DNA of 64,000 bases from Jaapia argillacea MUCL 33604 (taxonomy: Eukaryota; Basidiomycota; Agaricomycetes; Jaapiales; Jaapiaceae). Every line of letters starts with the position of its first letter. The first letter of the stretch is position 1. Below, piece by piece: positions 1 through 64,000 of the stretch. The position numbers and the translations under genes were made by a program. Under the pieces are notes generated by a model, which saw only the letters and a list, made by a program, of their open reading frames with translations, ran no database searches and had not been told where the DNA came from. The DNA is taken from assembly GCA_000697665.1 (NCBI GenBank), contig KL197730.1:448651-512650 (forward strand). Reading direction: 5' to 3'.

Positions 1-177
1 CCGCCGAATGGACATGGTCCCGCTGGGTCTGGTGGGCCTCCAGGACATGCTGGAGCGCCTGTGTTTTTGCATGATCAATTCAGTATCTTCAGTGCGTACT
101 TTCTCCGCTATCTATTTCCCACTTCTTGCCGTTGACCGTGGATCCTTCTAGACGGCATCCCCTCGTCCAATCCCTGA
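1..177 (+). CDS. 3' end of an unidentified protein gene (partial)
   Basis: An open frame enters from the window edge and is rich in Pro, Gly and His (PPNGHGPAGSGG, then PGHAGAPVFLHDQFSIFS). At 92 a GT donor follows; the AG at 150-151 closes a 60-nt intron with a GTTGAC branch-like site. The frame then continues NGIPSSNP and stops with TGA at 175-177. I do not recognise the protein; only about the last 39 residues are visible. The low-complexity tail suggests a disordered C-terminus. The splice is inferred from sites and phase only. Confidence 0.45.
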
Positions 178-1046
178 GGCTGAAATGCTGTGAAGAGATG
201 TATCATAATAGGGACCTTATTAAGTCTTCCTTTGTTTTTGCTCTGCTCAAGTTCTGTGTTCTGTGGGGACCCGTTTACACATTGTTGTTGTTGTACTCCG
301 TAGTTTTATATTGTCATATGGGTCGGTTAATTCCTGGGAGGTATTGTAAGAATTGTCAATATGTACACACTGAAAATCATAGACTTGGTGTTCGCGTCTC
401 GTGTGCATATGCATGGAAGGGCCCGGATGTTCCACTGTGGAGATTTGACCAGCGGTGGAATGGGGGGTTTGGCGTAGCGATCTCCGTTGAAACGTTCCCT
501 TCCCGTTCTCTGATACCCGATTTCGAAGATCATAGGAACTTCAATATTCCAAGGGTCTACGAGCATATACACATAGATGCACATCCGAACTCTGCCTAAG
601 CACTGTTCACGCTTGGTCCCAGTGCATTTACAACCTCTCTGGATAGTTGTATGTGTCCCCAAAGTTGCAATACATGACGCCTGTGGTTCCTTTTCCACTG
701 GCAGGTGATCAAATACCACCACATGCTGCCTGATGATCGCCTAATTTGCACATATGCGTGCTGTGTATGTTTGTACTTACCTCTCCTTCCTTATGTCAAA
801 GATACGCCAGAGCTAGCGATGTGGGTGCAAAAAATAAATGAAACGTCCGTTCCGTTGGCATCGACAGGCAAGCCAAGCCGTGCAAATCGCTTTCGGTCGG
901 TGGTAGCCGGCGAGGGACAAGCCGCTTTGGAAGCCGTCTAGTTTCAGACCAGAACAGACGTTGAACAGCCTGCATCTTTGATTTCCTCCTTATAATCTTT
1001 CCTTCACCGTCTCCCCTCCCCCACCGTTTCCTCACTTTTCGACGCC
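178..1046. other. Intergenic stretch upstream of the UDP-glucose dehydrogenase gene
   Basis: There are several short overlapping frames on both strands, but none has family features or consistent splice structure. The last 100 bases before 1047 are pyrimidine-rich, as in many fungal core promoters and 5' UTRs. I see no gene here. Confidence 0.5.
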
Positions 1047-2909
1047 ATGGCCCCCATCAAAGTCACAAAAATCTGCTGTAGTACGTGGTTTCTACACTTA
1101 TACCGGCTTTGAGAAGAGATAGTTGACTGTTGTCAACGTGCAGTCGGTGCTGGTTACGTTGGTGAGTACTGTATTCCTCGTGTCATCATACTCGCCATTG
1201 AAGACGAATATCACTCTTATTGTTCTCAGGAGGACCGACATGTGCTGTTATCGCCCTCAGATGCCCCCACATCACCGTCACCATCGTTGACCTGAACCAA
1301 GATCGCGTCGACGCGTGGAATAGCGAGGACTTCAAACTACCTATATATGAACCTGGATTAGAGGATGTCGTCCGTCAAGCTCGCGGTCGCAATCTTTTCT
1401 TCTCCACCGACGTTGACAAGGGCATCAAGGAAGCAGATCTTATCTTTGTTAGTGTGAACACACCCACGAAGAAGACAGGTGTGGGTGCTGGGTTCGGTGC
1501 CGACCTCCAGTGCGTATGGTCTTGGTATCTCTCACAGGGTGACAGTGTGGCTGAACCAAGGTGACTAGCTATGTCGAACTCGCCACACGTCGTATTGCAG
1601 CCGTAGCAGACTCATCGAAGATTGTTGTCGAGAAATCTACAGTGCCATGCCGGACAGCAGAGTCGATGCGCACTATCCTCGAGGCCAATTCGAAGAACCA
1701 TTGTCGCTTTGATATCCTGTCCAATCCCGAATTCTTGGCAGAGGGCACTGCCATCAGCGACCTCTTCAAACCTGACCGTGTCTTGATTGGATCCCTACAA
1801 ACTGAAGAAGGTCTTGAAGCATGCCGGGCTTTAGCAGATGTCTACGCCAACTGGGTTCCGTGAGTCTGTTCTCAACTTTTAGTCGTCTTTGAGTCACTGA
1901 ACAGGTGCATATAGCCAAGAACGTATCCTTACCGTCGGCCTTTGGTCTTCAGAACTCTCCAAACTGGCCGCAAATGCCATGCTTGCCCAACGCATCTCAT
2001 CCATCAACGCCCTTTCCGCCATTTGTGAAGCCACTGGCGCGAATATCGATGAAGTGGCCCACGCAGTGGGATGTGACTCTCGCGTTGGTCCTAAATTCCT
2101 CAAGGCATCCGTCGGATTTGGTGGAAGTTGTTTCCAGAAGGATATCTTGAACTTGGTGTATTTGAGTGAGAGTTTGCACTTGCCGGAGGTTGCGGCTTAT
2201 TGGAGACAGGTTGTGGAGATGAATGAATACCAGAAGCGGAGGTTCTCGAAGAGGGTTGTTGACACATTGTTCAACACCATTACTGGCAAGGTACATTGAC
2301 TGTATGCGCTCTGATGCGAGGAGGGTGTATGCTGACGGGTTCTCGATTGTTTGTATAGCGCATCGCTGTCCTGGGATTCGCGTTTAAGGCTGATACAGGG
2401 GACACTCGCGAGTCGGCTTCCATCACACTCATTCGTGATTTCGTCGCTGAACGCGCCAACGTCCATGTCTATGATCCCAAAGTCGAGGAAGAGCAGATCT
2501 GGATGGATCTCACCGAGGCGATGCCCCAGCTTCCTGCTGAAACTAGTCCGTGCCTCCTCACATCTCATCCTTACTTCTACTGATTACCTGTTTGATTATC
2601 TGATCAGTCAAGAAGCAAGTAACACTTTGCTCGTCTGCTTTGGAAGCTTGCAAAGACGCGGAAGCTGTTGTGATTGCTACTGAGTGGAAAGAGTTTACTT
2701 TGATTGATTGGGAGACCGTTTATGCGAATATGAAGAAGCCTGCGTTTGTGTTTGATGGGAGGTTGCTTGTGGATGCGAAGAAGTTGAAGGAAATTGGGTT
2801 CAAGGTACGTCTTCTTGTTCCTTCCTATCATACATTGTGCTTGTCGAGGGTGTTGATGATATGGCTTTTCTTTCAGGTCACCGTTATCGGACGCGGGAAC
2901 GGCCTTTAG
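1047..2909 (+). CDS. UDP-glucose 6-dehydrogenase
   Basis: It oxidises UDP-glucose to UDP-glucuronate with two NAD+, supplying glucuronate and, through decarboxylation, xylose for cell-wall and capsule-type glycans in the cytosol. The model is join(1047..1080,1144..1161,1230..1509,1569..1859,1915..2290,2359..2545,2608..2804,2877..2909), 471 aa, the usual family length. The N-terminal Rossmann motif IGAGYVGGPTC is assembled across three exons, including an 18-nt exon 2. The catalytic Cys lies in [10 protein letters not shown], and [13 protein letters not shown] and [14 protein letters not shown] are present. The C-terminus ends [10 protein letters not shown]. Introns are 55-70 nt. The exon 3/4 junction was placed at the AG before TATGTCGAACTC (1568) because earlier acceptors give stops. 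The start ATG has a good context (gacgccATGG). The identity is very secure; single splice borders are inferred. Confidence 0.95.
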
Positions 2910-3289
2910 ATTTGTGAAGAGACACATAGACTTGTAGACTTGATTTTGGCTCTGGTCATTCGTCGATTGTTTCCCTCCTGGACAGTGGAGGGTATTGTCA
3001 TTAGGAGACTTGGACATTGGTGTCTGGGATGGAACTGGTATTTCGTACAACGTATTCCCTTTTGATCGTTCTTTCTCTCTCGATAATATGGGTTGGAAGA
3101 AACCTTGATATGTAGTGTACGTTCCCGATTATTAGATGGTAATTTTGTCCTCATTGGACGATGGACTTCGACGCACATTTGATAAGTTCTAAGCAGTGCT
3201 TGTTTACAAGTAACCATCGAAAGATCCAGCGGTCATCTCTGGCTCCCACTCCTGGATCCCAATCATTGACCGCTTGGATCCCAATATCG
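2910..3289. other. Short intergenic region
   Basis: This 380-base spacer holds the 3' flank of the dehydrogenase gene and the 5' flank of the next gene. The downstream frame is open from an ATG at 3161, but the residues before 3290 lack domain character, so they are treated as leader. Nothing else is seen. Confidence 0.4.
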
Positions 3290-4216
3290 ATGCCAAATAT
3301 TCAGACTTTGCCTGTAGAGCTACACCAGGCCATCCTCGCTTACCTCCCCGTCCCTGGTTTGCTAAGCGCATACCGCGTTAACGCTAGCTGGAGATCCCTC
3401 GCGCCAAAGGGCGCAACCCCAAATCGACTCCACCTATTCTCGCTTGCATTTCGCCCCCATAAATGCCATCTTTATCCGCATCCAGTCAACCTTGCTACTC
3501 GATTGTCCTACGTTGAGTACATCGAAACCAAGTACTCCGTACGAATTCCAGAGGAATACCGTGTCGTCCTTACCGAGTGGCCCATCTCGATTCCTCCATC
3601 TGGGATGCATTGGCCGCATGCTCTCCGGTTCTTCGACGACCCAAAGAAAGGATGTACCTGCCATACTCCGAATGGACTATGTTTTTGTAAACAAGCCGGA
3701 TGTCATCCCAAGTCGATCACCATCCGCACCAGCTTGCTCCATCGAGTTCACGCTGGGGAGGATTTCAATGTGACAGCGCAGAGGTGGGAGTTGTACAAAG
3801 GACCAACTTTCCACGCCCCGGAAGCTCGCGCGCAGACCTTGCGCCTTCTAAACTCCTATCGCGAGCTCGTGGATATCTCTGGGAGGGATGAGGACTCAGA
3901 GGAGGATATCCCCCGCCAAGTTGGCGTCTGGCAAATTCGAGGGGAAGTGTCGGACCTTACCCTTCTGGTGCTGGATATGTCGACTTGCATCACACAATTC
4001 GTCGATCCCGACGATGGTCTACGGAAGGCATTCATAGACAGATCTTTGATGATATTGAATGGGGAAGCGAGGGGTCAGATCCATATGTGGTCAAGGGCGA
4101 GGTGGTATCATGGGTTTCAGGCGGAGACCTTTTTAGAATGGAGGATTGAAGAGCTGACGGAGGAACAGTTGAGGGTTTACCGACATCTTAGTCGCCCGGC
4201 GTGTTATGTTCTCTGA
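3290..4216 (+). CDS. F-box-like protein, intronless
   Basis: A single open frame gives 308 aa from the ATG at 3290. The N-terminus (MPNIQTLPVELHQAILAYLP, then VPGLLSAYRVNASWRSLA) fits the F-box pattern of Leu-Pro-x-Glu-Leu followed by hydrophobic helices and a Trp/Arg end, so the protein could bind Skp1 in an SCF ubiquitin ligase. The rest has a Cys-rich patch (CTCHTPNGLCFCKQAGC, about residues 124-140) and no repeats such as LRR or WD40. The C-terminus ends EELTEEQLRVYRHLSRPACYVL in two pieces of a helical region. An in-frame ATG at 3161 would add 43 residues without domain character. F-box proteins of this size without clear substrate domains are abundant in agarics; the substrate is unknown. 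Assignment rests on the N-terminal motif only. Confidence 0.7.
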   Translation: MPNIQTLPVELHQAILAYLPVPGLLSAYRVNASWRSLAPKGATPNRLHLFSLAFRPHKCHLYPHPVNLATRLSYVEYIETKYSVRIPEEYRVVLTEWPISIPPSGMHWPHALRFFDDPKKGCTCHTPNGLCFCKQAGCHPKSITIRTSLLHRVHAGEDFNVTAQRWELYKGPTFHAPEARAQTLRLLNSYRELVDISGRDEDSEEDIPRQVGVWQIRGEVSDLTLLVLDMSTCITQFVDPDDGLRKAFIDRSLMILNGEARGQIHMWSRARWYHGFQAETFLEWRIEELTEEQLRVYRHLSRPACYVL

Positions 4217-5483
4217 GGGCGCACCAATGACGAATCGACCGCCGACTTTAAGTCGGAGCCGTCTTCATCCGGTGCACACGAAACCAGATTCCAGAAGCTG
4301 GCGATTTATCTTGTGAGCCTCCTTTATCTCATTCTGTCCGCCGTCATATTTAGGATAGTACTCCGACATTCACTCGCTTTGGGTGTAATCTGTGAGTGTT
4401 CTCGTTGTCACTCATTTACAACGTCTAATTCTGCCATGTACATCCAGGCTCACCCTCCACAGCGTCCATATATCCTTCATTTAACCAAGTCGAGAAATCT
4501 TGGCCCGTTGGATGTGCAGATGTTCAGTTACATGCTGCTATGTCGAGCTGAATTCGTGATCCACGCCGTCACATGTTCGCAAATCAAGAGGCTCCTTTCC
4601 CCGTCATCCTTCAGCGGAGGTACCGCTTTGATGATATCCCCGGTGATAAACGTAGTGTTTGCTCATTGCATGGCAATTGAATTCCTCAAGTTCTGCGTCA
4701 TCCTATCTCGCCATTCATAGCCCAAGATGATGGGATATCAATAGGAAGTCTGGTTGTCATGATGATTGATTCCTATTGAAGGAAGAGATTGAACACCATG
4801 GATCGCTCGGCCCACGACCACGAATCGTTCTGATATGTTCTGCTTTGGACCTCCATCACCTATTCAAGTTTCCCATCAAGCGATGCGACGCCATTTCGAC
4901 ATCCATGCCAGTGATTTGGAACGTTGGATCAGACGGTCAACCTTTTCGTCATGGTGATGTGGGATGGACTTCCAGATCCGATGGATGGCGGGGAGATGGC
5001 GGGAGAGGTACGAAGAAAGGAAAAGTGTACGACTCTGATGGGGGACGACGACAAAGAGGAGCCCGATATCCCCTCATTGATGAACTCCGAATCTGCAGAC
5101 GGAAGGGCCTTGAATTCAACTTCACGCACGGGGTTGAGATTGCTTTGGCTAACCAGATTACTACTGGACTCATCGTGTATTCCTATGTAGCGATACGTTG
5201 TCCATAGCGTTCGTTTGACATTGTTCGAGTGGCTACCCGTCGGCGAGGCGGGTGCTCGCAACTCCACCCAACTATGCGAAGGCGGAATGGGTTCAAGCCC
5301 GAGAGGGGTAAAAGTTCCCGCGACATTGCTTTCCCTCCAGTTCCCAATTCACGGTCACTTTCGGCGCTTTCGCTCTGCTCCCCACCCATCATCTGTTGTG
5401 GCATCCCTATCGAAGTTGTCATTTGATTCTAGAAATGTCTCTATAGCCGTTTCGCACTGTGCGATTTCCAACTTTCCCAAATT
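4217..5483. other. 1.27-kb region without a recognisable gene
   Basis: Open frames up to about 140 codons occur on both strands (for example 4313-4720 plus and 4929-5267 minus). None shows a domain, a consistent chain of introns or coding-like composition. It may hold 3' and 5' regulatory sequence or a decayed gene. The last 200 bases are the likely promoter of the gene starting at 5484. Confidence 0.35.
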
Positions 5484-8400
5484 ATGTCTGAAACGGCTTC
5501 TCAATTGGCCAAGTGGGTTCAATCGCAGCATTCGCATTTGATTCCACGCTCATCAGGCCGTGGGGGAGCAGCGAGGCCAAGGGCCAGTATCAAGGCTTGA
5601 AGGAGATTGTCAAGACCCGCGATCCTTGGGATCGAGACGTGGAATTTCAGAGGAAGAAGTGAGTGGTTGGGTCCTCCTTGCTCGCTGCTGCGTCTCGAGA
5701 ACTTGGGCGGGAAGCGGCTTCGGCCTTGTGGTTACTTCACTGGACTGCTGTGAGGCCGTTCGGATGACTGGAAAACTAGGATTTCTCGCATCGTGTGGCG
5801 TCGTCAATCGTTGCCGCGCATATTTCTATTCTACTTTCCTCCATATTGTATTAAACTTCGTGCTCCACGAATAATGTTTACTAACTGACATCATCTACTA
5901 GTCTCCGACGCAAATATCTACAACTACTTCTCCTCCACCCTTATGCGGAAGAATCCAAAGATATCGAAACCCACCTATGGATTCAAACTTCACACCAATT
6001 CATCGCAAACTACAAGCAACGTCTAACAGCACTCGACCGTGCCATCTCGTCTTCATCTCGTGGTGGACACCATCCGCAGCAGCAGCAACGTCACGGTGGC
6101 CCCGGACCCGTCGAACACCGTAAACTTCTCCAACGTTTCCGTCAGTACCTCGCCGAAGAAGAAAAGTTTTGGGCCCAGCTCGTTGTCCGTTTCCGACAGT
6201 CTTTTGGGTTATCAGAAGCCCATTCTGCTCTCGTTGTCCTTGGAATCCTCCCAGAACCTGAAAATCCTCCAACTAGCCCCACGCGGAATAATCATTTCCA
6301 ATTCCCGCTAGAAGATCCCACTCGCGATGTACTTCCCACTACCGAAGCGCAGCGTCAGGCTCAACTCGCAATCTTAAGCAAGGCTCTTGTACGCCTTGGT
6401 GACATTGCCCGGTACAAGGAGCTATATAACGAAGGAGGCGGTCGACCTCGCGCTGGTCACGAAGATGGACCTGTGGCGGTCCCTCCGAAACGAGGGGGCG
6501 CTCGAGGTGGTAGAAGAGGTGGTGCGCCACTAGAATTACCTCCGGGTCGGGAGAGAAACTACGAGAAAGCCCAGAAATGCTACGAACAAGCCAGGGCTCT
6601 ATTCCCAGAGGAGGGAAACCCTTCCCACCAACTGGCAATTTTGGCCACATACAAGAAAGATATTTTTGGTTCGCTGGTTCACTATTACCGGGCACTATGT
6701 GTCGAGCAGCCCTATGATATGGCTTCGGAGAATATGGGAACTGTGTTTAACAAGGCGATTGACCAATGGAGGAGAAATGAATCGGAGACGGACGATGGAA
6801 GGAATGAGCCGAGGCACAAGGTTAAGGCCTTTAAGGACAAGGTAGTTATTCTGCATGGCCTTTGGAGGTATGGAATAGAGACGTGAGTCGTTTTGTCCAT
6901 GTAATCCACCAAGGCCCGAGATTGACCAATTCTTTCTTTTAGCATGGAATTAGTTTCCCCTGGTCACGCGGAAGGCGTGGTGTATGATTTCGAGTCACTC
7001 TTGTCTGAACGTATCCTGCCCACCGAAACTATCCGCGACGTCGTCATGCTTTCTGAAGGTGCTCTGTGGAAGCACCGATATATCCGTGATCCCCCCTTGG
7101 ATCGAAAGTGGCTTGCCTCATCAGACTCGACGCCTGTTTTTTCGGCATCTGCTGTCGAATCCCACATGGCTACCCACATCCTTGCGCTGCACCGCGCCCT
7201 CCTTTTTGTCGGCATTAACGAATTGGCCGAGAAACCCGAAGACGTCCAGAAGGGAGACCTAGCCCAGAAGATCACTGCGAAATTTCGGAGGATGCTTCCC
7301 GCACTTCGAGTGGCTGGCAAGTGGTTACGAGCGAATCTTAAGTATGTTATACAAGGTCAAGAAGCGAAAGAGTTGCGAGACCAACAACAGCAATATGCTA
7401 ATCGGGTGGAGAGGGGGAGGGAACAGTCTTCTGGGGGACTTGCAGTGCCGATTGGGGAAGTTGATAGCTTTTGGGCGCATTATGCTCAGTTTTCCACAGC
7501 GTTGGCGGGAACGTTCCCGATGGAGAAGCTTCCACGACTGGTCGCTCCGTTGGACGAGGATAAGGATTTGGATGGGTTCTTACCGTTGAAGAAGTATTTG
7601 ACGTCGAAGGGGAGGGCAGCATCTCAATCTGCGGGAGTGCAAGATCCTGTTATGGGACATCCGAATGACGAGCTTTTGATGAGGATTTCAGATATCTTGG
7701 AGGATACGCAGGCGATTACCGAGTCTAAGGTACGACCTTCTGACCGGGAGTAGATTCGACTTCTGACGGGTCTTGCATTACATCTCTCCCTTAGGGATCT
7801 CCCATCGTTGCTCACAATAACCAATTTCGGCTGAAAGATGACCGAATTCCGTATGGAGTCACCATGTTTCTACCACCTCAAGTAGCAGAAGCTCCTCAAC
7901 CTTTGCACCCCTTACCCTCCTTTCCACTCTCTTTGCCATTAGCGATGCTACGACATCGTGATGTCGATGAAGAGACTACCACAGAAACATCCAGGACGGA
8001 TGACGATCCTGTTCGCGAGGCTGGAAATGCCTTCCTCGATGGATTGGGCGAGTCTGATAGTCAGATTGATGAACTGGATGATGATGTCGATGAGATTGTT
8101 TGGCATCCGAGGTTCGTCGTGTCTCCTTTGAAACACGATCCCTTTGGATATCGCTGCTGATGAGGATTGGTTCATCTTTTAGGGTTGATAGGCCCCCGAT
8201 CTCGCCAATAGGTCCTCGACGCGCTTCAATTCCCTCCCCGCCTGCTACTAGTCAAGCCGCCAGCCCCGTTCGCACCTCTCTCAGCCCGAGAGGGTCTGTT
8301 CCCATACCACCAACTCGGCTGCCAGCTAGTAATATCCCCATTGGCACCCCTCGTAGCATTTCAAACCCCGTTGGAACTACGGCGCAAGACTTGTTGAACA

Positions 8401-9328
8401 ATGTGATGGGGATACCTCGCATTCCGAGTGGCGGTGATATCTCTCGAATTCTTCAACAAGAGTCTACCACTCCTCAAGCTCAGCTTCTTTTTGGTTCAGG
8501 CCCGCCGAGCGCCTCTACTCACTCCATTTGGTCAACGGCTTTGGACAATCCTGCAAGTCGCACCAATATTCAGCCACCACCGACAATGAATGCGAATCCG
8601 TCACCTCCTTCTATCCCTTACTATCAAACTGGACCCCATCATCATGGCCACTCGTTGTCCGTAGATCAGGGTTATGCCCAGCCGTCGCTTTCATCATTCC
8701 ATCAGCCTACACCAAGTTATACGGATCAGCTTTTCAATCCGACACCTTCTTCGAGCTACTCTCCTCAAGTTTCTTCCCTGATTGGTGGGATGCACCACAG
8801 AGGTGGATCACTCACGTCCTCCCAGCTCTTCGGGAATGATCGTGGAGGGCGAGGGTACGACGCTCTCGGTTTGGGCTATGACTCGCCAGTCGACATTCCT
8901 TTGGCTCATTCCATAATGCCACTCTCGGACGCCGCTTTTATGCCTACCTCCGCCTCGCTCAGCCATGATCTCAGAGAGATGCATCTTGCCGAACGGGATC
9001 GCTCCCCATTCGACCATAGGGGAGGTTTGCAGGGATACCCTTCGTCCTACTCTTCCAGGCCAGTCCCCCAGCAGTGGGGACATACCTAAAGTCTCGTCAG
9101 TACCCACGTCACTTCCCCGAATCCTGATGCAGAAATGTGGTGGACAAAAGACACTCCACCTTCCCTATTCCTGTGCTCGAACCTAGTGCTAGGCGTCCAG
9201 TTCCAACGAACTTGGATGATACATGCCCCCTTTGTGGCTTACTGTTTCCCAGCTCTGGTTTGCAGCACCTTGCCCCCGACGTTTATGGCCATTCATGCCA
9301 AGTCTGGTATGGCTGGGACCCGTTGTGA
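5484..9328 (+). CDS. EST1/SMG7-like TPR protein (nonsense-mediated decay or telomerase-associated)
   Basis: Members bind phosphorylated Upf1 or telomerase RNA through a 14-3-3-like, TPR-based N-terminal half. The model is join(5484..5512,5557..5658,5902..6882,6943..7729,7795..8111,8183..9089), 1040 aa. The N-terminal helical part contains FQRKNLRRKYLQLLLLHPYA. The most diagnostic part is RYKELYNEG, then an Arg/Gly-rich insert, then NYEKAQKCYEQARALFP, NPSHQLAILATYKKD and SLVHYYRALCVEQPYDMA, which is the Est1 DNA/RNA-binding region. After about residue 700 the protein is Ser/Pro-rich and disordered. Intron 2 (5659-5901) is 243 nt, long for this window. A likely alternative end uses a donor at 9074 and an acceptor at 9132, adding exon 9133..9328 (total 1100 aa) with a CPLCG...HSC zinc-like motif. 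Which end is used is undecided; the family call is solid. Confidence 0.88.
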
Positions 9329-9710
9329 AGGTTCTTCGATAGGTGTCATGTTTGTTTTATGCGTTCCTTCATATATTGTCTCGTTGTATATTCCCCATGG
9401 GTTTCCAGTAACGAGTTGTCATGTCCCAGTTTTGGATGGACTTCTGGTTGTTGTGGGCTTTAAGCGCCCATCGACCTCTCCTTATGGTGATGAACCATGT
9501 ATTTATCGTGCTTGGCTCTCCCTCGCCAACTTATGACTAGTCATGTCAAACAAGAGTCGGGGATTGCACCATCGCGGACACCAAAGTTATGACGTCCACC
9601 GCTCCGGTGGCTAACAATGGAGCAGTATCCGCTTCAATGTCTGTCAGGCCTTCACGATTCAGATTTCTTTCTTATCTGCTGCCTCTATCTTGCTACACTT
9701 CAGTACCCCC
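9329..9710. other. Intergenic spacer
   Basis: This 380-base spacer holds the 3' flank of the EST1/SMG7-like gene and the 5' flank of the adenylate-forming enzyme. The 60 bases before 9711 are pyrimidine-rich. No gene or repeat is seen. Confidence 0.4.
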
Positions 9711-11801
9711 ATGTTTAACCACCTCCAGGTCCTAGACGAAAAAGTCGTCAAAAATCGTTCAAAACCGTTGTTCAAACTGCCCAAGGGTGCGGGTAAAAGC
9801 TCCCTTAAAGAATGGGATAGTGTCTCCTACGAGACTTTTGGCTCGGACGTGAATTCCGCTGCCAAACATGTGTGGTCTCTGCTGTCAGCCCAAAATATGC
9901 GCCCTGGTGAAGTAGTTGGAGTGTGGTGAGTTATCTGGTCTCGTGGGCCCCCCTCCGCCAGCCGGGTTGACATCTTGATGAATAGGGTGAAGGGAGATAA
10001 ATACGAGGATATTGTGACTATCGTCGCACTGAGTCGAGCTGGATACGTGCCCCAGTTGATATCTATCTGTCTCGAAGCTCCGGAGGCTGTGAACTCCCTA
10101 CTCTCTCGAGGAGGAGTCAAGGTTCTCATCTACGACGACGACCTACTTGAGGAACCTGCTAAAATCCTCGTTCACTCCATCCCAACAAGTACGCTCAAAC
10201 GGGACTCAGGGCATCCTGGACATCGATTGGAATCCTTGCCAGACGTTGATCTACCTTCAATATCAACCAATCCGGACGACCCTGCGTTCATCATCCACAC
10301 CTCCGGCTCTTCTGGAGCAGGACCAAAGCTCGTTTGGTGGTCGAATCGCTGGGTTGACTCGGCATTCCAAAAATCGAGTGATTTCGCGACCAATGGTCCC
10401 AGTCAAGACGTTTGGCCTATCGGTGGAAAACTCTGCCACATCTCTGGTCTCTGTCGTAAGCTTCCACCAACATCTCTTTTCTGTGGCACCCATTTTGACC
10501 CTTCCTATTTTTCTAGAATATTTCAGCATGTTGTACAACGATGCATGTATGCTTCTTCAGCCAGGAGCAGGGATTTCCGCCGATGTCATGGAGGATTTTT
10601 TCGAATATGGTGGTATTAACTGCCTGTTCATCATGGTTCCTCGCCTTCGCAATATCATTCAAGCGGCACGCGACCCTCACAATCCCTCATTGTTGAAAAA
10701 AATTCAGAACTTGCGTTTAATAATCACGTCAGGCTCTCCTCTACACGAGGACGAAGCGGCCTGGTGCCACGCCAACCATATCCCTCTCGTCGTGGGTTCT
10801 TTTTTTCTCTCGTATACTCCACCGTTTGACCCTGTGCTCACCCCACTGTCGTTGGGTAGATGCAGTACGGCATGACGGAGTGTGGTAAAATACCTATGCC
10901 CACTCACGTTAACCACGCGCTTACCCACTATTCTTTTTCTTTGTAGGACTCTTACTCAACTGCCGAAAGTTTGACCACCCCAACCACCTTCAAGGCGTCC
11001 CTGGTGTATCCTACAGGTTCCTTCCATTTCTCGATGAAGACAGAGGTCTGGGACTTGATCGCGATGAAAATGACGAACAGTTGTACGAATTTGTTGTCCT
11101 GCCTGACTCCCCTGAAGTTCCAGATCGGAGCTTGTGGAAGGATGAAGGGTGGTATGGTACCGGTGATATCTTTGAGGAAGTAGGTCCGGATACCTATGTG
11201 TATAGGGGTAGGAAAGAGGAATGGATCGTCAACGATAATGGGGAGCGATGCGATACAAAGTAAGTTTTCCCTCACATTCTCATCTATACCCGTGTTGCCT
11301 GAGTCTTAATCACGATTTGTTTGGCCCTGAATATAGGATAATCGAAGACGAGCTCCGCAAATCATGTCCAGATCTCATACACGACTGCATCGTCGTGGGC
11401 AACAACCGTCCTTCAGCCTCTGTCATTGTCGAATCACACCTGGCTACCATCGATGCATGCCATGACGAAGTCAAGACGACGATTCTTGACCGGACCAAGG
11501 ATTTCAACAATCGTCGACAGTGGCATGAGCGAGTTGCGCACCGTGCTCTGATACATGTCGTCGGTCCAGAGACATTGCCAAGGACTGGGGTGAGACTGAT
11601 CTACCTCTTTGACTCTCTTACTTGAACAAGGCCAATGGAGCTACCTTGTTTGTATAGGCCAAAGGGAACATTCGGTAAGTTTCCATTGGGTTGCAGATAA
11701 TGGAACCTCGGTTGACACACTCCTTCAGTCGCATGATGACAGAACAGACTTTCGCTAGGGAGCTTGATCATATGTACTCTCAAGTGTATCCAGTGTCGTA
11801 A
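9711..11801 (+). CDS. Stand-alone adenylate-forming (ANL, NRPS-like) enzyme
   Basis: ANL enzymes activate a carboxylic acid as acyl-AMP. The model is join(9711..9925,9986..10455,10517..10791,10860..10884,10947..11259,11337..11589,11658..11674,11729..11801), 546 aa. Visible core motifs are the AMP-binding loop HTSGSSGAGPK, QYGMTECG (A5-like, encoded by a 25-nt exon), EGWYGTGDIFEE (A7-like), YRGRKEEWIVNDNGER (A8-like) and an A10-like PRTGAKGNIRR whose end is carried by a 17-nt exon. The protein stops about 20 residues after A10. No carrier-protein domain (the Ser-bearing LGGDS type) and no reductase domain follow, so it differs from the three-domain aryl or aminoadipate reductases it otherwise resembles. 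The next gene lies tail-to-tail 195 bp away. The substrate cannot be read from the sequence. It could be a CoA ligase-like enzyme or a relict of a reductase. Confidence 0.82.
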
Positions 11802-11996
11802 ACTTCACATTGCGCATGTATGTTTCAATGCGCGTACGAATGGGTATGCAGGGAGTATTAATACAGTATTCAAGGTAATATGTATGCAATGCAACAGAGC
11901 GTGTAAAGCGTGTAAAGTCTTGAAGTCGACAAAATAAATTTTAGGCTGATAAAATCCCTCAGGCAAACAAGATCCGAAAACCTCTTCATTTCATCA

Positions 11997-14129
11997 TTAC
12001 TCATTCATGCGCACCAGTTCTATAGCATTTGCCATGATCTTCTCCAGTGGCCACCTATCACCGGGCCTGTGCTTCAGGTCCAAGACGTCGCCAATCTCAT
12101 CACAGGCTTTGAGAACGAGATCGATATCGGCTTTCGTGTGCGCGGCGCTGACACAGAAGCGGACACGACTGGTGACAAGGGGAGTAGCTGGATAAGCCAC
12201 GACAACGACAACGATAGGTGTTTCCATCGAACGCATCATGCGAGAGAATAGCGGCATTTTGCCAGGGTTGAAAAGCAACAAGGGGACGATGGGAGAGTCA
12301 ACGTGACCGTAAGTGATGAACCCGAGTTTCTCGAGACCACGCGAGAGATAACGGGAGTTGAAAGCGAGACGACGAAGACGGTCGTGTCCTTCCGAGCCAT
12401 CACGTAACGCGGGAGGTAAGTCCAGCCAAGCAGGAAGAGATGAAGCGGGTGCGGGGCCTGGATGTTCGTAACCGTCTGAATCTGTGAGGCGGAGTGTTGA
12501 AGCGGAGGATGACGATGAGGAGGGAGAGAAGGACGCGGGAAGGGAAGGGGAGACGCCCATAATGCTTGCCATGCTAGCAATGACTTGGACTAGGACGGGG
12601 GGCGTCATGGCTTCTGCGTAAGCACCGGTGTGGCCTCGCAGACGCAGACGGTCGACGAGAGTCTTTGATCCGGCAATGTAACCACCAGCTGCGCCAAAGG
12701 ATTTCGTGAAAGTACCCATGAGAATGTCGACGGATCGGGGAGGGATGTTGAAGTAGTCAGTAACGCCACGACCGTGAGGGCCAAGAGCACCGATGGAGTG
12801 GGCTTCGTCAATGAACAGGTAGAACTGTCGAATAAAGTCAGCCAACGAACATTTCCAATATAGAAGCAAGCGGACCTTGTATTTCTTCTTGAGCTCCATG
12901 ATGCGGGGAAGATTGACAAGAGTTCCCTCCATACTGTACAAGCCCTCGACGATAATCAAGATCTTCTTCCAGGGACGATGGGTCTTCGGTTGACCCTGAC
13001 TGATGACTTCCCGCAACAACGATTCCAAGTCTGCCATATCATTATGCTTGAACATCCTAACGTTGGCTCCACTCAACCGCACTCCAAACCGGATTGACGC
13101 GTGATTCAACTCGTCCGAGATGACCAAGCACCCCTTACCAACCAACGCAGGAATGATCGTCGAGTTGGTGGCGAAACCCATTGAACTGATGAGGGAATCC
13201 TCCATGCCGACGAATTTGGCTACGAGACCCTCCGCAGTCGCGTGCAGGTCCAAACTCCCACCTTCCAACCTCGTACCGCAAGCTGAGACTCCGTAACGCT
13301 TGATACCCTCCTCCACTGCATCCGCACACCCTCCCCGAGCTTGTGCGAAACCAAGATAGTTGTAGGATGAGATATTGAGCGCTCGAACGCGTTTGCCAGT
13401 GGGTTCGAACGTTACGTTGAAATCATGAGAGATACGGTCCAAAAGAACGATCGTACGGCCAGCAACGCCGGTAACCGGATAAGAAAAGCAGTCGTCCAGA
13501 CGCGTTTTCAAGCGACGGGTATAGAAAGAGTCGAAGTCGGAATTAAGAGGTGCGTAACCCTGCAGCTGACTTCAGAAAAACTCGAGATAAATAGAGGAGT
13601 AACTCACGTTAACGGGTATAAGGTGCTGGAAAGTGCTGGGTTTGAAGTGTTTGTGGAAGAAATCGCGGATGTGACCGATGCAGATTAAGATTATATAGCT
13701 GACATATGTCGTGAATAAGATATAGTAGGGTGGGTCTTGTTCCAGCCAAGGGGTCACCGGTACACCCTGGGGGTGCTGGGAGGTGTATCGGTAGTCACTG
13801 TTGGCGCAGTGACCGAATTCCGAGTGTACGGTGGTGAAAACCTGTTCAGAAGTTGGTGGGATGGGAGGATAGTAGAGAATATTGTCCTCGTGATCACTTT
13901 CTTCCGCCAAAACCGTGTCTTCCGACGACGTTGTCACTGATGATGACAACGACAGTGCAGGAGTAGCCGTGGGCGTGCCACCATGAGCTCTGGCTCGCGC
14001 GTCTGCTGCCCGAACCGCAGACAGGTATGAAGCTGCGGTCGATAAGTTGGACGAGGACTTTTTCTTGAACATCGATGGAGTCGGCGACGGAGGGTTCAAT
14101 GCCATGGGCGACGGCATTGGAGAGGGCAT
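11997..14129 (-). CDS. LCB2: Serine palmitoyltransferase subunit 2 (LCB2)
   Basis: It is the PLP-bearing subunit of serine palmitoyltransferase, which condenses L-serine and palmitoyl-CoA to 3-ketosphinganine at the ER, the first step of sphingolipid synthesis. The model is complement(join(11997..12824,12876..13559,13608..14129)), 677 aa. The N-terminal 100 residues are Ser/Thr-rich and disordered, followed by a hydrophobic membrane segment (YYILFTTYVSYIILICIG). The catalytic domain has SSYNYLGFA, GTRLEGG, DELNHASIR, FIDEAHSIGALG and the PLP lysine in GTFTKSFGAAGGYIAG. A Ser/Pro-rich insert of about 55 residues follows MGVSPS. The intron at 12825-12875 is 51 nt with no stop, so the frame reads through. 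It is removed here because KKKYK-FYLFIDEAHSIG is the conserved order. Family identity is very secure. Confidence 0.94.
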
Positions 14130-15964
14130 TATTTTTCGTGGGTTCGTCGCTGTCGTCGTCGTTCGAGTTCAAGAGTCCTGAAGAAATTACGAATTTCCGT
14201 TGCAAAGGAAGATGCCTAATACGGCAAGCTTATCGTAAAGCCGTCCGACGCCGAGGAGGGCCGAGTCGGTTCTGACCGAACCGCGATTTATCATCGCGGG
14301 CGTTTAGTGCACACCCTAGGCAATAGGAACTGTTCAATCCAGGAGGATCGCGAGTCTATCGTCGTCATCTGTGCTATGAATATACGGAGGCCGAGAAAAC
14401 ACAGGTCACAGAACAACCCCGTGGATAACAGGTCTGGAGTGAAACGCGGGTATCTTTCTCGGGCGAGGGGTTCCCTACGATAGGTTGGCAGCCCAATTCC
14501 AATTCGATACAGACCAGCCAGATACAGTATACTTCAATGTCTAGGGATGCTGGAGTGCCGGTAGCTGTTACACCAATACACGAGGTTCGCAGTTATATCA
14601 GGCCGATATCAGGGGCTGATGGAAGTCAGCGGTGCTTGGGATTGTCGATGAGGAGGATCGCTGGTCAGATTTCCAGAAGGAACGGGGTAGGTACCAGAGT
14701 GGAAGAGAAGGCATCTGCATCTTCAAGATCTTGGACTCTGGGCGGCAATGGCACTCACAGACGAAGAAGAGCCGAGAAGACGACTGCGTCATATTCCCTA
14801 CGTTCTAAAGGTGTCAGTTGGTGAAGGTTTCGCGATTATTCGCGGGAACAAATAATGATTCCGACCGCTCAGATCGTCAACATACCAATGACCTGAATTG
14901 AGAACTCCGACATCCCGTAGGAATCACTCAGATCTGTTCAGGTACATAGTCTGTAGCCGAAAGGGAGGCATTAGTGGAGCTTGTACGACGAGCTCAACGT
15001 GGGACGTACAATAACCCCTGGGATGAGTCGCGGTATACTTTGAATTCGGAATTCGATGACGCAGTGGCTTCTGGGGTGATGATTCAATAATTAATGATAT
15101 CCAGGAGGCTATTATAAGCCGGGAATAGGCTGGCTCCAGGCGGTCAGAACTGCTCAGGATAACTGAGTAAGATGGGAGGACGAGGCGAATGTCAGACGTG
15201 CGAAGTGTTGTTGTGGAATCATTGAGCTTCAGGGCTATCAATTCCACGGTGCAGGGATCATCGGTACCAACCATGATCATCCTTGGGTCAAGGGCGCCAT
15301 ATGACGTGTAAGTAGGCGTCAGAAATATGCACGGTGGAGGTGCAATCAATCTCCAGGTTGTGGGATCTTCGTCTCGTTCGGTAAATGGGAAGGGCCCATG
15401 GCAGCCGGGGTGCTGTAGCAGGCAGCTCGAAAGGGCCAGAAATTTGATTTCCTTGCTCTACTGATAGATTGACCAAAATTGAAGACATCGTGAGGGGCAT
15501 GATTGAACAGGTTGTCTTTGGGAATAGGGTCGCGTCCAGTCGAGAGAAGAACATCTTCTTTATATCTGAGAATATTTAGATCCGTAGTATTTGAGACGGT
15601 ACTTAGCGGTGGTCTTGGAAGATGGAGATAGGGAAAGGCTCAGAACGGCCCGTTCACCCTGCGGTTCCGAATCTTCTGCTGCGTTCCCAGAAGAAATCAG
15701 GGCAAGATACTGGTGTTTGTGGGTAAAAGAAAAATCTGAGTGTCCTCGTGCCGATACTGGTGGTACATCTGATACATCTCAGCCTGTGCATCTTGCCAAA
15801 CTTTGTCTGAACCCTCCTGAGCAGCCCCTTACCCCATCATTGGATGACTCGTCTTATGGACTCTTGAATACCTCACTGTTTGAAAACAGTCCTCTGCCTT
15901 CACCAACATTGTTTCCATTGGTGCTCACGTCTGTTTCATTGGATTCCACATCTGAAGAGGAACC
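14130..15964. other. Gene-poor region up to the assembly gap
   Basis: Scattered frames of 80-140 codons occur on both strands (14537-14824 plus, 14924-15349 and 15288-15554 minus). A frame from 15591 on the plus strand runs into the gap and ends with a Ser/Leu/Pro-rich stretch (PLPSPTLFPLVLTSVS). I cannot assign any of them. With the pseudogene nearby and the gap, remnants of mobile elements are the likeliest content, but no terminal repeat was found. Confidence 0.3.
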
Positions 15965-16928
15965 NNNNNNNNNNNNNNNNNNNNNNNNNNNNNNNNNNNN
16001 NNNNNNNNNNNNNNNNNNNNNNNNNNNNNNNNNNNNNNNNNNNNNNNNNNNNNNNNNNNNNNNNNNNNNNNNNNNNNNNNNNNNNNNNNNNNNNNNNNNN
16101 NNNNNNNNNNNNNNNNNNNNNNNNNNNNNNNNNNNNNNNNNNNNNNNNNNNNNNNNNNNNNNNNNNNNNNNNNNNNNNNNNNNNNNNNNNNNNNNNNNNN
16201 NNNNNNNNNNNNNNNNNNNNNNNNNNNNNNNNNNNNNNNNNNNNNNNNNNNNNNNNNNNNNNNNNNNNNNNNNNNNNNNNNNNNNNNNNNNNNNNNNNNN
16301 NNNNNNNNNNNNNNNNNNNNNNNNNNNNNNNNNNNNNNNNNNNNNNNNNNNNNNNNNNNNNNNNNNNNNNNNNNNNNNNNNNNNNNNNNNNNNNNNNNNN
16401 NNNNNNNNNNNNNNNNNNNNNNNNNNNNNNNNNNNNNNNNNNNNNNNNNNNNNNNNNNNNNNNNNNNNNNNNNNNNNNNNNNNNNNNNNNNNNNNNNNNN
16501 NNNNNNNNNNNNNNNNNNNNNNNNNNNNNNNNNNNNNNNNNNNNNNNNNNNNNNNNNNNNNNNNNNNNNNNNNNNNNNNNNNNNNNNNNNNNNNNNNNNN
16601 NNNNNNNNNNNNNNNNNNNNNNNNNNNNNNNNNNNNNNNNNNNNNNNNNNNNNNNNNNNNNNNNNNNNNNNNNNNNNNNNNNNNNNNNNNNNNNNNNNNN
16701 NNNNNNNNNNNNNNNNNNNNNNNNNNNNNNNNNNNNNNNNNNNNNNNNNNNNNNNNNNNNNNNNNNNNNNNNNNNNNNNNNNNNNNNNNNNNNNNNNNNN
16801 NNNNNNNNNNNNNNNNNNNNNNNNNNNNNNNNNNNNNNNNNNNNNNNNNNNNNNNNNNNNNNNNNNNNNNNNNNNNNNNNNNNNNNNNNNNNNNNNNNNN
16901 NNNNNNNNNNNNNNNNNNNNNNNNNNNN
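15965..16928. other. Assembly gap (964 N)
   Basis: There is a continuous run of N. Frames that cross it are not evidence of coding. The gap lies in a gene-poor stretch beside a transposase-like pseudogene, which suggests a repeat that did not assemble; that is inference. Confidence 1.
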
Positions 16929-17742
16929 TCTCTCATTGCTCACAACTAGCAAAATCAGAATTAGGGAGAAATTGACAGATATACCTGGTTCCCATTATAA
17001 TATCTCCCACTTCATGATTGTTACACTCAGGGAGATCTTTCTGCACCCTTTACAATTCATTGAACCCATTACCAGAGTCACTTCTGACAACTGATGGGTC
17101 CCAGGGTGTTGTCCATCGACAAGCAAATTAAAGAATCCAGTGGTACAGGCAGAATAAGCAGATAAAAGTTAACTTTCTTGAGGCTTGTGGGTGGATAAAG
17201 ACCAAAGACCTCGTTGTAGATAAAATTCGGATTTTTCTGAAGTCATTTGGTCGTCTGAGAGGCTGTGGATGAGGAGCTACAAGCATCAGAGGGACCGTGA
17301 GAAAATGCGCCCAAAACGTCCGAATATAGTAACTACAGCCACGCATCTGAGGCGTAGGAAAATAATTGAAACTCCGCTATCTGGCCGGTATCTACCACAC
17401 ACACCAGTAGCAAGCCGAAATCAGGTCAGGCTTGTATCAAATTTGAGTGGACAGAACAAGAGGGGTCCGACAAAAATATTTGCGACATCATCCTCAAATT
17501 CTGACGAAGACCCTGGAAACTGGGGATAGGGAGATAGTCCTTCCCTTTAAGGGGTGTCCAGACCACGAATTTCACTTCGTTCAATCACGTTTACGGATCT
17601 AACTGGCGCGTTGGTAGACGCGTCCTCGAGCCCCCCGCTCCTACTCTTCCACTAGGTATAGGCTAAGATACAAAACTAGATGTGAGTAGTGGAACAATAT
17701 GTACGGTAATATGTAGAGTATATACACCCCAATCTACCTGCA
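16929..17742. other. Region between the gap and the transposase-like pseudogene
   Basis: There is a plus-strand frame at 17269-17529 (basic start, end SSSNSDEDPGNWG) and a short frame leaving the gap that ends at 17094. Neither is recognised. The stretch could include the 3' flank or terminal part of the minus-strand element that ends at 17743. No inverted or direct terminal repeat was identified by eye. Confidence 0.3.
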
Positions 17743-20700
17743 TCACATACTGGGCCGCCTTCGTTTCATTGAGGATTGCGAGGAGGGGATTGTGACTGAG
17801 TGCCGCTTCCGAGAGTTGCCACCCTGAGATGGAGGCACGGCTATGGTATTCTGTGCAGCTAATACTGCTGGAAGATTCTTTGGGGGGATCTTGCTGTCAA
17901 AAATACCAAGTGAGTGCTCTTCGTCATCCGAGATGAACATTGTGAAGAGTAGAGGATCGGGAGGGAGAGGCCCATCCTCAACGCCGTCGACTGAGAATTC
18001 CGGATGGACAGTACGAATATGCTCAGGCATATTGTATTTCCAAACAGCCGTGCGCATGCCTCCGACCTCGCCGGTGCAGCCCGCGAAAGTACAGAGAATT
18101 GGAACATTGGTACATGGGCTTGCGGAAGTTGAGCAGAGGGTGGACTTGTATTTGAATGTTTCCGCGTGCTGACAGTTGCTGCATGCTTGAGGGTGGGCAC
18201 CTTTTGTGAGGAAAACTTCAGAGCAGTTGGTGATGCCTGATCACCCGCAGAAACCACAGGGCATTGCATGTCCAACCTAGAATGGGTTTCAGGTCACGAA
18301 ATGAATAGATAATGTTGAAACGAGAACGTACTCCACCACCACGAAGCTCCTCCTCAACTCCCCGCATCGCTCAAAGTATATGAGCCCCAACGTGATGGCG
18401 CACTTTCTTCAGATCCGATAGGAGGGCGAGGCACTGATAGCAGTGGAATACCTGGGGTTTGTCCTGCTGCTGGGCTTGTAGAGCCACAGAACAAGGTTCT
18501 GAGATGAGAGTGGGAGTGCCTAAAGGCGAATGGGACATATCAATAAGGAGGCAAAAAAGATGAATTGAGAAAGACTGAAACTACCCACCAGAGATATCAA
18601 CATATGGGAAGGTTTCGTTTGAACAGAACCTTGGCAAGAGCGAAATAGCTTTCTTGTCCCTCACGTTCTCCCAAAGTTTTTCCAACACTAAGTTCAGCTC
18701 CTCCCCCAACATCTCCCACGTCAAGCCGGATTCGTTAAGCTGCGATAGGGTGGTGTCTGGCAGAACACCTTTCATATCTGCAACACGAGGATTAATAGGT
18801 TCGCATACGGAACTGTTCACCTTGACGGCGAGTGCCTTTCGCGTGGCTTTGCCCACTGGATTTGGATTGGCTGAGTGGAGGCCGAACTTCACGAATGTGC
18901 CATTCCAAATCCACCTCCCTTGTGAGTCGGAGTCGCGGACATCATCAGATGACAACGTGATCATCTGCATCCCGAGAAGTTGGCCGGTAATTTTGATACC
19001 TGCAGCGGCATGAGGCAGTGATTGACACTTGACATGATCAACAGTGGCACCTCTCTCTTTGAGGGAGATGCTCTTCAGGATTGTGAGCGCAACTTGATCT
19101 TCGCAGATAACAAGGGTGGTGAACAGATCACCGGGGAGGAATGTATCTGGATCGAGCAGGTCTTCAAGACGGAACGTGAATAAGATGGTGTCGTCGGAGT
19201 AGATTCGTACACGAAATATCCTCTCGTGGGATTTGCGACAGTACTCTGGCGTGATGATGATTCGACAGAGCGAAGACTTATGGATCTTCTTTCCGTTGAC
19301 CTCAATATACTGTGATGCATTGCGAGCAGCCAGTGAAGGAGGGAGGCGATGTTCATCTGGCTCGTCAAGCATGTCTACCAACTCAACGTGATGAATGTCA
19401 TCATCTACATTGGGGCAGGGAGTGTTGTCATCCAATTTGAAGACTGCAGCTCGATTGGTAGTGGCATCTTCAATGGACATCACATGGTCTTCGAGATCAT
19501 TGTCATTGTGTCCTGTCGGTACTGGACGTGAAGGAGATGATTGCAGTGAGGTGGCAAGAGGGACCGGAGATGATGACGGTGAGTCAGCTACGATTTCGGG
19601 TTCCATGGACCAGTCAGGTTCTGTTGAGACCCCAGGGTATTTTCCATCGCCAAATGGTTTCAACATATCTACATTACGGCAGGTGTCAAAAATGGAGGTA
19701 AGGTCAACAGAAAGACCAATGGTTTCGAGAGTGGCAAGGGCTTGATCACGGCCAGTGTACCAGCAGGATTCCAGGTGAGGTTTCCATGTCGTTGCATCAC
19801 CATCCCAGCTCTCGGGATTCAGATGGTCAAGCTTGTTGGACGATGTGATTTTCAGCCGTCGAAAGCCTTGATCAAGGTTAGGGTGTCGCGCGAGAACACT
19901 ATCGATATCGACCGCAGCTCTGAGACGGTCAACAAGCTCTTTAAAGTTGAAATTGGGGTTGTGACTGCCTTGCATACGGACTCAACCAAAGAGGGCCTCG
20001 AGACGGTCATCACCCAACCAGAAGAGAAATAACTTCTGGTCGCCATCCTCCACCTGCTGCTTGGCGACACAGAAGAAGACATTCTTCACAGTGGTTTGTG
20101 TATCCCCATAGAGCTGGGCTGGCATCAAATTTACCCGATATTCGTGGAAGAGAATGAACACCATGTGAGCATACTTGCTCAAGGCTGTCAGCTGCTGTGC
20201 GAGACACCAGTCGTGTTTCGAGAAGCCATCTACAAATGCAGAAAACATTTCGCCGATAACACGAATGATTTTGATCTCCTGGAGGACTCCTGGATTTGGA
20301 TTGGGACCTTCAATCGCAGCAACAGCACGGATGAGGTCAATGGCGCGGGGTACATCTTGTGCATTGGCAGGGTTCATCAAGGTATTGATTTCGTGTTCCG
20401 AGTGATGTCCAGTTCGAAGAAGGTGTTGAATTAAGATGTGGCGATTAACGATTGTATTGCCAACAACCATACCCTCCTGCGTTCGCAAGAGCTGAGACAT
20501 GCCTGAGAGTAAACTTCAGCGATACATTGCAAATCACGGCCAAAATACGTACGTTTAATCTCATGCTTCCAGTCGAAATCGGCAGTGATATCGCCATCTC
20601 CAACATAAAGGTTCAGCCCTGGTAAACGACTGAGACGTCCATATAGAGGATGTTGAGGTTCGATCATATGCTTCATGAACAGTAGGTACATCATGGCTCG

Positions 20701-23016
20701 GCGGCTTGCAGCTCCATCTGACGAGAAGCTCTTTATTGGACCAAAGATTGGTGCTCCAACCTCGTTCCACGATGTAATCACAGTTTCGGCAATACGAGCA
20801 GATTCCTCTGGAGTTTCGGCACCACAAGTTGGTGACACAACAACTGGGAATGCGCCACGAAGTTGAGTACCGAACGATGCCAGGGCGATGACGGAAGCTT
20901 CCTTTCCGTAATGAACTTCGCCCTCGTAAAGCGCTCGCACAATGCTTTCCGCACTCTCCAGGGACGTAAGCCAAGTCGAGATGCGGTGAACATGTTGTCG
21001 ACACATCCCCCCCACTGCATCCAAATGGCCAAAATAGCACGCTTGTTCCTCTTCCGCTACCTCATCCCAAAGCATGCACATTCCTGAGGGAAAGGGAGAC
21101 TCGAGTGCCTTTGCCCGAGGAAGAAAATTTTCTCGCATGTTGAAAAGAACTTCGTCCAATGTCGGTACTCCAGGGCTTGGCATGATTCGAGTGAAGGTCT
21201 TGTGGTTCTTGATGGCAGTAATGCTGGGAATCGAGATGTAGTGACTGAGGGCGTAGAGTAGCTTCCGCCCACCAAGGTGGAACACCAGGAGGGCAATGTC
21301 AAAGTCTGTGGTATCGTAACCTCTAGCGTGATAGATGCCGAGAAGACTGTCTTTGAGTTTGGAAATGATTTTCGATAGACTAGCGCCTTCTTTCAGGGCT
21401 TGTCGAATGAGCTGCTGGAGACGTGGTACATCTCCTGTTGCTACCGCCATTAAAAACCGCCTGCAATCCTGTACTCTTTGCATAAGAGAAGCACATCTTT
21501 GACCAAGGTTCAAACTCTAATCAGAGGTGGTCAGGTTTGGATCAAAAAAAGAGGAAGAGACTCGACATACTTCACGCTTCAAGGCCAAAATAGTCTCATC
21601 ACGCTCCTTCAAAAGTTCTCGAAGCTGTTCATGGGTAAGGTACTTGTGGTTGGTGTGGGCTGACACCTTCGCAGCCATTGAAGCAAGCCGCTCAACCTCC
21701 TTCGTCACTGACTGACATTGCAGGCAGGGGGAGCCATCAGATACCAAATACATGTTGCAATGCTTGGAGCGCACACGAAAGCTCTGGCCGTTCTGCTCCA
21801 CAGCACAGAATTGATACCCGATGGTTGACGGAGAGTATTCATGGCGCTGAAATGGGTACGATTCGAAAAAATGGTCCCTTGGCCAACGAAGGGGAATGCC
21901 GGGACAGTGGGTGAGGTTTGAAGACAAATGACTCGGCGAGGGCGAAGGGAGGGTGCCATTAGAGTGGTGTAATGTCGAATCATCACTGAGAATCATGTCG
22001 ATGTCCCTAGAAAGAGGTAAATTTCAATGATGTTGCGAGCGAGGACAAATTGTTACTCACGACGATGAATCGACATCCTCAAAGTCCTTTGGCACCATAA
22101 TGTCGAAAGCCACAAGAGGCTGGCCAGACTCCACCCAATCTGGCGACATCGGGCTTGGAACAGTGGGCTGTGGAAGCGGCGAAATGGGAAATAAGGCCTC
22201 TCGAGCTTGCGAGGCTCCAGAAACCTCCATTTCCTGAGACCTAACTCGACACTTCTTCACACTTCTCATGTGACCGATCAACGGCCCCATGTTCATCTTT
22301 CGCGATCCCGTCAAGATCCAATGTGAGCACTTGGGACAACGAACATGGTATGTTTTGTTTTTACCCAGCTTGTCCCATTGTAGATTCTCTGCTCGAAGAG
22401 ACGGCGTGGACTCGGGAAGAATCGAAGGATGTGTAGGTAGAGTTGGGAAGGAGGGAAGGAGGAATGGTGGGGTTGGGGCTGATTCAGTGGGGAAGCTAAG
22501 TGGAGCAGACTGGACCAAAGTCGAAAAAGCCATATGTGCTTGGTCGGGAGTCGAGTCATTCGAATACACGAAGGTGGGTAGTGTAGTACTAGTAGTGTTT
22601 TGGGGTAGAAATCGAAGGGAGTTGGAATCCCATTGGGACCAATCTGGTTCAACACTGTAATCTCGAGCTAAAAACTCGGAGATTGCCTGAGACGCATCAA
22701 AAGGTGCGCCGCCCTCGTAGTCGTCGACAAGCATGGACTCATCGTCGTCAGCAATAGCGAGGGGCTCTTCTAATTCGCGTGTGGCATTGAAATTGTGAGG
22801 GAGAGAATTGTCGTAAGTGTAGTCTGCTAGCAGATTTGATATTTCGAGCTGGGGAGATGTTGTTGTGGTGGGGAACGTCGATCGGGAGTCACAGAGTTCG
22901 GCGGTCGAGAAGGGGATCAAAGATGGGGAACTAAAGTCAAGTCTATCCGGCTTGGGCTGCACGCTGTCTGGGAAGGAAACAGCTGTCGTCGATGGAGGAG
23001 CTCCATCACCCAACAT
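17743..23016 (-). pseudogene. Transposase-like gene with three in-frame TGA codons
   Basis: The reconstructed structure is complement(join(17743..18276,18332..18519,18589..20502,20553..21516,21571..22006,22061..23016)), about 1664 codons in consistent phase. The N-terminal half is Ser/Pro-rich, then comes a BED-like zinc finger (CPKC, then a 20-residue gap, HMRSVKKC). The core has SFSSDGAASRRAMM and LPGLNLYVGDGDITADFDWK, followed by EGMVVGNTIVNRHILIQHLL. This order resembles the RNase H-type core of P-element/THAP9-like transposases, by pattern only. Near the C-terminus are a C2H2-like motif (CYQC, then HHVGAH) and another Cys-rich block (CGFCG). In-frame TGA codons lie at 19982-19984, 18371-18373 and 18241-18243. 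Otherwise the frames and splice sites are intact. I know this protein family as repeated in agaricomycete genomes. A domesticated or read-through gene is possible, but decay is likelier. Confidence 0.65.
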
Positions 23017-24652
23017 GTGCAGTTTTGACGCCCCTTCTGACCGCGGCGAACGACTGGTACTGCAGTGCGACCAACGCGCCAACAAGCACGGCGTTTGGTT
23101 GGAAATCTCTCACGATATTTCCACGTGGGATCAACAGGTCGTCATATTGTGTATTTTCGGTTGCTCAAGGTCTCAGACTGCCCGTCTTTTCGCAAGCATA
23201 CACAATGTCATTGCATTATTATGTTCGTGTTGTTCGTTTGGTGAGAATGCCACTCAAAAAAAAAGTAAGAGAAAATGCGCGACATGACGCGAAAGTGGCT
23301 GAAAATCGACCCCGAACACCACTAGGCTATCCACTTGCTCAGAGGACGATGTTCCCGATACAGATCTTGGACCCCTCTTGGGACAGAACGCAAAAGATTG
23401 GGGTCGATTGTTCTTGTTGAGCAGTAGAAGGGAGGAAGTAAGTACACAGTCCCAGTGCTCAGTGGGCGTAGAGAAATCGAGGACCTTCGAGGACCGAGTT
23501 CAACTCGCCATTGAACAGGCGTGAACGATGGGTCACAACCACGAGATTCATGTCACATCGCCACGTCCTCGCTCAGCATACAACAACTCATCGACCTGAC
23601 AAAGTACACGTCTATTCACTCTCCATTCACTGGAACTGCGCTCTCCGATAAGTCATAAATCTGAGGTACGGAATGAGATTCAAACTAGCATGTACTACAT
23701 TGTCTCACTGCGTTTAGCACAGATTCATCACCACGCTTCGTCTGAGTCTCGCAACCTCAGGCTGATGTTCGTATTATGTCTGTGAGCTTTTGCCCCGCGT
23801 AAAACAATATAATTCTCTCCATATCTGTGGCTCCGCAGGATCGCAAGCTGACGAAAAGATTCCAAACTAAATCGCAAGTGTTCCCTCGGCAGGTCCATGT
23901 CGGAAACTTCCAACAGCTCGCTCAATAAAATCATATCTGTCGACACTTTATCAAGCGAAAGCTCCGACCCCGTTTCTCCTGGCGATCCTAGCAGCGTCAT
24001 GTATGTCCCACTCATGGCTTCTGAATTCTGAATCTCGGTCGTCGACCCGACATCGTCGGACTCCGTGAAGCTGCTCCCTACCTCGCCGATCTCCCTTCGT
24101 GTGGCACGCTCAACAGCACCACCGTTGTGTCGTTGGCTTTGTTGCCTGCGGTCTCAAGCAACTTCGGTCGTTCAGGTGTAATGTCGCCGTCTGCCTACTT
24201 TTGTTCAACGGACATGTGAAGACTATTCAATGGATCCTGGTTACCTCAGAATTCGGCGAGGGGAAAATGTATTGGATAGGATCGATCATGATCATGGACG
24301 GTAAGTGAATGACAGAAACAACTGGAGGTGATAGCACGTATGTAACCTTTGAGTTGCATCTACGGAGTATTCAAGGGCCTCGATGGCAGGGTATTGAAAC
24401 ACACACGTTTGATAATGCGAACCGAGGAGTTTGTGAGACTATAGTAACAATATCCGTGCAGTATACGAGGGTTTTGAGTCTGAAGTGGCGCAGAATTGAC
24501 GGAGTGGTGCTTGTTTTGGGACGGCCACGTGGTGCAGTCTTGAGTGAAGGTCTGCAGACCAAGCTTGCTCTTCAGATCTACCCTTTGAATATTCACTTGG
24601 ATACTACCGAACTACGTTCTTTGCTACGCTGGCCAGAGAGTGCTGTGCGGCC
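23017..24652. other. 1.6-kb intergenic region between divergent genes
   Basis: This is the 5' flank of the minus-strand transposase-like gene and the 5' flank of the F-box gene at 24653. A minus-strand frame at 23728-24015 (95 codons) and some plus-strand frames exist, but no domain or intron chain supports them. No repeat was recognised. Confidence 0.35.
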
Positions 24653-26535
24653 ATGGTTTCTACCGTCCACGAACTGCCATCCGAACTCCTTGAACAGATC
24701 TTTGGTTTATTGGACGTTCGATCTATTCTGAAATGCCAATCGGTAGGTCCTGTGCACAAGGCTACTACGTGCTCTGAGATAGGGACTCCTTGATCACAGG
24801 TATCAACATTCTTTCGTGACTTGATCCAAAAATCCCTGCTCCTCCAATATACCATCGAACTCGGTGTGGCTGGATACACCAATAACTCAGCCAGCCCTTC
24901 GTCCATCGAAAAGCGTCTTCAAATGCTTGAGCAGCATCAAGCTCAATGGACGGCACCCGTCTTGGAATGTTCCAACACCATTCGCCTCCCAAACCAAGAT
25001 CCAGATGGTGGTATGCGCCATTTCGAAAATGGAATGCTTGTGGACATGTACGACGCGACGAATACGGGAAAGTGGGGGTTTGACACTCTCACTATGTACA
25101 ACCTCACCTCTGTCGCTGAGGTGCCATCGAGCTCCACTATCAGAACTCAATTCGAGTTCAGTAGCTCATCAGCTATGGATCCGTTACAAGATCTGATGAT
25201 CTTTGTACTGGTTCCGGCTCAGCCACGACCGTAAGAAGAACGCTATTTCACTGCTTCTAATTGCAAACTTGGGACTGACTTGTGACTGCAGATCGTATTT
25301 TGAACTCTCCATTGCCTCGCTTCGTGACGGAAATCCACATCCACGTGCGACTTCTCAATCCATCCGAGTCGGGTCTGCGGATATCAACATGGATATGCCT
25401 CTATGCACCGGAGTTCAGATCGCAGGCGATCTGTTACTTCTGTCCGTCTACACTCAGAAGTATGCTCATAAGCTGGAGCTTTTCGTGTTGGACTGGACCA
25501 CGGGTCTTGTCCGAGGGGCAAGTCTGGTAACATTTTTAAGTGCTGACTAGCGAGCTCATTCTATTATCATAGAAAATTCAGCAACCGGGAAATCGTATTC
25601 TGAACCACTTCCTCCTCGTGTCGGACAGCTGCCTACTCGTGTGTTGCCTCGAAAGGCAACGACGGTTACCCATCGTTGATGTTTATCGTCTCGATAATTC
25701 ACCATCGATCCAGCCTGGTTCTCAGAAACTTGCGACGATCGTCAGAACATTTGAACTCCCTGCTCCCAACTCCGACCACATCACGAGAATGAGGTTTGCC
25801 ACCGATACTGCTCGGACATACCCACCCTCAGAGTGCGAAAAGTCTTCGGGACTCCCCTTTTCAATGCCGTCCAATAATCGTCTAATCTCACTAACCCTGC
25901 GGATATCCGAGAACAGCACAGACCACACGCAGCATCTGTTCGATATCTTCACCCCATTGGGCACCTTCCTCCATTCGCACAAAATATCAGAAGAGTCCAC
26001 GGTAGTGCGGTGGAAGGACTGGGGACCATCTTCGACGCGTTGGTTTCGTCGCTTACAACAATCACCGTCTCACCAAATGCATGGATATCGCGTCATAGCT
26101 CTCAACCGCATTTGGGACTTCAATCCACTGGACGTAGCGCGAGATATGCACCGCTCTAATATGCGGTCTACTTCCGACGATGCCACTCTAAATGCAAATT
26201 CTCAATCGACGGCCGAAGTTTGGCCCACCACCAAGCCAGGACAGCGAAGTTGGATCAGAGCGGAGCCGACTACGATCAAAGCTGGTGGGATCTTTCAAGA
26301 TGATATCATCTCGACATTGCCCTATCGCGAGACGTGGTTTGAGAAGCCTTTGAACGTGGAAGGAGTTTGGCTGTCAGATAGAGTGATTGGCTACTCGGTG
26401 GGTCATCCGCTTCCGTGCCATTTGCTGATTCTCACCCGCAACCCCGCAAGCTTGACGACCAGAACTTCTACGCCGATGTGTACCAGGGATTATGCTGCGT
26501 TCCTAGATGCGCCGAGTGACTCTGTAGCTGCGTAG
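24653..26535 (+). CDS. F-box protein of the agaric type
   Basis: The model is join(24653..24742,24800..25230,25292..25526,25573..26535), 572 aa. The first exon and the start of the second encode a standard F-box: MVSTVHELPSELLEQIFGLL, then DVRSILKCQSVSTFFRDLIQ. It continues with SLLLQYTIELGVAGY, typical of a large basidiomycete F-box group. The C-terminal part alternates short strand-like segments (LVCCL, LPIVDVYRL, HLFDIFTPLG), suggesting a beta-propeller-like substrate domain; that is inference. All introns are 46-61 nt with canonical ends. The expected role is substrate recognition in an SCF ubiquitin ligase through Skp1. It differs from the F-box-like gene at 3290 in length, splitting and sequence. 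The substrate is unknown. Confidence 0.88.
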
Positions 26536-26644
26536 TGAAGCTCATTGTACTTGGTTTTATTGGGAGAGATCACTTCTATTTTGGGATACATAATGTGAGG
26601 GCAATAGGGTGGCCATGACAGCTACTTCCGTACTATTACAATTA

Positions 26645-28332
26645 TTACTGAGCGGGTCGACGCGTAGATCGCCCGTGTTTATCACGGTAGAACACGATGT
26701 CACCTAGGTTCCAGGGGTCAACCACCGTGACGAAATTCAGCAGAGCATCACAAACCTTCATCTTCCACGAATTGACATTTATTGTAATTATCCCACAACG
26801 CCCTGAAGACAGGCTTTTCCGAATAGCAGTAGTGGTTGCCCATGAAATTTTTGAGGTGTTCTGTCGCCTTTTCACCGTTGTCTGTATTTGAGGTACGTGG
26901 GGGCCGTGATTAGAGAAGCAGCAGAAGCGGGATGACGATGGGACCTACACCAAGGCATCTTTGGGAAGAAGTGATGTACGACGTGATAGTGAGCAACGTC
27001 GTGCAGGAAGAACCTCCCCCACCACCCGAGGAAGTCCCGATCGACCGTAGCAGCTGCCCCTCTTTGAAAATTCCACTGGCCCTTTCGATAATGAGGGACG
27101 TCGGGGTCTGTGTGGTGGAGGTATGTAATCATGATGAACCAGTGAGAGACACACAACCAAGGGATGCCGTAGTACTTGACAACTGAAGCAAGCCCAAAAG
27201 CGCCGATAGTTTGGCGGACAAGCCAAATCATGGCCAGCATCCCGATGTTCGATATGATAACGAGATTTCTCTGTTGCTTGTTGAACAGGATAGAGTTGGC
27301 TGAGAAGGGAGGATGAGAAGGATGGATGGGAATCTCCGAGCGCGAAGGACTCACGGTCAAAATGGTTCGTCCACTTCGGATACTTCTTTTGTCCAGATAC
27401 ATTGAACACTGTTCCCAAGGTCAGAAGAAGGCGGGAGAAGGAGGGGGTGCGGGACCTACAAAGGTAGGCAGGAAATGCCAAGACTTGCTGACGGATCAAC
27501 ATATAAAGTGTATAGATCGGTGTATCGCCAAAGTAATCTTCGTAGTCTATCTCCGCGTGGGCTTTTGGAATGCCCAAGTCGCTTCTTGTTTTCGGCACGT
27601 AAACCTCATCCCGCTCGATAGACGCGTGGCTGATGTGGTGGCGATGATGTGAGATCTTCCAACTAAAGTAAGGTGTCCAAAGGAAGCTGTGGGTGATCTA
27701 CACGACAGTCAGTTGATTTCGCCAAGATAGACTGAGAGAGAACATACGAAACCAACGGCATCGCACACCCATTTGTTGGAGGAGAAAGCACCGTGCCCGC
27801 ACTGGTCTAGGATTAATGTTCCATACATCTCAACGAATCGCCAAATGTTTTACCTCATGGCCCACGACCCATATACCAGTGAAGGTGAGACCCTGTACCC
27901 ACCAACTGAGACAGCAGTCAGTACAGTTTCCGCAAATTAGCGAGAGAAGTTCAAGACGTACTAGGTTATCCAACACAGCCAGCGGAGCGCTTCCGCGCCA
28001 TAAAGAGAAGCCGTTTCCCGTGTGAACGAGCTAGTGCAAAGGGGATCGATGTAGCAAGCGATTCGCCACCAAACTGATGCCATCAAAAGATCGCGGAGTA
28101 GGTAGAGGCAACTAGTCCGAGTATCACGAAGAAAGAGTTCCGAGGGTATGGAAGCTCTGATTTCTTGTAACGTCCTAATCACCTATTAGTCGCACGTCGA
28201 CGGAGAATAAAGGGTGGACTGGACTCACCATGGTAAGGGCTTGAACTCAGGTAGGTCAGAATCATCGGAGCGACGACCCTTGTAGGTGCCAGACGTTCGT
28301 CGTTGGGACTGTGTCAAAAGAACTTTTCCCAT
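26645..28332 (-). CDS. Delta12-type fatty-acid desaturase (copy A)
   Basis: Membrane di-iron desaturases of this type introduce a cis double bond, or in acetylenase variants a triple bond, at C12 of oleoyl chains in the ER. The model is complement(join(26645..26703,26756..26881,26949..27299,27355..27408,27460..27697,27748..27801,27854..27905,27962..28174,28229..28332)), 416 aa with nine exons. The three His boxes are HECGH, HHRHH and HVVHH. Flanking family motifs are IERDEVYVPKTRSD, ITYLHHTDPDVPHY and GAAATVDRDFLGWWGRFF. The start at 28332 (MGKVLLTQSQRRTSG) leads into PLPWTLQEIRASIP, the usual N-terminal motif. A TATAAATA box lies about 90 bp upstream. Copy B lies 5.2 kb away on the other strand and shares the architecture but is clearly diverged. 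Regiospecificity and desaturase versus acetylenase activity cannot be read from the sequence. Confidence 0.93.
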
Positions 28333-28416
28333 TTTCCAGATTAACCGCGGGGCGTAGCCGACTGGGGGAATGATGGAGAAAGCAGAGTGTACTCCGATCT
28401 GTCCTGACAGTCTCTG

Positions 28417-28424
28417 TATTTATA
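28417..28424 (-). promoter_or_regulatory. TATA box of desaturase copy A
   Basis: TATAAATA on the minus strand, 85-92 bp upstream of the start codon at 28332, within the usual fungal range for a TATA-dependent, strongly regulated gene. It is a single motif match supported by its position. Confidence 0.5.
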
Positions 28425-30820
28425 ACCAGACGAGTTGGTGGCCAGATGAACACATCGCACATTCTCTGGAATCGGACCTGCAGGCTGACCAGGGTGCTTC
28501 TCGTTACACCTGAACTTCCGAGGGTCCGCGATCCTGCGTGTCCATATGAATTCGCAACATCGATATTGGGTACTGAATGACCGAGTCCCGTACCGTTGAC
28601 ACTGCGAACGCAGCCCTACGACGCAAAATGAATCGCCCTGATTCCCATCGTTCCCTGAGTTACATAAGAGGCGGTCGCATTTGGGGGAGTGATGAGAGAT
28701 CGTCTTTGCAGATCACTGCCAAAATGGACTGTCGTAATAAGCCCTGATCAGCTTTGCGGAACAATGTCAAGATTAACACAGGTTATCCGGCCGGAGCCGC
28801 AGCTAGGATTCAACGGGGCACGAGAGTTCAGACGCATGGCAAAGTGACAACCAAGAGACGCCAAGACAGAGGACCTGCCACCGCCATTTCAGAACTTGAG
28901 GGATGCAGGTCATGAACATGAAGAAAAACATACCCACGCCGCGGGGACCTCATTTCAATTCACTGAGAGCGTGGAGGGTTGAGACATCCAAACCCAGAAA
29001 GAAACACCCTTCCCTAGCCTTCCCTGCGTCACTCCTGAACCACGCCCTCCCACAACGGTTGTGAACGGGTGAAAATTCTAGAACCAAACGTAGATCCCGC
29101 GCAGGGATGGAGAGATTTTCGCCAGCCGCTTCCTCGGCCCACGTACATACTATATATCCCTCCTCCTCGGTTGACAGTTGCCTCATCGTAGCAGCCCGAG
29201 GGGACAAAGTATCGAACTTCTTCTTCTACGTCGGGCCGGTTGCAGTGCAGCATCTGACGGCATGGCAGCAGAGCTTCTCCAGTCGCGTGGAGAAAAACGC
29301 CACGAGGGTGAGGAAGAATCGATGTGGATTTTTGCCTCTAGATGCGGTTCACAAACGATATTTCTGTGGAAGCGCTCCAAATGTAAAGTCGGAGTGGGAG
29401 AAACCAGTGAAAACAGATAAAGCCGTTCGTTTACTTGATAATCGCGGAGGATCTGGTGTGACATAAGACCCAGTCTAAGATACTTGAAATCTCGCGTAAG
29501 TAGTCAACGCCCCGACGATTGGCGCCGTTAAGGCAGATCATCGGTGTCGCTGGCTTGAATGATAAAGTGGCCGAACAACGGTCCCGGGCTGAGAGAATCG
29601 AGATAACATCTTCTCAAGGGAGATTGTGTTCCCTTCCGACATCGCGGCACCATAACCATCAAGTAATAGGGTTATTCCACGTGTGCAAGAAGGCTCGGGC
29701 ACGGGCGCAACTGCCTCCAATATTAACTCGGGATCGGAAGACTGATAGAGTGTGAATCCACAGCAAATCACACCTAGAATTCTCCCTAATCAGACAAGGC
29801 CTGTTGAGAAGACGCGCACACGTCGAAGCCTAAGCCCTCCGCCGGGGAGGCGTCGGGGTATATAGCAGACGGCCTCGACAGAGCTGTTCGGTAGGCGGTA
29901 GCACCCCAAATCCATTGGTACGACGCCGAACGGGGAGCGAAAACGACTTCGACAAATTCAGGTCACTGTCTTGCTGTATTTCCAACTGTCCCGCGTGGGG
30001 AGAATCTTGCGAGGTGAGGCCAGGGTCGTAGAGGGTGGGTTCGCACTTCGGCCATAGAGCAAACGGGTTTGCATGGTAACAGACGTGCTTCTTGACGTAG
30101 AACATTTAGGCCACGAGCTCGGAGGGCAGACAGGATTCTGCGAAAATTCGCCGTTTGGGCCAGAGGTACTCATTCGGGACATACCGAATGTGTCCGAGAC
30201 CAATGGCGCAGGCTGGGAAGGGAGACATGGGAGCGAATAAGCACCAGTCTTAGCATCCAAGTCTGCCCTTCTGGCTGTCCCTGCTGTTTCGTTTCGAGGG
30301 TAGTGGTGGTACAGTGGCCGTTAGTGAATGGAGGCCCTCTGCCCTAGCTTCTAATGTCTTAACTTCGACAGGGTGCCATGAAATTCAAGGAATTCACTTC
30401 ACCTTCAACGTTGAGTGACAGATGTTCGCAATCGAACCTGGACTGGCGGTCGCAGGATTTCGACCGATATCCGAAGCAGCTGCAGATTCGTGATGGGATT
30501 TGATCGCGCGTGTGGGTCCTGTACAGTCATGAGAAATGAATCTTCTTGAATCTTCCTGAACCGTGGTATATCTGATGCCTCTTTCGAAACAGTCAAAGAC
30601 ACGTGCCGTAACAGTCGCCACACCTCTGGAAGGTTCACATCTATAGGCTAAAACGGAATCACATTGAATATGGAGTATTCAGGGCCAGCGAAAACGCACG
30701 CGAACTTTGGAATGAAAATGTTTCCACAGCATGCCGCGATGACTGACAGGGGTCAATGGAGCGCACTGTAGATGGTTTTCACTATGGACACGTGTGGCCG
30801 TTGCCAAGAAACCACTTTCG

Positions 30821-30866
30821 CAAGATATCAAGAGACCTCTCAGCAAGATATCAAGAGACCTCTCAG
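30821..30866. repeat. Perfect 23-bp tandem duplication
   Basis: The 23-bp sequence starting caagatatcaagagacctc is present twice, head to tail (30821-30843 and 30844-30866), 20 bases beyond the stop codon of the minus-strand hydrolase gene, so in its 3' UTR. The copies are identical, which suggests a recent slippage or duplication. Confidence 0.9.
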
Positions 30867-30886
30867 CAAAACTGGCTGGCGACGGC

Positions 30887-32756
30887 TCACCACCCAGAGA
30901 AAAGCTTGGAATCCCCCATCCCACTCGCAAATAGGGCGCAGTCGATTTCGGTAAAGCCGATATCAGGCCGACCATCCTCGAAAAATGCCCCCTTCTCTCC
31001 CGAACGAATTTTGGGCCTTGGTCGAGCAATGACATCATGCTACAAGAAATGCATCAATAAGCCAGATTATAGACGAGGTCATTGTATGCATACCTTCATT
31101 AGTGCGGTCAGGAACTGCTGCACAGGCGCCACATACCACCGCCTGAGACCAAATCCATTTGCTACGCATTCAAACCACCCCATGTGTCCTCCGCCCCCTG
31201 TTAAGGCCATAATCACCCATGGGCTTCGCGAGACCTAAGAATAGTTCCAATCAAAGAACAACTCCAATCAGTCACTAATTTGAAGAATTAACACTGGCGG
31301 AAACAAAGAACCTGACTGAGTGGCAGATTGTGTGAGCCTACTATGGGGTCGTCTGCACTGTTAATCGCCAGGCACGGGATGACCACTCTATCGACAAACT
31401 GGTCGGAGCTGATGGACGCGTAGTAATGGCTCGCATCCTTGAAACCGTATAATGGAGATGTCACCAGGTCGTCATATTCCCTGAGCCTGACGAAGCGTTT
31501 GCGTCCAACCAGTTCCTCAAGATGCGAAAGGGGATTCCGGAACTCGGGCCCTGATGCCAGGAAAATGTGGCGGTGGATGTTCAAGAGGGAATAGAGGGCA
31601 CCTCCCAGCACGTAATCGTAAACGTATCGGTTCATCCAAGAGCCGTTCTCAATATGGCGAGAGCCGCGAACGAAATCCCAAACGTTGGCGAGGCTGACAA
31701 TCCCACTCAAGGGACAGTTGACACCTTCTTCTCCGACGTACTTGACGAGAGCATTGGCACCAATGGAAAACCCTGCAGAAGACATGGAGAAAAATTGGCG
31801 GAGAGAAAGAGATAGCCGCACCAAGCCCGAAGATCGGAGAGGTGGGGAAAGTATGGCATATCCATAGAATAGTATGCCTGATGTCATCCGTTGTTCCTGC
31901 CTGCGCAGTGTAGAGTGGATATAAATAATCAGCATTGGAAGCAACGATAAAACTCTGATAGCAGTTAGGCGACTCACGTGATACAGCTTAGGTGTGGTTA
32001 CTGGGCTGCCATTGCAACCCCGTGAATTCAAAACCACTGCACGGAAGGGAAGACTAGCCGGAGTTTGGGATGACGTGAGAACGGACAAAGCTGCTCGGAC
32101 ATATGATTCGTGAGACCCTCCCGTGAGACCGTGCAGGACAAGAAGAATTGGCTCCCCGTCTGTTGCTGGTCTCACGGTTAAAGGAGGTGTGATATCAATG
32201 GCGAGGATTCCTGGAGAAGAATCGAAGACCACGAGAAGTTCCATCTGTAAAGATACGGCCCGCTCTGATCTAGAGATTACTGACCACGATCGGGCACATG
32301 GAGAAATTTCCTAAACCCAAATTACAGAATCAGAACTATGTTCCTTTTCCAACCAAATGAGGTGACCTTTGATATGTGATAGGATCCGTTTTGCTGAAAT
32401 CACCTAATGAGCAGTACATGGTTTGGGCATTACCACTGAGCAACTGTCAGGTTACAGCAGAGGAAGACGCGCATAGAGTGGTCCACGCACCAAGGAAGCC
32501 ACCACGGTTGACGGAAGGAGCCAGTCCGTTCACAGAGAGCAGGAACCTCGCGTTTCACAAGATCGATGAGAGTGAAATCGTCACCCGTGGTTTGGTGAGT
32601 GCCCTGAACCCCGCCTAGGCGGGCAGAAGTCGGGCAATGGAATAACCGGATCGACGATGCAGATGATTGGAGTTGATGCCAGAGTCTTCGAAGACACAGA
32701 ATCATTAGACAGCAAAGAATGACAGCAGACAACCAGATATTGCAGGAGTTCCACAT
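30887..32756 (-). CDS. ABHD1/3 (YheT/EMB8)-type alpha/beta hydrolase
   Basis: The family comprises membrane-anchored serine hydrolases acting on phospholipids or acyl esters. The model is complement(join(30887..31039,31094..31234,31312..31772,31822..31900,31978..32210,32285..32310,32367..32435,32491..32756)), 475 aa. The N-terminus has a hydrophobic anchor (IWLSAVILCCLMILCL). Conserved steps follow: SFRQPWWLP, GNAQTMYCSLGDFSK, VLHGLTGGSHESYVR (oxyanion region), LNSRGCNGSP, the nucleophile Ser in GFSIGAN, the Asp in NSADDPI and the catalytic His in GGGGHMGWFE. A 26-nt exon (32285..32310) joins YQRKFLHVPDRG to ILAIDITPP. The acceptor for the next exon is at 32211, not at the ATG at 32244, which would leave out the conserved order. 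The 5' start is the least certain point (32756 or 32705). The gene sits between two desaturases, so it may act on the same acyl pool; that is inference. Confidence 0.9.
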
Positions 32757-33563
32757 GATTGACTTGTCTGAAGATGGGCGTGTATTCCCATTCGCTCAAG
32801 TGAAAGCGGTGAAGCAAGTCGTGCGACCCGAGATTTGGCACGAGGTGTACGACACCCTCCTTACAGCCTCCGACATGCTCCCGAATCTCTCTGTCTCCCG
32901 GCCCTCCTCTCGTCAGTAGTTCGACAATATGGGGTGTCTTCCATCGAGAAGAGACAGGGAAAAGACTCAGGGCTCCGGTATATGGAGTAACCGCAGGCGA
33001 GCGGCAACAGAGACTGGGTTCTGTCAAAAGAGGGAAGCCGCAAGCCACGAGCGAAGATAGAAACGGATAGATTCTTCATTTTCCCAAGAAATATGAAGGC
33101 GTCACCACGGCGGTGCAAGTCTGAAGGCAATCTGAGGATGAGAATCTGAGGGTGCTTCCACTGAAAGGCGGAGTCAGGTTCATGGGCGCCACGTGGGCCG
33201 ATTTGGAACCTCTTTGCAGGAAAATTGGAACTCTGATCTCACCGTCGACGATCCCTGGGCTGGACTTTGTTGCAAACAGGGTCTCGGTACAGCTCCCACT
33301 CCGAAAATAATAGGTGTTGCAGGATTTAGTGCGACAATTCCACGATTCATGCAATTACGTCGAAGCATGTTCTTGGGAGTGGCTTGTCCCCACTCGGCAG
33401 GCCTGGTTGGCGGTGAAACCGAAGAGACATCTTCGTGGAAGGGCTCGGAGTGAGGGGGAACCGGTATAAAAGAATGGGGGAGGGCGGTTGAAACAGTAAT
33501 AACCATCGTAGTTTTCATCCCCCTCCTCATCCTCAGTCACCTACTTGGGTCTCTTGAAGGACA
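32757..33563. other. Shared 0.8-kb divergent promoter region
   Basis: It lies between the start codons of the minus-strand hydrolase and the plus-strand desaturase copy B, so it must carry both promoters. A TATA box for the desaturase is at 33465. Short frames inside (for example 33193-33453) are not credible genes. No clear repeated operator-like motif was found by eye. Confidence 0.5.
33465..33471 (+). promoter_or_regulatory. TATA box of desaturase copy B
   Basis: TATAAAA in ccggTATAAAAgaatgg, 93-99 bp upstream of the ATG at 33564. The position mirrors that of the TATA box of copy A. Confidence 0.55.
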
Positions 33564-35364
33564 ATGTTCCGACTCTTCAAAAATTCGCCAGAGTACCAGC
33601 GTCGTCTTAAGACGCCGTTCTATCCCCCCAAAGTACGTCGCCTTCCTGAACTCCATCGAGGTATCCGATGCTAACTCGCCACAATTACCAGATTACTCTA
33701 TCTCAGCTACACTCCGCAGTGCCGAAGCATCTATGGCAAAAATCGACGCAAAAAGCTCTATATTATGTTGTCAGGGACCTCTTGTTCGCCATCGCGTTCT
33801 ACGTGCTGGCACTTTACATCGATCCTTTCTGCTGCTCACTAACGGCGCACCAAGTTGTTTCACAACTTCTCCGATGGTCGCTGTGGTGTGTATACTGGTT
33901 CTGGCAAGGCATAGTCCTTGCCGGATGGTGGTGTATCGGTTAGTCACCTTCTATTTCCAACTCTCCCCCTTCCTAACAGCGCATTCTAGGTCATGAAGCT
34001 GGCCATGGGACTTTATCCCCTCAAAAATGGGTCAACCATGTAATTGGTTTTACCCTCCATACAGTTCGTCGACCTCGACCCTCGGCTACCTCCACTTTAT
34101 TCTGATCTTTCTTCTTGCGCAGTCCATCCTAGTACCCTACTATTCTTGGCGTTCAACCCATCACGCCCATCATGTAAGTCTTCGATGATCCGTACCCCTC
34201 CATCTTACTTATGTTCTATTCTCCTATGTCTAGAAAGCAGTTGGGTCAATAGAGCGCGACGAAAATTACGTGCCGAGAACCCGGTCCGATTATTCTCTCC
34301 CTCCAGTATCAAAATCCCACGTGGCGGATTACCACGAGATATTTGAGGAGACACCCATCTACACTCTCGGCAGAATGCTTGCTATGCAATTATTTGGCTG
34401 GCATGCTTACCTCTGCACCAATGCCCTCGGCAGCAAGATGTACCCGAAGGGAACAAATGTAAGTTTTTAACTATGCTGACTTCCCGTGCATCTCCGGGGT
34501 TGTTGCGAGACGAGAGGCTGATGGTTTTGTCTTACATAGCACTTTCAACCTTCGTCCCCCCTTTTCAAACCTAGCGAACGCCGAGACATTATCATTTCAA
34601 ATGTTGGACTCGCAATCATGTCGGCCATTCTTTGGCAATATGCCTCTGCCGTCGGTTTCGCGAACTTTGTCAAACTATACTTTATTCCTTACTTGGTATG
34701 TCGGTACTCGCTGTCTGCATTATTGCACCCTTTCTGACCGATGATACAGTTAGCGAACCACTGGATTGTGATGTTGACTTTCCTTCATCACTCCGACCCG
34801 ACTATTCCCCATTACCGTTCCAAGGAATGGTCGTTTCTCAGAGGCGCAGCTGCCACAGTGGACAGACCCCTCCTGGGATGGATTGGCCGCTTCTTCTTAC
34901 ACAACGTGAGTACGGATCTCTATCGTTTCTGTTCACTGTTCTGATGGTCGTCGCTTAGGTCTCTCATGATCATGTTGCTCATCACTTCTTCTCTACAATC
35001 CCGTTTTGTGAGTACCGCCCCAATTTATCGTCTTGGTGATGACTAACGTTTTGCTGATAGATAATCAACCCGAGGTGACAAGAGCCATCAAAAAAGTATT
35101 GAAAGATGATTACAACTACGATTCGACTGTGAGTCCCTCTTTCAACTTCTCGCACCCATGGGCCCGACTGACATCTCCTTCCAGAATTCTTTCTATGCCC
35201 TCTACCGATCCTTCACCGAATGCTGTTTCATTGAGGACGACGGCGAGGTTGTCTTCTACAAGAACAAGGATGGCGTCGCTCAACGACAACTTGCATTCGA
35301 GGATACTGCGGCTGATGACTCTGGCTACGGCAGCGCCGATAGCACAGAGTGTGAATCGTCATGA
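33564..35364 (+). CDS. Delta12-type fatty-acid desaturase (copy B)
   Basis: It belongs to the same membrane di-iron family as copy A. The model is join(33564..33632,33692..33938,33990..34063,34123..34173,34234..34458,34540..34695,34750..34905,34959..35007,35061..35128,35185..35364), 424 aa with ten exons. The His boxes are HEAGH, HHAHH and HVAHH. Flanking motifs are SIERDENYVPRTRSD, TFLHHSDPTIPHY and GAAATVDRPLLGWIGRFF. The first box is HEAGH where copy A has HECGH. Hydrophobic segments (LLFAIAFYVLALYI and WSLWCVYWFWQGIVLAGWW) fit the usual membrane layout. The C-terminus is longer than in copy A and acidic (DTAADDSGYGSADSTECESS). A TATA box precedes it. Paralogues of Delta12 desaturases serve polyacetylene synthesis in some basidiomycetes, so an acetylenase role is possible but unproven. 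Confidence 0.94.
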
Positions 35365-35750
35365 AGTCGAGAGTAATGGCAGGACCATTTGGCACGTTCT
35401 GGAGTCTGACCATGAACTCTCGCTTTGGCATCTTGGAGCTCATTCACCCCAAAAAATAATGACCCTAACCGGGATCTAGAAGCTCATCACTAGACAGCAT
35501 ACTTGTACATAGCTTATCGCACTATATCCTAGCCCGCTTGCAATTATTAGATTTCATCATCATTTATTTCCTGAGGTCCGAGCTAGCTTTCACCAGCGTC
35601 TCCGAAGATCCGACCGTTCACTTCGGTTACGTCGGCACAATGGTTCCGCCTGTTGTTCCACATAATATTCGCTCAACCTCTCTAGCCTGCTGCTGGGTAA
35701 CTGGAATTTAGCATTTGGGACCACTTACTGCTCGAAGTTTTGTCGAAGTC
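35365..35750. other. Intergenic spacer
   Basis: This 386-base spacer holds the 3' flank of desaturase copy B and the promoter of the HMG-CoA lyase gene. No motif stands out and no gene is seen. Confidence 0.4.
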
Positions 35751-37241
35751 ATGTTCTCCTCCCTCCATCAACGCCTCCCAGGAGCCTCTCATCTCCAATT
35801 CCTTCGACATCCCCAGACACTGCATTCAGCACGCAGAAAAGTCCCAAGTATCTACTCGGCGTATTCCACTGTCCCATCAGACTCCAATGTCGTCAACATT
35901 GTGGAAGTCGGACCACGAGATGGGTTGCAGAACGAGAAGAGAATCGTTCCACCCGATGTCAAGGTTGAGCTCATCAATAGACTAGGGAGGGCGGGGATGA
36001 AGATTATCGAGTCTGGTAGTTTTGTCAGTCCGAAGTGGGTCCCTCAGGTGAGCAATATCCTGGCTGTTCAGATTCCATCGGTCGGTATGGCCTGCGGAGG
36101 TAGCTTCGCGCTCATTTGTTTCGGTGGGACACACTTATGTTCATGGGATCATGACCCGCTTCGTGCCTCTTCAATTTACCCTTCAGCATGGATATGATGA
36201 TTTACAACCGACTAAACCTCCTTCAACTCAGATGGCCGGTACCCCCGAAGTCCTCACCCGAATGGAAAAGCTTCCTGGAGTCCATTACCCCGTCCTAGTC
36301 CCCAACCTCAAAGGTCTCGAAAACCTCCTCGAACTCCTGTCCAACACCGTCTACAACACTTTAACGGATCCCTCCTCCTCCAAACCAACCACCATACCAC
36401 CAACAGACGAAATCGCCATCTTCACTTCAACAACCGACGCTTTCTCCCTCGCCAATACCAACTGTACCGTCTCCGAGTCTCTTGACAGACTCGCAATCGT
36501 GACTCAAAAAGCGAGGGAGAAAGGTCTGAGGGTGAGAGGGTATGTTAGTGTGGTTATCACTTGTCCGTATAGTGGGAAGGTGGATAATAAGCAGGTAAGA
36601 GACGTTTCGAAGAAGTTATTGGAGATGGGATGTTATGAGGTTAGTTTGGGGGATACTACGGGTATGGGGACTCCTGCTAGCGTCGGAGATATGTTGGATG
36701 TTGTTATGGGAGCGGTTCCTGTTGAGAAGCTAGCTGTAAGTGATAAACCTTGATATTCATTCTGTGGGCTTCTCATTCACACTTCGTCATTAGGGACATG
36801 TGGGTTCTCTTCATTCGGCAGTGTCGAAATTTATCTGAATTTGTTGAAGTTCCATGACACCTTCGGTATGGGAGTCGCCAATGCACTCCAAGCCCTAGAT
36901 GCAGGAGTTCGAACATTAGACAGTTCCATCGGAGGTCTAGGAGGTTGTCCATATTCTCCGGGGTTTGTCCATTTGATATTACTATCCATACCACAATCTC
37001 ACCCTCACTTCTTCGCCACGACAGCGCGTCAGGCAATGTCGCTACAGAAGATATCTTGTATGCTATCCAGGGAAGCAAGTACAAAACGAATGGGGAGGTG
37101 GATCTGGACGAGATGGTGAGGATTGGGTGGTGGATCAGTGAGAAGCTGGGAAGGGAGAATGCTAGTAGGGCGGGGAAGGCGATCAAAGCTCGGAGAGATC
37201 GGGAGAGTCGGGAGGATGAGAAAGCCAAGGCGAAGTTATAG
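35751..37241 (+). CDS. Hydroxymethylglutaryl-CoA lyase, mitochondrial
   Basis: It cleaves HMG-CoA to acetoacetate and acetyl-CoA, the last step of leucine breakdown in mitochondria. The model is join(35751..36047,36232..36735,36794..36799,36850..36962,37025..37241), 378 aa. The N-terminus ([20 protein letters not shown]) is basic and Ser-rich, as expected for a matrix presequence. Catalytic landmarks are [13 protein letters not shown] (metal Asp), [35 protein letters not shown] (metal His pair), [11 protein letters not shown] (active Cys) and GNVATED (metal Asn). Exon 3 is only 6 nt (GGACAT) and supplies the Gly-His before FHD. Intron 1 is 184 nt, long for this window. The C-terminal 25 residues are strongly charged. 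Family identity is certain; the microexon is inferred from sequence conservation and phase. Confidence 0.94.
36794..36799 (+). other. 6-nt microexon of HMG-CoA lyase encoding Gly-His
   Basis: GGACAT lies between an acceptor (cattag) and a donor (gtgggt). Skipping it keeps the frame but turns GHFHDTFG into FHDTFG, removing the first His of the HxH metal-binding pair that is known in human HMG-CoA lyase (His233 and His235). Its inclusion is therefore predicted to be required for activity. Confidence 0.75.
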
Positions 37242-37440
37242 GTCAACCTGTGGTGGATGACCTGTCCCTGTGATCTATACGATGGCGCATACACTGTGAC
37301 CGCGATTCACGGCCGCTAACCATCTCCCAGTTCAACGGAGGTGTGGAAAACGATATTATTCCTCGACGCGATTAGCGTCAGAGTACGAAATATACAAGAC
37401 GAGCGTACAACGTCTTTGATAAACTGCTGCGCCACCAAAT

Positions 37441-38220
37441 TCACGCGTCCCTTTCCAAAAACCCAACACCCCCAAACCGAATCTTACTCAAGAAACTATC
37501 ATACCATCTCGCAATGACACCCATCTGCACCATACTCTCCGGTGTGATTCCAACCCCAGGTCCCGACACGAAACTTGAAACATAGTTGAACAAGTGCTTT
37601 ACTATCCTCTCCGCCAATATCGACGGATCGGCCATCATGTTCGTTGGGTTTGGTCTACTGAGTGATGACGGTAACAGTGCCATTTCTTGGGAGATCGTCG
37701 ATAGGGGTTCGATGGCGAGACCCAGGACGGCGGTGACTTCGGTCATGTTGGGAATGCCGTCTACGGTTATTGTGGGGGTGTTTGTGCCGGACGAGAAGGC
37801 GGTGTGGGCGGCCGAGGAAGTTGATGCCATGAAAGTGCCCTTTAGGCGAAAGATGGCAGAGGGTTTCTCATTTGACAGCCTGGATGGTAGAAAGAGAGTC
37901 AGAGTTGAAAGCTGCAAGATGGAGATGAGGAGTTACTCACATTCCTAACAACTGGAAGCCTCGTCCAGGCCAGTAGAAATGTACCGTCGCACCGTACCCA
38001 TCAGGAAACGGGACTACATCAAAACAACAAGAAACGACCTTCAGATAATTCCTTCCTCCGCAACGCACCGCAGATCAAACTTGGACTCACCGGTGCCCAA
38101 AAGAAAAACACAAATATGATTGATCGCCCCCGCGTTCGGCAGTTCGAAACAAGCATGACTCTCGTCGATCTGGGTGATATTCGTCTGAAGCAGACGACCA
38201 GCAACACAGCAGCCAAACAT
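37441..38220 (-). CDS. Hikeshi/OPI10 family protein
   Basis: Hikeshi imports Hsp70 into the nucleus under heat stress; yeast Opi10 is the fungal relative. The model is complement(join(37441..37879,37941..38013,38091..38220)), 213 aa, the family length. Visible motifs are the start MFGCCVAGRLLQTN, AINHICVFLLGTVPFPDGYG and VHFYWPGRGFQLLGMLSNEK, followed by PSAIFRLKG; the middle has GLAIEPL, and the C-terminal domain has LFNYVSSF and RWYDSFLSKIRFGGVGFL. All three exons are linked by normal 61-75 nt introns. It lies tail-to-tail with HMG-CoA lyase (199 bp apart). The function is taken from the family. Confidence 0.92.
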
Positions 38221-38546
38221 AGTAGTTCAAGAGATAGTTTCGTGTACTTATCAAGATGTGATGACGATTTCAGACAAGAGTTGTATGTGCAGCGTAAGGC
38301 AAGTGGAGTTCATGCTGCAGGTGAGGGCATTTATCGAATAGAGAGGTCACGGACGCGTCTCGAAATCTGGACCTCTGGCTGATTCTAGAACGTTCCTTGG
38401 CTTGCTCTGACTCTTGAGATCCGTACAAGCGCTCGAGGGGAGGAATGCAGCACCAGGCAGCGTAGAGACCCGTCGAGGTAAGTATCTACGTACACCGACA
38501 TGCAAAGGATCCGTTAGTCTGTAACTCCATCGCAGCCAACAGGATG
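38221..38546. other. Intergenic spacer
   Basis: This 326-base spacer holds the promoter side of the Hikeshi-like gene and the 3' end of the Rrp9 gene, both minus strand. Nothing further is seen. Confidence 0.4.
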
Positions 38547-40614
38547 TCAGCTCAACGTCCGAGGATGTAACGCAAACACCAAGGCACAATTCACCGCACC
38601 CTCCTCGCCCTTCAACTTCATCCACCTCCCAAATTTCATTTCCTGTCCCACACCAGCAATCAACAACACCGTCCCACTCGTTCGGGCCTCCACAGATTTC
38701 GATTTTCCACTGGTTCCATTCGGCTGGTGACCGTTGACGAGAGGTAGGGGCGCAGAGTCCTGGGAGGTGGAGCTACGAGCCCATGAGAGCTCTTCGACGG
38801 CATTTTTGGGAGGTGAAATGAATTGGAGTGAGTTGATGATACCTAGAGCTGGTATGGTGCCGACGAGAGAGAACGATTTCATATTTGATTCGAGCTTCCA
38901 TATTCGAATGGAGCCTTCCCAAGACCCTTCAAGAGATCGAGTCAGAAAGTAGAGCGGAGGAAGAGAGGGGTGAAAGCTCCGTACCGGATGCGAACAAGTC
39001 AGAGTACCGTAAACTTGCCAGGCATGTCACCCATCGAGGAGTTTGTACGAGCCCTTCAGTCTCTGAGTGGACTTCGTGGAAACCGTGTGCGAGAGGTTGG
39101 GTGAATATGGGTTTCTTCTTTTGAGTCGTCCATAGACATATGGAACTAGCAAGTGCGCATGTATTAGGCGAGCGGCGACCGAGGGAAGAAATGATGAACT
39201 CACCCACTATCGCCGCCACTAACGAAAGTGTTCTCATCAACCATGGTGACACACTCAATACTTCCTTCAATGTAATTCTTATGTTTCCCTCCCACTTTCT
39301 CCTTCTCTTTCTTCTCCCTCACGATGTCATCGTCGTCTTCCTCCATCCCCTCTAACCCTCCGCCTTCAAGAACTTCTCTAACCTTACTCCTCCCACCTCC
39401 TCTAAACACTAATTGACTCTCCTCCACGATCTTCCAAAACCTTACAGTTCGGTCCCTGCCTCCCACACTAACAGCCGTCTCGCCTCTCAGAGCATCCACA
39501 CATTGAATCGAGTCCTGGTGTCCGAATAGTGTTTCCACGTACCCCATCACAGATAGATCGAAGAGTTTGATCGTACGATCAAATGACGCTGTGTAGAGTT
39601 GTTGAGAGTTCTTGCGAAATGTGACGGACTGTGGTTCTTCGTGTCAATGCCCAGCGACGATGAAATTTAACGATAAGACTCACAGAAATGGTATCCTTAT
39701 GACCACCAAATGATTTCACCCACTCTCCCTTCTCAACATCCCATATAACCACCTTCCGATCCTTTCCACCACTAGCTAGATACCTTCCATCCCCACTCAG
39801 CGCCAAACCTAGTACTTCGTCTGTATGACCCTTCACCTCCTCCCTCTCCTTGCCTTTTCCCTTCCCCTTCCCTTTCGTCTGACCGACTCGCAACTTGTGC
39901 ATGACGGTCATCTGCTTACCCGTCCTCAAGTCCCACTTGATTATCTGACCCTCTTTCCCAGATGTGAAAAGGTACTTGGCGTCGTCGGATGCAACAGCAG
40001 AGGTAACAGAGAACCGATGTCCCCGCGTACGCAGAACGTTTGACGGAGGTTCCGCAAAGTCAAACTGAGAGAACCAAAAGAAACCAGTCCGTATCTCAGC
40101 ACCAAATTCAACACTAAAGCCATAGAAAAACACGCACGTTAGCCGCAACGAACAAATGCACGTTCCCCCGATGTTCCATAACATCCTGCTTCAGCCTCGA
40201 ACTAATAATCTCCTTATCAGTCTCCGCAGCATCATAATCACCCTCACCCTCCCTCAAACCCTCCTTCACACTATCCAAATACAACTTCGCAAGCCTCAAC
40301 CGCTTCTCAGCAGGAGTCTCGTCTTCAATCTCATCGCCACTCGGCTCTTCATCATCTTCATGAGCTCGCAAGTCCAGATCTTCAATTCCGACATCAGAAC
40401 CAGATGCAGAGGAGAGTTCTTCGTCTTTTCGTTTTTTTCGGGGTTGAGGCTGGCTTTCAGCAGACCGGGATTTTTTGTTGGATGGTTGATTCTTGCCGTT
40501 TGGTGTGGTTGTTGATCCTGTACGCGCAAATTTGGCGGGCTTTTTGAAAGGCTCGGTAGCGGTCGAGCGCTTTCGTTTCCGAGGCTTTTGAGTCGCGAAA
40601 AAGGCGTCAGGCAT
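38547..40614 (-). CDS. RRP9: U3 snoRNP WD40 protein Rrp9 (U3-55K type)
   Basis: Rrp9 is a core protein of the U3 snoRNP, which guides 18S rRNA processing in the nucleolus. The model is complement(join(38547..38926,38985..39145,39204..39628,39684..40064,40138..40614)), 607 aa. The N-terminal 110 residues are Lys/Arg/Ser-rich with several nuclear-localisation-like clusters (RKRKR, RKKRKDEE), followed by a helical linker (PAEKRLRLAKLYLDSVKEGL) typical of this family. WD40 blades then follow: FSVTSAVASDDAKYLFTSGK, HTDEVLGLALSGDGRYLASG, SVTFRKNSQQLYTASFDRTI, HQDSIQCVDALRGETAVSVG and later ones. A Lys/Gly repeat and an acidic loop (GMEEDDDDIV) are inserted between blades. An upstream in-frame Met (40812) lacks family support, so 40614 was chosen. 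Confidence is high from the linker and blade order. Confidence 0.92.
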
Positions 40615-40837
40615 AGAGGACGAGGAGGAGAAACCAATCTGATCGACTCCAAAATTTGAGTTACGTGAGAACGTGGCGGACCGTGGAACTCGCGTACTGG
40701 CTGACTCGTCTCGTTTCGAAACTGTCTTCAACGGCGCGCACGATGATAAACGCAAAGGAGGCTCTAGCATTGGCCTTTTGGCGTGATAGGAACCTCTATC
40801 ATAAACATACATTCGTTTCTATAATAACCATAAACCC

Positions 40838-42615
40838 CTAAGAACTAGCAGCACCGCCATACTTCTCCATAAACTTGAGATGGAAAGCCTCAAGCGCTCC
40901 AACATACTCCTCAACACCAGGGCACAAGCATGTCAACCTATAGTAGTTGTGTCCAGGCTTCTTCCCGAAGCCCTCTCCAGAGACGACGCAAATACCAGTC
41001 TCGTCCAAGAGCCTGAGCGCATAGAAGGTATCGGGGCTCTTCCCTGCCTCTTCCGCGGCCTTGATCGCGCCCTCTGGCAACTCGAGCTGAGGGTAGAGGT
41101 ACAAAGCTCCTGGCGAGTTGACACACTTGACACCAGGCAGCTTGTTAAGCCTCTCCGCCATGATCCCAGTTCGCTGAGCGAGTGCCCGGTGAATAGTATC
41201 GGTCTCCTGTTTCCAAAGAGGATACGATTCTGAACCCTCCTTTGGTGGGCGCACCATACAATCCACACCAATTTGACCCAACAAAGGCGGGCACAAACCG
41301 ACGGAGACCATCTTGTAGATGAGAGCCAAGATCTCATCGGAGATGTTGGTGCATTCGAAGTAACCACCACGACGACCACATTCGCCCATGACACCCTTGG
41401 AGATGGAGTGGAAGGATACGAGGGCGATGGGAGAGTCGAGTCGACGAACGATCTTTTTGAATGAGGTGAAAGGGTGCGTGACGGGTTGATGGAGGTTACT
41501 CTGGTAAACTTCATCGGCGAGGAGGACGAGACTGTGCTTCTCGCAGAGCTTGACGAGTTTCTCCTGGGTGACCTCGTCGAGTAAAGCGCCGGTAGGGTTA
41601 CCAGGGTTGATAACGACGAGGGCTTTCGGTGCGACCCCATCTTTGGCAGCCTTCTCGATTGCCGCTTCGATGGTGTCAAGTGATGTCGACCATTCATGTG
41701 TCTCGTCAAGGTAGTATGGGAGAGGGACACCTCGGTGTTGAGCGAGCGTGGCGGTATAGAGGGGATATTGGGGGATGGGGATAAGGATACCGGATTTGGG
41801 AGGAGTGATAAGCAAGTTAATGAGGAGGGATACACCAGCCGACGCTCCGCCAGTAAGGAAAATATGATTGGGGTTTGCGGGGTAGCCATCGCGCTCTGAA
41901 AGGATAATCAAGCGTATCAGCATCTAACTCGAATTGGGAAGTGGTACGACAGAAGGGTCGATTCGGGATGGATGCGCCAAGGGCGGATCCAAACTTTGAA
42001 CGGAACATACGGAAGAAACAGGGAAACAACAGAAAACGAGCACCAGATGACTCAACGCCCAATCGATGAAAGACGCGCACCTTCGATGAATTTTGCAACA
42101 TTCTTCCGGATTATAGGCACACCCTGGCTGTGCGAGTATGCACCAATCGAGCCAATCTCATCCCTAAGCTCTTTTGCACGAGCCTTGACATCCTCAGGGA
42201 AAACCTGAGGAGCAAGTTCCGCCAAAGCAGGCCACTCCATCAAGGCGCATACCTATTCAACGTCCAAGACGCCAAATCAGCAACATAGACAAGAAACGAC
42301 ACTCCAACTACTCACCTGACGCGTAAAAGTGATGGGAGGTTGATCCAAACCCTTTTGTTGAGGGTTCCCAATGTTGGAGTTGATGACCTTGGTGAAAGGC
42401 AACCCATTCCCCTCCGTCTTCAAAGCCTCGCGATACTGCTCCGCCTTGATCGCCAACTCTCCACGAACAGCATACTGCACCTTCAAAAGGGCTGGGTTAA
42501 CGTTGTCGAGAGTGAGGGTGCGCATTGTCGTTCTTGAGGAGAGATGGTGGTTTGGTATCAAGGAGGATTTATTACAAGGCCCAAAGCGAGAGAGCAGATG
42601 CTTTCTAGATAGCAT
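40838..42615 (-). CDS. Alanine aminotransferase
   Basis: It is a PLP enzyme that interconverts alanine + 2-oxoglutarate and pyruvate + glutamate. The model is complement(join(40838..41895,42081..42252,42316..42615)), 509 aa, or 479 aa from the inner ATG at 42525. The domain starts TLDNVNPALLKVQYAVRGEL and has SNIGNPQQ, GSIGAYSHSQG, FLTGGASAGVSLLI, INPGNPTGALL, LADEVYQ and the PLP lysine in SFHSISKGVMGECGRRGGYF. The family signature near the C-terminus is GEGFGKKPGHNYYRLTCL. The first 30 residues (MLSRKHLLSRFGPCNKSS...) are basic, with no acidic residue, and look like a mitochondrial presequence. The second intron in gene order (41896-42080) is 185 nt. The stop is 223 bp from the Rrp9 start. 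Family identity is very secure; start choice is open. Confidence 0.94.
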
Positions 42616-43106
42616 CTGTCCGATATCCGTGTCTAGGTCTAGAGATGTGAAATGATAAGCTGTAGCAGGCCTATGATCTGTACTCGTGATATGCGCTGGA
42701 CCAAGAGAGAGCAGATGGTAATCGTAACGGCGTTCCGGTTTGACATTTTATAGTCGACAAGCGGCGAACGAACAGCATTTCAAAAGCACTGAGCACTGAG
42801 CAGTTGCAGCGATTCCAGCTCAACCAGGATAGGTGTGCGTGCTCAGATGCTCGTCAGGACTGCGCAGAATATGAGCGGTATAATCGCCACTGCACCGGGA
42901 GATGAGGGGAAAGCGCAGAAATTGCTTAGGAGAAGATATCTATTTCATCTAAACGATCGATGTGTTACATGAGGATCAAGAATACAAAAAATAGTTATGT
43001 TTTGATCAAGGCGGAAAGTGCACGCACTACCACATCTCGAACATACGCAAAGGCTTCATGAATGGGGTATAAGCAAGGTCATTTCGGAAAGAATCGTGAA
43101 ACAAGA
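42616..43106. other. Intergenic region
   Basis: This 490-base stretch holds the promoter of alanine aminotransferase and the 3' flank of the copper-fist gene. It contains short direct repeats such as ctgagcactgagcagt near 42787. No gene is seen. Confidence 0.4.
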
Positions 43107-45199
43107 TCAAGAAAGATAAAATTCTGGAGGCGTCCGTGGCTTGAAGGTGCCCATCTGAGTGATAGATGCCATGGCAGTTGGCGAGACTACCCCACTCGAG
43201 CAACAGGGCCGCATGACCGGTAACGAAGACGAAGACGCAGCCGCAGCCGCAAACGTTGGCCGTCTAGGGATATGCAAGTCGTCCACTGATCCGATAGACT
43301 CGTGCGACGAAGGCTGGCTTGAACGGGATGAAGTCGACGACGCACGGCTCAACGATTGGCGGGGCTCGAGATCTCGGTAGGCGTAAATGGTCGATGGGGA
43401 CCTGATGACCCTCTCCTCCGAGTGATTTCCGGGAATCATGTTCATCGCCAACGCGGGCCGATCATCCTCCGGTATGCTCGAAGAAGAACCCCTCCTCGAA
43501 GAGTGCTTCCCATTACAGTATGGAGCTCTCTCACCGGAGACGGCGAACGTCAAGCTATTTCTGCCCAGGGCTTCTTCATGCTCACATTCGCACCGGTCAC
43601 GGCATCCGCAGCATTCGCCTACACATGCACATTGCCCCACGGCACACTTGCAACCGCCCCCACAACTGTGACTCGGAGATTCTGATGACGGAGTTGACGC
43701 TGCATCTCCACTGGCAGGCGGCAAATAGTAGTTATTATTCCAGGAAGCCAAATATGCCTGAACTATAGCTGGGTCCATGTCGCCCGAAGGCGGCATTGGA
43801 TTCTGGGTATCTGACGCCTGCATCGCAAAGTCGGGCAATTGAGACATCCACTCGTCGATAGTCTGATTCATCTGAGAAACGTCGAACGCGGGCATAACGG
43901 GATCGTGGGGAGAAGGGGTCTGCGAGGTGGCCGTTAGGGCGGTAATGGAACATGATAGACATGCTTGGCAAGAGTCGGGATTGGCGCATTGCGACGGAGA
44001 CGCTGCTGAGAGACCGCGATGCTCGATGCATCCGGGACATGCACAGGAAGGGCCACAGTTGCAGAGAGGGAACGACTCTTCTGATTTGTTCCCAAGCTGA
44101 TTTTGGCTCCAGGAAGCGACCGTGGGCTGGAACGATTGTTGAGAAAAGTGCTGAGGGACAGACGTAGACGCGGCGTCGGCGAAAATCCGGTACAAATCTG
44201 GAGGTATAACGTTCGCATCAGGACGACTGACCACACGGTCTGAGAGTGCCTCCATCGACGGATCCACAGCATGCGCATGCTCGTAGGCACGACCATAGGG
44301 ACTGTAGAACATGCTCCCATGATGAGGAGAATGTCGAGGGGCGCTGGCAGCGTGGGAGGTGGGACTGTGGCCCGATCCACCTGGAGATACATGCCCCGAC
44401 GATGGCTTGGGCAGTACAGGTCGTAAGTGGGGTTGATTTCGACCGTCTATGCCACGCTGAGCACTAGCTCGGAGGGCAGTCAAATCAGGGTTCGACCCAT
44501 CACTGGGCCGACGGCTCATGGAACGTCTGACAACAACAGCCTTGCGTGTCGTGGAACGTAGGGTCGCGCAGTGGCAAGGACCGCCGACTTTGCAGATACA
44601 GCCTGAAGTCGCGAATCGTATTAGTTAAAATGATCACGGATACACATTTACAGATAAGCTTACCAGAGTGGTCCGAGTCCGACGAAGGCTCTGACTGCAG
44701 CGCGACCGACGCCTCCAAAGCTTCAGGTAAGCCATTGGGAAACGTGGCGCTCGCAGACAGTTTCTTTAACCCTGAACACGCGAGAGAAGGAGAAACGGGA
44801 AGAGCCTTGAAGATGAGCTCCTTGGCGCTGCCGAGTATGTTAATCAACTCACCTTTCTTTGGCTTGGGCACCTCACCTCCTGCCGGGGGACTCGTCTCCT
44901 GTCTTCCCTCACAAAGGCATTTAACGTGGACTTGCTTCGTTTTACGGAGCTCTCTACAGTGTTCGCATTGGGTTACGGGGCGACCTTTCTTTTTGATTTC
45001 GAATAGGGGGCGATCAGTGTGTTTGCAGGAGGATGAGCGGTGACCCTTGATGCAGGTCTCGCTATAAACAGCGGTTGAGCATGGCGAAGACCACAGGAAT
45101 TAATATCAACGCTTACCAAGCGTATTTCTTTCCTTCAACTAACACCTGAATACGATGTCAGCCCTGACCGATACAAAGGAGGAGCAATCGTCTCACCAT
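43107..45199 (-). CDS. Copper-fist transcription factor (Cuf1/Mac1/Ace1 type)
   Basis: Copper-fist proteins sense copper and control copper uptake and metallothionein genes in the nucleus. The model is complement(join(43107..44602,44664..44771,44853..45061,45117..45145,45197..45199)), 614 aa. The first coding exon is the ATG alone. The N-terminal zinc/copper fist is canonical: VLVEGKKYACETCIKGHRSS, then CKHTDRPLFEIKKKGRPVTQ, then CEHCRELRKTKQ. Further Cys blocks follow: CICKVGGPCHC, CNCGPSCACPGC, CANPDSCQACLSC and a dense one near residue 450 (CGGGCKCAVGQCACVGECCG, then CRDRCEC). The rest is Ser/Pro-rich. The 81-nt segment 44772-44852 has strong GTGAGT...CAG ends but no stop, so it may be retained, adding 27 residues. 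The C-terminus lacks a recognised domain. Direction of regulation (activation at low or high copper) cannot be told. Confidence 0.92.
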
Positions 45200-47711
45200 T
45201 GTGTCGTACTTCAGCACAGGGGGAATGAACAACAAGACAAACTTTGGGGTTTCGGGGAGGGCGGGCTGGTCTCGATATTCAACAATCTACGCTCAAGTGT
45301 TTTCGATACGATTTCGGAAGGGTCGATGTGTAGGCAGCAAATGGAATTTGTTTGAGAATCAAGGTAGAGGACGTCCCAGACGCTCTCAGGACGTCCGCGA
45401 CGCTCCCAGCGTGTGTTATTGGGAAACGGCGAAACACGGGTATTGCCTCTGTGCGACCATGACTATCATCAGCAGGGGATGGTGAGGGTCTAATGGCAAG
45501 AGGCTTACCCGCCCGAAGATTGTCTTATATACTCGATTGCAAATACAACCAAACAAGTACGTAGCAGTCAGATCTCGCTTAGATTGGGAACTGCAGTCCT
45601 CATGTTCCGATATGTCCGCCGCTGGTCAAACAAGGAGATGCTCTACAAATCATTCGTTCCGCAGCGGCCGGGAATCCTGGAGAAGTCAGGGCATGTGTAG
45701 GAAGGCTACGACATGGGGAAAAATACTGGTGCAACAAGAGCCAACAGTCGACGTGCTGCAGCTAAAACAAGTCTTTTGATCGGTGAAGATGGACGGAGGA
45801 TGTGCAAGATCTATACATAGGGTCGGCGAAAACAATAAATAGAGACAAAGAGCATGCTACACGACTTGAATTGTGATGGGCGAGGTTGAGGGGGAAGGGG
45901 AAAGAGAGTCGCACCGTGCGACAAAACCCCCCTCCTCGTTCTGCCTGTCGTAAATCTTTGTGGCTGTATTGGCACCGCGTTAGTCAAGGAAGGGCTTGAG
46001 CAATGATTAATGAGCCCTCCACCTTCTTGCGCAAAATCTTAATGGCACCGCAAGGGTAAGGGGGGGTAAGGCTCTTGACATTCTGAATTCTCCCCCTACC
46101 TCTCCCCCCATTTTCCCCACCCCCCAGGCCAAACTCCACCGTACCTCCAACGAAGGGCACGCCTCCCGCACGAGCATCCACATCCCTGCAATCTATGATG
46201 CCCAACTCTGACAGCGCAGCTCTCACCCCTTCCCTGATTATCTCGTTTGTTTATCCACAAGAAGACAGCGGATATCCGCTCGACATCCCACCCACCGATT
46301 TCACCCATACATCCACAGAGCACCTACCCCATGATCATCATGTCTGAAGCGAGGAGCTACGAGTTGTGAAATGCATCCACAGTTTTGGAGATCAAGATTG
46401 GCATCATCGGCCTCGTGTTCAGCTCTGGCCGTCGTGTTTTCTTTCATGGATTAGCACCAGAAGTCTGATATGACCTTCTTGTCCTCGGCTCATGGCCAGT
46501 AGCTGAACGTGTGATCAACACCCCAAACGCCCACACATCTCGCCCAAATCTCGCCGCAATTCAGGCTAGTGAGGTGCAGGACAACGTACCCGTTTACTTC
46601 CTCTGGGAGTAGTTGTGTCGTTGTCGGCCTCCGCTATATCTCCTGCGATGATTCCTCGGAAAAGCAATGTCTCCAGCAAAATCTGAAACCTGATTCCAGC
46701 GATCGGACAACACTGTCCCGGGCGCTCCTCTGTAGTCGGCCCTAGTATCATACCGTTATTGAGATTGATTGGGGTGGAAATTCTTGGGCGATAAGTGAAG
46801 CTATGAACCGATACGACTGGGGAATTCGGATCTCGACAGGTGGATGGATTCTGGGGGATTGGATATTCAGGATCAACCTGGATTGCCACTAGACGCCCCG
46901 CTTCAGACCAGTATAATTGAGCAGCCCTTTCCTGGAGTCATTCAATCATCAATGATGTGGGTCACATCCAGATACGGCGACAGATGAAAGTGATGCCACA
47001 GGCATTTCCTCAACGGCACCACTGACACGGCAATGCCACAAACCATCCAAATCGCGCCTAAGAATGATGTCACGAACGGCCCTTCGCAATCATTCAGAAA
47101 GAAGAGAACTTTGGCTGGTGCAGCTCTAGTACCAAACGAAGGCGGAGCCATAGTGACATTCCGGCCCGGAGTTGGACTCAGCTGTTCCTAAGCCAGCCTT
47201 TGAATCCTCAACCAAACGACAAGGGGAAGCTCCGCCTAAAGCTAGTCAATTGTGTCAACCGCGACGACTTCCCTCTGGATTGTCAAATCACCGGAGAGCC
47301 GGAGGCCCATGCACTCCAGCAGTGGGGGGATCATATCCGACCGCCTCGGCGATCGCTGGTATTCGGGATTCTACCAAGCGATGCACCTGCTTAGCGTCTG
47401 ATACTCGACGTGTAAGGGTGACTGTATGCGGATGAGGTTGGCACCTATGGGGCGAAATCACCAGCGGGAATAGGGAATACTAGAGTCGGATTGAAGACCA
47501 GTGCACAGGACCGTGTTATCGCCGCAAGCTTGAGTCTCCGTCCACAAGCAATTAGGAATGAGTTCCACCGTGGCCCCTTTGCTCAACAGGGTGCACGTCT
47601 GTGTGGACTCTGAAACTGTGAACTGAGATAAATGTTGATAATGAGAGGTTCGTAGATGCTCGCTGGCCATACGAAGTCAACGGTTGGAAAGTCTACGGCG
47701 TGCTTGATAAA
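45200..47711. other. 2.5-kb region without a recognisable gene
   Basis: It includes the promoter of the copper-fist gene at the left and the 3' flank of the FunK1 kinase at the right. Frames of 60-110 codons occur (45537-45779 plus, 45984-46226 and 46566-46889 minus). None has a domain or a supported exon chain. A purine/pyrimidine-skewed block near 45880-46130 (runs such as gggcgaggttgaggggga and cccccctcctc) is low complexity. No transposon hallmark was seen. Confidence 0.3.
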
Positions 47712-50051
47712 TCACGAGCCAGTCCACTGTCGCTTCCCTCCCGGGGCTTGGACTGTTACTTGACTGTTCTTCCGAGTACGAACAGATTCCTGGGATGGTG
47801 GCCTTGATCTCGTAATGGGTCTTGACACCGAGGACGACGCTCCTGAACGGGAAACGGACCCACTAGAGCTCATCCATGCACTCGGCGATTCATAACGCAT
47901 CAGGGGATCCTCGGGACTATCATCATCTGCGTCTTCGTCGTCTTCATCTTCATCTTCATCTTCATCTTCATCTTCATCTTCATCTTCGCTATCGTCTTCT
48001 TCTTCATCTTCTGGATCGGACAGGGCTCTCTTCTTTCCTTTCCCTCTGTTTCCCGCCGGCTCTAGAACACGATCGCAAGGATATTCCACTATTGTTTCGA
48101 CATCGTCAAGATGTTCGCAGTGTTCCTCGAGGATGGCGATGACTTGTTCATGGGTGACGTTTCGAGGCTCGTCGCGTTCGAAAGGAGAGATGGAAAAAAA
48201 AAGATGGCGCAGATCCTCGAGGCAAGGTATAAGTTCTTTGAAATAGGGATGCAGGAAGCGAAGGATGTCGGACTGAAACAAGCCTGTTGTAAATGAACCA
48301 GCTTTGGTAACTGCGATGTCTTGAAACGTATCCCCTTTGAACCAAGACTTTAGGCACATCGTAAAGAACTCGGAATTATGTCGCAATGCTCCATGAGGGC
48401 CTCGATAAGCCATGCAAATCCAGATGAGGACGCAGAAAAAAGACTCGAGATCGTGGTCTGCACGATGCACAACCTGGTCGCCACGGTGTAGTATCTCGAC
48501 AGCTATGAAGGGCAATGTTCCCTGAAAAAAACGATATCATGAATCAGTCGGAGAAGCATACTACTTCGATGGAATTAACCGAGGCTTACAGTGCGTTGGG
48601 AGCGGGCGACTTTCCCCTCGTTCCCCTCACCCTCCTGGGCCTTCGACCCCATCCACATTGCAGAATCAAAATCAAATAGGAGCCCAGGACGCCGCGTGGT
48701 TGACGACGATGGGTCACCAGAGGACCCCGGGTGGTCAGTGCTTGGTGGACTCGCTTCCGATGGTGGATTTTCTCTGAGCATAATGTTCCCGTCGCTGATA
48801 TCGCGGTGGAGGATATGATATTTGTTGACAAGTACCTCGTGTGCTGTAGACGAGATGAGAGGGGGGAAAGTGATATCAGCGAATGTACTGACCACGGATG
48901 GCATCGATCAGGCCTTTGGTAAGCTCCTTCTTCGTCGAAAAATATGTAATTGAAACTGCTCCAGGAGTCATGACCAGACGGAGGTGAATCCTTTGCGCCA
49001 TCTTCTGCATCGTCTTGTAATTCGAGGACCCTTTCTCGATGATGGAAGAGCGAATATGATTGGTCGAGTCTTCGATTCCTCTAAATTCGACTCTCTCTGC
49101 GTGGATGAGTGTCGGGATTCCTTTAACGTCCTTCAACGTCCTCAAGAACTCCTCCTCGGTAGTTTCCCGCAAGTCGTCGGCCCAAGAGTCCTTGATGACA
49201 AACTCCTGGCCATCTCGCCCAACCTGCCAGTACACGGGGCCACAGCCTCTCAACGAATAGCTTGTGAACATAGTCGTCAAGATGGTATAGTCTCCAGCGG
49301 AAGTTTCGATTATCCTTTTGCCGCCGACATCTTTGATGGTCGAGTCGTAGCCAATGGCTTCGTCGTCACCGAACATTAGCACCACAAGTAGGCGAAGAAT
49401 TTCGGGGGCATCCTTCTTGTCGTTGAATGAGTAAGAAGTAGATGAGAGCTCGCCTGAACGATCGAAGACGAAAAACCGAAGTTGGGCTTGGCAGGAAACG
49501 AAGCCCAAGACAAAGCGGCGATTATCCTGTGCGGTCCAGACGAAGCGTGCCATATCTGCGAGGTAAGAAGCGGCCTTCCGCATATCCTTCGGATTTGAAG
49601 CGACCTCGTACAACGCCCTGACGTTCTCCCAGCGTTGGTCCTGCTTGGTCAGTCCGGCATCGAACAGTAGTCCGCGAGGATGACGATCTCCTTCAGACAC
49701 AGAAAGAGAGGTTTGATGGTAATCCCCGATAAATTCTCGTTTGATGTGCTGTGCACTGGTGAGCGGTAAGATCGCCTGGCCAAGATTATTGAGGAATTTG
49801 GCGATTTCGCGCTCCTTGTTGTTTTTCACAGAAGACTGAGTGAGATCGGGCAACTTTGTCCACCTTCGCATCGGTATTTTCCTCTTCCGACCACATGGGA
49901 TGTCTTGAACATAATGTAGTGTGGCGGCATTGTCGTCGAGGAAGGTCGTGAGGGAAGAGGGCAAGATGTCAAGTAACATCTCGTCGGAGAAGTAATGCTG
50001 GACAAGGCCAACGACATTATTAATGATTGCACCTTCAAGTTCTGATGCCAT
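47712..50051 (-). CDS. FunK1-type fungal protein kinase
   Basis: FunK1 is a kinase family expanded in multicellular basidiomycetes; its targets are unknown. The model is complement(join(47712..48521,48590..48843,48893..50051)), 740 aa. The long N-terminal lobe has KKDAPEILRLLVVLMF, GPVYWQVGRDGQEFVIKDSW (beta-3 Lys region) and GIPTLIHAE. The catalytic loop is HILHRDISDGNIML. The metal-binding motif is FDFDSA, where most kinases have DFG. Then follow QRTGTLPFIAVEIL and HRADHDLESFFCVLIWIC, the FunK1 C-lobe signature. After the domain comes a strongly acidic run of Glu-Asp repeats encoded by a cttcat microsatellite, then a Ser/Arg-rich tail. The donor at 48892 was chosen because it gives DAIRAHEVL without a stop. 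Confidence is high for family. Confidence 0.9.
47941..47987. repeat. Hexanucleotide microsatellite (cttcat)7
   Basis: Seven consecutive copies of cttcat plus a partial copy lie inside the last exon of the FunK1 kinase. On the coding strand they read as alternating Asp and Glu codons. Length change by slippage would keep the frame and vary the length of the acidic run. Confidence 0.95.
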
Positions 50052-50709
50052 CAAGCGGCCAGCGATGGTATGACGAGGGCCTTGGTTAGGAGAGCAGCGT
50101 TAGGACTCGGAGGACGAGAAACAGCGGCGACTTTGTAGTAGTTGATCAGCCCGAACCTGTTTGCGCAGGGCAGAATGAGACAATGCAAAGCAGGACTTCT
50201 AGGACTCGCCTTTAAATAAAATATTCTGGGCTTGCCAGATACCGAGTTCGACGAAAGTGAGGACGTCAAAGCGTATGGCCAGTTGCGATGAATCTTGGAA
50301 GCGAAACTTGGGAGAACTTAGGGGTGTCACGGTAACATTTCTCGTGATTGTGACTCCACGACTTGCTCTGAACCAGTGAACCACGATGTTGCTTCGACCC
50401 CCGTGCACCAGAAATCATGGTGAATATGCTGAATGTTACAAGCACATTGTCAAGCATGGTTATCATCAACTCTATCACACTTTCCTCGCTCGCGCATGCG
50501 ATTCCAATCGAGTCCATTTACCAAACAGACTCGATTCGAATACCATCTGTGATAACCCGCCACGGTGTAAGTGATGGCTAACATCCGCAAGGAAACTCGA
50601 TCGACATACATAAACCGAAATAACTGTGTATCTTCCCTCGAGCTCAGCTATCTTGTCGCTCTCGTCGACCCTCAAGAACCCTCACCATCAAACTCGACTT
50701 CCCAGAAAT
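50052..50709. other. Divergent intergenic region
   Basis: It lies between the start of the FunK1 kinase (minus) and the start of the AGC-like kinase (plus), so it holds both promoters. Short frames here have no recognised domain. An additional 5' exon for either gene cannot be excluded. Confidence 0.4.
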
Positions 50710-53056
50710 ATGGTTTTCAGCTTGAAGGTATTCTATCTCTCGATCCTAAACAAGTTCAAGGCCACCAAACAAATCGCAAGTCCCATCTGACTCCTTTGGT
50801 CCCTCCTCTGGGCTGACCGTTTCTGTCAGGTCCCGGCTCAATCGCCAGAAGCCCCTCTTACCTCCGACGAGGTTGCCGTTCACATCGTGAGTGTTCCACT
50901 CCCGATGCCAAAGCCATATTCAACGTCTTTGCAGACCAAGACGGTAGTTGTCACCGAGGAATATATCCCCGAGCCCGAAATCGAGCTCCTCGCAGGTCTT
51001 CATGATGCCTACCACGCACCAGCCGTCCTCGCAATCAGACGTGACGCCAAACTTGTTGCTAGCTCCCTCAAAGCAAGCATACCCTCGGCCCAATGCATCG
51101 TGAGCCTTTCTACCATTGTGGTTAAGAGCCGATCTGATAAAATGTTCGTAGAACATCACGACCTCCGAGTCCCGCTGGACCACAGTTGTTTTCCGAACCC
51201 CTTCACTCTTATACTCCTCTCGAAGTTCGGCTACTCACCAGCCGCAGCGAGTCCTTCGCGTTGTCAATGGTGACGCTATCAACAGCTCAGTACGTTTCTT
51301 CCTCCTCTCTCTTCAAGACCGCCTCCATACTGACCACTTCTGAAGCTCTCTCTCATCCAAGACCCGCCATCCAGTCAACCCGTTCTACCTGTGACGATCT
51401 CCACTCAATCTTTCACCTCTGAAAAGAATATTTCTGACATAACCCTCGTCGCACCACTACCCCTCAACCCCCTCCACAACATCAAGATCGTCAAATCCCT
51501 GGGTAAAGGGGGGTTCGGAAACGTTTACCTCGCTATAAGTCGTACCACCTCCAGACTTTCTGCATTGAAAGTCATCCCCAAACATAGCAAGAAACATCCA
51601 GTATCGGTAGATGTTTTTATGAAAGAGGTTAGGGCGATTCGGAGGTTGTCGAATCATCGGTTTGTGGTTTGTGTTGAGGCGTCATTTCATGACACAGAAA
51701 ACTTTTATATGATTACTGTGCGTCTTTTTTTGATGATCGTCTCGGGTTAGGGTCTTATGATCGGCCAATATGATAGGGATATTATCCCGGTGGTGACCTC
51801 CACCAACTACTAGATCGAGGTGGCCGACTCGCTCACCCCCGCACTCGAATCTACATGGCTCAAATGGTACACCACTCTTTCACCCTATTCTCCGCCCTCC
51901 TGATCTCTGCCAATCAACCTACAGATCCTGGCCCTCGAACATCTCCATGCCCATAAAATAATCCATCGCGATGTCAAACCCGCCAATATCATGATAGATG
52001 CACGTGGTAACGCCATCCTGATCGACTTCGGTCTCTGTAGAGACTTTGACCCACTTCTCTCCGGTCAATCAGGTGATGAACCCATCCCTTCGAGACATAC
52101 TAAGGAACCCCTTCCGGATTTACATACGAATCAGTGGTGTGGGACTCCACCCTATGCGGCTCCGGAGTTGTTTAATAATAAGAGTTATACGTTTGGAGTT
52201 GATATTTGGTGTCTTGGTTTGACCACTTTTGAGATGAAGTGTGCTAGGGTGAGTTTTTTTGGGTTCCTAGGTTTTCTTTTGGTTGATTCAATCTCGTTTT
52301 TGTGTTCTAGCATCCTTGGAATAATGCCTCGGACACAGATACGGAGATGGATTACCTGATCGAAGGGATTCTGAGCGGTCCTTTAAGATTTGTTCCCGAC
52401 GATAGGGTCGGAGTACAGTTAGAGGAGCTCTTGAACCGAGTTCGTACACCTCTCCTCCCTCTTCAATCATGCATATTCACTTCGAACTTGTAGATGATGG
52501 TCAAAAATCCTCATTTCCGGGCTACGATTTCCGAAATCAAATCACATCGTTACTTCAAAGGATTGTAAGTCCACCCCCACCTCCACTCTCACTCAATCCT
52601 TCTAATCTGCCTGCTTCCAGAAACTGGGCCAAGTTAGCCCAGGGCAAGATTCCCATCCCAGGCGCCGAGATACACAAGCACACAGCCTCGAAATTCACCA
52701 ACCAACACATCCACGTCGCCTTTGGAAAACCCTACTGCGCAGACGAAGATCCATTCCCTTTCGTCTCTTACCAATGTCCAGAAGACGAACTACCCCCGAT
52801 TGACATAACCGAACCTCCTCGTCCTCAAGGTCTTCGTCGAGTCAGGAAGATGGCCAGCAGGATCTTTCCTAGACCGTCGGTGATTGATGTGGCGGAGTTT
52901 GAGCGTGTCGTACTTCCTGCGCCCGTTGTGCAGGCGGTGAGTTCTCCTCGGGTGGGGGATTCGGACGACTCTGTGGCGGAGATCGTTTGTGTTCGGCCGA
53001 GACATGCGTTTGATATTCCGGCTGCTGGGTCGAGTGCTATAGTTTCCGGGTCATAA
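50710..53056 (+). CDS. AGC-like serine/threonine protein kinase
   Basis: The model is join(50710..50727,50830..50886,50935..51099,51152..51289,51346..51717,51777..51866,51925..52248,52311..52439,52494..52564,52621..53056), 599 aa. The first about 160 residues lack a known domain. The kinase domain has the Gly loop LGKGGFGNVYLA, the Lys in SALKVIPKH, GYYPGGDLHQLLDRGGRL, the catalytic HRDVKPANIMI, IDFGLCRDFD and QWCGTPPYAAPELF, which favour the AGC group. An insert of about 25 residues (LLSGQSGDEPIPSRHTKEPL) sits between DFG and the APE region. KGLNWAKLAQGKIPIPG matches the start of an AGC C-tail, but no clear hydrophobic phosphorylation motif follows. Exon 1 is 18 nt, and the first eight introns are all phase 0. 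It runs divergently from the FunK1 kinase. Substrates are unknown. Confidence 0.9.
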
Positions 53057-53817
53057 CTCCCCCCTCTCCCCAATCCCTCCACCATCACCACCACCGTTTG
53101 CTATCACTTCGCTCACTTATGATTGATGTTCGCTTTTACGCTATCGCTCTGCTCTCACGCAAGCACTCACACTCGTTACTTTCTCCTTCTTATACCGACG
53201 CTGCACTTCCTTTTAATGCTTTGGATTGCGATCCTGGATTTGATACCACTCGGTGCTCCACATTCGGTTTCGAGATTGACGTTTTGGAACGCTTTATGAT
53301 ACCTAATACCTGATACCTGGATAGCTTAGCTCTTTATAATCGGTTCTAGTATATTGCTCTTTGAATAGGATGTATTTATTTGTTGATTACGTTGCTCTCA
53401 TCGTCGCTGCCAGCGACGAGGAGGCGTTCGGCGCGATATAAGTCACGTGCATCCTGGTTCGCGTCTGTGGCGCAACTTGGTTCTCAACCGACTTCGACAT
53501 TTGTAGGCTCAGCTTCAGCAAGTCCCTGGTTTTGTTGATAATCCGCATATCTGTTGTCCTCTATTCTAAGGATTGAAGGACATCCCCTGTATTCTAGTGA
53601 GTATCCGAAGGGAAAGTTCCTTTGTCCCCCAAGTACAAATTTGCGTGCGGAACTCCAAAGGTAACGGAGAGCATATCAGAGTACACCTGCTTATCAGGTG
53701 GAACTCCTTCCACGTTTCTGGCCTTTACGAAGGTAAGTTACGTCCAACATTTTTATATGGCTCCATATCGAACAACCTTAACATTCATTCTAGCATCCTT
53801 TGTCCCTGGTAAACCCC
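53057..53817. other. Intergenic region with a possible 5' exon of the next gene
   Basis: The 3' flank of the kinase gene fills the left part. A good donor (gaaGgtaagtta, near 53734) and an acceptor (attctag, 53793) lie just before the exonuclease start. They could mark an intron in its 5' UTR or link an upstream coding exon to HPLSLVNP-M. No ATG in the matching frame was found, so it is left out of the coding model. Confidence 0.35.
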
Positions 53818-56048
53818 ATGAACGCCCTCCGAGAACCCATAGCAAACGCCACAAGACTTCGAGCCCCATCATCTCCTCATCGAGGCCGTGTCGCGACCAG
53901 TGCAGCTCGATTGGTCGCCACTTCCAAAGTTCTTGCTGCTTTGGATGCAGAGTTTGATTTACTTGCTATCGACGGTGGTAGGACGGAAAATACTGGTGGT
54001 GGGAGCTCTAAGGGGAAAGGGAATCTTGTGACGAAGAAACTTGCACCTCCAGCTTCACCTCCCCGTAATCTCGCCCAGCCTAAACCAAAGCCGTACGTTG
54101 TGAAAGGGGAATGTCGGGATAGTTTTCTGGCTTATTGATGGTTTTCTTTGCAGGATCCATCCCTTTTTCAGCAAGTACGCGGACAAGGACGTATTTGGAC
54201 CTGATATTGACGAAATAGCGAGTGATCCAAGCACTCGAGTCAAGACCACTACCACCAAACCCACCACTACCAGTAGTTCAAAACCTCCCAAGGGAAAGGT
54301 TACCACCTCGGTACCATCGAGCAGCGAACCATCCTCAATCATGCCCCGCACCGAATCCCAATCGCATTCTCTCACAACCCAAAATCCCAAATCTAAATCT
54401 AGCACCGAGCTCGCAACCAAACCCAAACCCAAGCCGACTCGAAAATCCAAATCCTCCAAACCGGATTTCAGTCACCTACCAGTATATTCCTATAAGGATT
54501 ATCCACCCGCTCCAGGTCCTATGTTGGTGTATACGAGACATGAGGAAGAAGCGAATGATTTCGTTCAGATGCTCAAAGGGTGAGTTTGTTGACGTCTTTG
54601 TAGTCCTCGAACTTAAACCGCCTTCTTCGTTTTTGCGGTGTTTCCGTTCCAATCCGAAATCTGGTGGGGAAATAAAAAGACCATTAGGGTTTGACATGGA
54701 ATGGAGGGTAATTTGGTGTAGGGGAAGGAGTTCCATAGAGAGGAGGACGGCTGTGGTACAAGTTTGCGATGAGCGGTTGGTTTTGATGATTCAAATCAGT
54801 GCTATGAAACGTATGTTCACCTCGCTTGCCTTACCCCCTGGAGCCGCTCTAACAAATTCATTTTAATTATGGTAGGATTCCCGCAGAAATTGAAAGTGAG
54901 TGGAGCGTTTTGGAGTGGGAGATGGATGTTGAACATTGGTGATAGGAATTGATCGAGGATCCCAAAGTGATCAAGATGGGTGCTAATATCTATCGTAAGT
55001 CTTCCCCTCCCCCTCCTCCCCTTCCCCTAGCACCCACATACCTTAGACGACGGCGAGAAACTTTACAGGGACTACGGTCTCCTCCCCGCCTCCCTACTCG
55101 AACTCGGTCGTTTCGCACACCACTGCGACCCATCCTTTGTCAATGTTTATAATAGGAATATAGTAAGTTTGGAGAAGATGGTTGGGACATATTGTTTGAA
55201 GAGGTTGGTTAAAGGTGAGGAGAGGTGTGGGAATTGGGAGGATGTTCTCGTGGAGGGTCAGTTGGAATGTGAGTTTTGGGGTTTTTTTTCTGCCTGCTTC
55301 GTTGCTTGGGAGTGCTGACGTGGTTTATTTTATGGGGCCTCTTTAGACGCGGCAAATGATGTACATTGTGCGCTGATGGTTTATAAACGGTTACTTGGGA
55401 TTGCGGGGAAGGAAGGAAGGGAGGTTGATCCATTTGGTTGTACGAGGGATGTTACCGTCCAACCTTTGCCTCTTCCTCTCCAACCCCAGCCACTTCCGAA
55501 TACCGATGGAGAGGTCGGATCGACGGTCACAGACTCTCAGTCGACTACGGTGGATTCCCAACTTAACGTGGATTCGCATATGGGATTGCCTGCCCGAGGT
55601 TCTGCGCCTCCGCGCACCACAACACCCGCTTCGTACATCGAACCTCCAATAATGCAACGTCCACAGCAATTGAGGGCGTATCGGATGTGGCATGAGAAGG
55701 GGATGTCATTGGATGATATGAGAGGAGCGTTGAGGAGTCGGGATAATCCTTTGGCGGAGAGTACTGTCATGTGCGTCTCACCTCTCGAACCTCTGTTTTA
55801 TTCAACGCTTTCCCCCATCTGACAACTTATTTTGCCTCGTCTCCATTCTCTAATTGCTTGGCTCACACATTTATCGCAGATCATATGTGGTGAGAGCTCT
55901 GCAAGCGGACTCCTCGTTACCCTTCTCGGTGGACGGGTTGAAGAGCTTGGTTCAATTAGAAGCTGGGTCGTGGCAACGACATCGGCAGTGGATCGTGGAG
56001 GCGGAGGCGAGAGCCGCTTTGGATGCTGAGGCAACACAAGTCAGCTAG
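53818..56048 (+). CDS. WRN-like 3'-5' exonuclease domain protein
   Basis: The domain removes nucleotides from 3' DNA ends in DnaQ/RNase D fashion. The model is join(53818..54092,54154..54579,54680..54810,54876..54895,54946..54994,55047..55268,55347..55770,55880..56048), 571 aa. The first 230 residues are Lys/Ser/Thr/Pro-rich and disordered. The exonuclease core shows Exo I in GPLGFDMEWRV (Asp and Glu metal ligands), QISAMKRFPQKLKELIEDPK, Exo II-like DGEKLYRDYGLLPASLLELG, and Exo III in YAANDVHCALMVYKRL. Exon 4 is 20 nt. After a low-complexity linker comes a helical tail (LRAYRMWHEKGMSLDDMRGA and VRALQADSSLPFSVDGLKSL) that resembles the helix-turn-helix end of RecQ-associated proteins. No helicase domain is present, as in plant-type WRN exonucleases. 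The start Met is the first in frame; a 5' exon is possible. Confidence 0.86.
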
Positions 56049-56690
56049 TATCCAGCGTGGGGGCCCTCGTCGTGGATTCGTTAGAAACGAGGATGTTGTT
56101 TTATTGATATTTGATATATATAAACTTGGTGTATGCTTTCCCCTGGCTCCCACCGTCATTTCACATCTGACCGCCTTTCCGAACAACCACAATACTGCAT
56201 ATTCGATCATCGGGAACACCTTATCAAACCCAAGATACCGTCGTACCCGCGTGCAACTCAGAGTCCCTCTAGATCAAGCAAATCGGCCCTTTCATTATTC
56301 CTTTCGCATTCTATTTTCATTGCTACTATGTATATGTCAAGCTTCATATGTTGTCGACAACCTTCCAGTCATCCCATCCAGACTCCACCTGACAATCCTC
56401 CGTAGATTTACACCCCACACACCCCGTTACTTTTGACTCAACCAGCCACGACACCCACCTTTATACGTATCTCAGCAGCCACTTATAAGCTGCTCCGCGT
56501 CTGTACTCGTAGTTAATGCGTAGCGGTTCTCTAGAATTCACGTCATTAGAGTCATCACCGTCAATTCACGACGCGACCGGCACATGACTGCAATATTGAC
56601 TCACGTGCAGCCAAACTCTGATTTTTTCAATCCAAACCATCAGCGCACCACAAAGGCCATCCTGCAGCCTCATTGCACAACTTTCAAACG
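56049..56690. other. Intergenic region
   Basis: This 640-base stretch lies between the exonuclease and zuotin genes, both plus strand. It is pyrimidine-rich toward the zuotin start. Frames of 90-137 codons lack domains. No gene is seen. Confidence 0.4.
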
Positions 56691-58224
56691 ATGGCACACG
56701 TCGTCGAACTATCCGTCGTCCCTCCTCCCCTTCCTTCATCATGGTCCCCTCCAAAACCCTCAGGAAAATCCATTTCTCGTACGTATCTATACCCTCCGCC
56801 CATCATCGAAGTTTATCACTAACAAATCGTTTGGTTTGTTCGTTGATCAGCCCTGGTATCCCGTCGTCTCTTACCAGCCGGACCCGCCTTCCTCGCCCAT
56901 GTCCGCCGAGTAGTCCATGATTTATCGTTTGAAGAACACGATAAACATTTGCAGGAAGAAAAGAAGAGGTTGGCGGAGTTGAATGGAGAGGGTGTCATTG
57001 TTGATGATTTGGGTGTTGGGGATGAAGATGAGACGGAAGAACTGCTTTCTTTGGATCCGAAAGAGTGGAAGGTGGGTGTTTCGCTGTGTGGTACGCTTGG
57101 TGAAGATGTAGGTCCAGAACTGATTTTTGTGGTGGGGTTGTAGAAACAAGATCATTATGCCGTCCTTGGGCTCTCTCATCTGAGATATAAAGCCAATGAT
57201 GCACAAATCAAGATCGCACGTACGTTTCTCTCCCCTCTTCCTTCCCATCAGCAACGGGCGTCTAATCCCCGCCACACAAACAGACCGCAAAAAGGTCCTC
57301 AAACACCACCCAGACAAAAAAGCAGGAACGGCTGGCGACTCAAACGACGACGCTTTCTTCAAATGTATCCAAAAAGCACATGAAGTCTTAACCAACCCTG
57401 AACGTCGTCGTCAATTCGATTCCGTCGACCCATACTACTCCCTCCTCGAAGACGACATCCCGACCTCCTCCCAAATCACCAAAGCTAAAGACCCCTCAAA
57501 GGCGTTCTTTAGGGGCTTTGGACCGGTGTTCGAGAGGGAGGCGAGGTTTAGTAAGGTTGTGCCCAAGGAGGGGGGCGTTCCGATGTTGGGTGGGGTGGAT
57601 GATAGTAAGGAGAAGGTGGAGGGATTTTATGACTTTTGGTATAACTTCGATAGTTGGAGGAGTTTTGAGTATTTGGATAAGGAGGTTAACGAGGGAAGTG
57701 ACAAGTGGGTATTCTGTCTCTCGTCCTTACATCCTCCTTCTTCTCGTTCCACTCTTCCTTCCCCCATATTTCTGAATACTGACAATACCCCCCAGCCGAG
57801 ACGACAAACGCTACACAGAAAAGAAGAACAAAACCGAACGCGCCCGTCGCAAAAAAGAAGACATCGCGCGTCTCCGCTCAATAGTAGACCTAACACTCTC
57901 CCTCGATCCCCGTATCAAACGAATCAAGGAAGAAGAAAAAGCCGCTCGAGAGGCTAAGAAGAAGGGCAAGTTAAACTCTGCTAGTGGTACTGCTACTCCG
58001 AATGCGAAAGAGGATGAGGAGAAGAAGAAGGCTGAGGAGGCGAAGAAGAAGGAGGAGGAAGAGTTGGTGAGTTTCTTTGTATGACTTGCTTTGACGGAGA
58101 GTGAGGACTGACTCGTTGGGTTTTTTGGGGAAAGGCGAAAGCTGAGGCGAAGAAAGCGAAAGCTGCTGCTGCTAATGCGAGGAAGAAGGCTCGTCGTGCG
58201 GAACGTGCTACTGACGGGCCGTAA
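56691..58224 (+). CDS. ZUO1: Zuotin (ribosome-associated J-protein, Hsp40)
   Basis: Zuotin pairs with the Hsp70 Ssz1 in the ribosome-associated complex and stimulates Hsp70 Ssb at the tunnel exit. The model is join(56691..56778,56851..57071,57144..57219,57284..57704,57796..58066,58135..58224), 388 aa. The N-terminus (VVELSVVPPPLPSSWSPP) gives way to RRLLPAGPAFLAHVRRV and [20 protein letters not shown]. The J domain has the HPD motif in KKVLKHHPDKKA. The zuotin homology domain follows: VFEREARFSKVV, FYDFWYNFDSWRSFEYLD, NRDDKRYTEKKNKTERARRK. The C-terminal part is a long charged, coiled-coil-like helix rich in Lys, Glu and Ala that could bind rRNA. Introns are 64-91 nt. It lacks SANT domains, as fungal zuotins do. 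Identity is certain. Confidence 0.95.
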
Positions 58225-59351
58225 TCTGGGTTCAGGGTCTCTATGGAATCACACCCAGGGGCCTGCCAGAATCCCCATTCGGCTCGCTCTTACAGGACCT
58301 CCTCTGCTTCGTCTTGGATTTCGTTTGTCACTGCTGTAGCGCTCGTGTCTTTTTTGTCATTTCCTGTTGTTGTTTCCATCGATCGCGATATGTAGACTGT
58401 TGTCCCTCACTATCTTTCCCGTAATACCTCCGGGTTGAGCCAATGTATTCATGCGCCTCTGGGTATCAGCCGTGTGGCTATTTAGGGTGCACTTGATGTC
58501 ACTGTCAGGAAGTTGAGGGAGGAAGGTTGTTCGTTCGCCCGTTGGGCGGCGTCCATTCATATCCGACAACGAATTCAGATCCTTTTTCATGAACGCACTG
58601 TACGAGGCCCTGGCGACCGCGCTGGAATCGATCTGGCTTGTTGGCTGCGCGTTTTATTCCACTAATGCACGAACCGATGGACGCATAATTGGGTGAACGT
58701 TATGTAACAACGACGAAGTCCATTTTCCCACACAGTTACTTACTGTGAGTTCCATGTTCAACAGGTTCTAATCATCCGCCTGCCTGTGACAATGATTCCT
58801 GCCAAACAACACTGTCCTACCCATCATATCAATATCGAATCTAGGAGCATTATCAGAGCTCGGAAATCTCGTTTAAGTCGGCAAGGCTGCAGTCGTCGAC
58901 GTCAAGATCGGACAGCTCAAGGCACTTCAACCACTGTAGCGCCGCTGGACAATGTCAAATCGACGCACTGAAGGCGAAGGTAAGTCACTACAATCTTTCC
59001 TTTGCGAGCAAGGCATTGACGATGTCGTCCTCAGTTGCAAGCCCACCATCAACACTTTGTTCAATCGAATGTTTCGAATGGTTTGGAAAGGTACATGTGA
59101 ATCCCTATTGGCGTGTTGTTCATTGATGCGGGACCGGCAGTATCCCGTTTACCATCCTCAAACACTGAGACTTATGCTGCCACTGAGCGCCTCCTAAATA
59201 GAGCCAAGCGCCCAATGCTATTTCTGGTCTTGTTGCCTGTAAACACGAGGCTTCCTTGTGAGCGAACCTGCTGCACAGCACTCAGTCTTTGCCTACTCCC
59301 ACATCGCTACCCCTAACAGTTTACGATGGCAAGCGATAACAGTCTCCGTAC
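58225..59351. other. Region upstream of the NACHT sequence, possibly with decayed 5' exons
   Basis: The left half is the 3' flank of zuotin. From about 58840 on, the plus strand has coding-like pieces: ARKSRLSRQGCSRRRQDRTA followed by QGTSTTVAPLDNVKS, and after an ATG at 58969 MSNRRTEGEG with a good donor (gtaagt, 58979). They could be N-terminal exons of the NACHT gene, but stops and frame changes prevent a consistent model. An internal frame shift near 59415 fits decay. Confidence 0.35.
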
Positions 59352-61161
59352 GTGGTGTTCTTGTTGATGCCGAGATCCATCCTGATCTTGAGTATGCCAA
59401 CCCGTTGGATAGGTTCAATCACCGACGCACTGAAACCAAAATATGTTCCCGACGCCGCATATGACAGCCACGGCGGTTCCTTCTGTCTGAAGGACACCCG
59501 CGAGGATGTTATCGAGAAGGTTTTGGATTGGGCAGCCGCGTCGGACAATGGTCCCCGCGTTTTCTGGCTGCATGGTCTGGCTGGTTTGGGAAAGTTGACT
59601 GTCGCCCGCACAGTTGCTGACAGGCTCGAGAAGGCGGATGGTCTTGGACCCAAGCTGGCTGCCACATTCTTCTTTTCACGAGATTCCACAAACTGTTCCA
59701 ACATCGGCAGGTTCTTCCCTACCATTGCTCAACAACTCGCTACATCACATACCTTCATTTGTGAAGATATGGACAATATCCTCAAGAAGGACCCGTACAT
59801 CCTGGATAAAGATCCTCAGCGCCAGTTCAAGACTCTAATCCTTGATACGATCCGCAGTTACGCAGGATCACTTCCCACTCCCATTGTTGTTGTTGACGCC
59901 CTCGATGAATGCGAACACCAAGATGCTGATCAACTCATTGAGCTCCTTCTTGAAGCCTTCAATGATTGTCACCTTCCAACTGCCGACAAATGCTCACCAA
60001 TTTGCAACCATCATCTTCCCATTTGCTTTTTCGTCACGAGTCGAACTGACACTTACGAGCCCTTTTGCCACTCGGACACATCAATCCGACCCCTCAATCT
60101 ATGGGAACATTCTGCTAACACTGCTATTTGCAAATTCTTTGTGACGGAGCTCACGAACATACGGAAGAAGAAGCAGTCCATGATAGCTGTGAAGGATGCT
60201 TGGCCATCACAGCTTCAGCTTGACTCACTTGTTGAGAAAGCAGCAGGGTTGTTTATATATGCCTCCACTCTTGTCAAGTTTGTTGAGGGGAAAGGAGGGC
60301 ATCCTGACAAGAAGCTGGAGGAGGCTATGGAACATCATACTGGCCTTGATGGCCTCTATTGTCAAGTTTTGTCTGATGCAGCATGTAGTGCCAAACCTCA
60401 TCTGAAAGCTCTCTTCTGGCACATCATTGAGGCTTTGCTATTCCTCCGTGATCCGTGAGGGGTTGGTGACCTTGCATGTTTACTTCGGGTCAAACCTGAA
60501 GACATTCATGCTGCATTGGAGGGTTGCGGGTCAATTATCATGGTCCCCGATGATATGTAAGATGATCATCTCCTTCTACACTGTAGTGCTGACCTGCTGT
60601 TGCTAGCAGTGGAACCACAGGATTCCAACCAGTTATCCAGCTCCTTCATGCCTCTCTGGCCGACTTTTTTATGGAGAAATCCTATTCTGATGGTTACTCT
60701 GTGGATGCTAGAGAGGGCCACATCCATATCCTGAATGATTGCATTCAAATCATATCTGGAAATTTCTCCAATTGCTCCATTGATGATAACTCCACTGATA
60801 GTGATGACCGTCTTTCCAGTTGTGATATTACACAGGCATTGTCTTATGCCTGCACAAACTGGTGCCACCATTTTTGCAGTATCTTCTATTTGAAAACACC
60901 ACTTTTAGAGTTGGATGAAAATCTTCATAATAATTTCCCCCTATTTCTGTCAAACATCAATGACAAGTGGTTTGATGTGTGGGTAAAGAAATGTGGGCTG
61001 TATATTCCAGATGAGGATATTTTGTGTGGTGTTAGATTGATGAAGGTGAGTCAGCTGTGTTACAATCTTAAAGTTCTATATCTTATATGAATGTATATGT
61101 GTAGAGTCACTTTATGAAGGAATACCATATTGCTCTGTGGGGTCTTTTGAAATTATTTAAG
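59352..61161 (+). pseudogene. NACHT-type STAND NTPase, interrupted by TGA; 5' part unclear
   Basis: NACHT NTPases are signalling ATPase/GTPase switches; fungal ones act in non-self recognition and cell death. The clear part is join(59352..60556,60610..61045,61105..61161) in consistent phase; the true start lies upstream and was not found. Before the domain come KPKYVPDAAYDSHGG and TREDVIEKVLDWA. The P-loop is WLHGLAGLGKLTVA, where Leu replaces the usual Ser/Thr after the Lys. Walker B is PIVVVDALDECEH, and a sensor-like FFVTSRTD follows. A TGA at 60456-60458 interrupts LFLRDP-GVGDLACLL, yet the frame resumes with HASLADFFMEK and EYHIALWGLLKLFK. The last exon ends in phase 0 at 61161 and leads directly into the intron-like array. 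It may be a pseudogene, or have a sequencing error or readthrough. Confidence 0.7.
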
Positions 61162-64000
61162 GTGACTGGTTTTCATAAAACATGAAATGAAATTGAACAG
61201 TATGGTACTGTTTTTAGAAAGTAAGGTAGCCTGATGGTTCTGAAGCTGTTCTGTTGACTTTTATGTGGGGTGTATTACCACTAGAAAGTGGGTGCAGTTT
61301 GAAGTGATAAATAACTATACTGATCTAGAATAATCTGATTTCTTTAGGAGGTGAGTATTCAGTATTGGGGTGATCTATCCTTCTTCTTATTAGCTAATGA
61401 CTTCATTTGTTAGAAAGTATGTAACAGCTACTATACTGTCTGGTAGAGCACTAAGCTCATCTGGCCATGACTGTTTGCTTAACTTAGAAGGTGAAATGAT
61501 GCTTCTGCAGTAGTAAATTCTCCAGCTAATGTGGCATGACCTATTTCTCATCTTAGATTGTGAGTGGATACTGCTGCTGCTGGGGATTCTCAGGCTGACC
61601 TGCCATGGCTTGGTTCTTAACATAGCTTGTTAGTGGATACTTCTGCTGCTACTGATCCCTAAGCTGATCTGGCTGTGGCTGGTTTCTAAACTCAGCAAGT
61701 GAGTGGATGGTCCTGCTGCTGCAGATCCTTGAGTGGATCTGGCCATGACTTCTTTCTTAACTCAGGAAGTGAGTGGATGCTCCTGCTGCTACAGATCCTT
61801 GCACTGATCTGGCCATGGCTTGCTTCTCAACTTAGAAAGTGAGTGGATGGTCTTGCTCCTACAGATCCTCAAGCTGATCTGGCCATGGCTTGTTTCTCAA
61901 TATAGCATGTGAGTGGATGCTTCTGCTACTGCAGATCCTCATGCTGATCTAGCCATGACTTGTTTCGCAACTCAGGTTGTGAGTGGATGCTCCTGCTCCT
62001 GCTGCTGCAAACTCTCAAGCTGATCTGGCCATGGCTTGTGTTGTAACTTAGGTTGTGTGTGAATGCTCCTGTTCCAGGAGATTCTCAAGCTGATCTGGCC
62101 ATGACTTGCTTCTCAACTCAGATTGTAAGTGAATGGTTCTGCTGATGCAGATCCTCGAGCTGAGATCACTATGGCTTATTGCTCAACTTAGGAAGTGAGT
62201 CAACACTCCTACTGCTACAGGTCCCTACACTGATCTAGCCATGGCTTGTTTCTCAACTCAGCAAGTGAGTGGATGCTCATGCTGCTGCAGATCATCAAGC
62301 TGATCTGGCTATGACTTGTTTCTCAACTCAGACAGTGAGTACCTGCTCCTGCTGCTATAGAGCCTCAAGCTGATCTAGCCATATCTTATTGCTCAACTCA
62401 GCTTGTGAGTGGATGCCTCTGCTGCTGCAGATCCTCAAGCTGATCTGGCCATGGCTTAATTCTCAACTCAGGATGTGAGTAGATGCTCCTGCTACTGCAG
62501 ATCCTCAAGCTGACCTGGCCATGACTTGTTTCTCAACTCAGCAAGTAAGTTCATGGTCCTGCTACTGCAGATCCTCAAGCTGATCTGGCCATGGCTTCTT
62601 TTCAACTGAGATTGTGAGTGGATGCTTCTGCTACTGTAGATCCTTGAGCTGATCTAGACATGCCTTGTTTCTCAACTCAGGCTGTGAGTGGATGTTTCTG
62701 CTATGAATCCTCAAGCTGAGCTCGCCATGGTGTGGATCTCATCTCAGGCTGTGGGTGGATGGTCCTGCTGCTGCAAATCATCAAGCTGATCTTGCCATGG
62801 CTTGCTTCTCAACTCAGGCTGTGGGTGGATGCTTCTGCTGCTGTAGATCCTCAAGCTGATCTGGCCATGGGTTGTTTCTCATCACAGCATGTGAGTGAAT
62901 GCTCCTGCTACTGCAGATTCTCAAGCTAATCTGGCTATGGCTTCTTTCTCAACCTAGGAAGTGAGTGGATGCTCCTGCTACTGCAGATCCTCAAGCTCAT
63001 CTGGCCATGGCTTGTCTTTCAACTCAGGAGGTGAGTGGATGGTTCTGCTGCTACAGATCCTCAAGTTCATCTGGCCTTGGATTGTTTCTCAACTCAGGAG
63101 GTGAGTTGATGGTCCTGCTGCTGTAGATTCTCCTGCTGATTTGGCCATGGCTTGTTTCTCAACTCAGCCTGTAAGTGGGATGGTCCTGCTGCTGCAGATC
63201 CCCAAGCTGATCTGGGCATGGTTTCTTCCTCAACTCAGGAAGTGAGTGCATGCTGCTGCTGTTGCTGATCTTTAAGCTGATCTGGCTGTGGCTTGTTTCT
63301 CTACTCAGGCTGTCAGTGAATGGTCCTGCTGCTGCAGATACTCAAGCTGATCTGGCCATGGCTTGTTTTTCAACTCAGAAAGTGAGTGGACAGTTCTGCT
63401 GCTGCAGATCCTCAGGCTAATCTGGCCATGGCATGTTTCCAAACTTAGCAAGTGAGTGGATGCTCCTACTCCTGCAGATCCTCAAGCTGATTTGGCCATG
63501 GCTTGTTTCTGAACACAGGCTGTGAGTGGACACTCCTGCTGCTGCAGATCTTAAGCTAATCTGACCATGACTTGTTTGTCACCTCAGGCTGTGGGTGGAT
63601 ACCTCTGTTGCTATCAATCCTAAAGCTCATCTGGCTATGTCTTTTTTCTCAACCCAGCTTGTAAGTCAATACTCCTGCTGCTGCACATCCTCAGACTGAT
63701 CTGGCTATGACTTGGTTCTTAACTCAGTGTGTGAGTTGATGCTCCTGCTGCTGCCGATCCCTAAGCTGATCTGGCCATGGCTTGTTTCTCAAATTAGCTT
63801 GTGAGTGGATGCTCCTGTGGCTGTAAATCCTTAAGCTGATCTGGCTATGGCTTGTTGCTCAACTTAGGATGTGAGTCAATGCTGCTGCTACTGCAGATAC
63901 TTAAGCTGATCCAGCCATGGCTTGTATCTCAACTCAGGAAGTGAGTGGATGGTCCTGCTGCTGCAGATCCTCAAGCTGATCTGGCCATGGCTTGTTTCTC
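61162..64000 (+). repeat. Tandem array of intron-like units separated by single triplets
   Basis: From 61629 on, units repeat mostly every 70 bp (range 67-76) to the window edge. The consensus begins gtgagtggatgctcctgctg, has a CTGAT branch-like site about 30 nt before its end, and ends tttctcaactcag. Each unit is followed by exactly three nucleotides and then by the next GT. Triplets start at 61218, 61285, 61348, 61414, 61488, 61557, 61626, 61696, 61766, 61836, 61906, 61976, 62052, 62122, 62192 and so on to 63938: forty in all. All 40 donors keep GT (38 fit GTNNGT); all 40 acceptors keep AG (39 are YAG). None of the triplets is a stop. The first five units are strongly diverged in sequence but keep the layout. 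Since 70 is not a multiple of 3, direct translation of the array has no stable frame. I read it as introns with 3-nt exons; a plain minisatellite is the alternative. Confidence 0.85.

Follow-up and report, generated by a model that had tools for sequence, protein, structure and literature searches.

A candidate array of at least 40 single-codon exons on a NACHT gene of the basidiomycete Jaapia argillacea

Codon-sized exons in truffles and elsewhere

Iotti et al. 2012 (Fungal Biol 116:261) reportedly dealt with the nank (NACHT-ANK) superfamily of the truffle Tuber melanosporum, a work that we know via the papers citing it. In the passages concerned, such papers credit it with alternatively spliced, codon-sized (3-bp) mini-exons in the NACHT-ANK or NLR genes of this fungus, their number being given as multiple, tens or dozens (PMC4986451, PMC10197012, PMC3689799, PMC9815663). 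Going by these passages, codon-sized exon arrays on fungal NACHT receptors are already known from truffles and the kind is not new. A 2024 paper says that no functional microexons had been described before in filamentous fungi, and its reference list includes Iotti et al. 2012 (PMC11121469). Elsewhere, splicing of exons as short as 1 and 3 nt is documented, and the single-nucleotide exon of Arabidopsis APC11 is explained by intron definition and stepwise removal, according to excerpts of PMC4674806. This exon shows that spliceosomes can cope with exons far below 50 nt, but it is one constitutive plant exon and not part of an array.

In the basidiomycete Jaapia argillacea MUCL 33604, we analyzed a stretch of 64,000 nucleotides (contig KL197730.1, positions 448,651 to 512,650; hereafter the window) that ends within an array of short, intron-like units. 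We put at about 75% the probability that this array is made up of single-codon exons, at least 40 of them, which are separated by spliceosomal introns of ordinary appearance and about 67 nt and follow in frame on a fungal NACHT (NLR/STAND) gene. As in the truffle nank genes, the gene is of the NACHT class of fungal receptors (Pfam NPHP3_N at 1e-23 and NACHT at 5.4e-7 on segment 59340-60455), the codon-sized exons run into the tens (40/40 units by sequence grammar), and diversification of the C-terminal part by splicing, as proposed for the truffle, may occur here too. The two differ in that Tuber has ankyrin repeats while none was seen here, in a window that ends in the array. To our knowledge, a comparable layout is otherwise known only from reports on truffle immune-receptor genes. 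By this comparison, the Jaapia array probably works like the 3-bp mini-exon arrays of the truffle NACHT-ANK genes and would be an instance of them. Among the literature matches listed, which lie mostly outside subscription journals, none describes such arrays in a second lineage. A search for relatives with one sequence pattern each in viral_contigs and genome_contigs returned no match, and of eight stretches in viral_contigs that matched a peptide pattern from NACHT segment 59340-60455, none was confirmed.

Two further systems invite comparison. The micro-exon genes (MEG) of Schistosoma, as outlined in part of PMC10526429, combine exons of 3-81 bp with introns of up to 5 kb; they too hold many tiny exons and are thought to vary their proteins by splicing, but they belong to an animal parasite, encode secreted proteins and have long introns and mixed exon sizes. 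In the Jaapia array, in contrast, the candidate exons are uniformly 3 nt long (40/40), the introns measure 56-73 nt and the gene is of the NACHT class. At recursive-splicing ratchet points, as described in sections of PMC4674806 and PMC8605326, an acceptor likewise adjoins a donor and the junction formed by one splice serves the next, but no exon lies between the two sites, which are found inside long introns.

Layout of the array and its surroundings

On the forward strand, 40 of 40 consecutive units at 61162-63940 have the form GT...AG plus exactly three nucleotides plus GT, as the sequence-only reading of this DNA had claimed. A further unit starts with a donor at 63941 and is cut at 64000 by the window end, which falls inside the array and before any terminal exon. 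Candidate introns are 56-73 nt long, with 67 nt in 28 of 40, and units measure 59-76 nt; the earlier range of 59-74 bp had the same lower bound and an upper bound that was too low. The lengths are those of ordinary introns, again in line with that reading: a strict search of the rest of the window, which required GT[AG]NGT, CT[ACG]A[CT] and a length of 40-109 and so serves as a yardstick for lengths only, found 15 frame-restoring intron candidates (median 72 nt, 10th-90th percentile 54-101 nt) as compared to two donors in a reversed-sequence control. Acceptors in the array are TAG or CAG with a single GAG in unit 21, exactly as listed before, while the former list of donor variants has to be extended by GTGACT, GTAAGG and GTGAAA. 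The branch-like site that had been noticed in most units, [CT]TNA[CT], is a short motif and common by chance when taken alone; 37 of 40 units have it 9-40 nt upstream of the intron end (it is absent from units 1, 9, and 23), and 34 have it at 27-28 nt, the full motif being missing from that position in the other six.

Tracing chains of units with a fixed exon length k of 0-12 nt along the forward strand of the array gave 40 units for k=3, 35 for k=7 and at most two for every other length, the k=7 chain being due to the second GT in GTGAGT. Compared with ratchet points (k=0), the spacing is fixed at three, and three nucleotides would stay behind each time. In the remaining 61 kb, both strands included, 3-nt chains of at least four units begin at 9 of 6971 GT positions and none reaches five; by chance, a 3-nt chain of four units arises at about 1 GT in 800, and the longest chain for any other length tried (k=0-6) has five units. 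The 40-unit layout (GT...AG-NNN-GT, 61162-63940) is real and beyond chance. Coding read-through of the array was ruled out by stops in all six frames.

TRF, which is blind to splicing, reports the same array as a tandem repeat at 61453-64000 with a period of 70 and 36.4 copies. Units 5-40 (61417-63940) form this repeat family, with a consensus of 70 bp and one short intron plus one 3-nt candidate exon in each, and units 5-8 are similar to the consensus (z 7.2-12.7 against shuffles). Units 1-4 (61162-61416) keep the GT...AG-NNN-GT grammar with intron bodies that have no recognizable kinship to the repeat (z 1.7, 1.2, 1.9, and -0.2 against shuffles, none significant), and they link the last exon of the NACHT gene to the repeat in register. 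Taken on their own, with grammar and register as their support, these four units are weak evidence.

The upstream gene was modeled from sequence alone. Its NACHT-encoding exon (at least 59340-60556, forward strand) yields the Pfam NPHP3_N and NACHT matches, and its reading frame runs on to 60556 save for one in-frame TGA at 60456-60458 (translation FLRDP*GVGDLACLL). A frame switch and the sequence GTAAGA...CTGAC...TAG indicate a 50-nt intron at 60557-60606, followed by a second, open coding exon (60607-61045) that has no Pfam match; 60605-61045 holds no stop in its own frame as opposed to 6 and 18 in the other two, which has a chance of about 1e-4. Pfam likewise gave no match at E 0.001 for 60593-61087, and no ankyrin repeat was seen in this part; the array itself leaves the window. 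A putative 59-nt intron (GTGAGT...TAG, 61046-61104) leads to a 57-nt exon (SHFMKEYHIALWGLLKLFK, 61105-61161) that ends in phase 0. This model, together with the Pfam NACHT match, bears out the earlier claim that the exon before the array ends in phase 0 on a NACHT gene.

Of the 171 stop-to-stop segments of at least 100 aa in the window, 40 were compared with Pfam. Two housekeeping genes were recognized at 12000-13571 and 40841-41923 (-), which are like serine palmitoyltransferase 2 (PDB, 7e-158) and alanine aminotransferase (PDB, 1.6e-101), respectively. A run of N at 15965-16928, an assembly gap of 964 bases, accounts for the low G+C of the block around it. On the minus strand, a chain of large open reading frames at 18584-23109 (466, 177, 361, 168, and 350 aa) has no Pfam match, and the first of them no PDB match either. 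A fungal protein kinase (Pkinase_fungal, FunK1), split into two or more pieces, lies at 47715-50099, also on the minus strand, where the open segment 47715-48536 contains a TCTTCA hexamer repeat of 11.8 copies (47941-48011). The zuotin segment at 57184-57954 is 62.4% identical (78/125) to PDB entry 7z3n_C and 50.4% (64/127) to 7x3k_A; the two entries, which we take to be from Chaetomium thermophilum and Saccharomyces cerevisiae, share 61.6% (77/125) with each other, and in both, alignment to the zuotin of the window opens gaps of 5, 5, and 4 residues. Of six proteins of the window compared with PDB, zuotin alone had two fungal chains for such a comparison. A truffle zuotin would be expected to stand clearly closer to 7z3n_C than 7x3k_A does; this one gene, thin evidence as it is, thus leans away from Pezizomycotina and probably toward Basidiomycota, unlike the truffle genes.

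Splice-site conservation and triplet content

Units were rotated to put the splice sites inside and then aligned, giving 39 rotated units; the main column set comprises r06-39 (34 units), with r01-05 set aside as diverged. Ten of the 70 well-filled columns are invariant, namely the branch A, the acceptor A and G, the donor G and T, donor +5/+6 and three other T columns. Diversity is 0 in the five core columns (branch A, AG, GT) as against a mean of 0.237 over all columns, which 3 in 100,000 random sets of five columns match, and 0.62 in the triplet, which 6 in 100,000 reach, in a test that treats columns as exchangeable. No other contiguous triple of columns is as variable as the triplet (the next, columns 40-42 with 0.44, overlaps it), and triplet columns 1 and 2 (0.661 and 0.672) are the two most variable single columns. 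Column 3 (0.526) falls below three intron columns (0.528-0.556), so the triplets do not clearly outpace the freest intron sites. The refuting condition named beforehand, splice-site columns as variable as the rest, did not hold: AG, GT, donor +5/+6 and branch A are invariant, and this test came out in favor of the earlier reading. Across all 39 rotated units, of which r01 is misaligned at the acceptor, core columns average 0.021, the triplet 0.637, and all columns 0.302. The parse itself demands AG and GT; the chain nonetheless spans the TRF array without a break.

A neutral 70-bp minisatellite in the 3' flank, with an ancestral unit that chanced to hold AG-NNN-GT, would explain the regularity, as the array is a tandem repeat by TRF and any motif can be repeated by tandem copying alone. 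Such copying sits poorly with splicing columns that are conserved by position around a highly variable triplet, and also with the relations among the units: with the triplet left out, the 34 units differ on average by 22%, similarity is no higher between neighbors than between units far apart, and units with the same triplet do not tend to have similar flanks (Mantel r -0.07, P 0.95). With no neighbor effect and the triplet unlinked to its flanks, recent homogenization does not explain the column pattern. Moreover, the grammar reaches into units 1-4, which are not recognizably repeat, and the junction with the NACHT gene is in register and in phase 0. AG, GT, and branch A were held while the rest of the units drifted, and selection for unit-by-unit splicing fits the conservation pattern better than a neutral minisatellite, which we regard as highly improbable.

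Other signals were looked for in the same letters. A contrast in transitions to transversions (0.26 in the triplets as against 1.28) was dropped, since it follows from column composition. Conserved RNA structure was rejected as well, the consensus fold of 25 of the 40 units (those among units 11-40 with 67-nt introns) reaching only -0.71 kcal/mol, and neither an Rfam family at gathering thresholds nor a tRNA was found in the whole window.

The triplets are of 14 kinds over 40 units with no stop, a count that had been given correctly before; the commonest are GCT (6), AAA (5), and GAA (5), and all 40 read in order give KKEKKILQEKHVVIEQTLDQIAAAHEEEPEAKQAALCLDE. That no stop occurs is weak evidence by itself, column shuffles expecting only 0.27 stops. 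Triplet content is nevertheless non-random, by tests that were chosen after the data had been seen, are uncorrected and treat related units as independent. Position 1 has a single T in 40 (P 4e-6 against the T content of the array) and position 3 no C in 40 (P 3e-5). The missing C probably reflects CpG loss, because in this position it would form a CpG with the G of GT, and of 649 C in the array only 4 stand before a G. Among 2411 column pairs, positions 2 and 3 show the strongest dependence; this rank replaces a Fisher test (P 1e-6), which was set aside as its split had been chosen after the triplets were seen. Usage of the triplets as codons of 16 open reading frames of the window (5792 codons, in part putative coding sequence) exceeds that of column shuffles (P 2.5e-4). 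NYA triplets are scarce (1 observed, 6.4 expected, P 6.5e-4), which matters because NYA followed by the donor G would create a YAG that competes as an acceptor. The dependence of positions 2 and 3 is explained by codon use and also by acceptor competition, which are inseparable here; under either, the triplet would be handled as an exon. The triplets may be under diversifying selection. The helix propensity of their residues (P 0.012) was too weak to be used.

These properties also bear on the proposal that the array is a single ratchet or composite intron, in which one long region is spliced out, either recursively in steps or in one go, with the triplets seldom if ever appearing in mRNA. Stepwise removal would conserve the same splice sites, and the variability of the triplets, close to that of the freest intron columns, is what unused sequence would show. 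Ratchet points, however, are juxtaposed acceptors and donors in the section of PMC8605326 that describes them, whereas k=0 chains of the array stop at two units or fewer; removal at once, from the first donor to the last acceptor, needs no internal splice sites and would not conserve them; and the triplet content is constrained, with a T-poor position 1, linked positions 2-3 and codon-like usage. We therefore consider a ratchet or composite intron improbable, if better placed than the minisatellite.

Retention of any single intron leads to a frame shift or a stop in 40 of 40 cases: the retained intron brings an in-frame stop in 36, has a length that is not a multiple of three in 34 and is both open and a multiple of three in none. 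Four triplets end in AG (GAG three times, AAG once; 61348-61350, 61488-61490, 63028-63030, and 63098-63100), which makes YAG-RAG-GT at these sites tandem acceptors of the NAGNAG kind, where the second choice would drop the codon.

State of this gene copy and proposed use of the array

CpG observed/expected is 0.68-1.07 in 2-kb blocks up to 60000 and 0.69 for 59340-60455, and falls to 0.17 at 60456-61161 and to 0.00-0.03 within the array; TpG/CpA is elevated (1.58) at 61488-64000. In 150-bp steps, the drop starts near 60100 (3 observed, 7.9 expected), is uneven (5 as against 9.3 expected at 60400-60549) and is nearly complete from 60550. Loss of CpG over the 3' part of the NACHT gene and the array suggests long DNA methylation and deamination; since the pattern is like the remains of long methylation, the locus may be silenced. 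The Walker A consensus is GKS/T, from which the GLAGLGKLT of this gene departs. The in-frame TGA, the departing Walker A and the strong CpG loss speak against a working receptor in this copy, which may be silenced or broken.

The array could accordingly be read as a relic, in which single-codon exons worked until recently and the copy is now methylated, CpG-decayed, and TGA-stopped. This reading concerns the copy at hand and not the type of structure, and it overlaps with the explanation by single-codon exons. The TGA, the Walker A and the fall in CpG all agree with it, but AG and GT are kept in every unit although the aligned units have diverged by 22%, exon 60607-61045 is still open, and the single TGA at 60456-60458 can be an allele or an assembly error, on a scaffold that has a 964-N gap. 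We judge the relic rather unlikely on balance, while giving it more weight than the ratchet or composite intron.

The sequence shows the layout, the conservation by position and the non-random triplet content; we infer that the single-codon exons would be spliced and translated and that isoform diversity and a role in recognition may follow. In the proposed mechanism, each intron of the array would be recognized by intron definition and the introns excised in succession, so that each unit leaves a single codon. Any unit could then be included or skipped with the frame kept, as each candidate exon is 3 nt in phase 0, and the tail would become one residue longer or shorter; full use of the 40 units would add the tail KKEKKILQEKHVVIEQTLDQIAAAHEEEPEAKQAALCLDE. 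It is tempting to go further and propose a basidiomycete NLR with more than 40 single-codon exons, arisen independently of the truffle genes or anciently shared with them, in which splicing is under purifying selection, the codon is free or diversifying and every tail residue can be included or skipped. This fuller proposal is tentative, and we would give it slightly less than an even chance.

If the units are spliced, 2.8 kb would encode about 40 residues, each by an exon of its own, and up to 2^40 in-frame tails could theoretically arise by skipping, which would constitute a post-transcriptional route to fungal receptor diversity. The array bears on the smallest exon that a spliceosome with short, intron-defined introns can repeatedly handle. 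Fixed splice columns around a free triplet provide a sequence-only test for such arrays that is runnable on any fungal genome. The Jaapia array may extend the phenomenon to a second phylum, and with a second lineage the truffles would no longer stand as an isolated case. The layout could let a fungus vary the tail of an immune-receptor-like protein by splicing.
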